Positions 1 to 64,000 of a DNA stretch of 64,000 nt are shown in pieces. The position numbers and the translations under genes are program-made. Origin of the DNA: Acidobacteriota bacterium (GTDB taxonomy: Bacteria; Acidobacteriota; Terriglobia; UBA7540); the NCBI GenBank assembly GCA_021787735.1, contig JAJYLL010000002.1, positions 1-64,000 of the forward strand, given 5' to 3'. Each line of letters opens with the position of its first letter. Within the stretch, counting starts at the first letter, position 1. The notes beneath the pieces are model-generated. The model searched no databases, was not told where the DNA came from, and saw only the letters and a list, made by a program, of their open reading frames with translations.

Positions 1-22
1 CCCGGCTTCACCCGGCGGCGAT

Positions 23-914
23 TTAGGGTTCGATGCCGATCCGATCGTTCACGGCGCCGTGAATCCGCTGCTTGCTCCCCAAGTACATCTCGGTTGTCTC
101 GACCGAGATATGACCCAACAGGAATTGAATCTGCTCCATCTCTCCCCCTGTCACGTGACACAGGCGAGCGCAAGAGCGGCGAAGGTCGTGTAAAGCGAGT
201 TTCGTGAGGGTCAATTTGGCGGCGTACTCTTTCACCACATGCCAGACTACCCTTTCCGTAATGCCGTCGCCCCAAGTCTTTCCAGCCCGGCAAACGCATC
301 GAAAGATCCTGCCGCTTACAATTCCTGCCGCCTTGAGCCAGTCGTCCGTCGTTTGCTTCACCCAATCAGGAACTGGAACAGTACGAAGATGACCACCCTT
401 TCCAATAAGGTCCACAATTGCCCAGTGATTTTCACGTCGTTGAATCAGTTCCGTAGTGAGCTCAGCAAGTTCCCGACGGCGCAGTCCACAGCCCAGCAGC
501 ACGGCGAGAATCGCTCTGTCGCGTTTTCCTTTGAGCGTGTCACTCCCAGGTGCCTGCCAAAGGCGTCGACTATCCTCGGCGGTTAGCCAATTCCCAAGAC
601 GCACACCCAGCATCGGCAGCCTCATACGCGAGTCGGCGCACGGCGGCCAGACGAACATTGATGGTACCTGGCGCCAGTTGGCGACTCTCAAGGTGAATCC
701 TGTAGCGCATGACAACGGTCTTGTTGAAGGACAGGCGAGGCTCAGAACAATACCAGGCGATGAATTCATCGATGGAGTGCCGATAACCGCGTTGAGGCTC
801 TGGTGAGCGCAGGCTGTCAAGTACCGCCGATTTAGAGTGATCTAGATCAGGCAGCCCCAGTTTCAGTTTAGGTCGACGGGTCTTCTTTCTAATCCCCTTT
901 GATTTTCTCATCAT
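23..914 (-). pseudogene. Tyrosine recombinase (phage-type integrase), frameshifted
   Basis: Site-specific recombinase broken into two frames. The N-terminal frame (570-914) encodes the basic start and the helical core-binding (SAM-like) domain and runs into a stop at about 570. The catalytic domain continues in another frame down to 23. That half keeps every catalytic element: Arg in GLRRREL, Lys in GKGGHLRTV, the HDLRR His-x-x-Arg box, the LGHIS His, and the Tyr in TEMYLG. The junction lies near 600-620, where the linker between the two domains also looks shorter than in relatives, so I infer a small out-of-frame deletion rather than a one-base error. Family function (DNA strand exchange by a 3'-phosphotyrosine) is established; inactivity here is inferred. 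A sequencing error or a translational frameshift cannot be excluded. Confidence 0.8.
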
Positions 915-1412
915 GGCCAGCCGCCTCCTGACGGCTGGCCTGAAGATAAGTCGGATCAGCGGGGCGAGCGGGCGGGTAGCCCGTAATACGTCAATGTGGA
1001 TTGTCTTTCCGCCTCCTTTCGAGCGAATGAAGCGTCGATTGGGTCTCCCCCATCAGCTATGAACATAAGGTCACAATTCGTTATTGATGCGATGCTGTCA
1101 GGGGTCTTGCGAGCCTTCAAAGTTACCCCGCCTCTCGCTGAGCGCATCCTGGGCCGGACCACCTTTCTCGGGACATTTGTAACTCACACTCCACCTCGAA
1201 GGGGATATCCTCGCCTTGAGGTGGCCTCGGTCCGCCTCCTGGCCATAGGATCGTGATTGCAACAGAGCCGGTCCGATGTATACTCCAATGGCAAACTGTG
1301 CCAAGGGGCACGATTGCATCCAGCGGGGTTCAGGCACAATTTATCGATTCACGGAGATTTCGGACCATTGAGAGCTGATAAATCCAGCCCGTTATGGAAG
1401 CTAGAGGGGGAT
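915..1412. other. Intergenic stretch, no gene recognised
   Basis: About 500 bases between the broken integrase and the C45-like gene. Short ORFs exist on both strands but none resembles a known protein or has a convincing ribosome binding site. No tRNA or insertion sequence end was seen. Confidence 0.5.
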
Positions 1413-3065
1413 GTGATAAAGTCGCATCAGCAGAACACCACCACAGCATTTACCCGGAGGGAGTGGATAAAACTCGCCGCATCGGCCGGCTCGATGGCCT
1501 TCTCTGCTGGTGGCCTGAGGGCCATGTCAACGGCTGCAATGCCTCCACCAGCGGCAACGGCACCCGGTACGCCCGCACAATGGACGGGCCGCAACCGGAA
1601 GCTCGACGGCTATTACGTTGCTCCGCATTATCCGGCCTATGAGCCGCATCCGCGCTATCTCGGCGAGCTTCACGGTTCCTGGTACCAAATCGGCAGGCAA
1701 TATGGAGAGCGGGCCGGAGACCTGATCCGCATGGTCTATGAGGGCTGGTACCTGGAGCTGCTTCCGGTTCAGGGCAGCCCCGAGGCCATAGCTGCCTATC
1801 TGCGCCAGCAGCAACAATACTATGAATTTCTGGTGCCCGAGGCGCTTGAGATGATGCATGGCATCGCCGACGGTGCGGCAACGGAGCTTTCACACTCGGC
1901 ATTCCCCCACGAACTCAGCCATTTCTATAAGATTCTGATGATCAACAGTTATTTCGGTTTGCAGGCGAAGCCACCTGTTTCGGCGACTGCCGAAGTGGCG
2001 CCTCCAGAGGGTGCGGTCCACTGCTGCAGCGGCGCGGTCATTCTTGGTGCTGCGACACGGGACGGCAAGGCTATCCACGTCAGTTCGGAAGATCAGCACT
2101 TCTTCCCACAGGAATATCTTGTCACCTTCATTGCCCACCCCAGCGATCGGCGAGCCCACCGATACACTGTGACCGACTCGGCGGGCGAGATAGGAAGCGA
2201 GCACGCGCAAAACGATCGCGGCGTGACGGTGAGCGGATATGCGGGCGGCCATTACGGAATTCTCGGTCCAACGCTGGCCCACCCGTTTTCAGGATACCGC
2301 CGGCCAGCCCTGGACTGGCAGGTGGGCGATTTTTATGCGGCGGCATTTGCAGACTCGGCGCGGCACGCCGTGGAGTTGCTGACCGTCGGCCGGCCGGAAT
2401 ACCGGGCCATGTCGGGCCACAAGATTGTGATCGGCAAATGCGCGCTGGGTGTCAATTGGGTGATTTCCGACCGCCATGAAGCCTTTGTGGTCGAAAGCAT
2501 TCCAGCCGATCAAAAAGGAATCGCGCGCTATGCGATCCGGACGCCAGGACAGATGGGCGAGACCGGCAGCCATTACATCGTCTCTACAAATAACGTCGAG
2601 GCCAAAGACAGTTACAACGAGGATAATGTCCACGACGCGGGCCACCCCATGAGCCAGCACGGAAACAGCAACCAGCATCCGACGCACTTTGGGCTGAGCA
2701 TCGCCGGCATGCGGTTCTGGACGTTCATGTGGCTGATCAAAAGGCAGTACGGCCATGTCACCGTCGACATGGTGCAGGCGTGGCGCAGAACGCATTTTGT
2801 GTACGACCGGTCGGGAGCCCGGCATGACACTATCGAGGCCGGAGGCCGCAAAGTTCCGGTCCATCTCGTGCCCGATGCGGCAACGCTCTGCTGGCACAGT
2901 TCAGGGCCGGCCGGCGTTGATACTTTTAAGGGCGTCGATACCTACGTCAGCCTGTCGGTGGCTGACGACTTGACGTCTTTCCGCACCAAAGGCAGACCAT
3001 GCGAGTGGCTGGGGCCTTGGGATCGTTTGTCGCTGCGCGATCCTCTACCAGCCACTACAGCGTAA
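1413..3065 (+). CDS. Tat-exported C45-like autoproteolytic acyltransferase/hydrolase
   Basis: Probable Ntn-hydrolase of the C45 (acyl-CoA:6-APA acyltransferase, phospholipase B-like) group, about 550 residues. The N-terminus has a twin-arginine signal (TRREWIK at residues 14-20, then an Ala/Ser/Gly-rich hydrophobic stretch), so it is predicted to be exported folded. The mature part has an early LHGSWYQIGRQYG block typical of the family and a Cys-Cys-Ser-Gly block at residues 204-207 followed by ATRDGKAIH, which fits the self-cleavage site where the nucleophilic Cys becomes the new N-terminus. The frame stays open upstream to 1257, but that part has no family character; I chose GTG at 1413, just behind a GA-rich stretch and just ahead of the Tat motif. 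A DUF1259 gene follows 41 bases downstream, suggesting cotranscription. The substrate is unknown; the family assignment is by motif only. Confidence 0.6.
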   Translation: MIKSHQQNTTTAFTRREWIKLAASAGSMAFSAGGLRAMSTAAMPPPAATAPGTPAQWTGRNRKLDGYYVAPHYPAYEPHPRYLGELHGSWYQIGRQYGERAGDLIRMVYEGWYLELLPVQGSPEAIAAYLRQQQQYYEFLVPEALEMMHGIADGAATELSHSAFPHELSHFYKILMINSYFGLQAKPPVSATAEVAPPEGAVHCCSGAVILGAATRDGKAIHVSSEDQHFFPQEYLVTFIAHPSDRRAHRYTVTDSAGEIGSEHAQNDRGVTVSGYAGGHYGILGPTLAHPFSGYRRPALDWQVGDFYAAAFADSARHAVELLTVGRPEYRAMSGHKIVIGKCALGVNWVISDRHEAFVVESIPADQKGIARYAIRTPGQMGETGSHYIVSTNNVEAKDSYNEDNVHDAGHPMSQHGNSNQHPTHFGLSIAGMRFWTFMWLIKRQYGHVTVDMVQAWRRTHFVYDRSGARHDTIEAGGRKVPVHLVPDAATLCWHSSGPAGVDTFKGVDTYVSLSVADDLTSFRTKGRPCEWLGPWDRLSLRDPLPATTA

Positions 3066-3106
3066 ACTGGCTGCGTTCGGTTTGACCGCCTATGGGAGGG
3101 CAAGTC

Positions 3107-4006
3107 ATGTTTCGAAAGTTCATTCTGGTTTCTCTATTTGTCATTTGTGCAACGCCATTTGCGCGCCCAGCGACGAAGCTCGATACGGCGAAGATTGACA
3201 CCGCGCTCGGCCGGGCCGGTTCCTGGACTGGAGGTCTTTACGTCGTCGACTTTTTCCGTCCCGACCTGGGGGTAACCCTCGAGGGAGTACGGCTGGCACC
3301 CGAAAGCATTGACTCGTTCGCAACCTTCGTGGGGACTGGCGATCAGGCCGAGATGATGGGCGAAGTTTGCGCCCTCCAGGGTGAAGTCACGACGGTCGTG
3401 GAGAAACTTCGGGCCAGGGGCATTGAGATTACGGGAATCCATAACCACTTCATCGAGGAATCACCGCGCCTCATGTTTATTCATTTCATGGCCAGTGGAC
3501 AGGCTGGAAATCTGGCGCGTGCATTCCGGTCTGCCCTGGCCACAACTTCGACGCCACTCGGTAGCTTTCCTCCTCCGCGGCAAGTGACTGCGGCACCCGC
3601 TTGGGCCAAAACCGTGGGGAACGCTCTGGGTTTCCAAGCGGACGCGCAGTATTCATCAGACTATGGGGGCCTGACAGTGGGAGTCCCGCACGCCGGCTTC
3701 GCTTCGAGTCCCATACACGACTACTGGTACGTGAACTATATGTTTTTCCAGGAGGCCCCGGCTGGCAAGATAGCTGCAACGGGAGACCTGGCAGTTACGG
3801 CGAGTGAGCTCAACCCGGTGCTATCCGCCCTGACCGCGGAGGGATTCCAGATCTTTGGTGTCCACAACCACATGATCGAGGAGCATCCGCGCTTGTTTTT
3901 CGTCCACTTCTGGAAGATCGGCGCGCCGGCTGAACTGGCCAGTGGCCTGAAAGCAGCGCTGGCGCACGTCAATACACGATACCAGCATGATCGTGCCCTT
4001 CACTGA
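3107..4006 (+). CDS. DUF1259 (LppY/LpqO-like) secreted protein, two tandem domains
   Basis: 299-residue protein with an N-terminal signal peptide (MFRKFILVSLFVICATPFARP) and two tandem copies of the DUF1259 fold. Each copy ends in the diagnostic block: GIHNHFIEESPRLMFIHF in the first and GVHNHMIEEHPRLFFVHF in the second. The conserved His/Asn/Glu/Pro residues suggest a metal or ligand site, but the family has no firmly known function. ATG 3107 is preferred over ATG 3092 because a GGGAGGG ribosome site (3094-3100) sits just upstream of it. It lies directly behind the C45-like hydrolase on the same strand, so the two may be expressed together as secreted proteins. Confidence 0.85.
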   Translation: MFRKFILVSLFVICATPFARPATKLDTAKIDTALGRAGSWTGGLYVVDFFRPDLGVTLEGVRLAPESIDSFATFVGTGDQAEMMGEVCALQGEVTTVVEKLRARGIEITGIHNHFIEESPRLMFIHFMASGQAGNLARAFRSALATTSTPLGSFPPPRQVTAAPAWAKTVGNALGFQADAQYSSDYGGLTVGVPHAGFASSPIHDYWYVNYMFFQEAPAGKIAATGDLAVTASELNPVLSALTAEGFQIFGVHNHMIEEHPRLFFVHFWKIGAPAELASGLKAALAHVNTRYQHDRALH

Positions 4007-4135
4007 TTCGAGCCAGCAACCTTCAGGGACACTGTCCAGTTCCCTGATACCTTTCACATGCAAACCAGCCGGTTGCGCCTCGGTAACAGATTTGCATGAA
4101 GGCCTCGGATAGGCATCGACCTTGACGAGATTCAG

Positions 4136-6865
4136 CTAATGTTTCTGCAGCCAACGCCAAAGCCCCGGGCCAGAGTTGAAGCCCTCGAGCAGCCAAAGAT
4201 CGCTGCGCTCCTTGCGAATCGATACCGCGAAACTCTTGCCGTCGGGAGCCAGGCTGAGTCGTACGCCAGGCTGCCAGACTCCGCTCGGCAGGAAATCCAT
4301 TCCCAGGTCCTCAATAGATTTCTCCTTCCCCGAGGCGACGTCCACTGAAAACAGAATCTGGTGACGATCATTGTCTGGATGAATGCCATAGAGCAACCTT
4401 CCGTCTCGCGACCAGAGCAGATAATCGGTTTTCAGCGGTCCCAAGCTGCGTTCCTTCTTGCCATCGGGAGAGACAAGCAGCCAATCACCGTTCGCCGATT
4501 CAACAGTAATCCAATTCCCCTCTGGCGACCAGGCTGGAATGAACCCATTGCCGCATCCATTTCCTTCCAGGATTACAGGCGCTTCCGAGCCTCCCAGCTT
4601 GTATTTCGCCAATTCCGATTTCCCCCCTGCGAACCTTTCATACGCCAACCAATTCCCATCAGGCGACCATGCGGGCGGGCCTTCGCCAACGGTTCCGGCT
4701 TCATGCGTAAGACGGACCGGGGTTCCTCCCCTGACGGGTGAAATCCAAATCCAGGCCGTGCTATCTTTGCCGCTCCTAACCCTTGTAAAGGCAATTCGCG
4801 AGCCGTCGGGGGAGAAAACAGGGCCCCAGAATCCTGCCGTGGGATTTGAGAATTGCTTGGGCGTCACCAGAGGCCGAGACCAGCCTTCCCCTGAGCTTTT
4901 CAGCCAGATCTCCTGCGGCCCATCCTGGTCGGACACGTAAACAAGCTCCTGTGCCACGGGCGACCAGGCCGGGTTGAATTCTGAGCGATCCGTGCTGACC
5001 AGAGGCTGCGGTACGCCGCCGTTCAGGGGCACCTCCTCGATGTCAAGGTCCAAGCGCCGATTAGCGAAGATCAGTTCCTGCCCGTCCGGTGAAACAGCCG
5101 GCCAGTCCTCCTCGTCCAGCCCGGAGGTCAATTGACGTAAGGTATTTGACTGCGTATTTGCAAGCCAGAGGTTGCGGTCGGATTGGCCGCGGGTTCCCAT
5201 TGAAATAACCACGTGGCGGCTGTCCGGCATCCAGGAGAAGCGAGGGGCGATCGACGGAGACGGAAGATTTTGGAGTACCTGCCGGGGAACGTCTCCGGAG
5301 CCTCCCGGGTAAGGAATCATCCACCACTGGTGTGAAAAAGTCTTCTCCGCTGCGGTCCCAGCTATGGAAAGCAGAATCCTGGAACCGTCAGGCGAAAAGC
5401 TCATTTCGGGGAAATTGATGATTTCCGTTTTCGCAAAGGGGGCGGGTGAGTACTTCCGCAATGGGACGCCGGGCGGCGAAGAAATCCAAAGGGAGTACAC
5501 ACCTTCCGCCCTGCGAAGCACGGCCAGGACTTTACCATCCGGAGAAAGGGCGGCGGTGTCTATGTTCTTTATCACCAATGTGGGTTCTCCACCGGCTACG
5601 GCCGCAGACCAGAGGCTGCCGTTGTCGTTGAAATAGTCCTTGTAATAAAAGACACGGCTTGAATCCGGCGACCAGAAGGCCACGACTCCCGCCGGCCCTG
5701 GCGTGATCCGTGTGGAAACCGCTGAACCGAGACTCCGCACGAACACCTCAGGCTCTCCTTTCACGATGCCGGTATAGGCGAAGCTCTTGCCGTCCGGAGC
5801 CCAGGCCGGGTGTTCCGCAATTGACAAATCCGTGCCGAGCGGGGTGAAGCGATAATTTGTGAGATCGGAACCCTGTTGTGGCGGGAAAAGCAAAACGGCC
5901 AGGAATACACCGATTGCTACGGTCAGCGCCCCTGCCAGGACTGCAAGGATCAGGGGCATCCGGCTGCGGCGGACCCTTGAAACCGGGAGATCGGCGCCCG
6001 AAGCCGTGGTAAAACTCTCGGAAAGATGGTCGCGCAGGCTGCGCAACTCCTGGTAAAGATCCCGCGTCGAGTCATAACGCTCGTGTGGCTCCTTGGCAAG
6101 GCACCGGTCGATCACCCAACGCAAGGGTGCGGGAAGCCTGGCATCGAGGGGCGGCGCTTCTTCTGTAATGATTGCCGCAAGCGTCTGGACGCTGGCTGGC
6201 CTTTCAAAGGGCCTCTTTCCGCTGCCGGCCTCATAGAGAATCAGCCCGAAGGAAAACTGGTCCGAATGGAAGCCAAGGTCTGAGCCCCGCGCCTGCTCTG
6301 GGCTCATGTAGTTCACGGTTCCAAGGATCGTTCCCGGCCGGGTCGGCCCAACGCTGGCCGTAGGACCATCGGAAGGCGTAAGGATGCCAGTCTGCTTGGC
6401 AAGACCGAAATCCAGAATCTTCACCCGCCCGTGGCGCGTGACCATAATGTTTTCCGGTTTGAGGTCGCGGTGGATGATTCCGGCTGCGTGCGCGGCAGCC
6501 AGGCCATCGGCAAGCTGAACGCCGAGGTCAAGCAGCCTGCGCACCGGAACCGCTCCACGGTTGATCAGCGCCCGCAAGGACTCGCCTTCCACGAGTTCCG
6601 TTACAAGGTAGGCCATGCCATCGTTGATGCCGATATCGAAAACAGTGATTATATTGGGATGGTTGAGGGCGCTGGCCGAGCGGGCCTCCTGCTCGAAACG
6701 GGCGCGCCGCACAGGATCGCCGGCAACGTCCAGTGGCAGCACCTTCAGGGCTACCTCGCGTCCGAGGCGCGTGTCGCGCGCGCGGTACACCTCGCCCATG
6801 CCGCCTGCACCCAGGGGCGATAGAATTTCATAAGGGCCGAGCCTTTCTCCTGTTGTCAGACTCAT
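4136..6865 (-). CDS. Membrane Ser/Thr protein kinase with TolB/WD40-like beta-propeller
   Basis: 909 residues. The cytoplasmic N-terminal Hanks-type kinase domain is intact: Gly-rich loop at 19-25, Lys41, HRDLKPEN at 132-139, DFG at 152-154, and an SPE motif at 188-190. A single hydrophobic segment at about 304-327 should anchor it, and the remaining roughly 570 residues contain repeated SPDG/SPDS blades of the PD40/TolB type, placing a beta-propeller sensor on the far side of the membrane. Such kinases are numerous in Acidobacteriota and phosphorylate mostly unknown targets. It sits 42 bases behind a paralogous kinase in the same orientation, so the two form an operon. An AAAAGAG site precedes the ATG. 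The ligand is unknown. Confidence 0.93.
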   Translation of the reverse strand: MSLTTGERLGPYEILSPLGAGGMGEVYRARDTRLGREVALKVLPLDVAGDPVRRARFEQEARSASALNHPNIITVFDIGINDGMAYLVTELVEGESLRALINRGAVPVRRLLDLGVQLADGLAAAHAAGIIHRDLKPENIMVTRHGRVKILDFGLAKQTGILTPSDGPTASVGPTRPGTILGTVNYMSPEQARGSDLGFHSDQFSFGLILYEAGSGKRPFERPASVQTLAAIITEEAPPLDARLPAPLRWVIDRCLAKEPHERYDSTRDLYQELRSLRDHLSESFTTASGADLPVSRVRRSRMPLILAVLAGALTVAIGVFLAVLLFPPQQGSDLTNYRFTPLGTDLSIAEHPAWAPDGKSFAYTGIVKGEPEVFVRSLGSAVSTRITPGPAGVVAFWSPDSSRVFYYKDYFNDNGSLWSAAVAGGEPTLVIKNIDTAALSPDGKVLAVLRRAEGVYSLWISSPPGVPLRKYSPAPFAKTEIINFPEMSFSPDGSRILLSIAGTAAEKTFSHQWWMIPYPGGSGDVPRQVLQNLPSPSIAPRFSWMPDSRHVVISMGTRGQSDRNLWLANTQSNTLRQLTSGLDEEDWPAVSPDGQELIFANRRLDLDIEEVPLNGGVPQPLVSTDRSEFNPAWSPVAQELVYVSDQDGPQEIWLKSSGEGWSRPLVTPKQFSNPTAGFWGPVFSPDGSRIAFTRVRSGKDSTAWIWISPVRGGTPVRLTHEAGTVGEGPPAWSPDGNWLAYERFAGGKSELAKYKLGGSEAPVILEGNGCGNGFIPAWSPEGNWITVESANGDWLLVSPDGKKERSLGPLKTDYLLWSRDGRLLYGIHPDNDRHQILFSVDVASGKEKSIEDLGMDFLPSGVWQPGVRLSLAPDGKSFAVSIRKERSDLWLLEGFNSGPGLWRWLQKH

Positions 6866-6907
6866 CTCTTTTGCGTCATTCTCCAGTTCATTCTGCAGGT
6901 CGCTCCA

Positions 6908-9652
6908 TCAATGCTCGGGCCGGAAGCGCCAGATGTGAGCTCCGAGGGGATCAGCGGTCGCCAGGATACTGCCGTCGCTCGCCCAAGCAGCACAAAAGAT
7001 ATCACCAGAGTAGTTCAGCGGAAGTCGAGTCAATTTGCCGGTGGCAAGGTAGAGGACCCCGAGCCCCCAAAACCAAGAATCACTTGGTGCTATGTTCACG
7101 AGCAGCTTGCCTTCCTTATTGATGGCGTTCGGGCCTAATGGGACCGGGCTTACGGCAAAATCACTTTTCACATGAATAGGCTGCAAGATGCCGTCAGGAA
7201 GGAGGACCCGTTCGAGGCGCACGTGTTCCTCTTCGTTCAGATTTACAACCAGGGAGCGTCCGTCTGGAGCAACGGCCACGCCGTCGCCGGCGCATATCTG
7301 GCGAGGGGTCCCTCCCTGGCTGGGAACGACCCAGACATTCCCTGCAGCCACGTAATAGATTTCTTGACCGTCAGGGGATGCTGCAACTGCAGCGATCTGC
7401 ATCCCTTCCGTCGCTTTGAATCGATGGAGTATGTCTCCGTTTCTCACCGAGGCAACAGCGAGCGCCTGCGCCGGCCCGCTCCCTGCCATGAGCGCAACTT
7501 CATCGTTCCCAACGCGAGCTATCGGCGGTGCCGACTCCTCAGCGGTCTGAAGTAAAGAGACAAAATTCCCACCTGGCTTGCCCAGCAACAGGCGGGGTCG
7601 GCCTGACAAAAAAGTGGGGAGGAGAAATTTCCCGTCAGAAAACTCAACGGGTGCCACGGGCCCATTAGCCAAAAGGTAGGATTCCACGTTTGCCAGCACC
7701 ACCGGCGTTCCTCCGGATGCCGGGAATCTCAGTACCTCCAGTGGGCGGCTGACCTGATCGACATAGAGGTTCCCGTCGGGCGCAACATCCAGCGCCCAGG
7801 GTGCCGAAGTCAGTGTCAGCAGGGTCCGGAAGGAATTTTGACCCGAAATGGGGATCTCAACAATTCGATGCAGATTACCGGAGGGAAGGTCAATCAGTAC
7901 AGACCGGCCACCCGGTGCCACTGCCAGCGGGAATAACTGAGCCGACTGCGTGATCGGCAAATCTGGCGCCAGCCGCCGCGTTTTGCCGGTAGCGATATCC
8001 AGCAGATAAAGGTGAGGGGAATTTTGAGGCTTTCCCTTGGCGGTTCCGAAAAACACGGCACCTTTTCCATCTGGGAGAACCCGTATGGCTGCGGAAGGAT
8101 TGAGATTCACCCAGGCTTCCATAGGCTGAAGGCTCCCAGTACCGGGCCAATAATGAAAAATCTCATAATTACGGTTGGGATCTACCCGCACAACCAGCAT
8201 AGAGCCATCGGGCAAGAGCTCGGGGCTAGCCGCGTTGCTCAAGACCAGCCTTTGTTCGCCGCCGAGGCTTGAAACCGAGTAGATCCCGACAGGTTGAGGA
8301 TTGACCCGGTCAAAATAGATCGTAGAGCCGTCTTGCGACCAACAGAGACTTGCAACCGGGCCATGAGTCCGGTCCTGAGTCAGCACCGTCCAGTTACCGG
8401 ACCTGGGATCCATCACGGCAACCTGTGTCTGGTTGTCAACCATGGCCTCAAAAGCAATCAAATGTCCGTCCGGGGAGACTCGCGGCCAGAAAGCAATCGC
8501 TGGCCCGGGCAATAGCTCTCCCGACCAGGCAGACGGGGAAGCAACACTCCGAGTTCCGAGCCACCATCCTGACAAAGCCGCCACGCAAATCAAGATTCCA
8601 GCGATGATCCAAGGCAGGGCGCGGCGTAGCGGCGACACCCTCACCCGGTCCCGCTCCTCGGGACCACCCTCTCCCGGCGGGAGAGGGCTTGGGAGTATGG
8701 TGGAACCGCTGAGCGTTTCTTCAATCGTAATGCGTGCCTCGCCGATGGCTTGCAGGCGCTGCTTCGGGTCCTTGATCAGGCAGCGGCGGACGAGACGTTG
8801 AATCGACGGCGGGGTTGTGTCCGGTATCGCTGACCAATCCGGTTCGGTCTTGATCACGGACGCAAGAACTTCGGAAATTGTTTGGCCCTCGAATGGCTTC
8901 CGCCCCGAAAGCATCTCGTAAAGCACGCAGCCGAATGCCCAGATGTCTGTCCGGCGGTCCACTCGCTGGCCCTTGGCCTGCTCCGGGCTCATGTACGCCG
9001 CCGTGCCCAGAATCACTCCCGCCTGCGTCGCCATCGCGCTCAGCGTGGGCGAGTTCGCCATGTCCATCGTGGCCGTGGAATCGTGTGGGTCCAGAACCTT
9101 GGCAAGACCGAAATCCAGCACCTTTACCGTACCCTCCGGAGTGATATTCACATTCGCCGGCTTCAGGTCGCGATGAATCACGCCGCGTTCGTGCGCGTAT
9201 TCCAAAGCTTCGGCAATCTGTTTGGCGATGGGCAGGGCCTCGTCTGTGGCCATAAGCGAACGTCGTTCGCCTGTTGCAGTGCCGGTGTCCTCACCGGCGG
9301 CCTTCCTCTCTGGAAAACCGCCCGGCGGTCGGGACACCGCCGCTACAGAAATCCGTTCCCCCAGCGTCTGGCCTTCCACCAATTCCATCACCAGCGCCCG
9401 GACGTCTTTTGAATCTTCAAGGCCATAGATCGCAGCAATGTTGGGATGGTTGAGAGACGCGAGCACCTGCGCTTCACGCTCGAAACGCGCCATGCGCTGA
9501 GCATCGCGGGCCATCGTCTCAGGAAGGATTTTCAGAGCGACGTCCCTCTGGAGTTTGGTGTCGCGAGCACGGTACACCTCACCCATGCCCCCCGTACCAA
9601 GCGGCGACATGATCTCGTAAGCCCCGAGTCGCGTCCCCTGTTGAAGTGCCAT
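6908..9652 (-). CDS. Membrane Ser/Thr protein kinase with propeller, carrying in-frame palindromic inserts
   Basis: 914 residues. The kinase domain has its Gly-rich loop at 19-25, Lys41, HRDLKPAN at 160-167 and DFG at 180-182; a transmembrane helix lies at about 348-365, followed by a propeller-like C-terminal region. Two stretches are unlike normal family members. Residues 103-132, between the hinge (MELVEGQTLGERI) and the helix that leads to HRD, form a Pro/Gly/charged insert encoded by a palindromic DNA element. Residues about 320-339, in the linker ahead of the membrane helix, are encoded by a second pair of DNA hairpins. Both inserts keep the frame and the catalytic residues remain, so I infer a working kinase. 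The ATG lies only 11 bases behind a perfect TATAAT. It is the first gene of the kinase operon. Confidence 0.92.
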   Translation of the reverse strand: MALQQGTRLGAYEIMSPLGTGGMGEVYRARDTKLQRDVALKILPETMARDAQRMARFEREAQVLASLNHPNIAAIYGLEDSKDVRALVMELVEGQTLGERISVAAVSRPPGGFPERKAAGEDTGTATGERRSLMATDEALPIAKQIAEALEYAHERGVIHRDLKPANVNITPEGTVKVLDFGLAKVLDPHDSTATMDMANSPTLSAMATQAGVILGTAAYMSPEQAKGQRVDRRTDIWAFGCVLYEMLSGRKPFEGQTISEVLASVIKTEPDWSAIPDTTPPSIQRLVRRCLIKDPKQRLQAIGEARITIEETLSGSTILPSPLPPGEGGPEERDRVRVSPLRRALPWIIAGILICVAALSGWWLGTRSVASPSAWSGELLPGPAIAFWPRVSPDGHLIAFEAMVDNQTQVAVMDPRSGNWTVLTQDRTHGPVASLCWSQDGSTIYFDRVNPQPVGIYSVSSLGGEQRLVLSNAASPELLPDGSMLVVRVDPNRNYEIFHYWPGTGSLQPMEAWVNLNPSAAIRVLPDGKGAVFFGTAKGKPQNSPHLYLLDIATGKTRRLAPDLPITQSAQLFPLAVAPGGRSVLIDLPSGNLHRIVEIPISGQNSFRTLLTLTSAPWALDVAPDGNLYVDQVSRPLEVLRFPASGGTPVVLANVESYLLANGPVAPVEFSDGKFLLPTFLSGRPRLLLGKPGGNFVSLLQTAEESAPPIARVGNDEVALMAGSGPAQALAVASVRNGDILHRFKATEGMQIAAVAASPDGQEIYYVAAGNVWVVPSQGGTPRQICAGDGVAVAPDGRSLVVNLNEEEHVRLERVLLPDGILQPIHVKSDFAVSPVPLGPNAINKEGKLLVNIAPSDSWFWGLGVLYLATGKLTRLPLNYSGDIFCAAWASDGSILATADPLGAHIWRFRPEH
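8636..8693. repeat. Double-hairpin dispersed repeat inside the kinase gene (linker)
   Basis: Two adjacent perfect hairpins: GGTCCCG (8647-8653) with CGGGACC (8659-8665), and CCCTCTCCC (8667-8675) with GGGAGAGGG (8679-8687) around a 3-base loop. The layout resembles the CTCTCCC..GGGAGAG dispersed palindromes common between genes in many bacteria. Here it is translated in frame as the Pro/Gly/Glu-rich stretch before the transmembrane helix. Confidence 0.7.
9256..9347. repeat. Palindromic element inserted in the kinase catalytic domain
   Basis: Imperfect inverted repeat with arms of about 35 bases. One arm ends GGTCGGGACACCGCCGCTAC (up to 9346) and the other begins GTTGCAGTGCCGGTGTCCTC (9273). 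It is flanked by the perfect palindrome GCGAACG-T-CGTTCGC (9256-9270). It encodes residues 103-132 of the kinase in frame. A similar GTAGCG..CGCTAC element lies between genes at 59670-59716. Confidence 0.7.
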
Positions 9653-9663
9653 AACTTGCAGGC

Positions 9664-9691
9664 ATTATACACTGCAAGGCCGCGGGGCTAA
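9664..9691 (-). promoter_or_regulatory. Predicted near-leaderless promoter of the kinase operon
   Basis: On the minus strand a perfect -10 box TATAAT (9664-9669) is preceded, after 16 bases, by a weak -35 TTAGCC (9686-9691). The kinase ATG begins 11 bases after the -10, which leaves almost no 5' leader and no ribosome binding site. Confidence 0.5.
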
Positions 9692-10111
9692 GAGGCTTTT
9701 CCGCTCCGGGTGAGAGCCACAAACTGCCGGTGACTTACGAAGCTTTCGGTCAGTTGACGGTAAGTCGGCAAACCGGTTTGGTGACGAGAATCCCGGAGGC
9801 GATTATGCAGAAAAGGGCAGGCCCTGGAAAGCGCTAACTGTGGAAGATTCAGCGGGCCCCGTTTCCAAACCTCTTTCTCAGATCATGAATGTCATATGAA
9901 AGTCACAGAAAAAGAGATAGAGGCTCAATCCAAAGGTGGAGGGCTACGTTCCCGCAAGGTGGCAGCTGCGTATCTGAGAGCTTCATCGACGTCGGCTTTT
10001 AGTGGTCCCCGTTTTCGAGCAGACGTAGTGTTTCAATGGCAGGGGGATGCACGAGTCGGCGTGTGGACCGTGGGGACTTTTGTGGGGACCTTGCACGGAA
10101 TCCTGCGGTAC

Positions 10112-10190
10112 GCAAGTCCAGTTCCATTTTTGATAAAAGTTCAGCAAGCCATTTATAATCAACTTAATCCATTAATGGAACTAGACTTGC
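10112..10190. repeat. Inverted repeat with 16-base arms
   Basis: GCAAGTCCAGTTCCAT at 10112-10127 and ATGGAACTAGACTTGC at 10175-10190 are inverted copies differing at one position, around an AT-rich 47-base spacer. It lies 15 bases from the tRNA fragment and may mark an old integration junction. Confidence 0.7.
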
Positions 10191-10204
10191 TCGTGATGGG
10201 GTCG

Positions 10205-10248
10205 GTTGCGCCCAAGGCAAGCGCGCTACCGGACTGCGCCACGCCCCG
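10205..10248 (-). tRNA. tRNA-Pro(UGG) fragment, 5' half only
   Basis: The minus strand reads as the first 44 bases of a tRNA: acceptor CGGGGCG, a D-arm with GCGC/GCGC stem and GG-containing loop, and an anticodon arm with loop CTTGGGC, giving anticodon TGG (proline). The anticodon stem has one mismatch at its base pair 27-43. The variable loop, T-arm and 3' acceptor strand are missing from the following 100 bases, so it cannot make a functional tRNA. Confidence 0.6.
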
Positions 10249-10618
10249 ACAGGTGTTTGGAAAGCAGCACGAACCCATGTTATCCCATACGGCCCGTGCT
10301 TTACCGGCTGAAATCCTATTCTGCCAAGCTTCGCCCTTTCGGTCCAGTTGATTCTCGGCATGCCGCACCGCCGCTAGCTTTTCCAAATGTGATTCGGCCA
10401 TGCGCGACGATTGATCGGTACCCGTACATTGGCAATTTCATGCAGGCCGCAACCTTGGTCTGAAATCCACTCAGCCACCGGTAAGTCTGCTCGCAATCTC
10501 AAGGCTCTTGCCTGTGCGGGACATCACCTTCAACGACAAGCTGCTCTCAAGCCGCGCAAGTTTGACTTCGCCTCTGTCGCCAGAATAAGATAGGGCCAGA
10601 AAGTGGCGGCCTGAGGCA

Positions 10619-12256
10619 ATGGCAAAGAGAGTCAATCCGGACAAGCGGAACTCCGGCGCGCTGGAGGAGCGGCAGGCAAAGTTCACCACCCTCTCGGGCG
10701 TCCCGGTTGAGCCGCTTTACACGGAAGATGACCTCAAAGATTTCACCTATCAGCGCGACCTGGGCGATCCGGGCGAATTCCCATACACGCGCGGTATCCA
10801 CCGCACAATGTATCGCGGCAAGCTCTGGACGATGCGCCAGTTTTCCGGCTTTGGAAGTCCGGAAGACACTAACCAGCGCCTCCATTACCTGCTGAAGCAG
10901 GGACAAACAGGCCTCTCCATCGCTTTTGACTTGCCCACTCTGATGGGCTATGACTCCGACCACCCACTTGCGGAAGGGGAGGTCGGCAAGTGCGGCGTCG
11001 CCGTTTCATCGCTTGCAGACATGGAAACGCTGCTCGCCGGGTTGCCGCTTGAGCGTGTGACCACATCGATGACCATCAATTCCCCGGCGGCCATGATCTG
11101 GGCCATGTACCTGGTGTCAGCGGAAAAGAGCGGCGCCAACCGGAAGCACATTTCCGGTACTATCCAGAATGATATTCTGAAGGAATACATCGCGCAGAAA
11201 GAATACATCTTCCCTCCTGCGCCTTCGATGCGCCTCGTCGTGGATTCCATCACCTTCAGTGCCCGCGAGACGCCGCGCTGGAACCCGATCTCCATCAGTG
11301 GCTACCACATCCGGGAGGCCGGCTCCACGGCCGTGCAGGAACTGGCCTTTACACTGCGCGACGGAATTGAATACGTTGATTGGGTTCGGAAAGCAGGCCT
11401 CGACGTTGACGACTTTGCTCCCCGGCTCAGTTTCTTTTTCAATTCCCACAACGATCTTTTTGAGGAAATCGCCAAGTTCCGTGCGGCGCGCAAAATCTGG
11501 GCCACGGTGATGCGCAACCGTTATGCGGCAAAGAATCCCCGTTCCTGGATCTGCCGGTTCCACACGCAGACGGCCGGCTGCTCGCTGACTGCGCAGCAGC
11601 CTTACAACAACGTCGTGCGAACAGCCATCCAGGCGCTTGCGGGCGTGCTGGGCGGAACACAGTCGCTGCACACAAACTCGCTGGACGAGGCATGGGCTCT
11701 GCCTACCGAGCACGCCGTGACCATAGCCCTGCGCACTCAGCAGGTGATCGCCCATGAGAGCGGCGTGGCCAACATGGCTGATCCGCTGGGAGGTTCGTAC
11801 TTCCTCGAACGGCTCACGCTCGATACGGAACGCGCCTGCTACGAATACTTCGACAAGATCGATGGTCTAGGCGGCATGGTATCCGCCATCGAGAAGGGCT
11901 TCCCGCAAAAAGAGATTCACGAAGCCGCATACGCCTACCAGCGGGCCGTCGAAAACAGAGAAAAGATTATTGTGGGCGTTAATGATTTCGTTACCGAGGA
12001 AGAGCGTCCCGTTGATATCCTGGTAATCGACGAAGGCGTTGCGCGCCGCCAGCGTGAAAAACTGGCAGGGCTGAGGGAGAAACGCGATAACGCGCGTGTT
12101 CGGCAAACGCTTGAGGCCCTTGGTGCCGCTGCCGCAACAGACCAGAACCTGATGCCCTTTATACTGGAATCTGTGCGCACGTACGCGACGCTGGGAGAAA
12201 TGTGCGACGTACTCCGCAAAGTTTTTGGGACCTACGAAGAGCCGGCATTTCGATAA
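10619..12256 (+). CDS. B12-dependent acyl-CoA mutase large subunit, isobutyryl-CoA mutase-like
   Basis: 545-residue substrate-binding TIM-barrel subunit of a two-protein adenosylcobalamin mutase; the cobalamin-binding subunit follows after 16 bases. Family blocks are clear: TMRQFSGFG (71-79), [13 protein letters not shown] (95-107), [10 protein letters not shown] and [10 protein letters not shown]. By length and by the split arrangement it resembles IcmA/HcmA and archaeal-type MCM large subunits. Substrate-determining positions point away from methylmalonyl-CoA: the residue equal to Tyr89 of propionibacterial MCM is Phe75, and the residue equal to Arg207 is Gln193 (in [10 protein letters not shown]). 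Phe and Gln are the pair found in isobutyryl-CoA mutase. The position that is Asp in 2-hydroxyisobutyryl-CoA mutase is Ala102 here. Automatic annotation would say methylmalonyl-CoA mutase; I prefer a branched or straight C4/C5 acyl-CoA. Confidence 0.88.
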
Positions 12257-12272
12257 ACAGGACTTCTGACTC

Positions 12273-12677
12273 ATGATCGATCGACGAATTCGCGTGGTTG
12301 TTGCCAAGCCGGGCCTGGACGGGCACGACCGGGGCGCCAAGATTGTGGCCCGCGCGCTGCGGGACGCCGGCATGGAAGTGATTTATACCGGGCTACGCCA
12401 GACGCCGGAACAGATTACAAACGCCGCCGTGCAGGAAGATGTGGACGTGGTCGGAATCTCCATCCTGTCCGGCGCGCACAACACGATTGTTCCCCGCATC
12501 TGCCAGTTTTTGCGCGACGCTGGAATGCAGGAAGTTCTTGTAATCGTAGGCGGCATCGTTCCTGATGAAGATATCCCTAAACTGAAAGAAGCAGGGGTCT
12601 CTGCTGTATTTCAGCCGGGCGCATCCACGCAGGAGATTGTGGATTTCATCCTGACCCACGTGAAGCAGACGGAATAG
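12273..12677 (+). CDS. Cobalamin-binding small subunit of acyl-CoA mutase
   Basis: 134-residue B12-binding domain protein. It has the DGHDRGAK motif (residues 16-23; Asp-x-His-x-x-Gly) whose His ligates cobalt from below, plus the SILSGAH and VGGIVP blocks that surround the nucleotide tail of cobalamin. Length and sequence match IcmB/HcmB and stand-alone MCM C-terminal domain proteins. It must pair with the large subunit encoded immediately upstream, with which it shares an operon. An AGGAC ribosome site lies ahead of the ATG. Confidence 0.93.
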
Positions 12678-12743
12678 GCCAGATGGCGAGTAACGCTTTC
12701 TGAAAAGAGACAATGGGCTGGAAACTTTGAACGAAGGATTCTG

Positions 12744-13292
12744 ATGGCACACGAGTTTACGACCTCCTATCTGAAAGACTCGATTGAGATGTTCCGGTAT
12801 TACAAGCGGCTGGGGGAACGGGCAATGGCTCAGGTGCCGGATGAGGCCTTTGCCTCGACCCTTGATGCAGAGTCAAACTCGATCGCGACCATTGTTAAGC
12901 ACCTGGCAGGCAATATGCGCTCACGATGGTCGGATTTCCTCAACTCGGACGGAGAAAAACCGGACCGGAATCGTGATACGGAATTCGAGGCTCCGCCGGA
13001 AAATCGAGCCGAAGTCATGGACATGTGGGAAGCCGGATGGAAACATGTTTTTGATGCGCTAACCCCGCTGACCGACGGCGACATGGAGCGAACGGTAAGC
13101 ATTCGCACCGAGCCACATTCCGTGATGCAAGCCATCAACCGGCAAGTCGCCCATTATTCCTATCACGTCGGGCAGATCGTCTATCTGGCAAAACATTTTG
13201 CCGGCGACCGCTGGACCGCACTAACCGTTCCGCGCGGCAAGTCAGCGGACTTCACAGCAAGAGTGGCCAGGAGAGAGATTTCTCAGCGATAA
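12744..13292 (+). CDS. DinB-like / DUF1572 family protein
   Basis: 182-residue four-helix DinB-fold protein of the DUF1572 type. The likely metal-binding histidines are visible: His in IVKHLAGN near residue 50 and the pair in VAHYSYHVGQ near 133-138. Relatives include metal-dependent thiol-utilising enzymes, but this subfamily has no settled function. It lies in the acyl-CoA operon between the mutase and the carboxyltransferase on the same strand, behind an AAGGATT site. Whether it acts in that pathway is unknown; it may simply be a passenger. Confidence 0.8.
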   Translation: MAHEFTTSYLKDSIEMFRYYKRLGERAMAQVPDEAFASTLDAESNSIATIVKHLAGNMRSRWSDFLNSDGEKPDRNRDTEFEAPPENRAEVMDMWEAGWKHVFDALTPLTDGDMERTVSIRTEPHSVMQAINRQVAHYSYHVGQIVYLAKHFAGDRWTALTVPRGKSADFTARVARREISQR

Positions 13293-13372
13293 GCGGCAGG
13301 AAACGAGGCTCGCCAGTCATTCCTGCGCGGGGACCTCGCTGCAGCAAAGGTCAATCAAAGTTGCCAACCTCC

Positions 13373-15037
13373 ATGATTAAGAGCCAAATTGATACAGGTT
13401 CCGCTGGATTCGCTGAAAACACCCGTCTGATGAAAGACCTGGTGGGCGAGATCCTGAACCAGGAGGAGAGCATTCGCGAAGGCGGCGGCGCGAAGGCAAT
13501 CGAGGCCCAACACGAAAAGGGCCGTCTGACAGCCCGCGAACGCATCGCCCTCCTAGTCGATCCTGGCACCGAGTTTTTTGAACTGGGCATCTATGCCGCC
13601 TTTGAGATGTACGAAGAGTGGGGTGGTGCTCCAGCGGCGGGCGTTGTCACGGGGCTCGGCCGCGTCCACGGTCGCATCATAATGATTGTGGCCAACGATG
13701 CCACGGTAAAAGCCGGCGCGTTCTTCCCCATGACGGCCAAGAAAGTCTTGCGTGCGCAGCAGATCGCGATTGACAACCGCATCCCGACAATTTACCTGGT
13801 GGATTCAGCCGGCATTTTTCTGCCCTTGCAGGAAGACGTTTTCCCCGATACGGACGATTTTGGCCGCGTGTTCCGCCATAACGCAGTGATGAGCGCCATG
13901 GGAATCCCGCAGATCACGGCCATTATGGGCATGTGCGTGGCTGGCGGTGCCTACCTGCCCGTGATGTGCGACCACATTCTGATGACCGACGGCAGCGGGC
14001 TTTTCCTCGCCGGGCCAGCCCTGGTGCAGGCGGCTATCGGCCAAAAGACTTCCGCGGAAGACCTGGGAGGCGCAAAGATGCACGCACAGATCAGCGGCAC
14101 AGTCGATTTCCGCGAACCTGACGACGAAAGCTGCATCTCCAGAATTCGAGCTTTAGTTGATAAAATGGGGCGTAACCCATTGCTCGCATTTGATAAACAG
14201 CAAACCGTTGAGCCTGCGTACCCGACGAACGAAATCTATGGAGCTTTTGCCAGCGGGCCCACGGCACAGTACGACATGCGTGAAATTCTGGCGCGCGTTG
14301 TGGACGGCAGCAATTTTGAGGAATACCGCGCCGAGTACGGTCGCACACTCCTTTGCGGTTATGCACGAATTGGCGGATGGGCGGTCGGCATTGTGGCCAA
14401 CCAGAAAATTGCGGTCCAGACTGTGTCGCATGAGAGCGGAGAAAAACGGATCCATTTCGGAGGTGTGATCTATACGGAATCGGCGGAAAAAGCGGCGCGC
14501 TTTATCATGGACTGCAACCAGAACCGTGTTCCGCTGGTCTTCTTGCACGACGTCAACGGCTTCATGGTAGGCAAGGAAGCCGAATGGAGCGGCATCATCC
14601 GCGCCGGAGCCAAGATGGTGAATGCCGTCTCGAACAGCGTTGTCCCGAAGATCACCGTAATCTGTGGCGGAAGCTTTGGTGCGGGCCACTATGCCATGTG
14701 CGGCAAAGCGTACGACCCGCGGTTTATTTTTGCCTGGCCGTCAGCGCGCTACGCCGTAATGAGCGGAGATTCAGCGGCAAACACGCTGGTGGAAATTAAG
14801 ATCAAGCAACTGGAGCGCAGCGGAAAGAAGTTGAGCGCAAAGGAAAAACAGGAAATACAGCAATCGATCCGCGAAACTTACGAGCATCAGTCCGACCCGC
14901 GCTATGGGGCGGCACGACTATGGGTGGACGCCATCATCGATCCGGCAGAAACGCGGGCCGCGCTGATCTGGGCGCTTGAAGCAGCGGCAATGAATCCCGA
15001 GGTAAAAGAATTCAAGACCGGCGTGCTGCAAACTTAA
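13373..15037 (+). CDS. Acyl-CoA carboxylase carboxyltransferase subunit, methylcrotonyl-CoA type
   Basis: 554-residue biotin-dependent carboxyltransferase, two crotonase-like halves. The N-half carries GRLTARERI and AGGAYLPVMCD; the C-half carries GFMVGKEAEWSGIIRAGAKM and GGSFGAGHYAMCGKAYDPR, which resemble methylcrotonyl-CoA carboxylase beta more than propionyl-CoA carboxylase beta. It would transfer CO2 from carboxybiotin to 3-methylcrotonyl-CoA in leucine breakdown. HMG-CoA lyase and an enoyl-CoA hydratase directly downstream support this. The matching biotin carboxylase/BCCP subunit is not in the window. ATG 13373 is chosen over an in-frame TTG 12 bases earlier. Confidence 0.9.
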   Translation: MIKSQIDTGSAGFAENTRLMKDLVGEILNQEESIREGGGAKAIEAQHEKGRLTARERIALLVDPGTEFFELGIYAAFEMYEEWGGAPAAGVVTGLGRVHGRIIMIVANDATVKAGAFFPMTAKKVLRAQQIAIDNRIPTIYLVDSAGIFLPLQEDVFPDTDDFGRVFRHNAVMSAMGIPQITAIMGMCVAGGAYLPVMCDHILMTDGSGLFLAGPALVQAAIGQKTSAEDLGGAKMHAQISGTVDFREPDDESCISRIRALVDKMGRNPLLAFDKQQTVEPAYPTNEIYGAFASGPTAQYDMREILARVVDGSNFEEYRAEYGRTLLCGYARIGGWAVGIVANQKIAVQTVSHESGEKRIHFGGVIYTESAEKAARFIMDCNQNRVPLVFLHDVNGFMVGKEAEWSGIIRAGAKMVNAVSNSVVPKITVICGGSFGAGHYAMCGKAYDPRFIFAWPSARYAVMSGDSAANTLVEIKIKQLERSGKKLSAKEKQEIQQSIRETYEHQSDPRYGAARLWVDAIIDPAETRAALIWALEAAAMNPEVKEFKTGVLQT

Positions 15038-15091
15038 GAGGGGCCTCACGCAAAGCCGCTAAGGCGTAAAGAAAGCCAAGAGGAAGAGTGA
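15038..15091. repeat. Degenerate short tandem repeat upstream of HMG-CoA lyase
   Basis: The gap contains three imperfect 9-base units (CACGCAAAG, CCGCTAAGG, CGTAAAGAA at about 15047-15073), like the CGCAAAG-type dispersed repeats seen in many bacterial genomes. No function is apparent. Confidence 0.35.
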
Positions 15092-15976
15092 ATGGAAAAC
15101 GTCAAGATCATTGAGTGCCCACGCGACGCGTGGCAGGGGCTGGGGAAGATTATCCCGACGGAGGTGAAGGCTGACTATCTTGGCAAACTTCTAAAGGCCG
15201 GCTTCAGGCATCTGGATGCGGTCAGCTTTGTATCGCCCAACCTGGTCCCACAGATGGCAGACAGTGAGCAGGTCGTGAAGAAACTCGCGGACACCCTGCA
15301 GGCCGCAACGAACGGCACGACACCCGAAATCATCGGCATTGTTGTTAACGAAAAGGGACTGGAACGCGCCCTCGCGACACCGCACGTCACCACGCTGGGA
15401 TATCCCTACTCGATCTCGGCCAACTTCCGGCGCCAGAATACTAATATGTCGCTGCGAGAATCGCGCGAATTGGTGGAAAAGATCCAGCGAGAGACCAGCA
15501 AGGCGGGGAGAGATCTGGTGGTCTATATTTCCATGGCCTTTGGCAATCCTTTTGGCGAGCCGTGGGGAATGGAAATTGTGGAGGACGCGATCGAGTGGTT
15601 GAAGGGTTGCGGCGTTCAGACCGTTTCGCTCGCCGACACTGTCGGCGTGTCGACAGCTAAAGAAACAGGTGAACTTTTCCAGCACTTGAAGCCGTTTAAT
15701 AAGGGCATGGAACTGGGCGTTCATCTGCACGCTCGCGCTGAAGGTGCCGCAGAAAAGGTGCTGGCTGCCTATGAAGCCGGCTGTCGGCGATTCGATTCCG
15801 CTCTCACAGGCCTGGGCGGCTGCCCCTTTGCCGGTGACGAACTGGTAGGTAATATCGCCACCGAAATTGTTGTCCAGACGCTCGCCGAACACGGAGTGGA
15901 TACGGGCATTGAACCATGGGCCATGCTTTCGGCCGTCGAGGCAACAAAGGAACTTCGCAAGCAGTATGTAGATTAG
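15092..15976 (+). CDS. mvaB: Hydroxymethylglutaryl-CoA lyase
   Basis: 294-residue DRE-TIM metallolyase that splits HMG-CoA into acetyl-CoA and acetoacetate, the last step of leucine catabolism. The first strand has IIECPRDAWQG, with the essential Arg and metal-binding Asp kept although the usual GLQ is replaced. HLHAR (about 211-215) supplies the metal-ligand histidines, and GLGGCPFAGDELVGN near the end carries the mobile catalytic Cys. The variant blocks match the form found in Bacteroidetes-like enzymes rather than the mammalian one. A strong GAGGAAGAG ribosome site precedes the ATG. It sits between the carboxyltransferase and the hydratase of the same pathway. Confidence 0.92.
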   Translation: MENVKIIECPRDAWQGLGKIIPTEVKADYLGKLLKAGFRHLDAVSFVSPNLVPQMADSEQVVKKLADTLQAATNGTTPEIIGIVVNEKGLERALATPHVTTLGYPYSISANFRRQNTNMSLRESRELVEKIQRETSKAGRDLVVYISMAFGNPFGEPWGMEIVEDAIEWLKGCGVQTVSLADTVGVSTAKETGELFQHLKPFNKGMELGVHLHARAEGAAEKVLAAYEAGCRRFDSALTGLGGCPFAGDELVGNIATEIVVQTLAEHGVDTGIEPWAMLSAVEATKELRKQYVD

Positions 15977-15994
15977 CCATGCGAGGCAACGCCA

Positions 15995-16777
15995 ATGCCC
16001 TACGACACCCTGAACCTTGAAATCGACGACGCAATCGCTACTCTCATATTGAACCGTCCAGAAAAACGCAACGCGCTTTCCCACAATATGATCAGCGAGA
16101 TTCTTAAAGCTCTTGATGAGGTCGAGAAAGCTCAGGCGCGAGTGCTGATCCTGACTGGGGCTGCGAATGCTTTCTGTGCCGGCATGGATTTGCGGGGGCT
16201 TAGGGATTTCCGCTCGCAGTCTGACGACGAGATCGTCGCCGACGCCCGCCGGATCGCTACACTTTTCCGGCGGCTTTATTCCTTTCCGATACCAACCATT
16301 GCCGCAGTGAACGGTCCGGCCATTGCAGGAGGCTGCGGACTGGCAACCGTGTGCGACTTTACTCTGGCTGTTCCTGACGCCGAGCTTGGTTACACTGAAG
16401 TACGAGTGGGCTTTATTCCGGCCATTGTTTCGTCCTACGTCGTCCGCCAGGTTGGGGAGAAGCGGGCCCGCGACCTGCTGCTCTCCGGTCGCATCTTCAG
16501 TGCGGCAGCGGCCAAGGACTTGGGCATCGTTAATGAACTACTCGAACATGATCAACTCCTGCCCCGAGCGCGTGAACTGGCCCGGTCGCTGGCCGAAATG
16601 AGCCCTGTGGCGCTTGCTCATACCAAACAGCTTCTGCTGAAGTTTTCTGAAGAAGATCTCGACCGCGAAACCGAGATGGCCGTTGAAGCCAGCGCCCGAG
16701 TTCGCAAAACCGCCGATTTTCAGGAGGGACTGGCAGCCTTCCTCGAAAAGCGCAAGCCAAAATGGCAGGGCGAATAG
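15995..16777 (+). CDS. Enoyl-CoA hydratase/isomerase family, probable methylglutaconyl-CoA hydratase
   Basis: 260-residue crotonase-fold protein. It begins with the typical NLEIDDAIATLILNRPEKRNALS strand and has the oxyanion-hole blocks FCAGMDLRGL and AINGPAIAGGCGLA-like (VNGPAIAGGCGL at about 108-119). The position after it, ELGYTEVRVGFIP, contains a Glu placed like a catalytic acid of hydratases. Next to MCC-type carboxyltransferase and HMG-CoA lyase, the most economical role is hydration of 3-methylglutaconyl-CoA to HMG-CoA, completing the lower leucine pathway. This assignment is by context; the sequence alone only says crotonase. It is the last gene of the operon and converges with a Rieske gene 57 bases away. 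Confidence 0.87.
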   Translation: MPYDTLNLEIDDAIATLILNRPEKRNALSHNMISEILKALDEVEKAQARVLILTGAANAFCAGMDLRGLRDFRSQSDDEIVADARRIATLFRRLYSFPIPTIAAVNGPAIAGGCGLATVCDFTLAVPDAELGYTEVRVGFIPAIVSSYVVRQVGEKRARDLLLSGRIFSAAAAKDLGIVNELLEHDQLLPRARELARSLAEMSPVALAHTKQLLLKFSEEDLDRETEMAVEASARVRKTADFQEGLAAFLEKRKPKWQGE

Positions 16778-16834
16778 CTTGCCGGCATACTCAGCTAAGC
16801 CGCGTAATTTCCGCGTACTCACCTTTGTTTTCGA

Positions 16835-17929
16835 TTAACTCCGCCAGTGCAGAGCTGTCGGCCCTTCGATGGGGTGTTCCATGGGCTGGCCGGTTTGTTT
16901 CGATTTCAGGTAGGCGGCCTTCAATGCAAAGTACCACTTGGCAGGGCGATCGGCATCATCGATGAGCATCAGCGGAGGATTATGTTTCAGTCCTTCCGCC
17001 TGCTTCACCATGGTCAGCCGGTCCTGCTCGACAAACATGTTGCCGAAAAAACGAAGAATCGAAGTAAAGAAAGGGACGTACCGGAAGGCGTTCCACGCCG
17101 CACACACATCAATCCGGCAGCGCGTTGTCGTGATGGGTGTAACGGTGGTGCGGCTTGAAAACCAATACTTTCCGCAATGGATTTCTTCAAATCTCATATT
17201 GGGCAGGACAAACTGGATGGTAGTCGTGATAGGTTCGCCGTATACACCCAGCAGTTTATACGCGGCGCTATTGGCCGAAGGCGAATGCGCCTTGATCCTG
17301 AAACCGTTGGGAATCGGCTCAAAGGTCTTTTCTTTTTCGTGGATGCTGCTGCGCTTGCGCCACCACCACGACTGGTGGACAAAGGGTCCGTGCGCCGGGT
17401 CCATAAGGCCAATGATGCCGTGGTCCATATGGCATGGCAATTCCGCTTCCAGGTGCTCCAGGCGATAGCTGTCGCTGAAGGTGGGCAAACGAGGGGCTTC
17501 GGGCACCGCTTCATCACAATGATCGGGATCAGGAATAAACACCCAGATGTAGCCATCCTGTTCCTCGCACGGGAAGCTGGCGGCGAAAACGCGGTCCACC
17601 TTCAGTTTGTCATGGGCCGTGAGAGAAGGAATGGCCTGGCATTGCCCGGTTTTGCCTTCAAAAACCCACCCATGGTAAGGACACTCAACCGCGCTGCCGT
17701 CAAAGTTGCCTTCGGAAAGCGGCATGCCGCGGTGCGGGCAGGCGTCGCGCAGGGCAAATCCCTCTCCCTTCGAGTTGCGACCGAGGACAAGCGGGATTCC
17801 CAGCAGCATGGCAGTCCGCATTTCCCTGCCCTGGACACGATTGCTTCGGAGTGCGGGGTACCAGAAGCCACGCATCAGACCGTCATTGATTGGAGTGGAT
17901 GCAGTTTCCTTGGCAGAACTTTCAGTCAT
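16835..17929 (-). CDS. Rieske non-haem iron oxygenase, alpha-subunit type
   Basis: About 364 residues. The N-terminal Rieske domain has CPHRG (64-68) and CPYHGW (83-88), the two Cys-His pairs that bind a 2Fe-2S cluster. Downstream, HMDHGIIGLMDPAHGPFVH holds the facial-triad histidines of the mononuclear iron site. Together they define an aromatic-ring-hydroxylating dioxygenase or related monooxygenase/demethylase; the substrate cannot be read from the sequence. The frame is open to 18001; I chose ATG 17929 (AAGG just upstream), with ATG 17977 as an alternative. No ferredoxin or reductase gene is adjacent. It converges with the enoyl-CoA hydratase. Confidence 0.87.
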   Translation of the reverse strand: MTESSAKETASTPINDGLMRGFWYPALRSNRVQGREMRTAMLLGIPLVLGRNSKGEGFALRDACPHRGMPLSEGNFDGSAVECPYHGWVFEGKTGQCQAIPSLTAHDKLKVDRVFAASFPCEEQDGYIWVFIPDPDHCDEAVPEAPRLPTFSDSYRLEHLEAELPCHMDHGIIGLMDPAHGPFVHQSWWWRKRSSIHEKEKTFEPIPNGFRIKAHSPSANSAAYKLLGVYGEPITTTIQFVLPNMRFEEIHCGKYWFSSRTTVTPITTTRCRIDVCAAWNAFRYVPFFTSILRFFGNMFVEQDRLTMVKQAEGLKHNPPLMLIDDADRPAKWYFALKAAYLKSKQTGQPMEHPIEGPTALHWRS

Positions 17930-18029
17930 AGCCTTGGTTAATATAGCAGATGTCGAAGTGCCCGAGGAAGTCGCCATAAGGCAGCAGGGCTCTGCGGGCA
18001 ATCAGGCTACGATCAGAGGACACAAGCCG

Positions 18030-21000
18030 TTAAGCAGCCGTTACCATCCCGACGTTAAAGCCCTCCACTACGATGCGGGGTTTCTCGCCGCGGGTGTCGG
18101 GGTCAGCCACCTCGATGCGAATGCCTTCCATCTCGCCCGGCATCAGTGCTAAATAGTTATCGCTATAAATAGCCGGCAGGATGCGATCGCCTGTCTTGTC
18201 ACGCACAACCTTCAAACGGACCATCAGCGCCGGATATGACGATAGGTTTCGCAAGTTCGGCGCCAAAATCCACCGGCCGTCCTGCTGGTGGGTACCTGTG
18301 GAAACTTCAAGATTGACTTTCGGCAACTCACGAATGGCCCGATAGTCTCCAACCTCGAGCGGGCGCAGGTAAAAATTCCTCGAAATAACCCTGCCCTGGT
18401 GAGTTAAGCCAAGCCGCAGAAAATGCACCGGCGTCAGCCCGACCGGATATTCCATTTCGATGCAGGACACGGTGCTGTCTTCCTTGCTGTCAAGTTGCGC
18501 AGCTTTCGTCCATTGCTGACTGCCATCCAAGTTCAGGATTTGAACGTGGGCCGTCAAACCCTGCACATTTCCCCCGCTATAATTAACCACCTCAACGCTT
18601 TCAGTAACCGGGTTCCACTGGATGTGCAATGGCTCGCAACCCTTCTTTGCGCCGAAATAGGCCGAGGTCGGCTCAAAGTAATAATCGTAGGTTTGCCAGA
18701 CGAAGGAGGGCCAGCAGGGGTGGCTCATCCATATCAGCAAGCCCATGCGGTACTTGCTTTGCCCCTCAAACATTGCGCGGTAGCCGTCGTAATTGATGAA
18801 CTGAGCGAGCGAGACCCATTCTTCCGCGCTCGTGGCCCCGCCGTAGCCATATTCGATAATTTTTTGATAAGACGCGCCGTTGGCCGCGCCCTGAAGACAG
18901 AAATCATGCAATCCCCAGTCAAGCCCCTGCGGCCACAAGGATTTCGTCGGCATCATCATGCGCACACTTTCCATGGGCGGAATGTTTTGCATGCCTCGCT
19001 CGCTGTGCAGCGTGGTATTGGCGCCGGGGCCGAAGTAATAACTGATCGGCATTGCGGTGTAGGGACCGTGACCGCTGACAATACCTGCGGCGGAGTTGGG
19101 GAAATAGAGCAAGCCGGGATGAAGTTCTGCCAGCATGCTGGTCAACCCCGCCTCAAGCTGCGGTGGAGGATCGCCCTCATTGCGCCCGCAGTACAAACCC
19201 ATGGAAGGATGATTCCGAATTCTCAGGACAAAATCCTTCGCGTTGCGCAGGAACATGCTGTCGTCTTCAGGGTCTGGACCGTCCCAGGGGTTCGCCAGCC
19301 AGAAGTCCTGCCAAACCATCACCCCATGCCGGTCGCAGGCTTCATAAAAAGCATCGTGGCCTGTCTGTCCCACCCAGTTGCGGATCATGTTGAAGTGCAT
19401 ATCGGCGTGGTAGCCGACAGCCACGTCATATTCTCGCTCGCGGTAGAGCAGCATTGATTCGCTGAAGCCCCAGTTGCCGCCCTTCGGGATGAAGCGCCTG
19501 CCGTTGACCCAGATCCGCAGCTTGCCGCCTTCCTTGCTGTAGGCCATCTGCCGGATGCCGACTTTCAGCGATTTCGTGTCCGAGATTCTCTTGTGCGGCC
19601 CTTCAAACTCCAGTCTCAGGTCATAAAGGTTTGGCTCCCCATATCCCGCCGGCCACCAGAGCCTGGGATTCTGAAGTCGCAATTCCGGATGCGTGGAAGG
19701 ATTCAGTTTGAGCTTTGTGATGCCGGCAGCTTCAAGCCTGACGTCCTGCTCAAACTTTATTCCGCCGATGCTGCCAAGCAGTTTCCCTTTCAACGGCTTC
19801 GAGCTGTGATTCAAAAGCTCAGCTTCAACCTCAACCTCCGCGGCGGAAGTGGCAGGCAGCGGCAATGTTGTTGTCACGTACGGATTTTCAATCGTGACGG
19901 GCCCGCTGGTGGTGAGGGAAACTTCGTTCCAGATGCCGGTGTTCCGCCCGCGGATAGTCGATATCCAGTCCCATCCAATCGAAGCATGAAAAGTGGGATT
20001 GTCGAGCCCCAGCGCTCCGCCATTGTGGCCCGCTGAAGCATAGGTTTTCTGCTTCACGCTTCCCGGCGTGTCATTCTTGAAAATTCGGACTGCAAGTGCG
20101 TTGGTCTGCCCGGGGACCAGATGCTTTGTGACATCAAACCGGCCACGCATGAAGCCGCCTTCGATGCGCCCGATCTTCTCACCGTTCAGGAAAACTTCAG
20201 CCTTCCAGTTGATACCGTCGAAATTCAGCCAGGCAAGCTGATCCCGGGAAAGCTGTGGCGCCACAAACTCCGTCCGGTACCAGAAATCGGCATAAAAGAA
20301 AGAGTCTGAAATGTACAACTGGTTCTGGCCGTAGTTCGGGTCAGGGATCGCGCCCACGTTGAAATATGAGGTGAGCACAGTGCCGGGTACCGTAGCAACA
20401 ATCCAACCCTTGTCATCGAACCCGGACTTTGAAATGCTTTCTCCCTCTGCCGCTACCAGCGAATTCCGTTGCAGCCGCCAATTCCCTCCGGAAAGCTTAA
20501 GGCTTCCCTCACTCAGCGCCGGCGCCGCAGGTTTGGGCTCGGAAATAAACCCGCCACGCCCGTAGACTTCCATCTCGCTCAAGATGTAACCCTCGGCCGA
20601 GGTGGGGCGCGTCATCAACACGCGCACATATCTTCCACGGGCTGGCTGCCCGAGCCGGATGTCGTCGGTCAGACTTGTTCCGCCGGGCAGCGCGTGAAGG
20701 GTTTGCCAGTTTTCAGCGTCGTCGGAAACCTGAATGGAACCCTCGACCGCCTTCGCAATCCAGTAAAGCGCTACGCGATCGAATTCGCAGGACGATCCCA
20801 GATCGACGTAAACCCACTCCTCGCCCATCCCACCGCTCATCCAGGCGCTGGTGAAGTTGTAAGGGCCTCCTATTTCCACCCGCTGGCCATCGTTGTAAAA
20901 CGCAACAATACCCACGCCCCACTCCACGCCGAATGAAAACTCCGGCAACCCGTAAACAATGCATTCAATGCGGTAGTAGCGGCTTTGTACTGTAGCGTCG

Positions 21001-21722
21001 AGCGGAATAGATGGCCTGAACAGGTATCCGCTGAGCGCAAACTCCGGCGGAAGTCTGGCACGCGAAGCGGGTTTCGGGCCACGGATCGAGCCTGCCTTCT
21101 TCCAAATCCTCCTATCGTCGGAAACAGAAACTTCGAAGCCGACATCGGCAGGCTTCACGTTCCGCGCAGTCAGAACAACCAGCAGATCAATCCGGTCAAC
21201 TTTCGGGACGCTCTCTCCGCCACCCACCCGGACCTGCACCCACGGGCGGGCTCCCATCAAACTGACCGTGCTTGTGGGATTGTGGTCCAGGAAAAACTCC
21301 CGCTCTTCTTTGGAGAAGATGCCGGTGAAACTCGCTGAAGTCTCCACCCACATAGGTGGGCGCGTATCCTTGATGCCATCGGTCACAAGCTGTGCCGTCA
21401 GGTTGTAGTCGTAACTGCTGGAGTGATAGGCCGGGCGCAGCAATGCCAGGTTCCTGTAGGTGTTTGATTGGTCGGCCACCAGAGTGGGAGCAAAGTCTTC
21501 GCGCGGGTCGCCGGGATATACTCCAATCCCTCGCGTGTACTCGCCCGGATTGGCTGGAGCCCGCCCGCTGGATTGAGCCTCGCCTGGTGCGGCTTCAGTA
21601 GATCCTGTCGGCGGAGCCGTATCTGCCGCCCTGGCAAGACCGTTCAGATCTCCTAATGCCGCTGTGGCGCCTGCAAGAGTTGTCTTTAGGAAAGTTCGGC
21701 GTGAACTGGTGGGGACTGGCAT
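18030..21722 (-). CDS. Tat-exported GH2-family glycosidase with discoidin domains
   Basis: 1230-residue multidomain enzyme. A Tat signal (SSRRTFLKTT, residues 6-15) is followed by two regions resembling F5/8 type C (discoidin) carbohydrate-binding domains up to about residue 400. Next come a GH2 jelly-roll domain (DFWYRTEF, VFLNGEKIG), an Ig-like domain, a TIM barrel and C-terminal Ig-like domains. The probable acid/base is Glu849 in CGRNEGDPP and the nucleophile Glu908 in LHSERGMQ. Overall it resembles beta-mannosidase/exo-beta-glucosaminidase relatives, but with the ordinary GH2 Asn-Glu pair. ATG 21722 is supported by an AGGAGG site 8 bases upstream and removes 34 spurious residues. It is transcribed away from the SCP2-like gene. 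Confidence 0.88.
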   Translation of the reverse strand: MPVPTSSRRTFLKTTLAGATAALGDLNGLARAADTAPPTGSTEAAPGEAQSSGRAPANPGEYTRGIGVYPGDPREDFAPTLVADQSNTYRNLALLRPAYHSSSYDYNLTAQLVTDGIKDTRPPMWVETSASFTGIFSKEEREFFLDHNPTSTVSLMGARPWVQVRVGGGESVPKVDRIDLLVVLTARNVKPADVGFEVSVSDDRRIWKKAGSIRGPKPASRARLPPEFALSGYLFRPSIPLDATVQSRYYRIECIVYGLPEFSFGVEWGVGIVAFYNDGQRVEIGGPYNFTSAWMSGGMGEEWVYVDLGSSCEFDRVALYWIAKAVEGSIQVSDDAENWQTLHALPGGTSLTDDIRLGQPARGRYVRVLMTRPTSAEGYILSEMEVYGRGGFISEPKPAAPALSEGSLKLSGGNWRLQRNSLVAAEGESISKSGFDDKGWIVATVPGTVLTSYFNVGAIPDPNYGQNQLYISDSFFYADFWYRTEFVAPQLSRDQLAWLNFDGINWKAEVFLNGEKIGRIEGGFMRGRFDVTKHLVPGQTNALAVRIFKNDTPGSVKQKTYASAGHNGGALGLDNPTFHASIGWDWISTIRGRNTGIWNEVSLTTSGPVTIENPYVTTTLPLPATSAAEVEVEAELLNHSSKPLKGKLLGSIGGIKFEQDVRLEAAGITKLKLNPSTHPELRLQNPRLWWPAGYGEPNLYDLRLEFEGPHKRISDTKSLKVGIRQMAYSKEGGKLRIWVNGRRFIPKGGNWGFSESMLLYREREYDVAVGYHADMHFNMIRNWVGQTGHDAFYEACDRHGVMVWQDFWLANPWDGPDPEDDSMFLRNAKDFVLRIRNHPSMGLYCGRNEGDPPPQLEAGLTSMLAELHPGLLYFPNSAAGIVSGHGPYTAMPISYYFGPGANTTLHSERGMQNIPPMESVRMMMPTKSLWPQGLDWGLHDFCLQGAANGASYQKIIEYGYGGATSAEEWVSLAQFINYDGYRAMFEGQSKYRMGLLIWMSHPCWPSFVWQTYDYYFEPTSAYFGAKKGCEPLHIQWNPVTESVEVVNYSGGNVQGLTAHVQILNLDGSQQWTKAAQLDSKEDSTVSCIEMEYPVGLTPVHFLRLGLTHQGRVISRNFYLRPLEVGDYRAIRELPKVNLEVSTGTHQQDGRWILAPNLRNLSSYPALMVRLKVVRDKTGDRILPAIYSDNYLALMPGEMEGIRIEVADPDTRGEKPRIVVEGFNVGMVTAA

Positions 21723-21867
21723 TTCGGGCCTCCTGGAAGGGAGGTAGTATACACCCGAAAACACGCGGGCGCATTTAGCTTGTACTTGAAAATTGACCGC
21801 GTCGTCCAAATTTACAATTGGCACTCCTCATTCATTGTGTGCTTCTGGTATATTCTCTTATTTACAC

Positions 21868-22275
21868 GTGCCTGACCGACCTTCCATCTCAAAGCGAGCA
21901 GCGCGCCGGCTGATCCAGCAGGCGTTTGTACTGACGGGCCGCGACCGGACCGTGCGCCAGCACATCCGTGAGGCGCGCGTAACAACGGTTTGGATGCTGG
22001 AAGACTGGAGTTTTGAGTGGACAATCACCCTGGACCGCGGCAAGGTCCGTTTTGATCGCCGACCGGCTCGCATGCCGGATATGACCCTGACCTGGCCAAA
22101 CGCTGCGGAGTTTCTTGACGCCATAGAGCAAGGGCGAACGCCGGACGACTCGTTAACCATGGAGGGCAATCTCGGCTTCCGCAACTTTATTGACCCGGTT
22201 TACAGAAGCTTTTGCCGTTCACTTCAGCGCGTCATACAATATCCGGTTGATGACGCTGGAGATCCTATCATGTAG
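21868..22275 (+). CDS. SCP2 sterol-binding domain-like protein
   Basis: About 135 residues. The C-terminal half (PDMTLTWPNAAEFLDAIEQG ... DSLTMEGNLGFRNFIDPVY) resembles an SCP2-like lipid-binding fold, where a substrate-like strand is followed by a helix and a glycine-containing turn. The start is uncertain: the frame is open from 21793, and I chose GTG 21868, which lies 13 bases behind a TATATT -10-like box and would make the message almost leaderless. No partner gene reveals its lipid. It is divergent from the large GH2 gene. Confidence 0.55.
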   Translation: MPDRPSISKRAARRLIQQAFVLTGRDRTVRQHIREARVTTVWMLEDWSFEWTITLDRGKVRFDRRPARMPDMTLTWPNAAEFLDAIEQGRTPDDSLTMEGNLGFRNFIDPVYRSFCRSLQRVIQYPVDDAGDPIM

Positions 22276-22405
22276 CGCCTGATGAAATCTGTGCAAGTGA
22301 CTATATCGTTGGCAGTTAGCTGTGTAAGTATATGAACATTGAGGGGGACAAAGGCCTCTCCGAAACAGCACGCGGAACATATCCCGCTAGGGCAGGTTTT
22401 CATTC

Positions 22406-22846
22406 ATGACAACAAGATTTCCAACCGAATGGGCTTCGACAACTCTACGGGTCCGCTACGCTGAAACGGACCAGATGGGGGTCGTGTACTATGCCAATTA
22501 CATGGTCTGGTTTGAAATCGGACGCACCGAATTCTGCCGACAGCACGGCTTCGAATACCGCGACATGGAGCGCGATGACGGGCTCTGCATCATCGTGGCA
22601 GAGGCCAGTTGCCGGTATAGAGCCTCTGCCCACTACGACGATGAGATTGTCGTCAAGACATGCCTTCGCGCGGCAAGGCGGCGTGTCTTGGTTTTTGGCT
22701 ATGAAATCATTCGCCAGTCGGATAATGTTCTGCTGGCCGAGGGCGAAACGACTCACGTCATTGTCAACAGCGAAGGTCGGCCTTGTGCCCTGCCCGACAA
22801 ATATCGTGACTTGTTCTTGACGGGGGTCAAGACCGGAGAGGGTTAA
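22406..22846 (+). CDS. Acyl-CoA thioesterase, YbgC/4-hydroxybenzoyl-CoA thioesterase family
   Basis: 146-residue hot-dog fold protein. The signature block VRYAETDQMGVVYYANYMVWFEIGR contains the catalytic Asp (TDQMG) and the Tyr-Ala-Asn-Tyr turn of YbgC-type thioesterases, which hydrolyse short-chain or aromatic acyl-CoA. Length is normal for the family. No Tol-Pal genes adjoin it, so a role in envelope maintenance cannot be argued from context. A strong hairpin lies downstream before the glycosyltransferase. Confidence 0.9.
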   Translation: MTTRFPTEWASTTLRVRYAETDQMGVVYYANYMVWFEIGRTEFCRQHGFEYRDMERDDGLCIIVAEASCRYRASAHYDDEIVVKTCLRAARRRVLVFGYEIIRQSDNVLLAEGETTHVIVNSEGRPCALPDKYRDLFLTGVKTGEG

Positions 22847-22895
22847 GAAGCTTCGCCAGACGGGTGCCCAATGGCGTGATTTCAGCAGTAATTTC

Positions 22896-22952
22896 TTCGT
22901 CTCCCGCTGGTTGTTCAGTCACCAAAGTCTAGAACAACCAGCCGAAGACGAA
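22896..22952. other. Long two-part hairpin
   Basis: Perfect 11-base arms GCTGGTTGTTC (22906-22916) and GAACAACCAGC (22932-22942) around a 15-base loop, extended outside a 3-base internal loop by TTCGTCT (22896-22902) with AGACGAA (22946-22952). No T-tract follows on either strand, so it is not a classical terminator. It separates the thioesterase from the glycosyltransferase operon. Confidence 0.7.
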
Positions 22953-23010
22953 CGCCGGGGCAAAACCAGGGTCCAGGGCGAACCGCCCGAAGTCAACCTG
23001 AAGCGTTACA

Positions 23011-23772
23011 ATGCCACCCATATCCGCCACCATCATCACGCACAATGAGGCCGCCAACATCGCCCGCGCCATTCGGTCGGTCGATTGCGCCGACGAAATT
23101 CTTGTGGTCGATTCCGATTCGACGGACGAGACGGTGAAGATTGCCGCCGAGCTTGGCGCCCGAACCATCACTCATGCATGGGAGGGGTTTGCCGCGCAAA
23201 AAAGTTATGCCGTTGCCCAGGCCAGCCATGATTGGATCCTGAGCCTTGACGCGGACGAAGAGCTCAATGAGGATGCCCGCACGGCCATTCGCGATTGGAA
23301 GCAATTAACGCCCCCGGTTGGGGCATACCGCTTCGCCCGTCGCGCGAAGTATTTGGGTCGCTGGATCCTGCACTCGGGCTGGTATCCGGATTGGAAAATT
23401 CGTCTGTTTGACCGCAGCAAGGCCCGATGGGTGGGCAACTACGTTCACGAATCCGTGGCAGCCGAGGAGCCCGTGGAAACGATGGACGGCGAGATTCTCC
23501 ACTACACGTGCGACTCGTTGGATGATCATCGCAGGCGGATCGAGTTCTACACCGACCTCGCTGCACGGGAAATGTTCGAGTGTGGCGAACGTGCCGGCTT
23601 AGCTCGGCGGGGTCTCGCGCCACCGTGGGTATTTCTGAACACTTACTTCCTCAGGCTGGGCGTGCTGGACGGCGTGCCGGGTGTTCTGATCGCCTGGATG
23701 GCGGCCCGCTATGTACACCGGAAATACGTGAAGCTCGCGCAACTGCAACGGAGCAACAAAAGAACCCAGTGA
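23011..23772 (+). CDS. Glycosyltransferase family 2 (WaaE/KdtX-like)
   Basis: 253-residue GT-A glycosyltransferase. ISATIITHNEAANI opens the nucleotide-binding fold, EILVVDSDSTDET and ILSLDADEEL supply the metal-binding DxD-like acidic residues, and GWYPDWKIRLFDRSK is the block typical of the LPS core beta-glucosyltransferase group (WaaE/KdtX-like). A hydrophobic C-terminal stretch may associate with the membrane. It is followed after 5 bases by a GT4 gene, so both likely act on the same surface glycan. The sugar and acceptor are not determinable here. Confidence 0.9.
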   Translation: MPPISATIITHNEAANIARAIRSVDCADEILVVDSDSTDETVKIAAELGARTITHAWEGFAAQKSYAVAQASHDWILSLDADEELNEDARTAIRDWKQLTPPVGAYRFARRAKYLGRWILHSGWYPDWKIRLFDRSKARWVGNYVHESVAAEEPVETMDGEILHYTCDSLDDHRRRIEFYTDLAAREMFECGERAGLARRGLAPPWVFLNTYFLRLGVLDGVPGVLIAWMAARYVHRKYVKLAQLQRSNKRTQ

Positions 23773-23777
23773 GATCA

Positions 23778-24878
23778 ATGGCTCCACTCCGAATCGGCCA
23801 TGTTGATACGGGCCTGGTGCTTCGCGGCGGCCAGCGCCAGTTGCTTCTGCTTGCACACGGCCTGAGCGCGCGAGGCCACTCTCAACTCATCGTCTGCCCG
23901 GAAGAGAGCGAGCTTTATCGCCGCGCTATTTCCGGCGGCTTCGAAGTGCTCGGCCTCCCTCAAGACGATTTCAGGCACATCCAGGGTATCCGGCAATTGC
24001 GCCGGCGACTGCAGCAGAACCATCTGATGCTTCTGCACGCGCATGACGGCGTGGGCCAGACAGTTTCATGGCTAGCGTCGATCGGGACCGGCGTCCGCCG
24101 CATTGCAAGCCGGCGGGTCACTTACCTGCCCAAGCGCCGCCTCGACTACCGACTGAAATACCGGTACACCTGCGACGCGGTCATCGCCGTGTCGCAATTC
24201 GTCGGGCGCATCCTGCAGGACACCGGCATACCGCCGGCGATGATCAACGTGATTCACGACGGAATTGAAATTCCGGCCCGCATGCCCGACCTCACATCCC
24301 GAGCTGCAACTCGTGCAAAGTGGAAGCTCAGTGAGAGCGAATTCGTCATCGGGCTTCTCGGCGGGATCAGCGCGGAGAAGGGTCAGGACATCGCCCTTAG
24401 GGCGCTCGAAATCCTTGCCGACCGGATTCCGAATGCAAGGCTGGTTTTGGGTGGTAACATTCTGGCTGAAGACCTCGCCAATACGCGCCTTGCGTCGGCC
24501 GTTGCCGGCGGCAAGGTTCTGTTGGCAGGGTATCAGGAGAACCTTTTCGAGTTTTTCTCCGGCCTCGATGTCTATATAATGCCGTCGCGCTCCGAAGGAC
24601 TTGGCTCCGCCGCTTTGCTGGCGATGGTCCACGCCGTCCCTGTGATTGCAACGCGCGTCGGCGGCCTTCCCGAAATTGTGGAAGAAGGCAAGACCGGCTG
24701 GCTGGTGGCGCCGGAATCGCCACAGGCCCTGGCGGACGCTATTGCCGCTGCGGCATCTGACAACGCGCGGCTGAAGCCACTGGGATCGGCAGCGCGCCTC
24801 CGGGCAACGCAATTTTCTGCCGATATCATGGTTGAGCAGACAGAAGCGCTCTACATGCGAATGATCAATCTCAAGTAG
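23778..24878 (+). CDS. Glycosyltransferase family 4 (GT-B)
   Basis: 366-residue GT-B enzyme. The N-terminal half begins IGHVDTGLVLRGGQRQLLLL, a Gly-rich acceptor-side loop; the C-terminal half has IGLLGGISAEKGQDIALRA and MPSRSEGLGSAALLAM, the EGxG-type block with the catalytic Glu that contacts the sugar nucleotide. ATG 23778 is chosen because upstream residues lie in the preceding GT2 gene and have no family character. Close spacing to the GT2 gene indicates an operon for lipopolysaccharide or exopolysaccharide assembly, in line with KDO genes elsewhere in the window. Confidence 0.9.
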   Translation: MAPLRIGHVDTGLVLRGGQRQLLLLAHGLSARGHSQLIVCPEESELYRRAISGGFEVLGLPQDDFRHIQGIRQLRRRLQQNHLMLLHAHDGVGQTVSWLASIGTGVRRIASRRVTYLPKRRLDYRLKYRYTCDAVIAVSQFVGRILQDTGIPPAMINVIHDGIEIPARMPDLTSRAATRAKWKLSESEFVIGLLGGISAEKGQDIALRALEILADRIPNARLVLGGNILAEDLANTRLASAVAGGKVLLAGYQENLFEFFSGLDVYIMPSRSEGLGSAALLAMVHAVPVIATRVGGLPEIVEEGKTGWLVAPESPQALADAIAAAASDNARLKPLGSAARLRATQFSADIMVEQTEALYMRMINLK

Positions 24879-24919
24879 CCGGAGCGGGCAACGGCCTGCA
24901 ACGGAATACGAGCTAGCGG

Positions 24920-25747
24920 ATGATCCAGACAATCGTGGCCCTGTTCGGACTGATTTTCGGCAGTTTCCTCAACGTGTGTATTGCGCGCGTGCCGCGCGGC
25001 GAGTCGATTGTCACGCCCGGCTCACATTGCCCGGGCTGCGACCACAGCATCCGCTGGTATGACAATATTCCCGTCCTCAGCTATGTTTTGCTGCGCGGGC
25101 ATTGCCGGGATTGCGGCCGGCACATTTCCCTGCTGTATCCGCTGGTTGAAGTTCTGACCGCCGTGGTCTTTCTGCTGGAGTATTGGCGCTACGGTCTCAC
25201 GATCGAGTTCCTGAAGGGCGCGATTTTCGCCATGCCGGTGATCGTACTGATCTTCACTGATCTGCGCGAGCGCCGCATCCCGCACAAAATCAGCCTGACG
25301 GGCATCACGCTTGGAGTGGTTTTCAGCTTCTTTGTTCCCGTGGACAATCGACCCGTCGGATGGATTCTGGCCCAGTGGCGCATCTTCCCTTCTTCGCTTC
25401 TTCTCTCCGTGATTGGTGCGCTGAGCGGAGCTTCGATCGGCGCGGGCCTCTTCTACGCTGTGGGCGAGATTTTCTACCACCTCCGCCACAAGGAAGGATT
25501 GGGTTTCGGCGACGTGATGCTGATGCTTCTGGTGGGAACCTTCCTCGGCCCGCCGCTGACCCTGATGGCCATCCTGCTCGGTTCCCTGCTCGGATCGCTC
25601 ATCGCCATACCCCTGACGATGATCAGCCCCAAATTCCGCAACTACCAGTGGCCTTACGGAACCTTCCTCGGCGTTGCGGCCCTCTACGCCAGTATCGGCG
25701 GCGACGCCCTCCTCCGCGCCTACCTGCAATGGGGCGGGTTTCGGTGA
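24920..25747 (+). CDS. Prepilin peptidase / N-methyltransferase (A24)
   Basis: 275-residue polytopic membrane protease that cuts type IV pilin or type II secretion pseudopilin leaders and methylates the new N-terminus. The N-terminal cytoplasmic loop has two zinc-binding pairs, CPGC (37-40) and CRDC (62-65). The catalytic aspartates are Asp114 in IFTDLRERRIP and Asp198 in GLGFGDVMLM. Several hydrophobic helices span the rest. It stands alone here without pilin or secretion genes. It is named pilD in some genomes, but the sequence does not tell pilus from secretion use. Confidence 0.93.
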   Translation: MIQTIVALFGLIFGSFLNVCIARVPRGESIVTPGSHCPGCDHSIRWYDNIPVLSYVLLRGHCRDCGRHISLLYPLVEVLTAVVFLLEYWRYGLTIEFLKGAIFAMPVIVLIFTDLRERRIPHKISLTGITLGVVFSFFVPVDNRPVGWILAQWRIFPSSLLLSVIGALSGASIGAGLFYAVGEIFYHLRHKEGLGFGDVMLMLLVGTFLGPPLTLMAILLGSLLGSLIAIPLTMISPKFRNYQWPYGTFLGVAALYASIGGDALLRAYLQWGGFR

Positions 25748-25753
25748 GGGCAC

Positions 25754-25780
25754 ACGGCCCCGGGGCTGTTGATCGTTTTT
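25754..25780 (+). terminator. Possible intrinsic terminator after prepilin peptidase
   Basis: GC-rich self-complementary ACGGCCCC/GGGGCTGT (25754-25769) is followed by GATCG and a run of five T. The stem has almost no loop and includes one G-T pair, so strength is doubtful. Confidence 0.35.
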
Positions 25781-25799
25781 CCCTTAAATCGCGCGGTCG

Positions 25800-25937
25800 C
25801 TAATAGCGCTTCGTCTGGCTGTAGGTCGGGTGGTCCTGTTGTGCGACGAGCTTCTCGAGTGTTTCACGGATGGCGGCAAGCTGGGCGACGATCTGGCCGA
25901 GCTGATCTGAAATCTGCACTGCGTTGACATCATTCAT
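25800..25937 (-). CDS. Small 45-residue protein, unknown function
   Basis: Short ORF starting MNDVNAVQISDQLGQIVAQL and ending SQTKRY. It has a strong GAAGGAGACGG ribosome site at the right distance before its ATG. Residues 8-35 show a heptad-like pattern of Ile/Leu/Val with Gln and Ala between, predicting an amphipathic helix or short coiled coil. There is no signal peptide or membrane segment. It lies alone on the minus strand between the prepilin peptidase and the ECF sigma operon. I recognise no family; the ribosome site and residue pattern make it more than a chance ORF. Confidence 0.6.
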   Translation of the reverse strand: MNDVNAVQISDQLGQIVAQLAAIRETLEKLVAQQDHPTYSQTKRY

Positions 25938-26134
25938 TTCCGTCTCCTTCTACCAGATGCTATTGTACGCTTGTCCCAGGCGGCTGTCGTTACCGTGCGG
26001 ATACGGCCGTGTTCTCGTCCCTCGCGAAACGCAAAGCCCTTTGGCCCTCCCGATTTGACCGGATGCAATCTTTCACATGCTCTCCGCAGGGGTCCTTTTC
26101 GCCGGGTTCGCCGTATATCAAGGCAGAGGGTAGA

Positions 26135-26734
26135 ATGGACTGCGCGATTCATCTCTATGCACTTGTGATGGAACCCGAAACCAAAGCTCTGGCCCGCGGC
26201 CTGCGGCGACGCGATCCGGACCTGCTTGCAGCCCTGATTGCGCAGTACGAGTACCGCCTGTTCCGCTACCTGCTCTACCTGACCGGCAGCGAGGAAGCCG
26301 CCCGCGACCTGTTTCAGGAGACCTGGCTGCGTGTGTTGGCCCGAGGCCATCAGTATGACGGAGTTTCGCGGTTCGATTTCTGGCTGTTTTCGATTGCCCG
26401 CCACCTGGTGATTGATGCTGGCCGCCGAAGGAAAATGGACAGCCTGGACGATTTGCTCGATCCGGCCAGAGGCAGGTCGGCGCCAGAGCCAAGCGCCTCC
26501 GAGACCGATTCACCGCTCGTCGAATACGAAAACAGCGAACTCGCGTCCAGACTCAGTTCAATACTGGCGCGGCTGCCGGCCGTTTACCGCGAAGTCCTGC
26601 TGCTGCGCTTTCAGGAGGATCTTTCGCTCAAAGAGATCGCAGACATCATCCGCGTGCCGCTCTCGACAGTGAAGTCGCGGCTTTACCGCGGCCTCAGCGC
26701 AACCCGCGAGTTGCTGGAGGAACAAGAGCCATGA
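26135..26734 (+). CDS. ECF-type RNA polymerase sigma factor
   Basis: 199 residues. Region 2 is visible in YEYRLFRYLLYLTGSEEAARDLFQETWLRVL, with the DLFQETW core-binding block, and FDFWLFSIARHLVIDAGRRRK for -10 recognition. Region 4 is at the end: LPAVYREVLLLRFQEDLSLKEIADII followed by VPLSTVKSRLYRGL, a helix-turn-helix. A 30-residue acidic linker joins them. The stop overlaps the start of the anti-sigma gene by four bases (ATGA), so translation is coupled. ATG 26135 is chosen (AGAGGG just upstream); ATG 26168 is possible. It likely controls its own operon, though no autoregulated promoter was recognised. Confidence 0.92.
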   Translation: MDCAIHLYALVMEPETKALARGLRRRDPDLLAALIAQYEYRLFRYLLYLTGSEEAARDLFQETWLRVLARGHQYDGVSRFDFWLFSIARHLVIDAGRRRKMDSLDDLLDPARGRSAPEPSASETDSPLVEYENSELASRLSSILARLPAVYREVLLLRFQEDLSLKEIADIIRVPLSTVKSRLYRGLSATRELLEEQEP

Positions 26735-27255
26735 AGAAGCAGGAAGCGTTCAGCGATATGCACGAACGGGCGCGACGGCTGATCGACCGGGAACAGGTTG
26801 AGGGCCTTACGCCCGAAGAAAGCCGCTGGCTGCACGATCACCTTGCAGGCTGTGAAGCCTGCTCCGCCTGCTCGTCATCCACGGAGTCGGCGCTGCGGGC
26901 GCTCAAGTCGGTTTCTGTCGCCGTGCCGCCGGGCCTGGCGTCGTCAACAACTCTGAAAGTGCGCGAGGAAGCCGCAATGCTTAGACAGCGCCGCGCCAGA
27001 AACCTGTGGCTTATCGCAGGCTGCGCGGCTTCATGGATGGCAGGCGTGGCCAGCGCTCCTCTGGTGTGGAGAGGGTGCGAATGGGTCGGCACAGCACTCG
27101 CCCTCCCGCGGATCGTGTGGGAACTGGGCTTCCTTAGCTGGTGGCTTGTGCCCGCCGCGGCCGTGGGGTTAGTGATTCTGTGGATACGCACGCGAGCAGA
27201 AGGTGAGGATTTGAACGGATTGCTGGAAGCGGGACGGCGGTCGAACAAAGGGTGA
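26731..27255 (+). CDS. Membrane anti-sigma factor with zinc-finger (ZAS) domain
   Basis: 174 residues. The N-terminal cytoplasmic domain has the HxxxCxxC zinc-binding motif (His37, Cys41, Cys44 in HDHLAGCEAC) of anti-sigma factors that sequester ECF sigma. Hydrophobic segments at about 92-110 and 137-157 predict two membrane helices, with little periplasmic sequence. It overlaps the sigma gene by four bases. The short periplasmic part suggests the signal is sensed in or at the membrane or in the cytoplasm, perhaps through the zinc site. Confidence 0.85.
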   Translation: MKKQEAFSDMHERARRLIDREQVEGLTPEESRWLHDHLAGCEACSACSSSTESALRALKSVSVAVPPGLASSTTLKVREEAAMLRQRRARNLWLIAGCAASWMAGVASAPLVWRGCEWVGTALALPRIVWELGFLSWWLVPAAAVGLVILWIRTRAEGEDLNGLLEAGRRSNKG

Positions 27256-27307
27256 TTGGCACGTCCCGCTGTCAAAAGAAAGATTTGCAGGAAGCGAGGG
27301 TGTGAAG

Positions 27308-27907
27308 ATGTCAAGCCAAGGCGATTTTGTGGGAAGAATTCAGGATAACTGGCGGCAACGCGCCGCCGAGCGCACGACATTCCGTGCCGAGCTACGCGTG
27401 ATTCCGCGGCGGCTTTTCAGGGTGTTGGGATCACTATATTTTGTGGCCCTTGCGGTTGTGGCCCTCGTGGTCTCGACTGGACACCACAAGGTTCCCCAAC
27501 ACCTCCTTGGAGAGCCGCTTGCGATCAAGCTTCTGGCGATGTTCGGAATAGTGACGGGAGTCGCGGTTGCGCTCAGTGTCATCGTTTTGTTCTACGGTTA
27601 CATCGCGGCAGACGCGAAGCGGCGCGGCATGAGTCCGGTGCTTTGGGTGTTGGTTTCGCTTCTGGTGCCCTACCTGATCGGCGCGATTCTCTACTTTGTG
27701 GTTAGGGAGCCTTTGCCCATGAACTGCCCGCAGTGCGGCCGTACCGTGAACCCTCATTTCAACTATTGCCCGGCCTGCCAATTCAATCTGCGGCCCAACT
27801 GCCCGCAATGCCGCCGCGCCCTCCGTTCGGGTGATCACTTCTGCCCCCATTGCGGCGTTACCCTGCAGCCGGATGCCCCAGCGCAGGTAGCCGCGCCGAC
27901 GCCGTAG
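27308..27907 (+). CDS. Membrane protein with C-terminal double zinc ribbon
   Basis: 199 residues. Three hydrophobic helices (about 38-57, 72-95 and 108-128) are followed by a soluble tail with four CxxC knuckles: CPQCGRTV, CPACQFNL, CPQCRRAL and CPHCGVTL. These form two zinc ribbons, one after the other. Function is unknown; similar tails occur in many uncharacterised membrane proteins. It follows the anti-sigma gene by 52 bases on the same strand and may belong to the regulon or operon. ATG 27308 is placed 6 bases behind GAGGG; GTG 27302 is the alternative. Confidence 0.75.
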   Translation: MSSQGDFVGRIQDNWRQRAAERTTFRAELRVIPRRLFRVLGSLYFVALAVVALVVSTGHHKVPQHLLGEPLAIKLLAMFGIVTGVAVALSVIVLFYGYIAADAKRRGMSPVLWVLVSLLVPYLIGAILYFVVREPLPMNCPQCGRTVNPHFNYCPACQFNLRPNCPQCRRALRSGDHFCPHCGVTLQPDAPAQVAAPTP

Positions 27908-27947
27908 GTAATTGTCTTTGAGTCCTGCCCTTTCGCTAAAGGCACGA

Positions 27948-28679
27948 TTACCGCTTGAGGAACCGGACGAGGTTTTCGAAGAGACACAGACCGTCCTGCG
28001 AATAATGGGCGGGGAGTGAAGCGCGTTCGGGGTGCGGCATAAGTCCAAGAACGAGGCCGCTATCGTCAGTGACTCCGGCAATGGCGCCGGGCGAGCCGTT
28101 GGGGTTGTCGGGATATTCGGCGGCAGGCTTTCCCTTCCCGTCTGTGTACTGCAAGGCAACACGCGGGCGGGTGACGGCGCTTTCCGGGATCAGGGTGCGC
28201 CCTTCCGCGTGGGCGACGGGCATAGAGAGCAACCGTCCGGCCAGGCCTTCCGTCCAAATCGACTTCTCAGCCGAAACCAGCAGGCGAACTTTCCGGTCTT
28301 CAAAATGCGACGACTGATTTTCAAGCATGGCCATGCCGCGCACGCCTGAGCTCCGCGCCGGAAGGATGCCCGCTTCGGTCAGCACCTGGAAGCCGTTGCA
28401 GATGCCGAGCACGGGCCGCTCCGCATCAAGAAATGCCGTCAACTGATCGCGCAGGCGAGCCACCAGCAGCGTAGCGAAAATGCGCCCTGCCCCAAGGTGG
28501 TCGCCGTACGAAAATCCGCCGGGGAAAACCACAGCGCTGTAGTTCTCCAGGCTGTCGTGCCCGGCCAGCAATTCGTGCAGGTGCAGCAGCGCGGTCTTGC
28601 CGCCGGCGCGCTCGATAGCGGCCGCCGTCTCCTCATGGCAATTCGTTCCGGGCGAGTAAAGAATTGCGACCTTCGACAC
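27948..28679 (-). CDS. purQ: Phosphoribosylformylglycinamidine synthase, glutaminase subunit
   Basis: 243-residue class I glutamine amidotransferase that feeds ammonia to PurL in purine synthesis. VAILYSPGTNCHEE opens the fold, GGFSYGDHLGAG is the PurQ-specific block, the nucleophile is Cys in LGICNGFQ, and the His-Pro-Glu of the triad is in MPHPERA. GTG 28679 starts two bases behind the purL stop, so the genes are translationally linked; the open frame further upstream overlaps purL and has no family character. Confidence 0.95.
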   Translation of the reverse strand: MSKVAILYSPGTNCHEETAAAIERAGGKTALLHLHELLAGHDSLENYSAVVFPGGFSYGDHLGAGRIFATLLVARLRDQLTAFLDAERPVLGICNGFQVLTEAGILPARSSGVRGMAMLENQSSHFEDRKVRLLVSAEKSIWTEGLAGRLLSMPVAHAEGRTLIPESAVTRPRVALQYTDGKGKPAAEYPDNPNGSPGAIAGVTDDSGLVLGLMPHPERASLPAHYSQDGLCLFENLVRFLKR

Positions 28680-28681
28680 TG

Positions 28682-31486
28682 TTATTCCACGACCTCCCGG
28701 AAGGGTTTGCTCCACGTCGCTTCGAGTTCGGCCACGCCCTGCTGCCACACGGTGTTGCCGCCTTCGGCCAGAAGCAATTGTGGTTCTGCGACGACTTCGC
28801 CAATGGTTTGATGCGGGACCGCCAGCTTTGACAATCCCTTTTCGACCTCGGGCGAAACTTCAAGCAGCACCGTGCCGATGAATTCTCCAAAAAGCAGATT
28901 GTCGCGCCGCCCCGCCGATTGCGCATTCAATTCGATGCGCGCGCCGAGTCCAGATCCGAAAGCGGCTTCAAACACCCGAAGCAGCAGACCGCCTTCGGCA
29001 ATGGCTGAAGCTGATACGTAACGGCTCTCGGCATGGAACGAGAGAACAGCGTCCCACACGGTGCGGACTGCCGTGGCCGTGCCCGGATCGAACAGTCGGT
29101 CACCGCGGTGGCCGTGCGCATCGGCGTAAACGCTTCCGCCCAGAGCGTCCCTGCCGACGGGGCCAACAAGGACAAGTTTGTTTCCCGCGCGCTTGAATTC
29201 CTTGGTCACGATTTTCTTCACATCGGGCACGCGGCCCATCAGCGCCACCGCCAGCGTCATGGGAACATCAATCTTCTTGCCCGCCGATTCAAAAGTTCCG
29301 GAGCTTGAATCCTTACCGGAGATGAACGGAATTCCCAGCTCCACGGAAAGGTCGGCGATGGCATCCACCATTTGCGAAAGTTCCCAGGCCGTTTGCGGAG
29401 TGACGCGCGGCGTATAGAAGTTGTCGCAGAGGACCGCTTCCTTGTATGTGGCGCCGGCCGCGACGGCCTTGGTGACCGCCTCGATCATCATCAGGCGCGC
29501 CATGGCGGCAGGATCGACATCGCCGTAAAGCGGATTGAACGCCAGCGTGCTGACCATGCCGCAGGGCTTGCCGCGCAACGGCGCGGAAACGTAAAGGTTG
29601 GTGGGCATCCGATGGTTGCGCCCGCCGTAAGGACCGATGGCCGTGCGGCCCTGCACCGTGGTGTCAAAGCGGACGCCGGCAGCGCTCTGGTCGCAGCAAT
29701 GGTAATGCGAGATGACCTTCTCAACAGCAGATTTCCATTCCGGCTGCGTCTTGGGCTCAGCAATCGCGAGCGGCTGAAGCTGCGGCTCGTGCTCGACAAC
29801 GGCAGTCGGCTCAATCGGGCAGCCCTTCCACAAGAACTCCATGTCGAGGTCCACTACGCGCTGCCCGTGCCAGTTGGCCTGCAGCCGACCGTTTCCGGTG
29901 AAGCGGCCGAATTCGACGTGCGCAACTTCAAACCGGTCGAGTATCTCGCGCGCCTCGTCCAGCTTTTCGAGCGGGACCACAACCAACATTCGCTCCTGCG
30001 ATTCGGAAAGAAGAATTTCCCACGCGCTGAGGCTGGCATCTTTCAGCCGCACGCGGCCGAGATCAAGTTCCACGCCGGTCTCGCCGCCGATCTCGCCGGC
30101 CGCGGAAGAAATGCCGCCCGCGCCCATGTCGGTGACAGCGCGAATGCACCCGGCATCGCGCAGAACGGGGATTGCGGAAGTGAAACGCCGCTCGGTGATA
30201 GGATGGCCGATCTGGACGGCGGCAAATTCCTTTTCCAGAGTGGCGCCGGTCATACCGGTGGAACTGGCCGTCGCGCCGTGAATGCCGTCGCGACCGGTCT
30301 CGCCGCCAATCAGCAGCGCGATATCGCCCGTCTCCGGCGAATCCTTCAGCGCGTCTTTCGCAGGAATCAGGCCGATGGAATGGCCCAGCGCAAAACATTT
30401 GGCGTAGCCCGGGTGGATGCGATACACCGGGTACATCATGGGGATGCCCATCGGGTTCACGTAGTAGGAAGTGGCGCGGATGGATTCCGTCACGATCAGT
30501 TGCGGGTGCAGCGCGCCGGCGGGAACTTCGTCATCCGCCATGCGTGGATCCATGGTGCCCATCACGGTTGAGCCGCCAATCGGATAGGCGCCTTTGCCAA
30601 AGCCCAGCGTGTCACGAATGACGCCGCCATGCTTGGTGGCGATGCCGCCAAAGGGCGCAATAGAGCTGGGGAAATTGTGCGTTTCGCCCTTGATGGTGAT
30701 CACCCAGCCGTCGTAGAACTCCATGCCGCCGGCGTTGTCCTTGAAGGACGAAACAACCAGCGGATGATTGATCTGCGCCGTGGCATGGCTCAGCCGCTTC
30801 AGCAATCCCAGGCTTTTCCACGTAGTGTGGTAACAGTGGTCGCTCCAGCTCTGCACCAGAATTTCAATTTCAGCATCGGTGTGCGGCCTGCCCCGCTTGA
30901 TTTCGTGGGCCTGGATGGCCTTCATCTGTGCGAGCGGCGCGTACCAGGAGCGCTCGGCCGATAACGCCTGGAGTTCCTGATCGTTGAGGCTGCTGAGCGA
31001 TATTTCTGTGACAGCATCGGGTTGTCCCGAGGGCAAAAGGGTTTCAACCACTTCGTTCGGCTCGCGGACGCGTTCGACAATCTTGTTATAGAGGAAGCGC
31101 GAGGCAAGCTTGCGGGCTGTCGTCTCATCAAGCCCGGTGAACTGATACCGCCGGCTGAGTCGCGCGAACTGCAAGCCCGTTTCGCCGAGCGCGTGCGCGC
31201 CCTCTAGGATGGAAGGCGTTTCGGGATCGGTGACGGCCGGCCGATAAGCAATCTCCACCACCGGACCCTGCGCGGGATCAAGCTGTGAATGGTCTGCGCC
31301 CACCTGGAAGAGCGGATTGATCAACAGCGGCTGGAGCTTGCTGACATTAACATCGCCTTCCAACCAGAAAACGCGCTCGATGGTGATGCGGGTGAGTTGC
31401 GTATAGCCGTGCCGGTGAAAGAACGCAACCCAGTTGCGCGCTTCCGGGTCATCCTTGGAAAGTGTGTAAACTGTGTGAATAGCCAT
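28682..31486 (-). CDS. purL: Phosphoribosylformylglycinamidine synthase with fused PurS-like N-terminus
   Basis: 934 residues: longer than small PurL (about 730) and shorter than the enterobacterial one-chain enzyme (about 1300). Residues 1-160 form the PurS-like dimer domain and linker. The ATP-binding AIR-synthase-like halves follow, with SWSDHCYHTTWKS, GGVIRDTLGFG and GHRGDRLFDPG-type blocks. The glutaminase is missing and supplied by purQ directly downstream. The enzyme makes FGAM from FGAR, ATP and glutamine-derived ammonia. The ATG has no clear ribosome site; a TATAAT box lies 30 bases upstream. Confidence 0.95.
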   Translation of the reverse strand: MAIHTVYTLSKDDPEARNWVAFFHRHGYTQLTRITIERVFWLEGDVNVSKLQPLLINPLFQVGADHSQLDPAQGPVVEIAYRPAVTDPETPSILEGAHALGETGLQFARLSRRYQFTGLDETTARKLASRFLYNKIVERVREPNEVVETLLPSGQPDAVTEISLSSLNDQELQALSAERSWYAPLAQMKAIQAHEIKRGRPHTDAEIEILVQSWSDHCYHTTWKSLGLLKRLSHATAQINHPLVVSSFKDNAGGMEFYDGWVITIKGETHNFPSSIAPFGGIATKHGGVIRDTLGFGKGAYPIGGSTVMGTMDPRMADDEVPAGALHPQLIVTESIRATSYYVNPMGIPMMYPVYRIHPGYAKCFALGHSIGLIPAKDALKDSPETGDIALLIGGETGRDGIHGATASSTGMTGATLEKEFAAVQIGHPITERRFTSAIPVLRDAGCIRAVTDMGAGGISSAAGEIGGETGVELDLGRVRLKDASLSAWEILLSESQERMLVVVPLEKLDEAREILDRFEVAHVEFGRFTGNGRLQANWHGQRVVDLDMEFLWKGCPIEPTAVVEHEPQLQPLAIAEPKTQPEWKSAVEKVISHYHCCDQSAAGVRFDTTVQGRTAIGPYGGRNHRMPTNLYVSAPLRGKPCGMVSTLAFNPLYGDVDPAAMARLMMIEAVTKAVAAGATYKEAVLCDNFYTPRVTPQTAWELSQMVDAIADLSVELGIPFISGKDSSSGTFESAGKKIDVPMTLAVALMGRVPDVKKIVTKEFKRAGNKLVLVGPVGRDALGGSVYADAHGHRGDRLFDPGTATAVRTVWDAVLSFHAESRYVSASAIAEGGLLLRVFEAAFGSGLGARIELNAQSAGRRDNLLFGEFIGTVLLEVSPEVEKGLSKLAVPHQTIGEVVAEPQLLLAEGGNTVWQQGVAELEATWSKPFREVVE

Positions 31487-31515
31487 GGGGAGTTCAGTCG
31501 TGATGCTGACTCACC

Positions 31516-31521
31516 ATTATA
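31516..31521 (-). promoter_or_regulatory. Predicted -10 box of the purLQ operon
   Basis: A perfect TATAAT on the minus strand lies 30 bases upstream of the purL ATG. The -35 region is weak (TCGTCC at the expected distance). Confidence 0.4.
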
Positions 31522-31627
31522 AGCGAGTTCGCGAAAAAGGACGACCCTTCGCGCTGGGGGCCGTGCGTTGACATATGGCGCGATAAACGCACCGCTAAAT
31601 TGGTCATGCGACGTGACAGGCCGGCCG

Positions 31628-33049
31628 TTACTGCTCACGCGGGGTCATGGGCCAAATGCGCTTTTTGTACGCAAGGATGAAGTAGCCGCAGATACCCACG
31701 CAGATGGTCGTGAAAGCGTAGGCCATGAACTTCCATCCGCCCGGCTGGAAGGCGGAGCTACCGAAGATGTAAAGCCAGCCCACCAACGCGAGGATGGCCG
31801 GCAGCGGATAGAGCCACATCCTGAAAGGCAACCTGGGTTTCCTGCTCCTGTAGACGAACAGTCCGATGGTGTGCCCCACAAATTGGATAAGAATGCGTGC
31901 CACCATCAGGCCGGTGATGATGTCTCCCAGGCTGAACATGCTGGCAAATGCTGCCAGGATGCCAATCAGCACCAGCGACCGGTTGGGGAATTCACCCGTA
32001 GGATGAAGCTTGTCAAACCAACTGAAGAAGAGCCCGTCACGCGCCGCTGCGTAGGGAATCCGGGAATAGCCGAGCATGAGCGCAAAGACCGAAGCAAAGG
32101 CGGTCAACAGAATCATGGCCGTCAACAGGACCGCCGCCCAATGGCCGTAAATGTCCTGCATAAAGACCGAAGCCACGGAGAAATTGGCGGCCGAACCGGG
32201 CCGGATCATGTCGCGCCAGGGGACGACGGAAACAAGGCTGTAGGAGAGAAGGAAATCGATAACGGTAACGGCCAGGATGGAAATGATCACCGCGTAAGGG
32301 ATGGTGCGCTCCGGCCGCTTGACCTCATCGCCCAGGTAGCAGACCTGGTAGTAACCGAGGTAGTTGTAAATCACCACGATGGTCCCGTTGCCAAGGCCGA
32401 TCAGAAATGCCCAGTTCAAATGGAAAGCTCCCGGCGGGAAATCCACCGCCAGGTGGTAATTCATGTGGATAAGTCCGGTAACAATCACCCAGCCGGTAGT
32501 GACCAACGTGGTGATCCAGAGGACCAGCATCAGCTTTGCAACGTCGTGAATCCTTCGATAGAGGGTAATCATCACGACGACAGCGATGCCGGAGGCAAAC
32601 AGCTTCATTTTCCACGGATGCGTGGCCAGCCCCGTCCAGAGATAGCTCAAGTACTGCGTCATGCCAACCGTGCCGGAGGCAATTTCAAGCGGGCCGAAAA
32701 ACATGAACTCCCAGGCAAAGAGCCATGCCATCATCTTGCCCCAGGTCTGGCGGTTGTAACTGTCGCGCAGAAAAACGTAGGTCCCGCCTGAGCCCGGCAA
32801 CGCGGCGCCCAGTTCTGCAACCACCAGTCCGTCCGCGATGGCCAGGATCGCTCCCGCAAACCAGGCCAGCAGCGCCTGCGGCCCGCCCATCGTGGTCAGA
32901 ATGATCGGCACGGTGATGAAGGGACCGATGCCAATCATGTTCGACATGTTGATGGAGGTGGCGTTCAGGATCCCAAGCCTGCGCCGTAGTTGAGGTTGCT
33001 GCAACTCCGCTTTGGGGGCCTGGGCATTGTTATCTTCGTGTGTGCTCAC
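31628..33049 (-). CDS. APC-superfamily amino acid/polyamine permease
   Basis: 473 residues with about twelve hydrophobic helices. The first helix region ATSINMSNMIGIGPFITVP matches the substrate-binding broken helix of APC transporters, and the sequence GSGGTYVFLRDSY is also typical. It should import a small cationic or neutral solute by proton or sodium symport; the substrate is not readable. It is the last gene of a minus-strand stretch of carbohydrate enzymes, separated from the GH36-like gene by 190 bases holding two hairpins, so cotranscription is doubtful. Confidence 0.9.
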   Translation of the reverse strand: MSTHEDNNAQAPKAELQQPQLRRRLGILNATSINMSNMIGIGPFITVPIILTTMGGPQALLAWFAGAILAIADGLVVAELGAALPGSGGTYVFLRDSYNRQTWGKMMAWLFAWEFMFFGPLEIASGTVGMTQYLSYLWTGLATHPWKMKLFASGIAVVVMITLYRRIHDVAKLMLVLWITTLVTTGWVIVTGLIHMNYHLAVDFPPGAFHLNWAFLIGLGNGTIVVIYNYLGYYQVCYLGDEVKRPERTIPYAVIISILAVTVIDFLLSYSLVSVVPWRDMIRPGSAANFSVASVFMQDIYGHWAAVLLTAMILLTAFASVFALMLGYSRIPYAAARDGLFFSWFDKLHPTGEFPNRSLVLIGILAAFASMFSLGDIITGLMVARILIQFVGHTIGLFVYRSRKPRLPFRMWLYPLPAILALVGWLYIFGSSAFQPGGWKFMAYAFTTICVGICGYFILAYKKRIWPMTPREQ

Positions 33050-33123
33050 CTAACTCACCACCTATGCGTGCCGTTCCAGTTGTTTGATTTAGCCAGTTGC
33101 GCAGCCACGAAGACAATAGGGCC

Positions 33124-33226
33124 ATTCAGGCGCCATCCCAAGGTGCTAAACCAGTATGCGCCTGAATAGAACAAATTATGACGCGGGCAGGGCGGCCCGT
33201 CTGGAATTCAGCATCGTTCCCTGCCC
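33124..33226. other. Two long-loop inverted repeats between GH36-like and permease genes
   Basis: ATTCAGGCGC (33124-33133) pairs with GCGCCTGAAT (33158-33167), and GGGCAGGG (33185-33192) pairs with CCCTGCCC (33219-33226). Loops are 24 and 26 bases and no T-tract follows. They occupy most of the 190-base gap. Confidence 0.6.
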
Positions 33227-33240
33227 ACATAAACACTGTG

Positions 33241-35742
33241 CTATTTGGTGCCGGGCTCCACGTAACGCCGGTTTTCGTTCAAATGGAACGCCGTCTTCAC
33301 CGCGCCCTGAACGGCAACGGTAGTGCCCTTCTCCGCCGGGAGTCCATCCACGCCATCGACGGTCAACTTGATGTTGTAGTCGGCGGCCCGAGTGAAGGCG
33401 TGGCTCACTTCCGGCCCGCTGGCGATGGTCCCGTCACCGAAGTCCCAGTGATACGAAAGCGCCGGCACGCCGTCTTTCGCAGCCACGGCCCGGAGCTTTA
33501 TGGCATCGCCGGTTTGCGCTGTCGCGGGAGCTTCCACGGTTACCGAAGGTGCGGCCGCGGCAACCGACGTGTCAATAATCTTGATCAGCCGCACCGAGTG
33601 CGGAGCCTGGTGCGTGATGCTGATGCTTCCACCCTCAATGGCCACAGGCGCGTCGGCACGAAGCGCATCATAGGCATCGTACGGATGCCCTTGCGGAAGG
33701 CCGAGCGCGCTGAATTCCAACGTGTGCGAGCGCGGCACGTCCGTCCAATTGAAAATCGCCAGCATCGACTGGCGAGCGTCTTCCTTCAGGAAATATTCGC
33801 TGGGTATTTCGTCCTGGAGCGAAAAGCTCATCAGGTCGAGTGGAATGGCGGCACGGCGCAATTCCACCATGCGAAGCAGGTTCTTGTTTTCCACCAGGGC
33901 AAGGCGGTCGGGCGTGGAAGCCAGCGTCGGCAGGTCGTCACCGATGTCATACATGCCGCCGGCCACCGCCGCAATCACGATCTGAACCTCCGCTTCATCA
34001 AACGTCAGCGGCTTCTTCCGGTTGTGCCAGGTCTGTTCCGGCTCAACTTCCGTGGAAACGCTGAACGCGTCAGGGTCGCTGATGTAAAAATTGCGGTTCA
34101 TGTAGAAACGCGCGGCGATATTGGGGTCGGCGTCCCTGCTGGCCGCAAAGGAATGGCCCGTATCCGGCGCGATGCGGCCTTCGTCCACCAGGCCAACCGG
34201 TGTCAGCATCGGGCTGCCGTCCTTATCCAGCAGTACATGATTTCCGACAGCCTCGCGGATGATCTTGAGTCCGATGCGCTCCGCTTCCAGCGCCGTCGTA
34301 TGCGGGCGATAGTAGTAGCCCTCGATGGCAGAGGAATCCATGAAGTCGAGCTTGATGTAGCGAACGCCCCATTCACGCGTCAGGACGCGGTAGGTTTCAC
34401 GAAGGTATTTCTGCGCCCCGGGGTTTGTAGTGTCCAGCGCGTAGAGCGGATCGGAGTGCTGGTGCACGTAGGCAATCTGAATGGGCCGTCCCTTCGCGTC
34501 ATGCACCAGCCAGTCCTTGTGATGTTCGTAAACCCAGGCGCGCGCGGACACCTCAAACGGCGCCGTCCAAACGGCCAGGTGCAGGCCCAGGTTGGTGATT
34601 TTGTACCCGAGCTTGCGCATGCCGTCAGGAAACTGCGTTGCGTTAGCAGTCATGTACTCGCCGCGGGCATAATCATAACCTTCGTCAAGGTGGCAGAAGT
34701 TGAAGCCAAGCCGCTTGAGATGCGCGGCCAGCCACTTGGCGTTGGTAAGCACCTCGCCCTGATTCATGCCGCCGTAGAACGCCGTCCAACTCCACCAGCC
34801 CATGGGAGGCATGCTCGAAACGCGCGCGTGATGCAAAATTCGCACGGCCGCACCGTAGGCTTCCAGTTGCGCATGGTAGTGAGGGCCTGCAGCAAACATC
34901 ACGGTTTCGGAAGCCAGTTCCTTGCCGGGCACGACGGGAAGGCTCAGTTCCACCTGCTGGTCAGGAGCGATGTGGTCACGTTGCAGCGCAGCCTCGGTTG
35001 TCCCGGTGGAATCGACGGTGAGAGAACCGATTGTCGATGCGCCCATCGGAGGCTTTTCAACTTTCAGGTGCAGCGCGGTCATGAATTTGTCGGCCGTAAC
35101 CGCGGCAAGCAAAAGACTCTGCCCGCTGTGGTGGTTGTAGATCAGGCCGTCGCGCACACCGAAGTATCCTCCTTTGGGCGCCTGGTCAAGGCCACCGATA
35201 TGAATGGTAGGATCTTCGCTGGCGCTTTCAAACATGATCCGGTCCGCGCCTTCTGTGCCGCCCAGGTTGACTCGCGGGTCACCAATGGCATCTACATCGC
35301 GGATGGCTTCTACCGATACCGATTTCGCACCGTGGTTCACGACCTCGACCTGCACCGTCCCGTAAGGAAGATCGTTGTAGAGGCGCAGGATGCAAACCAG
35401 ATCGGGCTGCATCTTCAGGCCGCTGAAAGTAATCGTCACTTGCCGCCCCGAACCCAAAGCGTCCTGAAAAGAGCCCTCGACGGCGGCATGGTGAGGATAG
35501 TCGCCCGACCGCAGCCATTGGTGATTAACTTCTGCGCCGACGCCCGCTTCGAGAACCGGCGCCTGCAGAGAATTCGCTTGAATGGCATACGATCCGTTCT
35601 GTGCGTTGACGGTAATCGTCAATCGCGAATTGTGAAGAGAAATCGCTGCGGAAGCCGGCGCGGCAAACCCGCAAGCGATAACGAACGGAAAAAATAAAGC
35701 TATGTGAAAATGATGAACAACTTTCAATAATGCTTTTTTCAT
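33241..35742 (-). CDS. Secreted GH36/GH27-like alpha-galactosidase with PKD domain
   Basis: 833 residues with a classical signal peptide (MKKALLKVVHHFHIALFFPF then an Ala-rich cut site). An N-terminal beta-sandwich leads into a TIM barrel of the GH36 type: MGWWSWTAFYGG, FCHLDEGYDY, and the nucleophile strand YIKLDFMD with Asp466. The acid/base Asp lies further down, most likely near SRDADPN. A PKD-like domain (YHWDFGDG) lies near the C-terminus and may bind polysaccharide. Clan relatives are mostly alpha-galactosidases; other alpha-galactoside-like or alpha-N-acetylgalactosaminide substrates are possible. It stands behind a GH2 enzyme in the carbohydrate locus. Confidence 0.83.
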   Translation of the reverse strand: MKKALLKVVHHFHIALFFPFVIACGFAAPASAAISLHNSRLTITVNAQNGSYAIQANSLQAPVLEAGVGAEVNHQWLRSGDYPHHAAVEGSFQDALGSGRQVTITFSGLKMQPDLVCILRLYNDLPYGTVQVEVVNHGAKSVSVEAIRDVDAIGDPRVNLGGTEGADRIMFESASEDPTIHIGGLDQAPKGGYFGVRDGLIYNHHSGQSLLLAAVTADKFMTALHLKVEKPPMGASTIGSLTVDSTGTTEAALQRDHIAPDQQVELSLPVVPGKELASETVMFAAGPHYHAQLEAYGAAVRILHHARVSSMPPMGWWSWTAFYGGMNQGEVLTNAKWLAAHLKRLGFNFCHLDEGYDYARGEYMTANATQFPDGMRKLGYKITNLGLHLAVWTAPFEVSARAWVYEHHKDWLVHDAKGRPIQIAYVHQHSDPLYALDTTNPGAQKYLRETYRVLTREWGVRYIKLDFMDSSAIEGYYYRPHTTALEAERIGLKIIREAVGNHVLLDKDGSPMLTPVGLVDEGRIAPDTGHSFAASRDADPNIAARFYMNRNFYISDPDAFSVSTEVEPEQTWHNRKKPLTFDEAEVQIVIAAVAGGMYDIGDDLPTLASTPDRLALVENKNLLRMVELRRAAIPLDLMSFSLQDEIPSEYFLKEDARQSMLAIFNWTDVPRSHTLEFSALGLPQGHPYDAYDALRADAPVAIEGGSISITHQAPHSVRLIKIIDTSVAAAAPSVTVEAPATAQTGDAIKLRAVAAKDGVPALSYHWDFGDGTIASGPEVSHAFTRAADYNIKLTVDGVDGLPAEKGTTVAVQGAVKTAFHLNENRRYVEPGTK

Positions 35743-35800
35743 AGTTATTTCCTATTTTGAAATCAGAGAATCAATGTGCGACACGCCAAACACCAACCTT

Positions 35801-35820
35801 CAGCCCCTAACGGGCTGGGC
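35801..35820. repeat. Short palindromic intergenic repeat, copy 1
   Basis: CAGCCC and GGGCTG pair around CTAAC. The 12-base AACGGGCTGGGC at 35809-35820 recurs exactly upstream of pyrG (55351-55362), again in a hairpin. Confidence 0.4.
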
Positions 35821-35932
35821 GGCAAATGGGCAGGATAAATAAGCCCCCGGTTTCAGTTGATTATGAAACATAGTGAACCGCCATGGGTATCACAATCCGC
35901 TCGACCCATCAACCCTTTCACGCGCGCGACGC

Positions 35933-38722
35933 CTAATCGAACGTCGCCAGTTGCTTGCCGACGTTGTACCCCTCGATCCGAAGCTGAGCCTCCTTGCCCT
36001 TGAGGTCCGCCGTGCGGAACCTTGCCCAAAGCGTGCGCGACTCGCCCGGAAACAGCGTAACGTAGTTATCCTCATACCTGACGGGTAGTACCTCTTCGCC
36101 GTCCCGCCCTTTCGTCACTTCAGCACGCATGAAGAATGCAATCTGGCTGGAATGGTTTTTCAGCGTGAGGTCAGCGCGCGCCTCTAGGCCCGTGCGAATC
36201 AGCCTGCCTGAGATGCCAACCTCCGCCTTTGGCATACTGTTGAGAGCCGTAAAATCGGCCCAGCTCTTGGGGTTCAAGATAAACGCCTTGTCATTCTGCG
36301 GCCCGCCCAGATCGTCATCCGTTGTTGATTGCCAGTAAACGTTATCAACAATCGGCCTGCCGCCGGCCTCGGCAAGCTGGCAACGGACAAAGTAAGTCGG
36401 GGTGACACCGGGTATACGCGGTACGGACAGCACGCGATCGCGCCCGTTCGGGGTGATGCTCAAGTCCGACAACTCTTTTGAGAACTTCACGGTCCCGTCC
36501 ACGTTGTAAAACCGGACCGTCGCCTTGAGCCCCCGATGCGTTTTCAGCGTCTGATTGACCACGTAGATATGTGCTGTCTTCCGGTCCCCTGTGGCGTAGT
36601 AATCGAACACGATGCTAACGGGCCGCATTCCCTTCTTCGCGCCGAAATAAGCGCCACCGGGCTTGAGATAGTAATCAATCAGATGCCCGAAAAACGACGG
36701 CCACTGGCTGTCGAGCATCCAGTAAAGCGTCATCTTGTGCGTGGCCCAGGGATTGGAGGCAAAGTCCTCAAATTGCGCGCGGGTGTTTTCATAATGGGCC
36801 AGTTGCGCCTTTTTGCAGAAGTCTTCCGCGTCCGAGGCCGCACCGTATCGTTTCTCAACAACCTTCTGGATGGTTTCAAGCGTACTGTTGCCGCGGTTGG
36901 CGCCCGAGTGGTAATACCACGTCTCGTTTATGGGCCACAGCTTATCAGTGGGAATATATTTCTTGAGGCTCTCAAACGGCGGGATCGATTCGTTGTCGCC
37001 CTGCTCCGCGCACGAACCTTGGCTGGCCGGATACTGCGGGTCAAACCAGTACGACGGCGGCCGCCACGAATACGGACCCAGCATGTGAATTCCATTCCAC
37101 AGCGTGTGCCCTAGTGCATCCTTCTTGAAGTTGGACACGGTGTCAACCACCGCGTTCTGCCAGTGCATTTCCTTCAGGATCTGGTGGTACTGGCCGCGAA
37201 CCGGCTCCGGCGGTCGCCCGTCGCTGCCATCCGCCCAGATAAAAGCCGCGGCGTGGTGGCGCAGGTTCCGTATCCGGGCCCGAAGGCTGGCCAGGGCCAC
37301 CCAGTGGTCTTCCGCGTCCCACTGGTTCCATTTCTCCCATTGCATGCAGCACATCCAGCCCTGCATCACGGGCATACCCTCGCGGTCAGCGCGGTCGAGC
37401 ATGGTGTCGTCCGCGATCTTCAATTCCCACCGCAGCATATTCATGCCCATGTCTTTTGAGTACTCGGAAATCGCGCGGTCACGGCTGGGATCATTCTTGA
37501 AGAGCAGATCGGGCGTGTAACATCCGCCGCGAATCAGAAAATCTTTGCCGTTCACCTTCAAATAGAAATTACCGCCCGTTCCAACCTTGGGGAAATTGTT
37601 GTCAGAATCGCGGTGCTGCGTGACCTTGCGGATGCCAAAGTCAATGGCCGCGGCATCAGAAACACGCGCGGCGATTTTGAATTCCAGTTTCAACTGATAA
37701 AGCGCAGGTTCGCCCCACTCATGCGGCCACCAGAGATCGGGATTGTTGACCGTGAGCTGCGAAAAGGCTTCTTGCGTAAAAGCAACTTCCCTGGTTTCTT
37801 CAGAGCCGAGTGTCACTTTCTGCTGAAAACTGATGGTCGGTTTGCCGGGGCGCGAAATCTCGCCGTGCAGCGTCCCGGAAACGGGCATCGAGACGCCGTT
37901 TCGCAGATCACAATAGACGGTCAATTGCGCCGGGCTGAGGTTAGGCAGCGGGAGATCGGTAACCACATACGGGTTCCGGACCAGCACCTTGCCCGTCGAG
38001 CTCAGGAACACCCTTTTCCATACGCCGGCATTACGGTCCGGAACAAAGGAGATAGCGGTATGTTTTTCCGGATTCTGGTAGCCGATGTATTTCCAGTTGA
38101 TCCAGTCCAGCCAGCTGTCGGCCAATTCCACCCCGTTGATGTTCGGCAGCTTCTGTTCCGGAGTAATTTTGATGGCCAGCGCGTTGGTAGCGCCGCGCTT
38201 GATGTATTTGGAAACAACAAATTCAAAGCTGTTATACATTCCGACGACATGCTTGTTGTCGGCGATCAGGTGGCCGTTCAACCACACATCAGCACGATAG
38301 TTGATGCCGTTCAGCACCAGCGAGTGGACCTCCGCTTCCGGCGCGTCAAAGGTCGTGCGATACCACCAGTCCTGCTTCCACAAATCCGCCGGGACAGTCT
38401 GCGTAAGGTTCATGCCAACATAGAGGTTCTTATAGACTCCGGCGTCTTCCAGCGCCTGAAGAACCGTTGCCGGCATTCTGTGGACGGGGTGCCAATGCGA
38501 GTCGTCGTAGGAAGGTGTGGAAACTTCCGAATCAGAGGATGTAACGTCCCGGGCCGAGATAAGCCGCCAACCCGTGGCAAGTTCCGAGTGAAATTCTCCT
38601 TGAGCCGCGAGCCCGGTGCGCGGAGCAAGCATGACCGAAGCCCCTCCTACCGCTGATCGCTTCAGGAATTCTCGCCGGCTCAATGCTGAAACATGTGCGG
38701 ATTTCTTCGTGTCTTCACTCAT
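35933..38722 (-). CDS. Tat-exported GH2 exo-beta-D-glucosaminidase-like enzyme
   Basis: 929 residues. A Tat signal (LSRREFLKRS, 14-23) precedes the GH2 jelly-roll (DWWYRTTF, VWLNGHLIA), an Ig-like domain, the barrel and C-terminal Ig-like domains. The acid/base position is Asp501 in WADGSDGRPP where most GH2 enzymes have Asn-Glu, and the nucleophile is Glu573 in SCAEQGDNES. Asp-for-Glu with a 72-residue spacing is exactly the arrangement of Amycolatopsis CsxA (Asp469/Glu541), which trims GlcN from chitosan ends. I infer an exported exo-glucosaminidase. AAGGAAGG precedes the ATG. Neighbouring PfkB kinase and SIS genes could process the released amino sugar. Confidence 0.87.
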   Translation of the reverse strand: MSEDTKKSAHVSALSRREFLKRSAVGGASVMLAPRTGLAAQGEFHSELATGWRLISARDVTSSDSEVSTPSYDDSHWHPVHRMPATVLQALEDAGVYKNLYVGMNLTQTVPADLWKQDWWYRTTFDAPEAEVHSLVLNGINYRADVWLNGHLIADNKHVVGMYNSFEFVVSKYIKRGATNALAIKITPEQKLPNINGVELADSWLDWINWKYIGYQNPEKHTAISFVPDRNAGVWKRVFLSSTGKVLVRNPYVVTDLPLPNLSPAQLTVYCDLRNGVSMPVSGTLHGEISRPGKPTISFQQKVTLGSEETREVAFTQEAFSQLTVNNPDLWWPHEWGEPALYQLKLEFKIAARVSDAAAIDFGIRKVTQHRDSDNNFPKVGTGGNFYLKVNGKDFLIRGGCYTPDLLFKNDPSRDRAISEYSKDMGMNMLRWELKIADDTMLDRADREGMPVMQGWMCCMQWEKWNQWDAEDHWVALASLRARIRNLRHHAAAFIWADGSDGRPPEPVRGQYHQILKEMHWQNAVVDTVSNFKKDALGHTLWNGIHMLGPYSWRPPSYWFDPQYPASQGSCAEQGDNESIPPFESLKKYIPTDKLWPINETWYYHSGANRGNSTLETIQKVVEKRYGAASDAEDFCKKAQLAHYENTRAQFEDFASNPWATHKMTLYWMLDSQWPSFFGHLIDYYLKPGGAYFGAKKGMRPVSIVFDYYATGDRKTAHIYVVNQTLKTHRGLKATVRFYNVDGTVKFSKELSDLSITPNGRDRVLSVPRIPGVTPTYFVRCQLAEAGGRPIVDNVYWQSTTDDDLGGPQNDKAFILNPKSWADFTALNSMPKAEVGISGRLIRTGLEARADLTLKNHSSQIAFFMRAEVTKGRDGEEVLPVRYEDNYVTLFPGESRTLWARFRTADLKGKEAQLRIEGYNVGKQLATFD

Positions 38723-38979
38723 GGCCTTCCTTGTCCTTGCGAGGCATGTCGGTCAACGGAAGAACCAACTGCGGCGCAGGGCATCCCAACTCATGGCTGA
38801 TACCTTATCACCGTCGAGGTCCTGCACGCCATGAGGGATGTTATGAATACCTGCGCTTATTTTCTATATGTTTGGTTTTCAGTAAAGATGCAGATGATCG
38901 CCACTGCGGCACGTCCACGGCGAACCACGTAAGAATGCTGTTTCTTTTCGCGCCGGGCAATAGGGCTGAAAAGCAGTCC

Positions 38980-39411
38980 TTATTCGCCGATCACCTGAAC
39001 CATGTAGGTCCGAAGGAGGGGCCCATCGTATTCCATGAAGTAAATCGTTTGCCGCGAGCCGCGCACGATTTTGCCGTCTTCGATGGGGAAAAAACAACTG
39101 ATGCCCCCCAGAATGCTTTTCAGGTGAGTTTCTGCATTGAAGCCCAGCCGGCCGTCGTAATCAAGATAGCGGCGGTGGTGGTAGTCCTCATCCTCAGGGA
39201 ACAGCCGGCTGAAGTGGGTAAGGATGTCTTCTTCCAGGCACGGAATGCCTTCCGTCACCAACAGCCCCGAAGAGGTGTGGGAGGTCATCACGTTTACCAG
39301 ACCCTGTTTCACGCCCGTCTTCCGGACCACTTCTTCCACCTGCGGCGTAATATCGATCGCCTCTTCAGGCTTTCGTGTCTGCACCTTGATTTTTTCAAGT
39401 TTGATAATCAT
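38980..39411 (-). CDS. YjbQ / UPF0047 family protein
   Basis: 143 residues, the full length of the YjbQ family. Diagnostic blocks are MTSHTSSGLLVTEG and YHHRRYLDYDGRLGFNAETHLKSILGG, whose histidines form a conserved pocket. Members have weak thiamine phosphate synthase activity in complementation tests, but their real role is unsettled. It lies 26 bases behind an amidohydrolase and in the kinase/SIS sugar operon, an unexpected place. It is followed by a 257-base gap before the GH2 gene. Confidence 0.9.
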   Translation of the reverse strand: MIIKLEKIKVQTRKPEEAIDITPQVEEVVRKTGVKQGLVNVMTSHTSSGLLVTEGIPCLEEDILTHFSRLFPEDEDYHHRRYLDYDGRLGFNAETHLKSILGGISCFFPIEDGKIVRGSRQTIYFMEYDGPLLRTYMVQVIGE

Positions 39412-39437
39412 GACTTTTTCCGCCTTGTTCCCCGCTC

Positions 39438-40283
39438 TTAGTTGAGGCCCAGCAATCGTCTGGGGTTCTCGTCAAAAATCTTGTTCAGGCACCCTTCGGT
39501 GAGAGCCAGCGTACCAAGCGCATGCACCATATTCTTGATTTCCACGCGCGGATAGTTTGAACCAAACACCATCCGGTTACGCAGGCTGCGCTCCAGCACC
39601 GTGGTCGGAATCTGCTTTGAAAAAACAAACTGATAAAACTCTTTTGGGCTGTCGTAGTAAAGGCAGGAAGTGTCAAGGTAGACGTTGGGATACTTCAACG
39701 CCAGCGCTGTGGCCTCCCACACCCACGGCCAGCCCCAATGTGCCAAAACAAAATTGAGCATGGGATAACGCGCGATGGCCTCCTCAAGCAGCATCGGGTG
39801 CCCACGCTCGATCAGCGTGGACGGCGCCCAACTCATGCCGGTATGAACCAGCACGGGAATATTCAATCCCGCGGCTGCCTCGTACAGTGCGTAAACGTTG
39901 CTGTCGCGCAGTTCAAAATCCTGCAGCGTCGGGTCCAGCTTCAACCCTTTCATTCCCATCTTTTTGACGGCGTGTTCCAATTCTTTTGCCGCGCCGTCCT
40001 TCAGCGGATCCACGCTGGCGAAACCGATAAACCGGCTGCTGATGGAACACAATTCGGCCACCTGCTCGTTTGAGCTGACCGCGTCGCCGCGCGCCCGCTC
40101 ACAATCGATCGGGAGAAGAACTGCACGGTCAATGCCCGCAACATCCATCTGCAGGTGGAAAGTTTCCAGCGGCTGGAAGTTGTTGCCGATCTGGAAAACC
40201 TCGCGCGCCATTCGCGCGTAGTTCGGATACTTGTCCACCATTTCCTGAATCAGTACCGGGTGTGTATGAAAATCAATTTTCAT
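39438..40283 (-). CDS. Amidohydrolase-2 family metal-dependent hydrolase
   Basis: 281-residue TIM-barrel protein. It begins with the metal-binding IDFHTHP strand; later motifs include VLVHTGMSW, VLAHWGWPW and VFGSNYPR, as in the 2-amino-3-carboxymuconate decarboxylase/amidohydrolase-2 group. These enzymes hydrolyse or decarboxylate small acids; the substrate is unknown. Its ATG overlaps the stop of the PfkB kinase (ATGA), so the two are translationally coupled. It does not look like NagA deacetylase, so a GlcNAc deacetylation role is not supported. Confidence 0.85.
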   Translation of the reverse strand: MKIDFHTHPVLIQEMVDKYPNYARMAREVFQIGNNFQPLETFHLQMDVAGIDRAVLLPIDCERARGDAVSSNEQVAELCSISSRFIGFASVDPLKDGAAKELEHAVKKMGMKGLKLDPTLQDFELRDSNVYALYEAAAGLNIPVLVHTGMSWAPSTLIERGHPMLLEEAIARYPMLNFVLAHWGWPWVWEATALALKYPNVYLDTSCLYYDSPKEFYQFVFSKQIPTTVLERSLRNRMVFGSNYPRVEIKNMVHALGTLALTEGCLNKIFDENPRRLLGLN

Positions 40284-41224
40284 GCCGCCGCCTCATTCCC
40301 ATGCTGTTGTAGAAAGTCCTGCCATTTCGGCCGCTCGCGAAACGCTTCTGTTCCGCCCGGCCGCGTGGTTGAAAATGCCCCTGCCAGGTTGCCGTAAGCC
40401 AGGCAGGTTTTGAGGTCCGCACCACGGACGTACTGGTGCAAAAAGCCGGCATCAAAACTGTCACCGGCGCCCACCGGATCAACGGCGTTGACCCTGTAAC
40501 CGGCCTGGGTCCATTCCTGCTGGCCCTGCCGCACGCGGCCGCCCTTTGCACCAAGTTTGATGGCCACAGTCTTTACTTTCCCGGCAAGCTTCTCAACCGC
40601 AGCTTCCGTGTTGTCTTCGCCCGACAGCTTGCCGGCCTCGCGTTCGTTCACAAACAAAACGTCCACAAGCGGAAGAACGTCATCGAGACCTTGCCAGCGA
40701 TCTTCCGGGTCGTCGTTGGTATCAAGCGACGTGCCAAGCCCCGCCCGTTTCATCTGCTCGAAGAGTTCCGCCACGCGCGGCCGCAGCGCCCGATGCAGGT
40801 AGAACGACGAAAGGTGGAAATGCCGGCCCGAACGGAGATAGTCAAGATCGAGGTCGCCGTAGTCCATCTCAAACATCGCGCCGGGATAGGTCAGTATGCG
40901 CCGGCTTGCCGTTCCCGTCACGATGACAGTCAGTCCCGACTTGGTAGGCCCTTCGACTCGCCGCACGCAGCTGACGTCCACGCCGCCCGATTCAAGCCGG
41001 TCGAGCGCAATCTTCCCCAGCGGATCCGTGCCGATCCGCGAAATAAACCCGACACGGTTGCCGATTACCGCGAGGTTATGGGCAAAAATCGCGGACGAAC
41101 TGCCCAACGTCAGGGCCAAGCTGTCTGCCAGAAGTTCCTTTTCCGGCTCCAGTTCGTCCGGCAAACCGTAAAGAATCAGGTCCAGGTTCAGTTCACCAAC
41201 AACCGTCACATCGAATTGCAGCAT
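40280..41224 (-). CDS. PfkB-family sugar kinase
   Basis: 314 residues of the ribokinase fold. The C-terminal catalytic block DPVGAGDSFDAGF carries the general base Asp and the anion hole, and the N-terminal VGELNLDLIL and GSSSAIFAHNLAVIG bind the sugar. It phosphorylates a sugar or nucleoside with ATP. Placed 9 bases behind the SIS gene and overlapping the amidohydrolase, it is in the middle of an operon. Next to an exo-glucosaminidase and an SIS isomerase/deaminase, glucosamine or a keto-sugar acid is a fair guess, not shown by sequence. Confidence 0.88.
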   Translation of the reverse strand: MLQFDVTVVGELNLDLILYGLPDELEPEKELLADSLALTLGSSSAIFAHNLAVIGNRVGFISRIGTDPLGKIALDRLESGGVDVSCVRRVEGPTKSGLTVIVTGTASRRILTYPGAMFEMDYGDLDLDYLRSGRHFHLSSFYLHRALRPRVAELFEQMKRAGLGTSLDTNDDPEDRWQGLDDVLPLVDVLFVNEREAGKLSGEDNTEAAVEKLAGKVKTVAIKLGAKGGRVRQGQQEWTQAGYRVNAVDPVGAGDSFDAGFLHQYVRGADLKTCLAYGNLAGAFSTTRPGGTEAFRERPKWQDFLQQHGNEAAA

Positions 41225-41233
41225 TCTCTGTCC

Positions 41234-42316
41234 TTAAACGGCTTTCCCCTTCAGCACTACTACGCGGCTCAAATGCCGCGGCTGATCAGGATCGAACCCG
41301 CGCTTCAGCCCCAGATAGAGACCCAGCAACTGCACCGCCAGCACATGGGGCGCCAGCCGCGCGACTTCCGGAACGTCCAGTTCGAGTTCAATCAGCAGGC
41401 CGGCGGCTTGGCGAACCTTGTCGTTGGCGCGGTTGGTAATCACCAGTGTCACGCCGCCCAGTTCCTTCATCTCTTCCAGCACTTCCTGCTCGGACGTGCC
41501 CGTGCTCTCGGCCAGGAAGAATGTCAGCAGCGTTTTCGGGCTGACAATCGACTTGGGACCGTGACGGAATTCCAGCGTATGGAAAACCTGCGCGTAGGAG
41601 CATGACATCTCCGCCACCTTCAACTGCCCTTCGGAAGCGATGCCGAAAAACGGCCCCTGGCCCATAAAGACGTAGTCTGCAAACTCGTTGGCGCTCGCAA
41701 ATTTCTCAATGCGCGGCTGCAGCCGTTCCAGCGCCCGCTGCGCCTGACCGGGCATCTGCTTCAGGGCCTGCAGGAAATCGTTGCGTCCCGCGGCAAAACC
41801 CGCCAGTGCCTGCATGCTCAGCAGCATGGTGCTGAAAGAACGGGTCATCACGGTGCTGCGCTCGTCCGCGGCCGGCAGCAAAAGCGTGGCTGTCGCCAGC
41901 TTTTCCAGTTCCTTCCCGGTTGCGCAACTGATTCCCAGCGTGCGGATGTTCCGCTCCTTCTCCAGGTAATCGGCCGCCATCAACATCTCCGTGGTGTGTC
42001 CGGAACGCGATATCAATACGGGCTGGCATTTCGTTTTTCCCAGCACCTGATCGGGATACAAAAGCAGTTCTGACGCAGGGACGGCTTTTGCCCGCTGGCC
42101 GGTGACCGCGGTCCAACTCCACGCAGCCGCCTGCGCCACGTAGTAACTCGATCCGCAACCGACAAAGACCCACTCATCCGCCGGTTGAAGCGGTCTCAAA
42201 ACCTCCGCATAACGGCCGTGTTCTTCTAAGTCCTTCAAGGTCGAAGCCCAGACACTGGGCTCTGACATAATTTCAGCAAAGCTCAGATGGCCTCGCCCTT
42301 CAGTCGTCTCATTCAC
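41234..42316 (-). CDS. SIS-domain sugar phosphate isomerase/deaminase (AgaS/GlmS-C-like)
   Basis: 360 residues with two SIS domains. The first has WVFVGCGSSYYVAQAA and LISRSGHTTEML, which bind phosphosugar; the second has the CSYAQVFHTLEFRHGPKSI block found in the isomerase half of GlmS and in AgaS-type deaminases. The Glu-x-Arg-His-Gly-Pro motif is typical of enzymes that open an amino-sugar phosphate ring and isomerise or deaminate it. There is no glutaminase domain, so it is not a GlmS. It is the first gene of the operon, with a GCAGGGGAG site and a good upstream promoter. Confidence 0.85.
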   Translation of the reverse strand: MNETTEGRGHLSFAEIMSEPSVWASTLKDLEEHGRYAEVLRPLQPADEWVFVGCGSSYYVAQAAAWSWTAVTGQRAKAVPASELLLYPDQVLGKTKCQPVLISRSGHTTEMLMAADYLEKERNIRTLGISCATGKELEKLATATLLLPAADERSTVMTRSFSTMLLSMQALAGFAAGRNDFLQALKQMPGQAQRALERLQPRIEKFASANEFADYVFMGQGPFFGIASEGQLKVAEMSCSYAQVFHTLEFRHGPKSIVSPKTLLTFFLAESTGTSEQEVLEEMKELGGVTLVITNRANDKVRQAAGLLIELELDVPEVARLAPHVLAVQLLGLYLGLKRGFDPDQPRHLSRVVVLKGKAV

Positions 42317-42434
42317 TCCCCTGCCTCCTTCACTACAGTTAAAAAGTCGAAGTTCAAATAAAATAATTGCTCGGTGTGGGAACTTGCCTTAGCCGGCGAT
42401 GGCACGTTGCCCTGTACCAATTACGATAGGTTTC

Positions 42435-42463
42435 TTTTTACTACCATTCCTTTCGAATGTCAA
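42435..42463 (-). promoter_or_regulatory. Predicted sigma-70-type promoter of the SIS-kinase operon
   Basis: On the minus strand TTGACA (42458-42463) is followed, after 17 bases, by TAAAAA (42435-42440). The SIS gene starts about 120 bases downstream, leaving room for a leader. Confidence 0.5.
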
Positions 42464-42509
42464 AGAGTTTTCAGTTCGCCGTCACAAGGTCCGTCTTTGA
42501 CAAGAGCGC

Positions 42510-43595
42510 CTACCGACTGAGCCAGGGAGTCACAGGCACATGGTCGGGATTTGCAGGCTTATAAGGCCAGGCGATCCGCTTGCCGGTCGCAGCCGATTCG
42601 TAGGCTGCATAGATAATCTCAAGAGTGGCGCGGCCGTCCTCGCCGGTTTCCATCGGCTTCTCTTCACCCAGCACGCAGCGAGTGAAATGGCGCATCTCAT
42701 GTGGGAAACCGTAAAGGTAGGCTTCCTCAAAAACCGTAAAGGTCCATCCTTGTGTTCCGCCGGCTTTTTCCACGGCGTATCCATAACCGTTCTTGCTGTA
42801 AGTCTCCATTGAACTGCCGCGGAGCAGGTCGCAGTAAATCACGCCCTCGGTCCCCAGCAGTTCCACGCGGTCGTCCATGCCTCCGTGGCGGGCCCAACTG
42901 TCTTCAATCATTGCGATGCCGCCATTTTCAAACTCAACGACCACCACGCAATTGTCATCACCCTTGGTCCGGCCCTTGTGGTAAACAAGCTGGCAGTGTG
43001 CCGTCACACTCTTGACTTTAGGCTTGCCGTAAACCCAGCGGGTCCATTCAATGCCGTGGCACCCCATGTCCATCAGGGCGCCGCCGCCGGAGCGGTTGAC
43101 ATCATAGAACCAGTCGGAGTGCGGCCCGGAGTGCTTTTCGCTCTGCTTAGCCATGTAAAGTTCCCCGATGGCCTTTTCTACGACGAGATTTCTGGCCCGA
43201 CTGTACTTGGGCGAGAAGCAGATCGTTTCCGCGTACATCAGCATCACGTTGTGCTTTTTGCATGCGGCAATCATGGCATCGGCATCGTCCAGGGTATGGG
43301 CAATGGGCTTTTCAAGGATGATATGTTTTCCGGCCTCGGCCGCGGCCACCACCATCTCGCGGTGCAGGTCGTTGGGTATGCCCACAACGACCATGTCCAC
43401 ATCTTTCCTTTCAACAAGCTTGCGGTAGTCCGTCAGGGCCACCGGAATCTTCCACTTGCCGGCAAAACCTTCAACGTGGTCCTTGTTGGACGAAGCTGCC
43501 GCTACGAGTTCAGCCTCCGGCACTTCCTGGAAGGCTTCGGCATGAAGGCTTGAAACAAAAGCTGATCCAACGATGCCTACCCTGACCTTTTCCAT
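42510..43595 (-). CDS. Gfo/Idh/MocA-family NAD(P)-dependent oxidoreductase
   Basis: 361 residues. The N-terminal Rossmann domain has VGIVGSAFVSSLHAEAF (dinucleotide loop) and LEKPIAHT with the catalytic Lys of the EKP motif; the C-terminal domain has the DMGCHGIEW block with the His of the active site. The family oxidises or epimerises sugars and inositol derivatives. ATG 43595 is chosen: AGGAG lies just upstream and the frame before it has no family character. It is read in the same direction as the SIS operon, ending 194 bases before it, so it is probably a separate unit of the same carbohydrate locus. Confidence 0.9.
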   Translation of the reverse strand: MEKVRVGIVGSAFVSSLHAEAFQEVPEAELVAAASSNKDHVEGFAGKWKIPVALTDYRKLVERKDVDMVVVGIPNDLHREMVVAAAEAGKHIILEKPIAHTLDDADAMIAACKKHNVMLMYAETICFSPKYSRARNLVVEKAIGELYMAKQSEKHSGPHSDWFYDVNRSGGGALMDMGCHGIEWTRWVYGKPKVKSVTAHCQLVYHKGRTKGDDNCVVVVEFENGGIAMIEDSWARHGGMDDRVELLGTEGVIYCDLLRGSSMETYSKNGYGYAVEKAGGTQGWTFTVFEEAYLYGFPHEMRHFTRCVLGEEKPMETGEDGRATLEIIYAAYESAATGKRIAWPYKPANPDHVPVTPWLSR

Positions 43596-43806
43596 CGACC
43601 ACTCCTTGGCACCTGATTCCAGCCGCAGCGACCTTCTTTTGGCCAACGTCACACTACCCGGATACGCCGAAAACAGCAAGCCTCCAAAATACCATAAGCC
43701 GGGCCGAACACGAATCCAAGTGATCCGCAATGCATCAAGGCCCGTAACCGAAAAAAGCCGAAAGGAGTCCCTTCAATGATCCGTCGCGCCCGCCGGCAGA
43801 TTTATG

Positions 43807-43836
43807 TTGCAGCGTAAAGACCTTCGGCGATAGCAT
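43807..43836 (+). promoter_or_regulatory. Possible promoter of the PfkB-SDR-cyclase operon
   Basis: TTGCAG (43807-43812), 18-base spacer, TAGCAT (43831-43836), about 30 bases upstream of the GTG start. Confidence 0.35.
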
Positions 43837-43866
43837 CCAATACTTTGCTCTTACAGGAGAAATCAG

Positions 43867-44868
43867 GTGCAACGAAAGAAAGTGGACGTCGTCGGCCTGG
43901 GGTTGAATGCAACGGACTCAGTCCTGATGGTCAGAGAGTTTCCTCCGCTGGGAGGAAAGGAGCGCGTGGTGTCTCTTTCCCGCCAGGCCGGAGGACAGGT
44001 AGCCACAGCCCTTGTCGCCTGCCAGCGGCTGGGCCTCACCACCAGATACATTGGGAAGGTGGGCGACGATGAAGCCGGCCGCTTCCAACTTCAAAGTCTG
44101 AGCGATGAAGGCGTGGATATCGAATTTTCGGCGGTCACCGCAGGCGCGGCGACACAGTTCGGTCTGATCATCGTTGACCAGGCCACCGGCGAGCGGACCG
44201 TTTTCTGGGACCGCGACAAGCGGCTGGCAGTTACGCCGCATGAACTGGAGCAGGAAACCATCACCACGGCTCGGCTTCTGCATGTCGATGGCTGTGACGC
44301 CGACTCGTGTGCTCAGGCCGCAACATGGGCACACCAGGCCGGAATTCCCGTGGTGGCAGACCTCGACACGGTCTACAAAAAGGTAGAGCAACTCTTCTCG
44401 CTAATCGATTACATGATCGCCTCCGCCAACTTCCTTCCCACCATTACGGGGCAGAACGACCCGTTTCTGGTCCTAGAATATATGGCCCGAGAGTACAAGA
44501 TGCACGCCCCAGGAATGACGCTGGGACGTGATGGCGCCCTGCTCTACTGCGGCGGCCGCTTCTATTACTCTCCGGGATTCGTTGTCGAAACCGTAGACAC
44601 TACCGGCGCCGGCGACATCTTTCACGGGGCCTTTGCTTATGGACTGCTGCAGGGATGGGCCATCGAGCAGATTCTCGACTTTTCAAACGCCATGGCCGGG
44701 CTGAACTGCACTCGAGTTGGCGCCCGCGGCGGCATTGCGACCCGTGCGGAGGCCGAAGATCTGATCGCTAGCGGCACTCGCCACCGTAATCCCGACTACG
44801 CAAGGCTTCCAGCGGCTGGCGGCAGGGGCCGTCCCAGTCGTAAGATCAAAAGTACCCTTGCAAAGTAA
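43867..44868 (+). CDS. PfkB-family carbohydrate kinase
   Basis: 333-residue ribokinase-fold kinase, a different paralogue from the one at 40280. DTTGAGDIFHGAF near residue 242 has the catalytic Asp and Gly-rich anion hole; GGQVATALVACQRLG binds the sugar side. GTG 43867 has a good AGGAG site (ACAGGAGAA) just upstream. An SDR and a cyclase-family enzyme follow closely on the same strand (4 and 52 bases), so a short catabolic operon is likely. The substrate is unknown; the tail after residue 300 is low-complexity and basic. Confidence 0.88.
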   Translation: MQRKKVDVVGLGLNATDSVLMVREFPPLGGKERVVSLSRQAGGQVATALVACQRLGLTTRYIGKVGDDEAGRFQLQSLSDEGVDIEFSAVTAGAATQFGLIIVDQATGERTVFWDRDKRLAVTPHELEQETITTARLLHVDGCDADSCAQAATWAHQAGIPVVADLDTVYKKVEQLFSLIDYMIASANFLPTITGQNDPFLVLEYMAREYKMHAPGMTLGRDGALLYCGGRFYYSPGFVVETVDTTGAGDIFHGAFAYGLLQGWAIEQILDFSNAMAGLNCTRVGARGGIATRAEAEDLIASGTRHRNPDYARLPAAGGRGRPSRKIKSTLAK

Positions 44869-44872
44869 GACC

Positions 44873-45670
44873 ATGGCCAATGGCAGATACTCACTGATTA
44901 CGGGGGCTTCAAGCGGCATCGGCGACTGCTTTGCCCGTGCGCTTGCACAGCGCGGCCACAACCTGGTACTGACGGCACGTTCGGAAGGCAAGCTCAGCCA
45001 CCTCGCCGTCGAGTTGGCGCGCGACCATAAAATCGAGGTTGAGATTATTCCCGCTGATCTCAGCGTGCGTGACGCGGCCCCGCAGCTTGCTGCCATCCTC
45101 AAAGAACGCAACCTGTCAATCAATGTGCTGGTGAACAACGCGGCCTTTGGGGCGCGCGGCGAATTCTGGCAACTGCCGCTGGAGCGGCAGATGGCCATGG
45201 TCCGCCTGAACATTAACGCCCTGACCGAGTTGACTTATCTGCTGCTTCCGGAAATGGTGGAGCGCGGCGAGGGATCCATCATCAATGTATCGTCCACGGT
45301 AAGCTTCCAGCCCACGGCCTATACAGCCACCTACGCCGCCACCAAAGCCTTCGTCACCAGCTTCTCGATGGGCCTGGCTGAAGAGGTGCGCTCTCACGGC
45401 ATCCGCGTGGTAACACTCTGCCCGGGCAGCACCCGCACCAACTTTTTTGAGGCCGGCAATTACGGCGTGCGCAACACGCCCGGCGGCATGCAGGCTCCGC
45501 AAGAGGTTGTGGATGCTGCGCTCCGGGCGCTCGACCGGGGCGGAGGGTTAGTGGTTCCTCGTCTGCTCAACAAATCTCTGGTTTTTGTCCAGCGATTTAT
45601 TCCTCGCGAGGCGGTGGCAAAGCTGGCCGCCGCAATCTTTCGGCCCCGAAGCCAGGGCACCTCGCGCTGA
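44873..45670 (+). CDS. Short-chain dehydrogenase/reductase
   Basis: 265-residue classical SDR. ITGASSGIG forms the NAD(P) loop, NNAAFGA is the NNAG-like block, the catalytic Ser is in NVSSTVS and the Tyr/Lys pair in YAATKAF. A C-terminal basic-hydrophobic stretch could touch the membrane, as in DltE/YqjQ-like SDRs. ATG 44873 is chosen over an overlapping TTG at 44858. It lies 4 bases behind the PfkB gene and 52 bases before a cyclase gene. The substrate is not determined. Confidence 0.9.
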   Translation: MANGRYSLITGASSGIGDCFARALAQRGHNLVLTARSEGKLSHLAVELARDHKIEVEIIPADLSVRDAAPQLAAILKERNLSINVLVNNAAFGARGEFWQLPLERQMAMVRLNINALTELTYLLLPEMVERGEGSIINVSSTVSFQPTAYTATYAATKAFVTSFSMGLAEEVRSHGIRVVTLCPGSTRTNFFEAGNYGVRNTPGGMQAPQEVVDAALRALDRGGGLVVPRLLNKSLVFVQRFIPREAVAKLAAAIFRPRSQGTSR

Positions 45671-45722
45671 GGACCGTTCTGGCAACCGGATAAAACTCTT
45701 CTTCTCGAAAGGACGCTTCTCT

Positions 45723-46436
45723 ATGGACCTCACAACGTTAATCACCGGCATCAGGCAAGCCCGTGTCGTGGACCTGAGCCAGACGCTCGAAGAGCGCATG
45801 CCGAACTTTCCCACACATTCCAAGTTCTTCCACAACTTGTGGGGCTCGTATGAACCGGGCGGCAGGTCGCTCAGCTACCAAGTGCAGGTGCACGAGCACA
45901 ACGGGACGCACGTAGACGCTCCGGTACACTTCTTGGGTGACAGAAATCCGGAAGCGCACAAGTCGATTGAGCAGATCGCACCGGGCCATTTGATCGGGCG
46001 CGGTGTGCGGCTCGACTGCCGCGGACTAAAGGAAGGCGACTACATCTCAGTACACTTCATTTACCATTGGGAAGCGGAGCATGGCGCCATCGAAAAGGGC
46101 GACATTGTGCTGTTCAACTTTGGATGGTCAGCGCACTGGGGATTGACGCCAAACAACCGGCGCTATCTAGCGGACTGGCCGGGCGTCAGCATAGAAGCTG
46201 CGGAATATCTTCTTAGCAAGAGCGTGGCGGCCGTCGGCGTCGATACGCTGTCGCCCGACCCACCTGCAGCGCTGGATACGCGCCCCCTCCACCCTCTGCT
46301 GCTCGAAAAAGAGGTCCTGATTATCGAAAACCTGACGCGCCTCGACGAGCTTCCGGACGTCTTTCTGTTCATCGCCCTCCCGCTCAAAATACGGCAAGGT
46401 TCCGGGTCACCCATCCGGGCCGTCGCGCTGGTTTAG
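45723..46436 (+). CDS. Cyclase / kynurenine formamidase-like hydrolase
   Basis: 237-residue metal-dependent hydrolase of the cyclase (KynB-like) fold. The signature HEHNGTHVDAPVHF (about 56-69) contains the conserved His-x-Gly-Thr-His-x-Asp metal ligands, and VDTLSPDPP is also typical. Members include kynurenine formamidase and other N-formyl or lactone hydrolases; with PfkB kinase and SDR upstream, a sugar or lactone substrate is possible but unproven. ATG 45723 has AAGGA upstream; residues further upstream overlap the SDR and are not family-like. It converges with kdsC. Confidence 0.87.
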   Translation: MDLTTLITGIRQARVVDLSQTLEERMPNFPTHSKFFHNLWGSYEPGGRSLSYQVQVHEHNGTHVDAPVHFLGDRNPEAHKSIEQIAPGHLIGRGVRLDCRGLKEGDYISVHFIYHWEAEHGAIEKGDIVLFNFGWSAHWGLTPNNRRYLADWPGVSIEAAEYLLSKSVAAVGVDTLSPDPPAALDTRPLHPLLLEKEVLIIENLTRLDELPDVFLFIALPLKIRQGSGSPIRAVALV

Positions 46437-46460
46437 AAGACTGCTACCTGTCCGGACGCG

Positions 46461-47021
46461 CTATTCTTCTGTTGCGTTCAGGTAACGGGCAACCACCGGT
46501 TTCCACTTACCCTGCGCTTCCAGAATGATCTCAATCGTTTCGCGGATGGCCCCCTGGCCGCCCGGGGCCTTTGTCACGTAGTGAACATGCTTCCGCAGCA
46601 GCGAATGACCGTTCTGCACGCACACGGCAAGTCCAACACGCTTCAGAATGGGCAGGTCCACCAGGTCGTCGCCCACGAAACAGACTTCTTCGTCTTTCAC
46701 TCCTGCCGCCTGAAGAATGCGCTCGTAAGGCGGGATCTTCTTCAGGCTATTTTCCTCGATGAAATCCAGCTTAAGCTCCGCGGCACGATAGCGCACCGTG
46801 TCCGACCCGCGCCCGCTGATGATGCCGACCTTGATCCCCCCATCGCGCGCGTAGCGGATGCCGATGCCGTCCCGCGAATGGAATGTCTTGGTTTCAAACA
46901 TTCCGCCTTCGGGCCGCGGTACGTAATAAATGCGGCCATCGGTCATTACGCCGTCAACGTCAAGCAGCAGAAGTTTGACCTTTCGGGCCCGGCGCCTGAC
47001 TTGCTGTAAATTAAGTGGCAT
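46461..47021 (-). CDS. kdsC: 3-deoxy-D-manno-octulosonate 8-phosphate phosphatase
   Basis: 186-residue HAD phosphatase without a cap domain, as usual for KdsC tetramers. LLLLDVDGVMTDG carries the nucleophile Asp and general acid Asp, IISGRGS the second motif and CFVGDDLVDLPI the metal-binding Asp pair. It removes phosphate from KDO-8-P in lipid A-core synthesis. A strong GGAGGA site precedes the ATG. The partner enzymes kdsD and kdsA lie upstream on the same strand but are separated by unrelated genes. Confidence 0.94.
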   Translation of the reverse strand: MPLNLQQVRRRARKVKLLLLDVDGVMTDGRIYYVPRPEGGMFETKTFHSRDGIGIRYARDGGIKVGIISGRGSDTVRYRAAELKLDFIEENSLKKIPPYERILQAAGVKDEEVCFVGDDLVDLPILKRVGLAVCVQNGHSLLRKHVHYVTKAPGGQGAIRETIEIILEAQGKWKPVVARYLNATEE

Positions 47022-47096
47022 ATTCCTCCGAAAACTATTCGCAATTCATTCAATTCCGGTCCATTGCAGGTATGCAAGGTGGCTCGTTCCAGCACC

Positions 47097-47657
47097 TCAC
47101 TTCAGTCCCAATTTTTGGCCTGCCGCCAGACGGGCAATCGATTCGTGTACGCGCCTTTCACGTGTTTCAGCGCGTTTGGCCGAATGAATCCAACGCACGT
47201 ATTCGCGGCGGTGGCTCAGCGATAGCTTCTTGAAGAAACGCCACGCCTCTGAATTCCCTTTGAGCGCTCTGGCGATATAGCCCGGCAGTTTCGGGACTAC
47301 AGCGCGCGGGGCGTAGGTGTTGCCGGTGGGCGCTGCCGCGAGGCCCGCCGGCGCAAGCAATCCTGCGTCACTAAGCGCCGCCCAGCGCTTGCGATTGATG
47401 TCAGACCACTTGCTCGTGGGCTTCCTAGGCGTAAACATGCGCGCGTATCGATAATCATCAAGCCGTTTGACGAGGCTGTCGATCCAGCCAAAGCACAACG
47501 CCTCCCGAACCGATTGCTCGTACGGGACGGACTTGTTGCTCACGTTGCTTTTATAAAACACAAGCCAGACGCCCGGACCTGAGGCATGATGTCCTGCCAG
47601 CCACTTTCGCCAGTCCCGGCTGTCCCGGACCTCCAGCACAGGGAGTTCTTTCGGCAT
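47097..47657 (-). CDS. YdeI/OmpD-associated-like protein
   Basis: 186 residues of the YdeI family. REALCFGWIDSLVKRLDD is the conserved centre, SKWSDINRKRW another family block, and the RRRVHESIARLAAGQK-like tail (ETRERRVHESIARL) is the usual end. The family is linked to bacteriocin or peptide resistance in some hosts, without a known mechanism. ATG 47657 is used rather than an in-frame TTG 18 bases upstream. It sits between kdsC and kdsD, where it has no obvious role in KDO synthesis. Confidence 0.88.
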   Translation of the reverse strand: MPKELPVLEVRDSRDWRKWLAGHHASGPGVWLVFYKSNVSNKSVPYEQSVREALCFGWIDSLVKRLDDYRYARMFTPRKPTSKWSDINRKRWAALSDAGLLAPAGLAAAPTGNTYAPRAVVPKLPGYIARALKGNSEAWRFFKKLSLSHRREYVRWIHSAKRAETRERRVHESIARLAAGQKLGLK

Positions 47658-47693
47658 ACTCCCCACCCCAACCAAATCGGCCTGCCGACAGGG

Positions 47694-48653
47694 TCAAAAC
47701 ATCTCGGTCTGCCACAGGTCGTGGATGTGGACCACGCCTTCGAGGCGGCCTTCCTGGTCCAACACCATCAATGAAGTGATCCGCCGGCTTTCCATGATGT
47801 TCAGAGCGCGCGTGGCCAGTTCCTTGCGCCCGATGGACACAGGGGCACGCGTCATCAGGTCTGCAGCGCAGTGATCGAGCGCGCGGTTGCCCTCGCGCTG
47901 AAAAAAACGCCGCAGATCGCCGTCTGAAATTACGCCTGCAAGCCGGCCATCTGCGTCCACCACGGCCGTGTGACCCATCTTCTTCTTGCTGATCTCATAG
48001 ATCACGTCGGGCAGCGTGGTTTCGGGATGCACTCGCGGAATCTCGTCTCCCGAGTGCATCACGTTTTCAACTCTCCGAAGTCGAACGCCCAGGCCGCCGC
48101 CTGGATGCAGCGCCGCGTAGTCCTCTTCCCTAAAGCCGCGACGTTCCAGCAGCGCCATCGCCAGCGCATCACCGACGGCCAGCATCGCCGTAGTGGATGC
48201 CGTGGGAGCAAGGCCCAGCGGGCAGGCTTCTTCGCTGATGCTCACGTCAATCACCACATCGCTTGCCTGCGCAAGCGTCGATGCCGGCTGGCCTGTCAGC
48301 ACAATCAGAGGGATGGCAAGGCGCTTGACCGTGTCGAGCAACCGCAGCAGTTCTTCCGTTTCGCCGCTATACGAGAGCGCCATCAGCACGTCATTCGCTA
48401 CCAGACGGCCCAGATCTCCGTGCAAAGCTTCGGCGGGATGCAGGAAAAATGAAGGCGTCCCAGTGCTGGAAAAAGTGGCTGAGATCTTCTGCCCGATCAG
48501 GCCGGACTTGCCCATGCCCGTCACCACCAGGCGCCCCCGGCAAGCCAGGATGGTCTCCACCGCGCGCTCGAAATGCTCGTCCAGCCGCCCGATCAGTTCC
48601 GCAATGGCGCGCGCTTCGATCTGAAGGACTCTTCTGCCGGTTTCAAGACTCAT
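47694..48653 (-). CDS. kdsD: Arabinose-5-phosphate isomerase
   Basis: 319 residues, normal for KdsD/KpsF/GutQ. The N-terminal SIS domain has VVTGMGKSGLIGQKI and ALSYSGETEELL, with the LHPGGGLG loop; two CBS domains follow (residues about 210-319). It turns ribulose-5-phosphate into arabinose-5-phosphate, the first committed precursor of KDO. A TGxTATGAT extended -10 box lies 25 bases upstream of the ATG, so it may have its own promoter. It is 37 bases upstream of the YdeI-like gene on the same strand. Confidence 0.94.
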   Translation of the reverse strand: MSLETGRRVLQIEARAIAELIGRLDEHFERAVETILACRGRLVVTGMGKSGLIGQKISATFSSTGTPSFFLHPAEALHGDLGRLVANDVLMALSYSGETEELLRLLDTVKRLAIPLIVLTGQPASTLAQASDVVIDVSISEEACPLGLAPTASTTAMLAVGDALAMALLERRGFREEDYAALHPGGGLGVRLRRVENVMHSGDEIPRVHPETTLPDVIYEISKKKMGHTAVVDADGRLAGVISDGDLRRFFQREGNRALDHCAADLMTRAPVSIGRKELATRALNIMESRRITSLMVLDQEGRLEGVVHIHDLWQTEMF

Positions 48654-48677
48654 GCGACGTATCCGCTTAAACCTGCG

Positions 48678-48683
48678 ATCATA
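48678..48683 (-). promoter_or_regulatory. Predicted extended -10 promoter of kdsD
   Basis: The minus strand reads TGATATGAT, an extended -10 (TGnTATGAT), about 25 bases before the kdsD ATG. No good -35 is present, as expected for the extended type. Confidence 0.4.
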
Positions 48684-48866
48684 TCACAGGCGGAATACGC
48701 ATTACCGACTGTTGGTGCGCTTCCTCCGAAACCGCAGACAAGGCTGACAACCGTATTTATGGGCTGCTGTGCTCGCGCCCTGAGGGAGCATGAGTCACGT
48801 TCGCATGCCGTCTGTTTCTATAGGAAGCCCTCCTCGGCGCTGCGGGCTGGAGAAAGATGACGCGCA

Positions 48867-49901
48867 TCACTTAAGCACAAAGTCGACTAGAGACTCGTTG
48901 ACTCGAAGTTCGTCATCGTAATGGATATATCCCTTTTTCCGGAACTGGCTCATGAGGGCACTCACTTGCGCCCGTGTGGCGCCAATCATCTGGGCGAGGG
49001 TTTCATGGGTGACCCGGGGCACGACAGCCGGCAACGCTTGTCTCTCGCTGGCCCTGGCCAAAAGCAGAAGAGCCCTCGCCAGCCGCTTCTCGGTCGAATC
49101 GAACGTCAGACTGATGACGTCCTCCTGAACGGAGACGTTGCGCATGAGGAGATACGATAGGAAGTATTCGGAAAATTTCGGTTCGGTGCGCAGCAGTTTA
49201 GCCATGACGGCTTTGTCCAGGCGGATCGCCGTGGAATCGGTAACCGCTGTTGCTGTCGCAATGTAGCCAATCTCCACGGTGCGAAGAGGCGGAACGACGA
49301 AATCGAAGACACCCTCCTCCAGCGCATCAAGGTACAGCGGAACATCGACAAACCTGGAAACAACAATAACCTCAGCAGGACTGGGACTATGCCGCGCCAT
49401 TTGAAGTACTCGCTTCCAGTCTCCGTCGGGAAGTTGAACATCGGTAAAGATCACATCGGCCGTCCCGTGACGCCCGATTCCACCCCCGGCTTCCCTGCAG
49501 CCGGTGACGGTTCGAATCTCCAAAGGGCACGGATCTAAGGCGCAGGCCAACTCCTGCATGAGCCCACCTCCACTCGAGACAAGGACGATGCAGGGTAAAT
49601 CTTCCGTCTCATCGCAAGCGCAGAAGTGGAGGGGTGATCGGCTACCTTCAGGCCTCTTAAAGACCCGGCCCCGGCCATCTGGCTGTCCAGGCACACAAGA
49701 TCGGGACTCACGAGGGTTATGCTTCTTGCCTGCGGCATAATTTTTCGAGGACAGCAAGGTGTTTCCGGGCGCTGATTGCGGTGGTGAGGACCTGTGATCT
49801 TCTCCTCGCTCGGCAGACCGCGGGGGGGACAGGTCTTGAGCCTCAATCAAGTTGGTGCCTACCGCCTTCAAAGTCAGGAGTTGCACCCCGCTCCGATTCA
49901 T
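48867..49901 (-). CDS. Chimeric regulator: receiver-like domain joined to truncated Crp/Fnr protein
   Basis: 344 residues. Residues about 102-211 look like a response-regulator receiver: a Cys-Ile-Val-Leu-Val-Ser strand, VIFTDVQLPDGDW with the phospho-acceptor-position Asp154, VIVVSRF, and FDFVVPPLRT where the usual Lys is Pro. At about residue 212 the sequence changes to IATATAVTDSTAIRLDK, the last strands of a cyclic-nucleotide-binding domain, then its long dimer helix (SEYFLSYLLMRN) and a winged helix-turn-helix (THETLAQMIGATRAQVSALMSQF). About three quarters of the CNB domain is missing. Residues 1-100 are low-complexity and may not be translated. The start is unsure; a CAGACA-17-TAATAT promoter precedes ATG 49901. 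Confidence 0.75.
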   Translation of the reverse strand: MNRSGVQLLTLKAVGTNLIEAQDLSPPRSAERGEDHRSSPPQSAPGNTLLSSKNYAAGKKHNPRESRSCVPGQPDGRGRVFKRPEGSRSPLHFCACDETEDLPCIVLVSSGGGLMQELACALDPCPLEIRTVTGCREAGGGIGRHGTADVIFTDVQLPDGDWKRVLQMARHSPSPAEVIVVSRFVDVPLYLDALEEGVFDFVVPPLRTVEIGYIATATAVTDSTAIRLDKAVMAKLLRTEPKFSEYFLSYLLMRNVSVQEDVISLTFDSTEKRLARALLLLARASERQALPAVVPRVTHETLAQMIGATRAQVSALMSQFRKKGYIHYDDELRVNESLVDFVLK

Positions 49902-49922
49902 TTGTCAATTGAAAGAATATTA

Positions 49923-49951
49923 TTAGCCTCAACAAGGGTTGTCTGTATAAA
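49923..49951 (+). promoter_or_regulatory. Possible promoter of the cupin gene
   Basis: TTAGCC (49923-49928), 17 bases, TATAAA (49946-49951) on the plus strand. It overlaps, back to back, the presumed promoter of the chimeric regulator, so the two genes could be controlled together. Confidence 0.4.
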
Positions 49952-50070
49952 ATTGAACATTGGGATGCAGAGTCACAAGCGCCGCACAGCCTTTATTGAC
50001 CGGGCTCCGCGTCACCCTGAATGTCCTTGGATTTAACTGCCTGCAAGGAATGCTTACGAGGAAATATCTG

Positions 50071-50472
50071 ATGACAAAGTTCGAAACAAGACTACTTCCC
50101 AAAGACCGAACCGTGGTGGCGCCGGACGGGTCCGATGTGAGGACGCTACTCCGCCTTAAAGGAGGCGGGATGGCGCACTTCGAACTCGCGGCAGGCAAGA
50201 CCTCGCGGGGCATCGTGCACCGGACCGTGGAGGAAATCTGGTTCTTCATTTCCGGCCAGGGGGAGATGTGGCGCGAGCAGGAGGGCCAAGCGCAAATCGT
50301 GGAGGTCTACCCCGGCGTTTGCATTACGATCCCGCAGGGCACCCGGTTCCAGTTCAGGTGCCTGGGACACGACTCGCTCGAAGCGGTTGGCGTCACCATG
50401 CCTCCGTGGCCCGGCGACGGAGAAGCCCTGTTTGTGGAAGGACCGTGGCAACCCACCGTTGAAGGGCCATGA
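50071..50472 (+). CDS. Small cupin-domain protein
   Basis: 133-residue single-domain cupin. GIVHRTVEEIWFFISGQGEMW holds the first cupin motif (His, Glu) and VEVYPGVCITIPQGTRFQFRCLG the second. The fold binds a metal and a small sugar, acid or hormone-like ligand; function cannot be told from sequence. ATG 50071 is chosen because GAGGA lies 8-9 bases upstream; ATG 50050 is an alternative. It is divergent from the chimeric regulator, which may control it. Confidence 0.83.
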   Translation: MTKFETRLLPKDRTVVAPDGSDVRTLLRLKGGGMAHFELAAGKTSRGIVHRTVEEIWFFISGQGEMWREQEGQAQIVEVYPGVCITIPQGTRFQFRCLGHDSLEAVGVTMPPWPGDGEALFVEGPWQPTVEGP

Positions 50473-50660
50473 ATAACCCCAATTGAGCGCCTCAACCCGC
50501 AAACCCAACGCCTGCAGCAATCTATTGGCACTATCGTGCCGGAGAATCCGGACGGCAAAACAAGGATTCTCAGGAGATCAGGCGAACGCCCCACCGCCGC
50601 CCGGCCGGCGCTTGAGCACACAAACACCAGCCTTACTGATGGGCTCCATGCCCCTGCGGG

Positions 50661-52451
50661 TTATCCGGTAATTTCCTTCTCTTCCGCGTAAAGCGTTGAG
50701 CGGTTGCGGCCTGCGCGCTTGGATTCATAGAGAGCTCGATCGCTGGCCTGAAGCATCTCTTCGAGCGTTCCCCCGTGCTCGGGGTAAACCGCGATCCCCA
50801 GGCTGACGGTGATGGGTGGAATAGGTTTTTCCTTTACCTGGGGAGCGTTCATCCGCGCCACCGCGTTCCGGATGCGTTCGGCCACCACCTGGCATGCCTT
50901 GGCACCGGTGTCCGGCAACAGGATGATAAACTCCTCGCCGCCCAGGCGCGCGGTCAGATTGGTTTCCCGCATGGACTGAGTGACGGTCTTGGCGAACTGC
51001 CTGAGGATGCGGTCGCCAACTTCGTGCCCATACACATCGTTAATGTTCTTGAAGTGGTCAAGGTCCAGCATGATGAAGCCAAGTGGCGTATCCTTGCGGC
51101 GCGACATGGCCATCAGCTTGCGCGCATAGTCCTTACAGAAGCGGCGGTTGTAGAGCCCCGTAAGCGGGTCCATGTTGGCCTGCTCGCGCATGGTCTGCAG
51201 CAGGTGAAGGTTGGAAAGCACGGAAGCCGTTGTACTGAGATAACTTTCCACAAGACTTTCGCGCTCCGGTGTCCACAATCCGGTTTCACCCTGAAGGCGA
51301 ACGGCTCCGATGATGATTCCACCGGCAATCAGGGGGCCGCAGTAATAGCTGCCCTTCGTGGGTTCCGCAAACTTGGCCGGACACAGAGGCTCTACGGAAA
51401 CGTCATTGACACGGAAAGGTCGCCCCATACGAACAGCTTTGCAACGGTGCTTGCCTTCAATCACGGGCCATTCCTGCAAATCCTCGGGCAGCGGATTCAG
51501 TGAAGCCACCACTTCCAGGTAGTCTTCTTCCGGGCGCAGCTTGAAAATAATCACCTGTTCCGCATGGAAGCGGTCGCGCAGGGCGTGCAGAATCTGGTCA
51601 TAGACCTCGGCTTCTGACGTGCATTGCGTCACAGCCTCTGAATAGCGTTTGAGGGCGCCCAACTCCTCGCGGTCCTGCCACAAAGCTTCGGTCATTTCCC
51701 GGAAGCTGCGCGACAGCACACCAAACTCATTGTCCGCCTCCGGAGGCAGCTCAAGATCAAAATCTCCGTGTCTCAGGTGCTCCGCGGCGCTGATGAACTG
51801 TTGCACGGGTTCCGTAATCTCGCGGCTGACATAGTGGACGAGCAGAAACATCAGGGCCGCAAACACCAACCCCATCGCCACTCCCGACGCCACGGCCCAG
51901 CGGATGTCATGGTTGCGGATGCTTCGGTTTGAGTCAGCATCCTTCTGGCTCATTTGCCGGAGCTGGAGCACCGCTCCCTGGATCTCTGCAAGGTTCGACG
52001 TCCACTGCTCATCGACCAACTCGCCGCCACTCTTCCCGCCAGCCTTCACCTCTGCGAGCACCGGATCAACCCGCTGCGTTTTCCAGGTCTCAAAGCGTTT
52101 TTGCAGATTTCCCAACTCAGCCACTCGGGAAGGCGGTTGCGAGGTCAGGTCATGCAAGTTAACAAATTCCTGCAGCACGGAGCGCGAAGCCGTCTGGTAG
52201 GCCTGTAGAAACGAGTCCTGGCGCGTCAGAATATAGCCTCGGGCCCTGCTGTCCATTTCGTTGACGCCCTGCAGCAGGGATTCCGTGTGCAATACCCTCA
52301 ATTCACTCCGCTCTACGGATTGGCGGACCTGATTGATTTTCCAGTAGTTGTAGAAAAAGAGGCCGACAAATCCAAAAAGGACCAGGATAAGCGGCAGTAT
52401 GAGGGCAAATACCTGGGAGCGGATCTTCAATTGTCGCAGTGAGAGCGCCAT
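50661..52451 (-). CDS. Membrane diguanylate cyclase: CHASE3-like, HAMP, GAF and GGDEF
   Basis: 596 residues. Helix 1 (about 14-36) and helix 2 (about 187-208) enclose a periplasmic helical domain resembling CHASE3. A HAMP domain (209-262), a GAF domain (about 270-418) and a GGDEF domain follow. The active loop is GGEEF at 504-508, with LDLDHFKNIND for metal binding, so it should make cyclic-di-GMP. The product-inhibition site, normally RxxD five residues before GGEEF, reads RETN (495-498), so Asp is replaced by Asn. It is alone between the cupin and kdsA, with 213 bases on the kdsA side. Confidence 0.93.
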   Translation of the reverse strand: MALSLRQLKIRSQVFALILPLILVLFGFVGLFFYNYWKINQVRQSVERSELRVLHTESLLQGVNEMDSRARGYILTRQDSFLQAYQTASRSVLQEFVNLHDLTSQPPSRVAELGNLQKRFETWKTQRVDPVLAEVKAGGKSGGELVDEQWTSNLAEIQGAVLQLRQMSQKDADSNRSIRNHDIRWAVASGVAMGLVFAALMFLLVHYVSREITEPVQQFISAAEHLRHGDFDLELPPEADNEFGVLSRSFREMTEALWQDREELGALKRYSEAVTQCTSEAEVYDQILHALRDRFHAEQVIIFKLRPEEDYLEVVASLNPLPEDLQEWPVIEGKHRCKAVRMGRPFRVNDVSVEPLCPAKFAEPTKGSYYCGPLIAGGIIIGAVRLQGETGLWTPERESLVESYLSTTASVLSNLHLLQTMREQANMDPLTGLYNRRFCKDYARKLMAMSRRKDTPLGFIMLDLDHFKNINDVYGHEVGDRILRQFAKTVTQSMRETNLTARLGGEEFIILLPDTGAKACQVVAERIRNAVARMNAPQVKEKPIPPITVSLGIAVYPEHGGTLEEMLQASDRALYESKRAGRNRSTLYAEEKEITG

Positions 52452-52664
52452 CGGTGGTTCCAGTTTATCCCTTTTTCAAACTGCGATGCCACCGTACATG
52501 CGGTCCCTGCCGACCCCACCCATCACCCGAACGCTGGCCCGGTGCAAGGCATTCTCCCCATAAATAAGACGCGGCCCAGAGGCCACAGGGCACGGCCCAA
52601 ATGCCATGCTTCCGAGTGATCTTCCGGGCGGCCCGACCATCCCGGAGTTACGCCCCGGATGCCC

Positions 52665-53492
52665 TTACCGCATCCGCCGAATAAATCTGCCCAGGTCCCG
52701 CAGCCTTCTGGCCAGAGGAGCAAAATTCCTGAGGTCCAGCGCCGTAGTGGCATCTGATAGTGCTTTATCGGGATTGTCGTGGACTTCCATGAATATTCCA
52801 TCGGCCCCGGCTGCCACGCCCGCCCGCGCCAGCGTTTCAATAAACTGCGGCTGTCCCCCGCTGCGCTTCCCTTCACCTCCCGGCAATTGCAAGGCATGCG
52901 TGCAGTCCAGTACTACGGGGTAGCCCCAGGCGCGCATGACGGCCAGACCGCGCATGTCGACCACCAGATTGTTGTATCCAAATGTCGAACCGCGCTCGGT
53001 AATCAGAATGCGGTGGTTTCCCGTCTGCTCAATCTTCTCAACGGCATTGCGCATGTCCCAAGGGGAAACAAACTGACCCTTCTTGATATTAATGGCCACC
53101 TGGGAACGGCCTGCCGCCTCCAGCAGATCGGTCTGGCGGCAAAGGAAGGCGGGAATTTGAAGCACGTCGCACACTTCGGCCGCGGGGGCAACCTGGCCAA
53201 CTTCATGCACATCGGTCAGCACGGGAACGCCTGTTTCCTTGCGGATACGGGCCAGAATCTGAAGCCCGCGCTCAAGGCCAGGGCCTCGATACGACGATGC
53301 TGAAGTGCGGTTGGCTTTGTCGAAAGAAGCCTTGAAGACGTAAGGGACACTGAGGCGCCGCGCCGTGGCGCTCAGCCGCTGCGCCATCATCAAAGCATGC
53401 GATTCGCTCTCAATCACGCAGGGACCGGCGATCAGAAACAGCGCACGTCCCTGAGTGAGCGAAATCTTCCCTATTCGAACCTGGAATTTCAT
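52665..53492 (-). CDS. kdsA: 3-deoxy-8-phosphooctulonate synthase
   Basis: 275 residues. It condenses arabinose-5-phosphate with phosphoenolpyruvate. LIAGPCVIESE near the start has Cys where E. coli has Asn, which marks the metal-dependent class of KdsA. FKASFDKANRTS, ITERGSTFGYNN and the DATTAL end are typical. It starts 133 bases downstream of the pyrG stop on the same strand; no ribosome site is clear before ATG 53492. KDO synthesis needs CTP for the next step, which fits the pyrG neighbour. Confidence 0.95.
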   Translation of the reverse strand: MKFQVRIGKISLTQGRALFLIAGPCVIESESHALMMAQRLSATARRLSVPYVFKASFDKANRTSASSYRGPGLERGLQILARIRKETGVPVLTDVHEVGQVAPAAEVCDVLQIPAFLCRQTDLLEAAGRSQVAINIKKGQFVSPWDMRNAVEKIEQTGNHRILITERGSTFGYNNLVVDMRGLAVMRAWGYPVVLDCTHALQLPGGEGKRSGGQPQFIETLARAGVAAGADGIFMEVHDNPDKALSDATTALDLRNFAPLARRLRDLGRFIRRMR

Positions 53493-53625
53493 AGACGATT
53501 CAGGACCTTGCCCCCCAGCAACTCGTCCGGAGAGTCTCCGGCTCGCCCAATGGGACGCAGCACCTTCCCGCTATTGGCGGGCCACACGATGGGGCGCTGC
53601 GTTGGGCTGTCCAGCAGCAAACGCC

Positions 53626-55847
<2,222 letters not shown>

Positions 55848-56867
55848 ATGCCGGGAGACATCAGTAAGCGTGCATTCCGGGTCGGGCTGGTTCTGTTTTT
55901 GGCCCTGGGGGCGATGGCCGGGTTTTCGCCATCTTTGTTTCCGTCTGGGGAAAAATCAGCAGCCCATCCAAACGGCAAATCCGATGAGCCGGAGGCCGAC
56001 GTACGCCATGCCCCCATCAATACGACACCTATCCAGTTGAATGTCGACAGGGTCATTGTCCCTGTCACGGTAACGGACCCGTTTGACAGGATCGTTACGG
56101 GTCTCAGCGAAAAGAACTTTGAAATCTTCGACGACAAAGTGAAGCAGAAAATTCTGTCATTTGACACCGAGGATGCGCCCATCTCTGTGGGGATGATATT
56201 CGACACCAGCGGATCGATGTCCGACAAGATCCAGAAATCCAAAGAGGCAGCACTTGAGTTCTTTAAGACATCTAACCCTGAAGATGAGTTTATGCTGATC
56301 AGTTTCAGCAACCGTCCGTATCTGGTATCACCTTTTACGGATAATTATGAAAACATTCTGGACCGCCTGCTGTTTGTGAAGGCGGGAGGAAGGACTTCCC
56401 TGCTGGACGCGATTTATCTCGGCCTGAGCCGGATGAAAAAAACCACTACCAGCCGGAAGGCCTTGCTGGTGATCTCCGACGGCGGCGACAATCACAGCAG
56501 GTATACTGAAAGAGACATTAAGCGCGCCGTCAAGGAATCGGATGTCCAGATTTACGCCATCGGGATTTTTGAGTCACTGGCGAATATCGACCGCACACCT
56601 GAAGAGGCTGCCGGCCCCTCGCTGCTCTCGGAGCTGGCCAACGTCTCAGGCGGAAGAATGTTTTCAGTCCAGGACCCCAGCGAGTTGCCGGACATCGCTG
56701 AAAAAATCTCAATTCAACTTCGGAACCAATATGTCATTGGATATAAGCCTTCAAACCTCGTGCGAGACGGCCGTTGGCGGCGGATCAGAGTCAAACTTAA
56801 TCCGCCGCGCGGACTTCCGCCCCTTCAGGTCTACTCGCGGACTGGATACTATGCCCCGACCCAATAG
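55848..56867 (+). CDS. Secreted VWA-domain protein of the Acidobacteria-type
   Basis: 339 residues. An N-terminal hydrophobic segment (about 10-27) should export or anchor it. The VWA domain has the MIDAS motif DTSGS at 119-123, and LLVISDGGDNHSRY (about 206-219) is the third MIDAS strand. The sequence before the domain, IVPVTVTDPFDRIVTGLSEKNFEIFDD, is a beta-sandwich shared by the acidobacterial VWA family. The end PRGLPPLQVYSRTGYYAP is also typical. Metal-dependent binding to proteins is known of VWA domains; the ligand is unknown. AAGGAAGG lies before the ATG. It overlaps the next, paralogous gene by 17 bases. Confidence 0.9.
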   Translation: MPGDISKRAFRVGLVLFLALGAMAGFSPSLFPSGEKSAAHPNGKSDEPEADVRHAPINTTPIQLNVDRVIVPVTVTDPFDRIVTGLSEKNFEIFDDKVKQKILSFDTEDAPISVGMIFDTSGSMSDKIQKSKEAALEFFKTSNPEDEFMLISFSNRPYLVSPFTDNYENILDRLLFVKAGGRTSLLDAIYLGLSRMKKTTTSRKALLVISDGGDNHSRYTERDIKRAVKESDVQIYAIGIFESLANIDRTPEEAAGPSLLSELANVSGGRMFSVQDPSELPDIAEKISIQLRNQYVIGYKPSNLVRDGRWRRIRVKLNPPRGLPPLQVYSRTGYYAPTQ

Positions 56868-57888
56868 GATTTCAGCACTGTCCCTGTCTATTCTCTGTAC
56901 CGTTGCAGCTATCATTCTCACAAGTTCTCTGCGGGCCCAAACCGCTAAGCCGGCCCATCCCGCCACGCCTGCGCCCCAGAAAAAGAACGACCAGTACAAG
57001 ATCAACGTCAACGTGAACCTGGTAGTTCTCCATGCAACGGTGGTTGACAAGAAGGGGCACATGATCAACAACCTGACCGAAAAGGATTTTCGGGTGGTCG
57101 AGGACGGTACGCCCCAGAAGTTGGCCGTCTTCAGCCACGCGGACATTCCGGTCACGATGGGCATTATCATCGACGACAGCGGCAGCATGCGCGACAAGCG
57201 TGCGGCTGTGAATGAGGCGGCGCTGACTTTTGTAAAAACCTCCAACCCCGACGATCAGGTCTTCGTGGTCAACTTTAACGACGAATACTATCTGGACACG
57301 CCTGGGAATTTCGCCAGTAACATGGAAGAACTGAAGGCGGCCCTGGCCAAGATTGATTCCCGCGGAGGAACAGCGCTCTACGACGCTGTCTCCGCTTCGC
57401 TCGACCACCTGAAACTGGGCAACCGTGACAAGAAGGTTTTGCTGGTTATCAGCGACGGCGAGGACAATGCCAGCAGGTACTCCTTCGCCGACCTGTTGCG
57501 GCAGGCGCAGCAATCAAACGCCGTGATTTACTGCATCGGCCTGCTCGGCGAAGAGCGCCCTGGAGGACTGTTCAAGATCCACGGCGGCGGCGACAAGCGG
57601 GACGCAAGGGTTTTGAGACAACTCGCCCAGGCAACTGGCGGAAAGGCTTACTTCCCCAAGTCGCTCGACCAGGTGGAACCAATCTGCGTCAACATCGCGC
57701 GCGACATCCGCAATCAATACACACTCGGCTACTACCCGACGAATGCCAAGAAAGACGGCAGTTTCCGCCGGGTTGAGATCCAACTGACAAACAAGGCCGA
57801 CCGCAAGCACTACATCGTGAGAACGCGCCCCGGCTACTACGCGCCCAAGGCAGGAGAGTCGGAAGCCGTCGCATCAACCCAGAATTAA
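56851..57888 (+). CDS. Secreted VWA-domain protein, tandem paralogue
   Basis: 345 residues. A signal peptide (ISALSLSILCTVAAIILTSSLRAQ) is followed by the same beta-sandwich plus VWA layout as the upstream gene. MIDAS residues are DDSGS at 108-112, with LLVISDGEDNASRY further down, and the end is HYIVRTRPGYYAPK. The gene begins inside the last codons of the preceding gene (17-base overlap), in another frame, so translation is probably coupled. Duplication of a single gene is likely. The C-terminal region after the repeat-like GYY end is short and polar. Confidence 0.9.
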   Translation: MPRPNRISALSLSILCTVAAIILTSSLRAQTAKPAHPATPAPQKKNDQYKINVNVNLVVLHATVVDKKGHMINNLTEKDFRVVEDGTPQKLAVFSHADIPVTMGIIIDDSGSMRDKRAAVNEAALTFVKTSNPDDQVFVVNFNDEYYLDTPGNFASNMEELKAALAKIDSRGGTALYDAVSASLDHLKLGNRDKKVLLVISDGEDNASRYSFADLLRQAQQSNAVIYCIGLLGEERPGGLFKIHGGGDKRDARVLRQLAQATGGKAYFPKSLDQVEPICVNIARDIRNQYTLGYYPTNAKKDGSFRRVEIQLTNKADRKHYIVRTRPGYYAPKAGESEAVASTQN

Positions 57889-58029
57889 TAGCTGGCTACA
57901 AACTCACCCGACAACTCTATGACCGGAAGATGGCGCGGTCAGACGCTTGCGAATAAGCAGGCGTCCAGCTCCGGGGAAAAAACAGCGCACCGTTGCATCC
58001 GTTTCTCTTCAAAGGTAAACTCCCACCGC

Positions 58030-59607
58030 ATGCCAACAGAGGAGAATCCACAAACAGATACGCGCCGGCAGGACTGGCTGATCTCCGCGGCGGTTTTTGC
58101 GGCTGTGGCCGTCGCGGCGTGGTGGTTGTGGGCTAACCGTTTCTTTCTATCGCTGGATGAGGGCATTTACCTTTCAGGCGCAGAGCGCATCCTTCGCGGC
58201 CAGGCACCTTACCGCGACTTTTTCGTCATCACCGGCCCCGGAAGCTTCTGGATTGAAGCCGCCATCCTGCGAGTGCTGGGACCCACGCTTCGCCATGCCA
58301 GGCTGGCCCTGGTTTTCGATCTCGCACTAATCAGCGCTGCCGTTTACTGGCTAATGGCTCGACTTACGGGCCGATATTTTGCCCTGGTGGCGACATTCAC
58401 GTTCTTCGCTCTTGAAACGCGGCCGCTCTTCCGCCTTTACGCGAACCATCGCTGGGACAGTAGCGCCTTCTCACTTCTCGCGGTTCTCCTGGTATTTGTG
58501 GGTACCGAGCGTCCCCGTTTTTCCACTTTCATCGCAGCGGGAATGGCCGCGGCAGCGGCAGCATGGATCACCCCTTCGATGCTGGCCGTGATGGTCCTGC
58601 TCAGTTTCTGGCTGGTAATGGTCAGAGAACTGCGCCGGCAGTGCATCCCGTTTCTTCTCGGGATTGCTTCGGTCTCACTACTGGCGGGCGGTGTCCTGTT
58701 CTTTCAGGGTGCGCTGGTTCCCATGTTTCGCGACCTGCTTTGGACGGCCCGCCATTATCCCGCCGCGAACCGAGTTCCATACGGATACGGAGCCGTTGCA
58801 CCCGGTGGGCTGAAGGCCACGCTCGCAGGGGCGCATGGGGCCAACTTCATCGTAGGCGCCACGGGCTTTCTTGCTGTTCTGCTGCCTGCCTTGCTGCCGC
58901 TGCTTGTTTACGTTGGCTGGATGGTCCGCAGGCTGCGGCGCAAAGAAATCGATGACCGCGAGAAGCTCGCCACCCTGCTCATGCTTGCCTCGTTCGGGTT
59001 CGTCATCTCAACCTACCCGCGATGGTCGGCGGATCAACTCCTGTTTATCGCTCCCATTTTTTACGTTCTGGCGGGCTATCTGATCAGCCGGATCGTAAAA
59101 GGCCGCTTGGGCCGAACGGTTGCGGTCGCCTGCGCGCTTGCGCTGGCTGTCGCGGCTTTCAGCTACTCGGTGCTGAACGTTATCTCTGAACCTGTTATTG
59201 AAACATGCATTGGCCGGCTTCGAGCCGATCCGTTGGATCAGTCCCTTATCAAGCTCGCCACTAGCCGAATCAGCCCCGGCGATTCGCTCTTCGTATACCC
59301 CTACCTGCCCATCGTTTATTTCCTGACCGGGGGGAGAAACCCTACGAGCTACTCATTTCTGCAACCCGGCATGATGCAGGAGCCAGACTACGAAAAAGCG
59401 CTCGAAGAATTGCGCGCGCGGCCGCCGCGGTGGGTCTTCTTTTTCGGGCTGCCACCCGCGACCTACCGCGGAATATGGCCCGCCGCCGACCCGGCCGCAC
59501 TCAAGCCGACTCTGGTGGACCACTTTATTCTTTCGAACTATCACCCGGTGGGTGCCCTGCAGGGTTCCGGCACACAGTTTTTCCTGCTGGAACGGGGAAC
59601 TCACTGA
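58030..59607 (+). CDS. GT39/PMT-like multi-pass glycosyltransferase
   Basis: About 525 residues with ten or more hydrophobic segments. The first extracytoplasmic loop has FLSLDEGIYLSGAERILRGQAPYRDFF, with the Asp-Glu pair used by GT-C enzymes that draw sugars from lipid-linked donors. A large soluble C-terminal domain is absent; the chain ends in a short loop region. It may attach sugars to exported proteins or lipids. ATG 58030 is chosen; an in-frame ATG at 57919 adds 37 residues without family character. It follows the VWA pair on the same strand by 141 bases. Confidence 0.83.
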   Translation: MPTEENPQTDTRRQDWLISAAVFAAVAVAAWWLWANRFFLSLDEGIYLSGAERILRGQAPYRDFFVITGPGSFWIEAAILRVLGPTLRHARLALVFDLALISAAVYWLMARLTGRYFALVATFTFFALETRPLFRLYANHRWDSSAFSLLAVLLVFVGTERPRFSTFIAAGMAAAAAAWITPSMLAVMVLLSFWLVMVRELRRQCIPFLLGIASVSLLAGGVLFFQGALVPMFRDLLWTARHYPAANRVPYGYGAVAPGGLKATLAGAHGANFIVGATGFLAVLLPALLPLLVYVGWMVRRLRRKEIDDREKLATLLMLASFGFVISTYPRWSADQLLFIAPIFYVLAGYLISRIVKGRLGRTVAVACALALAVAAFSYSVLNVISEPVIETCIGRLRADPLDQSLIKLATSRISPGDSLFVYPYLPIVYFLTGGRNPTSYSFLQPGMMQEPDYEKALEELRARPPRWVFFFGLPPATYRGIWPAADPAALKPTLVDHFILSNYHPVGALQGSGTQFFLLERGTH

Positions 59608-59669
59608 GCACCACGGGTGGGGTTTAGAAGAACAACATCTGAAAAAGCAGGCGTGACCTATGGATTGCT

Positions 59670-59716
59670 GTAGCGCCGCGCCCCGCGGTGTCTGCCGTCC
59701 GGACGGCGGCGCTACG
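59670..59716. repeat. GTAGCG..CGCTAC palindromic repeat
   Basis: Perfect 10-base arms GTAGCGCCGC and GCGGCGCTAC enclose a second palindrome, CCGTCCGGACGG. It resembles the element inside the kinase gene (9273-9346) in its ends and GC-rich arms, suggesting a family of dispersed repeats. No transposase is nearby. Confidence 0.65.
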
Positions 59717-59742
59717 GATTGGATGGAATGTTGTGGCCCGTG

Positions 59743-60264
59743 TTACTTGGCCTTAAAGTTTGTTTCCAGCATCAGGTCTCCCCATTGAACTGAGAAGTGG
59801 CCGCCACTACCCGCTTCGCTCAGTTTAATAGTGACCATTTCAGCCGAGTCGCTGGCTTTCGATTCATGCAGGGGCACTTTTACAAAGTCCAGCTTTGGGT
59901 CGTGTTGGGTTCCCCACTGGCCATGCTGCTTGTTGAAAACCAGGTCCCACTTGTTGCCGGCCAGTTTCTCAGCCCAAAGGCTGTAGGTGCCGGCCGGGAC
60001 GGTCTTGCCGCCGAAATTAAGCGCCACGCCGGTCTCAAAAGTGGTGGACGAGTCTGCGCCAAGCCGCCAGAATTCGCCCTCTTTCAACTGCGCGAGCATC
60101 TGATCAACCGTCCTGCCGTGAAGCGTCGGCCGGCCATAATCGACGGAAACCATCTTGCCTTTTAAAGTAATCTCCGTCTTGCCCCGCGCATTCGCCGCCT
60201 GAAGAGGCAGAGTCATCGCCAACGCCACAGCCAACCCGAAGGTCATTGTCAGTAACCGTTTCAT
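59743..60264 (-). CDS. DUF2911-family secreted protein
   Basis: 173 residues. A signal peptide (MKRLLTMTFGLAVALAMTLP) precedes the DUF2911 domain. Typical blocks are VDYGRPTLHGR, FWRLGADSSTTFETG, VPAGTYSLWA and WDLVFNKQHGQWGTQHD. The fold is a beta-sandwich of unknown role, common in Bacteroidetes and Acidobacteriota. ATG 60264 has GAGGAGGA just upstream; the ATG-like start at 60279 lies in front of this. It is not in an obvious operon; rluD begins 110 bases further on, same strand. Confidence 0.88.
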   Translation of the reverse strand: MKRLLTMTFGLAVALAMTLPLQAANARGKTEITLKGKMVSVDYGRPTLHGRTVDQMLAQLKEGEFWRLGADSSTTFETGVALNFGGKTVPAGTYSLWAEKLAGNKWDLVFNKQHGQWGTQHDPKLDFVKVPLHESKASDSAEMVTIKLSEAGSGGHFSVQWGDLMLETNFKAK

Positions 60265-60374
60265 CGTTCTCCTCCTCAATGTCGTGTACCTGCTACCCCA
60301 GACCCTTATATCGTTTTATCCTACCGCGCTTTCAAGACCGCGAGAACAAATATCATGTCAGCCAGCATCCGCCG

Positions 60375-61343
60375 TCAACGGTCGTGCTGCTCCAAAAGCT
60401 CCAAAAAGGCTGCCAGCCGGGGCGGCGGCGGCGAGGAAAAGTTCATAGGCTCTCCGGTACGCGGATGGGCAAACTCGATCCGCGCGGCGTGCAAAAAATT
60501 TCTGTCGAGCGTTTCCCGTTCCTGCGCTCCGATCCGCACCTTGCCCGGCGCGCCGTACATGCGGTCGCCGACCACCGGGTGATGCAGATACGCAAAGTGA
60601 ATGCGGATCTGGTGGGTGCGGCCGGTCTGCGGCTCCGCGTCAACCAGCGTGAAGTGATGAAACCGCCGCAGCACGCGATAGAGTGTCACCGCTTCGCGCG
60701 GGGCGATGCCGTCCACTTTCATCCGCGCACGCTTCACGGGATCCCGTCCCACGGCCGCCTCGATTTTTCCCTGCTCCGCCTCCACGCGCCCGTGGACTAG
60801 CGTCTGGTAATGTTTGTGGACGGTCCGCGCCCGGAACTGGTCCGCCAGGGCGCGGTGCGCGGCGTCGTTTTTGGCCACGACGATCAGCCCGGAGGTCATC
60901 TTGTCCAAACGATGAACGATCCCCGGCCGCATCTCGCCGGCAACGCTGGAAAGTCCGCCGCCCAGGTGAAAAAGCAACGCGTTCACCAGCGTCCCGGCTT
61001 TGGTCCCAACGCCGATGTGGACCGCCATCCCGGCGGCCTTGTCCACTACCGCCAGGTCTTCATCCTCGTAAATGATATTCAGCGGAAGGTCTTCGGCGAA
61101 AGCGTGGAGCGGCTCATGCTTTGCCAAGATGCTGACACGGGCGCCGGCTCCGAGCTTTGTGCCGGACTTTGTAACCGGCTGGCCATCGATCTTAACCAGG
61201 CCAGACCGTACCATCTGCTGCAACTGGCTGCGGCTCCAGTCGGGCATATGTTCCGCGAGAAAAACGTCCAGGCGGCGCCCGGCGTCTTCCGCCGCTGCCA
61301 CAAATTCGCGCAGGTCTCCGTCCTGAGGCTGGTTCCCGGTCAT
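60375..61343 (-). CDS. rluD: Ribosomal large subunit pseudouridine synthase, RluD type
   Basis: 322 residues. An S4-like domain (residues about 15-80) recognises RNA; the catalytic domain has PGIVHRLDKMTSGLIVVAKND, where HRLD contains the active Asp. RTHQIRIH is the second family block. RluD-type enzymes convert uridines in helix 69 of 23S rRNA, though without testing the exact site cannot be fixed. It starts 6 bases behind the lspA stop, in one operon with lspA and ileS. Confidence 0.9.
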   Translation of the reverse strand: MTGNQPQDGDLREFVAAAEDAGRRLDVFLAEHMPDWSRSQLQQMVRSGLVKIDGQPVTKSGTKLGAGARVSILAKHEPLHAFAEDLPLNIIYEDEDLAVVDKAAGMAVHIGVGTKAGTLVNALLFHLGGGLSSVAGEMRPGIVHRLDKMTSGLIVVAKNDAAHRALADQFRARTVHKHYQTLVHGRVEAEQGKIEAAVGRDPVKRARMKVDGIAPREAVTLYRVLRRFHHFTLVDAEPQTGRTHQIRIHFAYLHHPVVGDRMYGAPGKVRIGAQERETLDRNFLHAARIEFAHPRTGEPMNFSSPPPPRLAAFLELLEQHDR

Positions 61344-61349
61344 CGGAGT

Positions 61350-61889
61350 TCACTTTGAAATCAGGATTTCAATGATCAGGAGCCCGGCTCCCACGACAAT
61401 TGCGCTGTCTGCCACATTGAATGTGGGCCAGTGGTAGCTCCTGTAATAGACGTCGAGAAAGTCAACCACCTGCCCGAATCGGATCCGGTCTAGCAGGTTG
61501 GAAGCAGCCCCGCCCAGGATCATGGCCAGGCCCACTCCGGTCCCCCAGGTCATATCCCTGCTCTTGAGGCCGATGACGATCACGGTGATCAGCAAAGCGA
61601 AGGAAACGCCGATCAAAAGGACCAGTTTCCACGGCGACGACGCCCCGGCAAACAGGCTGAACGCGATGCCGGTGTTTTCCGTGTGAATGATGTTAAAAAA
61701 ACCGGAAATCACCGGGATCTCGGTGTCGTGAGGGATGGAACGTTGAACGATTCTCTTGGTGATCTGGTCGCCTGCAAAAATCATGACCGCGATCAGCACG
61801 CACACAATGCGCTTTAGCGTACTGACGCGACCGGCGGGCACGCCGGACGATGCGGCGACGTTCACGGCCTGGGAAGATTCTTCGGGCAT
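61350..61889 (-). CDS. lspA: Lipoprotein signal peptidase II
   Basis: 179-residue membrane aspartic protease that cuts prolipoprotein leaders. Four hydrophobic segments are visible. Conserved blocks are IHTENTGIAFS, GGAASNLLDRIR and NVADSAI, with the two catalytic aspartates in the last two. It lies between ileS and rluD on the same strand, the common ileS-lspA order. Confidence 0.94.
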   Translation of the reverse strand: MPEESSQAVNVAASSGVPAGRVSTLKRIVCVLIAVMIFAGDQITKRIVQRSIPHDTEIPVISGFFNIIHTENTGIAFSLFAGASSPWKLVLLIGVSFALLITVIVIGLKSRDMTWGTGVGLAMILGGAASNLLDRIRFGQVVDFLDVYYRSYHWPTFNVADSAIVVGAGLLIIEILISK

Positions 61890-61938
61890 ATAGATCAGTT
61901 TAGCTGAGAATTCGCCCCGGCGGATACTGGGCTATGCC

Positions 61939-64000
61939 TCAGTCTGCAGCGCCGGCTTCAATCTCATGCAAGGTGGCCAGGCAGCGTTCGCAAACGTCGG
62001 GATAAATCTCATCCTTGCCGACCTGTTCGGAGTAGTTCCAGCAGCGCGCGCACTTGCCCCCCGAAGCGCGCTCAATCCTGATTTTAAGCCCGGGTATCGA
62101 ACTTTCAACCGCCCCCTCGGCAGAATAAGGCTCAAGCTCAACCTGTGAGACGATCAGTAGCGTAGGAAGGTCCGCACGATATTCTTCCAGCAGCGGCGCA
62201 AGATTTTCGTCACCGCCCAGGTAGATCCTGGCTTCGAGCGGGCTGTGGATGACGTCGTCCCGCCGCGCCGTCTCCAGCGCCTTCAGCGCCGCCTCGCGCA
62301 CTTCGATCAATTTCGGCCAGTTGTCCAGGTTTCGCCGGTACGCCGCCGGCACTTCATCATGCAGCGTCGAGGCCGGAACAAACTGCGCCAGGTGCACGCT
62401 GGGCTCGCGGGACTCACTCTTCGGCAGATGCGACCAGACTTCATCCGCCGTAAAGGACATCAGCGGAGCGATGGCGCGCACCAGCGCGTCGGCAATCCGG
62501 TAGAGCGTGGTCTGGGCGGCACGCCGCCGCACCGAATGTGCCGGCGCGGTGTAGAGCCGGTCTTTCAGAATGTCAAAGTAGAACGAACTCAATTCGATGG
62601 TGGCAAAATCGTAAATCGCTCGATACACCTTGTGGAAGGCGTCTTCGTCATATGCCGTGTAAACATGCTCCAGCAGTTCTGCGGTGGCAACGTGAGCCCA
62701 GCAGTCAATCTCTTCCAACTGATCGCCGCGCACGCTGTTGGCCGCCGGATCAAAGTCGTACAGGTTCGAGAGGCAGTAGCGGAAAGTGTTGCGCAGTTTG
62801 CGGTACGCTTCCGACAATCGCGCCAGAATGTCCGCTGAGATCGCCACGTCTTCGCGGAAGTCGATCGACGCCACCCACAGCCGCAGAATTTCGGCGCCGT
62901 GGGTCTTGATGACTTCGTTCGGGTCAATCACATTGCCTAGAGACTTCGACATAGCGCGGCCCTGCGCGTCCAGCGCCCAGCCGTGGGTCAGCACGGCGCG
63001 ATAAGGCGGCGCTCCGCGCGTGACCATCCCAACAAGCAGCGAACTGTTGAACCATCCGCGATGCTGGTCGCCGCCCTCAAGGTAAACATCGGCAGGCCAC
63101 GGCAGATCGGGCCGGTATCCCAGCACGGCGGCGTGGCTCGATCCGGAATCGAACCAGACGTCCAGAATATCGGTTTCCTTGCGCAGATTGCTCCCGCCGC
63201 AATCAGGGCATTTGGTTCCTTCGGGAACCAGGTCCTTGACGTCGTGCGTGTACCAGGCGTCGGCGCTTTCTTTCTTGAACAGTTCCACCGCCTTGCGGGC
63301 CAGAGCAGTATCAAGCAGCGGCTTCTTGCAATCCACGCAATGAAAGACGGTGATCGGCACGCCCCACGCGCGTTGCCGCGAGATGCACCAATCCGGCCGC
63401 GTGGCAATCATGTTGGAGATCCGGTCCTCGCCCCATTCCGGCGACCAGCGGACTTTTTTGATCTCCTCAAGCGTGCGTTCGCGCAGCCTGTCGTGGTCAA
63501 GACGCAAAAACCACTGCTCGTTGGCGCGGAAGATAACCGGGTTATGGCAGCGCCAGCAGTGCGGATAAGAGTGCGTCAGGCGGCCCGGCGGCCCCACCAG
63601 GTTTCCGTGCGATTTCACCAGATCGATGATGATAGGGTTCGCTTCAAAAACCTGCTTCCCTTTGTACTCGGGCAGGCCCTCGGTGAACTCGCCGGCATCA
63701 CCCACGGGGCAGTAGATTTCGATGCCGTAGCGCACGCCCGTTTCATAGTCTTCGCGGCCGTGACCGGGCGCCGTGTGGACACAACCCGTGCCGTCTTCCG
63801 CGGTGACGTAATCCGCCAGCACACCCAGGAGTTTGCGTTCCAGGAAAGGGTGCTCGATTTCAATGCGCTCGAGTTTGCTGCCCGCAAATCGCGCCAGCAC
63901 CTCGTGCGCGTCAAGCGCGGTCTCCGCCATGGCCGGCCCATGCCGGCGGCTCTCCAGGATGTAAACTGGGCCGCCCTTGCTGCCGTCGCTTGCGGCCACG
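61939..64000 (-). CDS. ileS: Isoleucyl-tRNA synthetase, C-terminal part (5' end beyond window)
   Basis: The visible 686 residues include most of the editing domain (GTGCVHTAPGHGREDY near residue 71), the KMSKS loop as AMSKSLGNVIDP, the anticodon-binding helical domain and the C-terminal zinc finger (CARCWN, CERCL). The HIGH motif is expected beyond the right edge of the window, so this is a partial gene rather than a truncation. It attaches isoleucine to tRNA-Ile. It is followed by lspA after 49 bases. Confidence 0.96.
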   Translation of the reverse strand, partial: VAASDGSKGGPVYILESRRHGPAMAETALDAHEVLARFAGSKLERIEIEHPFLERKLLGVLADYVTAEDGTGCVHTAPGHGREDYETGVRYGIEIYCPVGDAGEFTEGLPEYKGKQVFEANPIIIDLVKSHGNLVGPPGRLTHSYPHCWRCHNPVIFRANEQWFLRLDHDRLRERTLEEIKKVRWSPEWGEDRISNMIATRPDWCISRQRAWGVPITVFHCVDCKKPLLDTALARKAVELFKKESADAWYTHDVKDLVPEGTKCPDCGGSNLRKETDILDVWFDSGSSHAAVLGYRPDLPWPADVYLEGGDQHRGWFNSSLLVGMVTRGAPPYRAVLTHGWALDAQGRAMSKSLGNVIDPNEVIKTHGAEILRLWVASIDFREDVAISADILARLSEAYRKLRNTFRYCLSNLYDFDPAANSVRGDQLEEIDCWAHVATAELLEHVYTAYDEDAFHKVYRAIYDFATIELSSFYFDILKDRLYTAPAHSVRRRAAQTTLYRIADALVRAIAPLMSFTADEVWSHLPKSESREPSVHLAQFVPASTLHDEVPAAYRRNLDNWPKLIEVREAALKALETARRDDVIHSPLEARIYLGGDENLAPLLEEYRADLPTLLIVSQVELEPYSAEGAVESSIPGLKIRIERASGGKCARCWNYSEQVGKDEIYPDVCERCLATLHEIEAGAAD

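Follow-up and report, generated by a model that had tools for sequence, protein, structure and literature searches.

Unrelated GTAG-type REP dimers recur in frame in surface loops of Hanks-type kinases from one acidobacterial family

Main

How does a palindromic, mobile-like repeat come to be translated inside the catalytic domain of a protein kinase? The question is raised by a gene in the window (the whole stretch of 64,000 nucleotides analysed here), in which the initial annotation had noticed an imperfect 74-base inverted repeat and a 15-base palindrome that jointly encode residues 103-132 of a Hanks-type kinase, an observation that we confirm. A REP or BIME dimer is defined as a GTAG-footed, GC-rich hairpin together with its inverted copy (PMC3733652, PMC8266576), and the 74-base element is a member of this known kind.

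Results

A palindromic element is translated within a kinase domain

The host gene encodes a Pkinase domain (PF00069, E 6.5e-53) and, C-terminal to it, a PD40 propeller, as identified by Pfam search (Table 1). Read on the minus strand from 9346 to 9273, the 74-nt element (GTAGCGGCGGTGTCCCGACCGCCGGGCGGTTTTCCAGAGAGGAAGGCCGCCGGTGAGGACACCGGCACTGCAAC) is an imperfect palindrome with termini GTAGCGGCGGTGTCCCGACCGCC...GGTGAGGACACCGGCACTGCAAC, laid out as a GTAGCGGCGGTGTCC-hairpin, a linker (GGTTTTCC/GGAAGGCC) and an inverted hairpin ending in GCAAC, a decayed CTAC. Its single-stranded DNA fold reached z = -4.2, a value equalled by 0 of 200 dinucleotide shuffles; a repeat search at its default seed left the arms unreported because they are imperfect.

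As had been claimed, the insert keeps the reading frame, and Lys41, HRD (160-162) and DFG (180-182) are all preserved in alignments. Alignment to PknB covers residues 11-102 and 136-310, two blocks separated by just 6 residues of PknB, and homologues in 30 related genomes mostly align to approximately residue 101-107 and resume at approximately 134, the insert being missing from most of them. AlphaFold2 gave the kinase core a pLDDT >90 and the insert ~50, between helices 97-106 and 136-155. The insert is thus predicted to form a disordered loop between helices alphaD and alphaE, directly after the hinge; the hinge-side position first described is next to the hinge but outside the hinge itself. 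Downstream of the domain, the further translated repeat folds strongly (-43 kcal/mol over 84 nt), and segments resembling it occur at three loci of relatives (L108, L076 and L142).

Table 1 Features of the host gene, its insert and a related intergenic dimer
Feature	Position	Strand	Basis
Host gene of the insert: Hanks-type Ser/Thr kinase, 914 aa, with a PD40 beta-propeller at the C terminus	6911..9652	-	Pfam, ORF call, dN/dS
REP dimer, 74-nt, GTAG-tagged, BIME/REPIN-like, ~residues 103-127	9273..9346	-	Sequence, fold, same REP elsewhere
Left REP unit, GTAG + CGGCGGTGTCCCGACCGCC hairpin	9324..9346	-	Identity to other copies
15-nt palindrome GCGAACGTCGTTCGC, residues 128-132, probable remnant of a second REP family	9256..9270	-	Sequence match
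HRD codons (9167-9175) and DFG codons (9107-9115), intact	9107..9175	-	Alignments
Another translated palindromic repeat (LPSPLPPGEGGPEERDRVRVSPLR), in the post-domain linker	8621..8704	-	Fold, similar DNA
REP dimer GTAG...CTAC, intergenic, related but different sequence	59670..59715	.	Hairpin search

The element is a GTAG REP dimer adjoining a second REP

In the left unit (9346-9324), GTAG and CGGCGGTGTCCCGACCGCC stand at the foot of an imperfect hairpin in the 20-50 nt range; the unit is paired with an inverted REP, and intact GTAG...CTAC dimers lie elsewhere in the window genome. Repetition is genome-wide and mainly extragenic, at a copy number that is low for a REP family. The same REP is present in another kinase of this genome (C124) and at two RAYT loci from the same bacterial family, L347 (G012) and L345 (G015), with 96% identity over the first 25 nt of the left unit to the copies in C124 and L345. 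Both loci are REPtrons, in which a cognate RAYT gene is flanked by the REP: L347 has dimers starting GTAGCGGCGGTGTCCTCACCGCCG at each end of the gene, and L345 has a linker (TTTTT...) and arms (GGTGTCC, GGACACC) like those of the window element. An intergenic repeat at 59670 had been proposed as a sister copy; a GTAG...CTAC hairpin dimer does lie there between genes, related in architecture, but its sequence is not a copy.

Five proteins of the window genome exceed the NCBIfam cut-off for REP-associated tyrosine transposase. The RAYT L430 (C59) has GTAGCGCAGAG-type REPs on both sides and represents the REPtron of another REP, and GTAG hairpins are absent from the flanks of L031, L032, L431 and L434; the cognate RAYT of the window REP was consequently not found in this draft genome. 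RAYTs have been shown in vitro, for other REPs, to cleave and transfer single-stranded hairpins, with a CT dinucleotide beside the REP as the cleavage site (PMC8266576). The window copy and 8 of the 27 kinase dimers described below have CT before GTAG, and AG follows CTAC in 10 of the 27.

The adjoining 15-nt palindrome (GGCGAACGACGTTCGC) matches the core of another REP, GGGCGAACGCCGTTCGCCCCTAC, at 15 of 16 bases. Of six genomes searched, three gave a total of 30 matches to GGGCGAACGCCGTTCGCCCCTAC at up to three mismatches; nine of these are in kinases, without exception in the alphaD-alphaE loop, and the only match in the window genome is in that loop of kinase C124. On these sequence matches, the window insert is best read as a REP dimer adjoining what remains of an older REP at that site.

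In-frame dimers recur among kinases of the window genome

Three of the eight kinases in the window genome carry in-frame REP dimers: the window kinase (C82), C98 and C124. The dimer of C98 occupies the alphaD-alphaE loop, as in the window kinase, and those of C124 are spread singly over four places: alphaD-alphaE loop, activation loop, alphaG region and post-domain linker. Genome-wide, we found approximately 13 GTAGCG-type dimers, five in kinases and the others intergenic or gene-terminal. Chance placement of 5 of 13 dimers in ~23 kb has a probability of 3e-9 (gene-wise, 3 of 11, 2e-5). A gapped pattern gave no more matches than its reversed control, so only matches with REP hairpins were counted; those at C43:16916, C54 and C121 have no REP hairpins and were dropped as chance.

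Two further features were noticed. The ECF-like sigma factor gene beside the REP-rich kinase (G000:C124 ~11869-12573; L012 2286-2990) has an apparent frameshift after RLVDI. At L035, L044 and L046, a longer intergenic, MITE-like element of ~125 nt with AGCAGGTTGCTGAAAAAG-type ends has a GTAG dimer inside it.

Kinases gather dimers across the bacterial family

Relatives were found by scanning contigs with a kinase alignment (a scan with the window kinase alone recovered none), and their stretches were searched with a structural scan for GTAG-hairpin...hairpin-CTAC, which returned zero dimers on shuffled sequence. ORFs were called crudely, by length, and the genomes are draft assemblies, many of them titled MAG, so kinase counts may be incomplete. 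The family includes Acidobacteria bacterium Ww59 (G018, by identity) and Terriglobia bacterium PFL43 (G010, by its activation-loop insert). Within it, 27 strict dimers fell in 127 kb of kinase ORF versus 2 in 359 kb of neighbouring ORFs (p 4e-14), a comparison internal to the same kinase-centred, non-random stretches; after removal by eye of shared paralogous copies, we estimate ~18 versus 2 (p 4e-9). Random stretches totalling 864 kb held 11 dimers, all of them intergenic or in small or terminal ORFs. Zero dimers were found in 28 kinases (71 kb) from other families of the class, and 79 loci from other named acidobacterial genomes, with 91 kinases, yielded two, both at L224, which matches one of the same-family genomes.

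Sampling of 47 sites in the REP-rich genome G039 placed REPs mainly in intergenic DNA or at ORF ends, with two in kinases, two in DUF7948/SBBP-type genes at a site common to both, and few elsewhere. With 2 of 47 sites in kinases, a preference for kinases over intergenic DNA was rejected; the preference is over other genes.

One REP family, GTAGGGGCGGGCCTTGTGCCCGCCC, is greatly expanded in two genomes of the bacterial family, with 81 matches in G039 and 30 in G040, is near-absent from the other genomes and would suit a study of active spread. A rare non-kinase host is a Clp-type ATPase of G018, with an in-frame REP dimer in its AAA_2 region (L117:7402-7467). DUF7948/SBBP-type proteins form a second recurrent host family: in at least two genomes, those at L391, L394 and L323 have a common site (YDFVVAPGADP...AI-L-VGAGLVPA) that is occupied by a GAGLVPA-type REP.

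Unrelated REPs occupy a few kinase loops

When placed on a profile of kinases that lack inserts, the 27 dimers fell without exception at four sites: the alphaD-alphaE loop (12), the post-domain linker (7), the activation loop (6) and the beta3-alphaC loop (2). The alphaG region of C124, from the window's own genome, is a fifth. Among 45 same-family kinases, at least 31 have a lengthened alphaD-alphaE loop, compared with none of 13 kinases from the other families of this class and 6 of 83 other acidobacterial kinases. Measured from hinge to HRD, the distance is 42 residues in 13 of 13 and 77 of 83 kinases of the latter two groups and 48-92 residues in at least 31 of the 45 (p 1e-14); 14 of the 45 are at baseline length, two of them mis-measured.

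The inserted peptides are unrelated to one another (VGAGLVPAQGRPQGAPLQ, VGARGARPxEGERRSPLP, GEGSALPREPKGLPY, PLTPSPSPQGRGWPAGPGEG, AVIPAQAGIQSGPGVDSRLRGGD and others), and more than five unrelated repeat families occupy the alphaD-alphaE loop in different genera. The closest orthologue, from the same genus (L079), carries a different REP at the site of the window insert, so the two have the position in common but not the element. Orthologues in many genera holding the same inserted protein sequence over different DNA, which would have spoken against a mobile element, were not what we saw: the site is common, and peptide and DNA both differ. Several REPs may also sit in one gene, as in C124 and in L111 and L112, with three each; the AlphaFold2 model of L112 retained a confident core, with its loops at low confidence.

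The alphaD-alphaE loops of L091, L082 and L182 hold AT-richer repeats (KLESRRSKLE, KTKLEIRNSKIG) that are not GTAG REPs, so the site takes other repeat classes. We also considered whether the native codons of the alphaD-alphaE loop offer a common DNA target (CCCCTAC-like) and rejected this, as native loops gave no consistent match. The insert displaces several native residues (AKGPIPI or similar), and the net loop gain from single dimers is 10-13 aa, below what dimers of 48-57 nt encode; native residues were therefore replaced as well, and this is not a clean insertion: the original event was either unclean or trimmed later. A near-identical strain lacking the insert was not found among the relatives, and the empty site is deduced from homologues only.

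Insert-carrying kinases look functional

Of the three reading phases of a GTAG dimer, two are open and one runs into TAG; the 27 kinase dimers are distributed 22/5/0 over these phases, with the TAG-in-frame phase unused. The dN/dS of the window kinase against its relatives is 0.15-0.20, and between insert-carrying domains it is 0.12-0.26 in nearly all pairs, with one pair at 0.40. These low ratios suggest that insert-carrying kinases are functional. Frame, catalytic motifs and dN/dS together indicate an in-frame element with no loss of host function, a trait of Rickettsia palindromic elements (RPEs).

A proposed course of REP insertion, tolerance and replacement

We are fairly confident that the window insert is a composite of two GTAG-type REPs in the alphaD-alphaE loop of a functional kinase, explained by RAYT spread, loop tolerance and REP replacement. 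An older REP, its remnant lying at 9256-9270, would first have held the site, where a dimer of another family (9273-9346) now adjoins it. By analogy with the biochemistry of other REPs, we infer that RAYT transposases spread dimers as single-stranded hairpins. Such dimers would land within or between genes and mostly end up between them, copies that break a protein being purged. Surface segments of kinases, chiefly the alphaD-alphaE loop, activation loop, post-domain linker and beta3-alphaC loop, would tolerate 10-50 extra residues; we propose that this tolerance, together with two of three frames being open, is why dimers survive there and in-frame copies remain in kinases. Recombination between repeats or paralogues might then swap one REP for another in place. 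Most likely, RAYTs drive the insertion and the inserts are tolerated, not selected for.

Homologous recombination could play a larger part, with few REP entries followed by gene conversion among kinase paralogues to the same site. An identical 48-nt REP is found in three G001 kinase paralogues whose dS is 0.35-0.54, which could reflect gene conversion or constraint instead of independent insertion, and one kinase pair is 98% identical in its left flank versus 83% in its right. The unrelated repeat families at the loop in different genera nevertheless require separate entries, and REPs at one site differ even within one genome, so that we regard this as a possible but doubtful main route. Spread by recombination is compatible with the preferred explanation, and both can hold. 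Selection offers another account, in which loops encoded by REPs, beside the hinge or within the activation loop, would vary how kinases are regulated or which partners they choose and would be retained for that reason. That inserts concentrate in regulatory segments of one signalling family, that single genes (C124, L111 and L112) hold several and that their hosts are under purifying selection would all fit; adaptive recruitment is nonetheless unlikely, given inserted peptides with no sequence common across families and no conservation between orthologues, their predicted disorder, and the part of the paralogues that has no insert (the 14 of 45 at baseline, two mis-measured).

Two simpler accounts fare far worse. 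A decaying pseudogene might gather repeats, and several do occur in one gene, but catalytic motifs are all intact, the frame is kept in every case and dN/dS stays at 0.12-0.26 in nearly all pairs; decay is very improbable and already largely refuted. Least credible is an ordinary low-complexity protein loop whose GC-rich codons are palindromic by chance: the fold z of -4.2, the zero dimers in shuffles and the matching DNA in non-coding and RAYT-flanking positions speak against it, despite a loop that is indeed flexible and GC-rich, and copies outside genes already refute it.

Discussion

The usual label for bacterial selfish repeats is extragenic; in the present case a single enzyme family gathers them in frame, repeatedly and from unrelated repeat families, in a few fixed loops. 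Nature has in effect screened, by insertion, the places at which a protein kinase can accommodate 10-50 foreign residues. The inserts also make testable the effect of REPs and RAYTs on proteins, and the question of neutrality or recruitment of such loops. A bolder reading, which we think has only a small chance of being right, is that REP insertion is a working source of new regulatory loops, in which RAYT-driven dimers repeatedly rewrite two loops, alphaD-alphaE and activation, within a kinase family that is expanding. If true, kinase paralogues would gain different regulation or partners from their REP loops.

The initial annotation had likened the insert to RPEs, and the recurrence in other kinases had escaped it. 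What stands of this is a palindromic, mobile-type element lying in frame and missing from most homologues, and RPEs are likewise palindromic repeats that survive in frame in protein-coding genes; the element is, however, better filed as a GTAG REP/BIME with RAYT. Intragenic repeats of R. conorii have been equated with RPE-4 and RPE-6, and RPE-1 is a longer palindromic insert (PMC3733652). Unlike RPEs, the elements here have GTAG heads and RAYTs, and, comparing RPEs by description, the GTAG head and RAYT link of the window element argue against RPE membership.

REPINs are reportedly mostly extragenic, whereas the elements here lie inside catalytic domains. The two are alike in having paired inverted REPs as the mobile unit and a link to RAYTs (PMC3116915).

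The closest likeness in coding sequence is with the GTAG REPs and BIMEs of Di Nocera et al. 2013, who described in-frame intragenic dimers of 20-30 aa, sometimes two per gene, in diverse hosts including many replication and repair genes, as well as different REPs at approximately the same recB site in two Xanthomonas species (PMC3733652). GTAG head, hairpin, inverted dimers and REP-flanked RAYT genes are common to both systems; what differs here, in Acidobacteriota, is that hosts are mainly Hanks kinases, with four recurrent sites and several unrelated REP families at one loop across genera. We found no paper in the open-licence literature on REPs in acidobacterial kinases. An in-frame REP within a gene thus has precedent, whereas the repeated occupation of one enzyme family's loops by multiple REP families is, as far as this literature shows, undescribed and appears new.

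Follow-up and report, generated by a model that had tools for sequence, protein, structure and literature searches.

Receivers that are controlled by phosphorylation carry an acidic pocket after strand 1, the phosphorylated Asp, a Ser/Thr after strand 4 and a Lys after strand 5, and a Lys-Pro motif is expected in receivers. In the winged-helix response regulators KdpE and CosR, which carry the OmpR/PhoB label, a receiver is followed by a winged helix. The same order of domains is found in a gene of the Acidobacteriota bacterium studied here, which lies in the first 64,000 nucleotides of contig JAJYLL010000002.1 (this whole stretch is referred to as the window). Full-length KdpE and CosR were both among the structural matches of its product, but the output part is in this case a Crp-type winged helix together with a Crp dimer helix, and the phosphate-site residues are largely gone.

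The output part of this fusion resembles an acidobacterial subfamily of Crp/Fnr proteins (motifs LFNSSEKRLAR and GTTRSRVSHFMNKFRKLGF) in the last strand of the cyclic-nucleotide domain (CNB), in the dimer helix and in the winged helix, and its best matches were full-length members of this subfamily, 45-50% identical. In contrast to these proteins, the fusion is devoid of the effector-binding CNB and several invariant residues are changed. The receiver part, in turn, aligns without gaps over the whole domain to stand-alone acidobacterial pseudo-receivers (LPDG.W, PP[FL]), with which it has the Pro-Pro and LPDG.W residues in common, but the stand-alone proteins terminate after helix 5 whereas the fusion continues into the Crp tail, and in the fusion there is no Met just ahead of strand 1. 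Members of the same receiver family are also found adjoining a Crp/Fnr protein on one strand (for example at locus L089, on contig C144 of the same genome), although such pairs consist of two genes, have the CNB intact and involve another Crp subfamily. Among the open-licence papers listed, there was no mention in titles or abstract openings of a single protein combining a receiver and a Crp winged helix without a CNB.

A receiver joined in frame to a Crp/Fnr tail

The fusion ORF (48867-49901, reverse strand) comprises 344 codons plus a stop, without any internal stop, and is located between kdsD and a cupin gene. Pfam analysis of the whole ORF detected the winged helix as HTH_Crp_2 at residues 272-328 (E 4.7e-12, 46.1 bits against a cut-off of 27) and Response_reg at residues 137-208 just under the cut-off (E 2.5e-6), the latter coming just above it (30.7 bits) when residues 101-222 were searched alone. 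Two profiles from which the fusion had been left out gave ungapped matches: the receiver profile, made from 18 stand-alone receivers, covered residues 106-217 (49251-49586, reverse strand; 111 bits), and the Crp/Fnr profile, made from 13 Crp/Fnr ORFs and 237 positions long, covered only residues 213-344 (48870-49265, reverse strand; 161 bits). Residues 213-217 (Y-I-A-T-A, 49251-49265, reverse strand) are claimed by both. Sequence matches in the PDB split likewise, the best Crp/Fnr entries covering 215-330 and the receivers lying within about 103-237. The in-frame join of a receiver directly to a Crp/Fnr tail, which an earlier note on this DNA had proposed from the sequence, is real, and its placement of the junction near residue 212 was close to the 213-217 indicated by the profiles.

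Since the Crp profile match starts at model position 105 of 237, what is left over of the Crp/Fnr protein is the last CNB strand, the dimer helix and the winged helix. No full N-terminal CNB-type domain was detected, cNMP_binding giving E 0.12 over model positions 62-88 of 89 when the tail piece was searched. Both Pfam and the profile therefore agree with the proposed loss of the effector pocket, and it follows from the missing CNB that the usual control by cyclic nucleotides cannot operate, again as had been anticipated. If it is made, the fusion protein would best be read as a cyclic-nucleotide-blind DNA binder.

Of 68 conserved columns, 65% are retained in the Crp/Fnr tail, against a minimum of 81% among 29 other Crp proteins, a comparison biased in favour of the latter because the columns were picked on these 29 proteins themselves. 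Among the positions invariant in the 29 relatives, Arg312, near the recognition helix, is changed to Gln and Asp264 to Ser. The recognition-helix region thus carries Gln312 and Leu316 where the family has Arg and Phe, and as this Leu316 is common to the fusion and to a remnant of the same tail in a congener, the DNA preference of the tail probably changed before the two split.

The receiver belongs to a phosphate-blind family

The same note had described the receiver as degenerate, with Asp154 present and the Lys replaced by Pro. Both observations hold: Pro204-Pro205 occupy the expected Lys-Pro site, and the phosphate-site motif is incomplete, with Ser-Ser-Gly at 109-111, Asp154 and Ser182 present and Pro204 in the place of Lys. 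The implied decay is nevertheless misleading, given that Pro-Pro is a trait of the family. In a comparison set of 65 distinct stand-alone receivers, mostly from the family of the source bacterium, Pro was found at position 205 in 62 and at position 204 in 55, and position 154 was occupied by Asp in 43 and by Glu in 12. Because Pro-Pro is typical of these acidobacterial receivers, the replacement of Lys by Pro is no damage in the fusion.

Most of the stand-alone receiver frames measure 140-280 residues from stop to stop and carry LPDG.W and PP[FL]. By the motifs of this PPF pseudo-receiver family (LPDG.W, VIVVSR.VD and G(A)FDF..PP[FL]) the fusion is a member, keeping 23 of 34 conserved columns, including D159, G160, W162, D186, P204 and P205; as few or fewer are kept in only three of the 65 stand-alone members. 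In the receiver tree the branch of the fusion measures 1.05 against a median of 0.22, and its position is unsure owing to this length. An AlphaFold2 model of residues 101-344 (244 residues; mean pLDDT 78.5, pTM 0.55) has a receiver fold in model residues 1-100, with ten-residue blocks at pLDDT 81-97. Its receiver part matched the solved receiver 3t6k_A with Z 17.9 and rmsd 1.9 over 120 aligned residues, the VIA-align structural matches barely probing the model beyond residue 125. The junction and the dimer helix fall into low-confidence blocks (pLDDT 42-66), and the arrangement of the two domains in the model is not relied on here.

Some PPF receivers carry an N-terminal extension (L035 1015-1860, L034 851-1891 and L038 15221-16078), with MYIQY.G and REFTV(K/Q)I in common, and the extensions of L035 and L034 gave no Pfam match over the cut-off.

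Three states of the locus in one genus

The syntenic anchors of the locus are, downstream, kdsD (arabinose-5-phosphate isomerase type; 47694-48653, reverse strand) and, upstream, a CHASE3-HAMP-GAF-GGDEF gene (50661-52451, reverse strand). The gene order kdsC, kdsD, cupin, GGDEF gene, kdsA, pyrG is common to the window and to the two congeners compared, G001 and G002, and the starts of kdsD and cupin lie 1418 bases apart in the window, as against 643 in G002 and 155 in G001. Within this interval G002 has a remnant of the Crp tail that begins at about fusion residue 242, with the upstream part gone, a gap of 7 codons and a stop; the remnant and the fusion tail, which are orthologous, group together in the tree with support of 100/100. 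Nothing of the regulator was found between kdsD and cupin in G001. Within a single genus the locus is found fused, broken or missing altogether. Sixteen other kdsD loci gave no match to the fusion by tblastn (E 1e-4).

An ORF of the genome G022 (L052 5612-6367, reverse strand), upstream of kdsD, was considered as a full-length syntenic parent and rejected, being set apart by a branch of 4.41 and different in sequence throughout. This distant Crp/Fnr gene, which has a CNB and directly adjoins kdsD on its upstream side in a different genus of the family, represents either an independent placement at this site or chance. The window also has an OmdA/YdeI-type gene (47097-47675, reverse strand; Pfam OmdA) between kdsC and kdsD, present in G002 and absent from G001, which is a second gain or loss within the same cluster.

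The cupin gene (50071-50472, forward strand; Pfam Cupin_2, E 7.4e-6, just under the cut-off) is divergent from the fusion, as had been stated, but the overlapping promoters proposed along with this arrangement are unsupported, no sigma-70-like promoter having been found. Inspection by eye of the gap between the two genes gave no convincing palindromic operator. The longest word common to the same gap of G002 was TATAAAATTG (49946-49955, forward strand), and no common word of nine or more bases was found with the gap of G001, where there is no regulator.

Search for the same junction elsewhere

Searches of genomes at increasing distance did not reveal a second protein with this junction. In a set of 61 genomes that included the own genome, the best non-self match among those listed covered residues 214-343 only, and in the family set (39 genomes) it was likewise limited to residues of the Crp tail. 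In the class and phylum sets (399 and 396 genomes, some genomes belonging to several sets), for which up to eight candidates were scored per genome, none of the non-self matches listed begins before residue 197 of the fusion (residue 47 of the query), all of them starting in the CNB-end region. Thus, among the matches listed, no homologue with the same junction was present in the 60 other relatives or in the family, class and phylum samples. The possibility of a conserved new family of regulators finds no support in these partial samples, in which orthologues sharing the junction were sought and none was among the matches listed.

Scanning of the collected genome contigs with the single fusion protein retrieved no relative, and scanning with an alignment retrieved 12 receiver loci, none of them joined to a Crp tail; the named loci among the eight best matches of the latter scan were from Acidobacteriota, five of them titled Terriglobia. 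Likewise, the 73 other receiver ORFs, which represent 65 distinct domains, all lacked a Crp match within the same ORF. A match at G019:C191, to residues 129-310 across a stop, was discarded because the ORF is a simple receiver and the surrounding stretch of DNA gave no match to the Crp profile.

Pseudo-receivers adjoining Crp/Fnr genes

A Crp/Fnr ORF was found directly downstream, on the same strand, of at least 10 of the 65 distinct receivers, a set that excludes the fusion (loci L089, L085, L088, L039, L069, L073, L075, L076, L118 and L142). The spacing, measured between stop-to-stop frames, is 183-427 bases, and the count is a minimum because some of the fetched stretches end too near downstream. 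One of these pairs belongs to the own genome (L089 2997-4567, contig C144; receiver 2997-3413, Crp 3827-4567), and its Crp protein has a full CNB; just upstream of the pair there is a gene for a PAS/GAF/sigma-54-type regulator, with domains judged by eye. Given that the own genome has only nine HTH_Crp_2 matches in 4.87 million bases, eight of them over the cut-off, adjacency by chance is expected to be far rarer than observed (an estimated 0.04% or so per receiver). The gene pairs suggest a working link between pseudo-receivers and Crp/Fnr proteins, and a fusion would therefore join proteins that possibly cooperated already. They also show that the geometry for a fusion by deletion, a receiver gene followed immediately by a Crp/Fnr gene in the same orientation, exists.

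The paired Crp proteins included in the tree all fall into one group, apart from the subfamily of the fusion and separated from its tail by a branch of 3.36 with support of 100/100, and they were rejected as the source of the tail. Since the paired Crp genes represent another subfamily, the actual parent pair, with a fusion-type receiver beside a member of the fusion-type Crp subfamily, was not found among the 10. A further suggestion, which we consider decidedly unlikely, is that PPF pseudo-receivers control Crp/Fnr proteins in trans as protein partners, the fusion being the cis form in which a phosphate-blind receiver has replaced the CNB.

Coding signal, translation start and selection

The codon usage of codons 146-213 and 214-344 is within the range of the neighbour genes, 12% and 15% of gene pieces, respectively, scoring as low. 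Codons 1-100 (49602-49901, reverse strand), an open frame without coding signal or Pfam match, scored lower than any piece of equal length from ten neighbour genes (0/238), as did codons 101-145 (0/294), and a search for a hidden domain in the frames over codons 1-100 gave Pfam matches no better than E 0.3. There is no Shine-Dalgarno-like sequence at codon 1, whereas several neighbours and stand-alone receivers have one. The sole other in-frame ATG within codons 1-131 is codon 115 (49557-49559, reverse strand), which has GGAGG 8 to 12 bases upstream (49567-49571), and no ATG, GTG or TTG occurs in between codons 70 and 115. Judging from these signals, translation may start at codon 115, in which case the first receiver strand would be omitted.

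Comparison of the fusion tail with the G002 remnant over 95 codons gave dN 0.349, dS 1.149 and a dN/dS of 0.30 (bootstrap 0.15-0.54), or 0.35 (0.18-0.61) with an alternative gap placement, and in the two bootstrap series, of 296 and 300 replicates, every value was below 1; the comparison is between two copies, one of them broken, and the remnant may account for much of the change. For the neighbours, dN/dS was about 0.07 (kdsD), 0.11 (cupin), 0.17 (GGDEF gene) and 0.07 (kdsA). The tail was therefore under purifying selection through most of the period that followed the split, although less strictly than its neighbours.

Origin and fate of the fusion

Two origins had been left side by side in the earlier note, a new type of regulator and a fusion produced by deletion between neighbouring genes, and the latter is now the better supported, with no homologue of the junction among the matches listed, decay in the congeners and loss of conserved residues in both halves. 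Because the relatives examined all lack the junction, and the two nearest ones have the gene either in broken form or not at all, a recent accident is favoured over an established regulator. We lean, without great assurance, towards a young chimera, specific to this lineage, at the locus of a regulator now being lost from the genus, although the intact 344 codons, the ungapped domains, the ordinary coding signal at codons 146-344, the selection on the tail and the absence of the parent pair from the gene pairs found count against an accident.

The starting point of such a chimera may have been an ancestral Crp/Fnr regulator encoded between kdsD and cupin in this acidobacterial genus. In one species, the Crp C-terminal part would have been joined in frame to a stand-alone pseudo-receiver, which took the place of the cyclic-nucleotide domain when the latter was lost by deletion or recombination; the genus as a whole appears to be losing the regulator, with a broken tail in one congener and none in the other. 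The product, if translated, perhaps only from codon 115 and so lacking the first receiver strand, would pair via the Crp dimer helix and bind DNA without control by cyclic nucleotides or phosphate, its target probably being the gap between the cupin and fusion genes. Constraint on the fusion would have weakened, and the gene would probably be disappearing.

It is rather unlikely that the fusion is instead a working regulator of a new kind, in which a pseudo-receiver has replaced the CNB and gates the Crp winged helix via a partner protein and not by phosphate. The intact frame, the tail dN/dS of 0.30, the clean domain junction and the 10 of 65 receivers lying directly upstream of a Crp/Fnr gene would fit such a role, but no orthologue with the junction was among the matches listed, the locus has decayed in the congeners, the start codon is ambiguous and conserved residues were lost in both halves, including Arg312 to Gln and Asp264 to Ser. 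Less likely again is a gene that is already a pseudogene, an open frame left over from two genes that gives no functional protein; codons 1-145 without coding signal, the lack of a start with a ribosome site ahead of the receiver, the broken congener copy and the length of the receiver branch (1.05, where the median is 0.22) are what such a gene would show, but the 239 codons of the two domains are free of stops and frameshifts and the tail dN/dS is well below 1, with every bootstrap value under 1. An assembly artefact joining two unrelated loci of this draft genome of 184 contigs is very improbable, because the flanking genes are the same in two congeners and the closest relative of the tail is at the same place in G002, the ORF moreover being internal to a contig of 117,563 bases and an artefact requiring two breakpoints within one gene.

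Conclusions

If the fusion is active, it would mean that a receiver-like domain can take over the role of a cyclic-nucleotide domain in driving the dimer helix and winged helix of Crp. Should it instead be a chimera that is dying out, the reading that we favour, it would still represent domain shuffling caught at a locus that is fused, broken or gone among members of one genus. The lead provided by the gene pairs makes the role of the large family of phosphate-blind stand-alone receivers testable.
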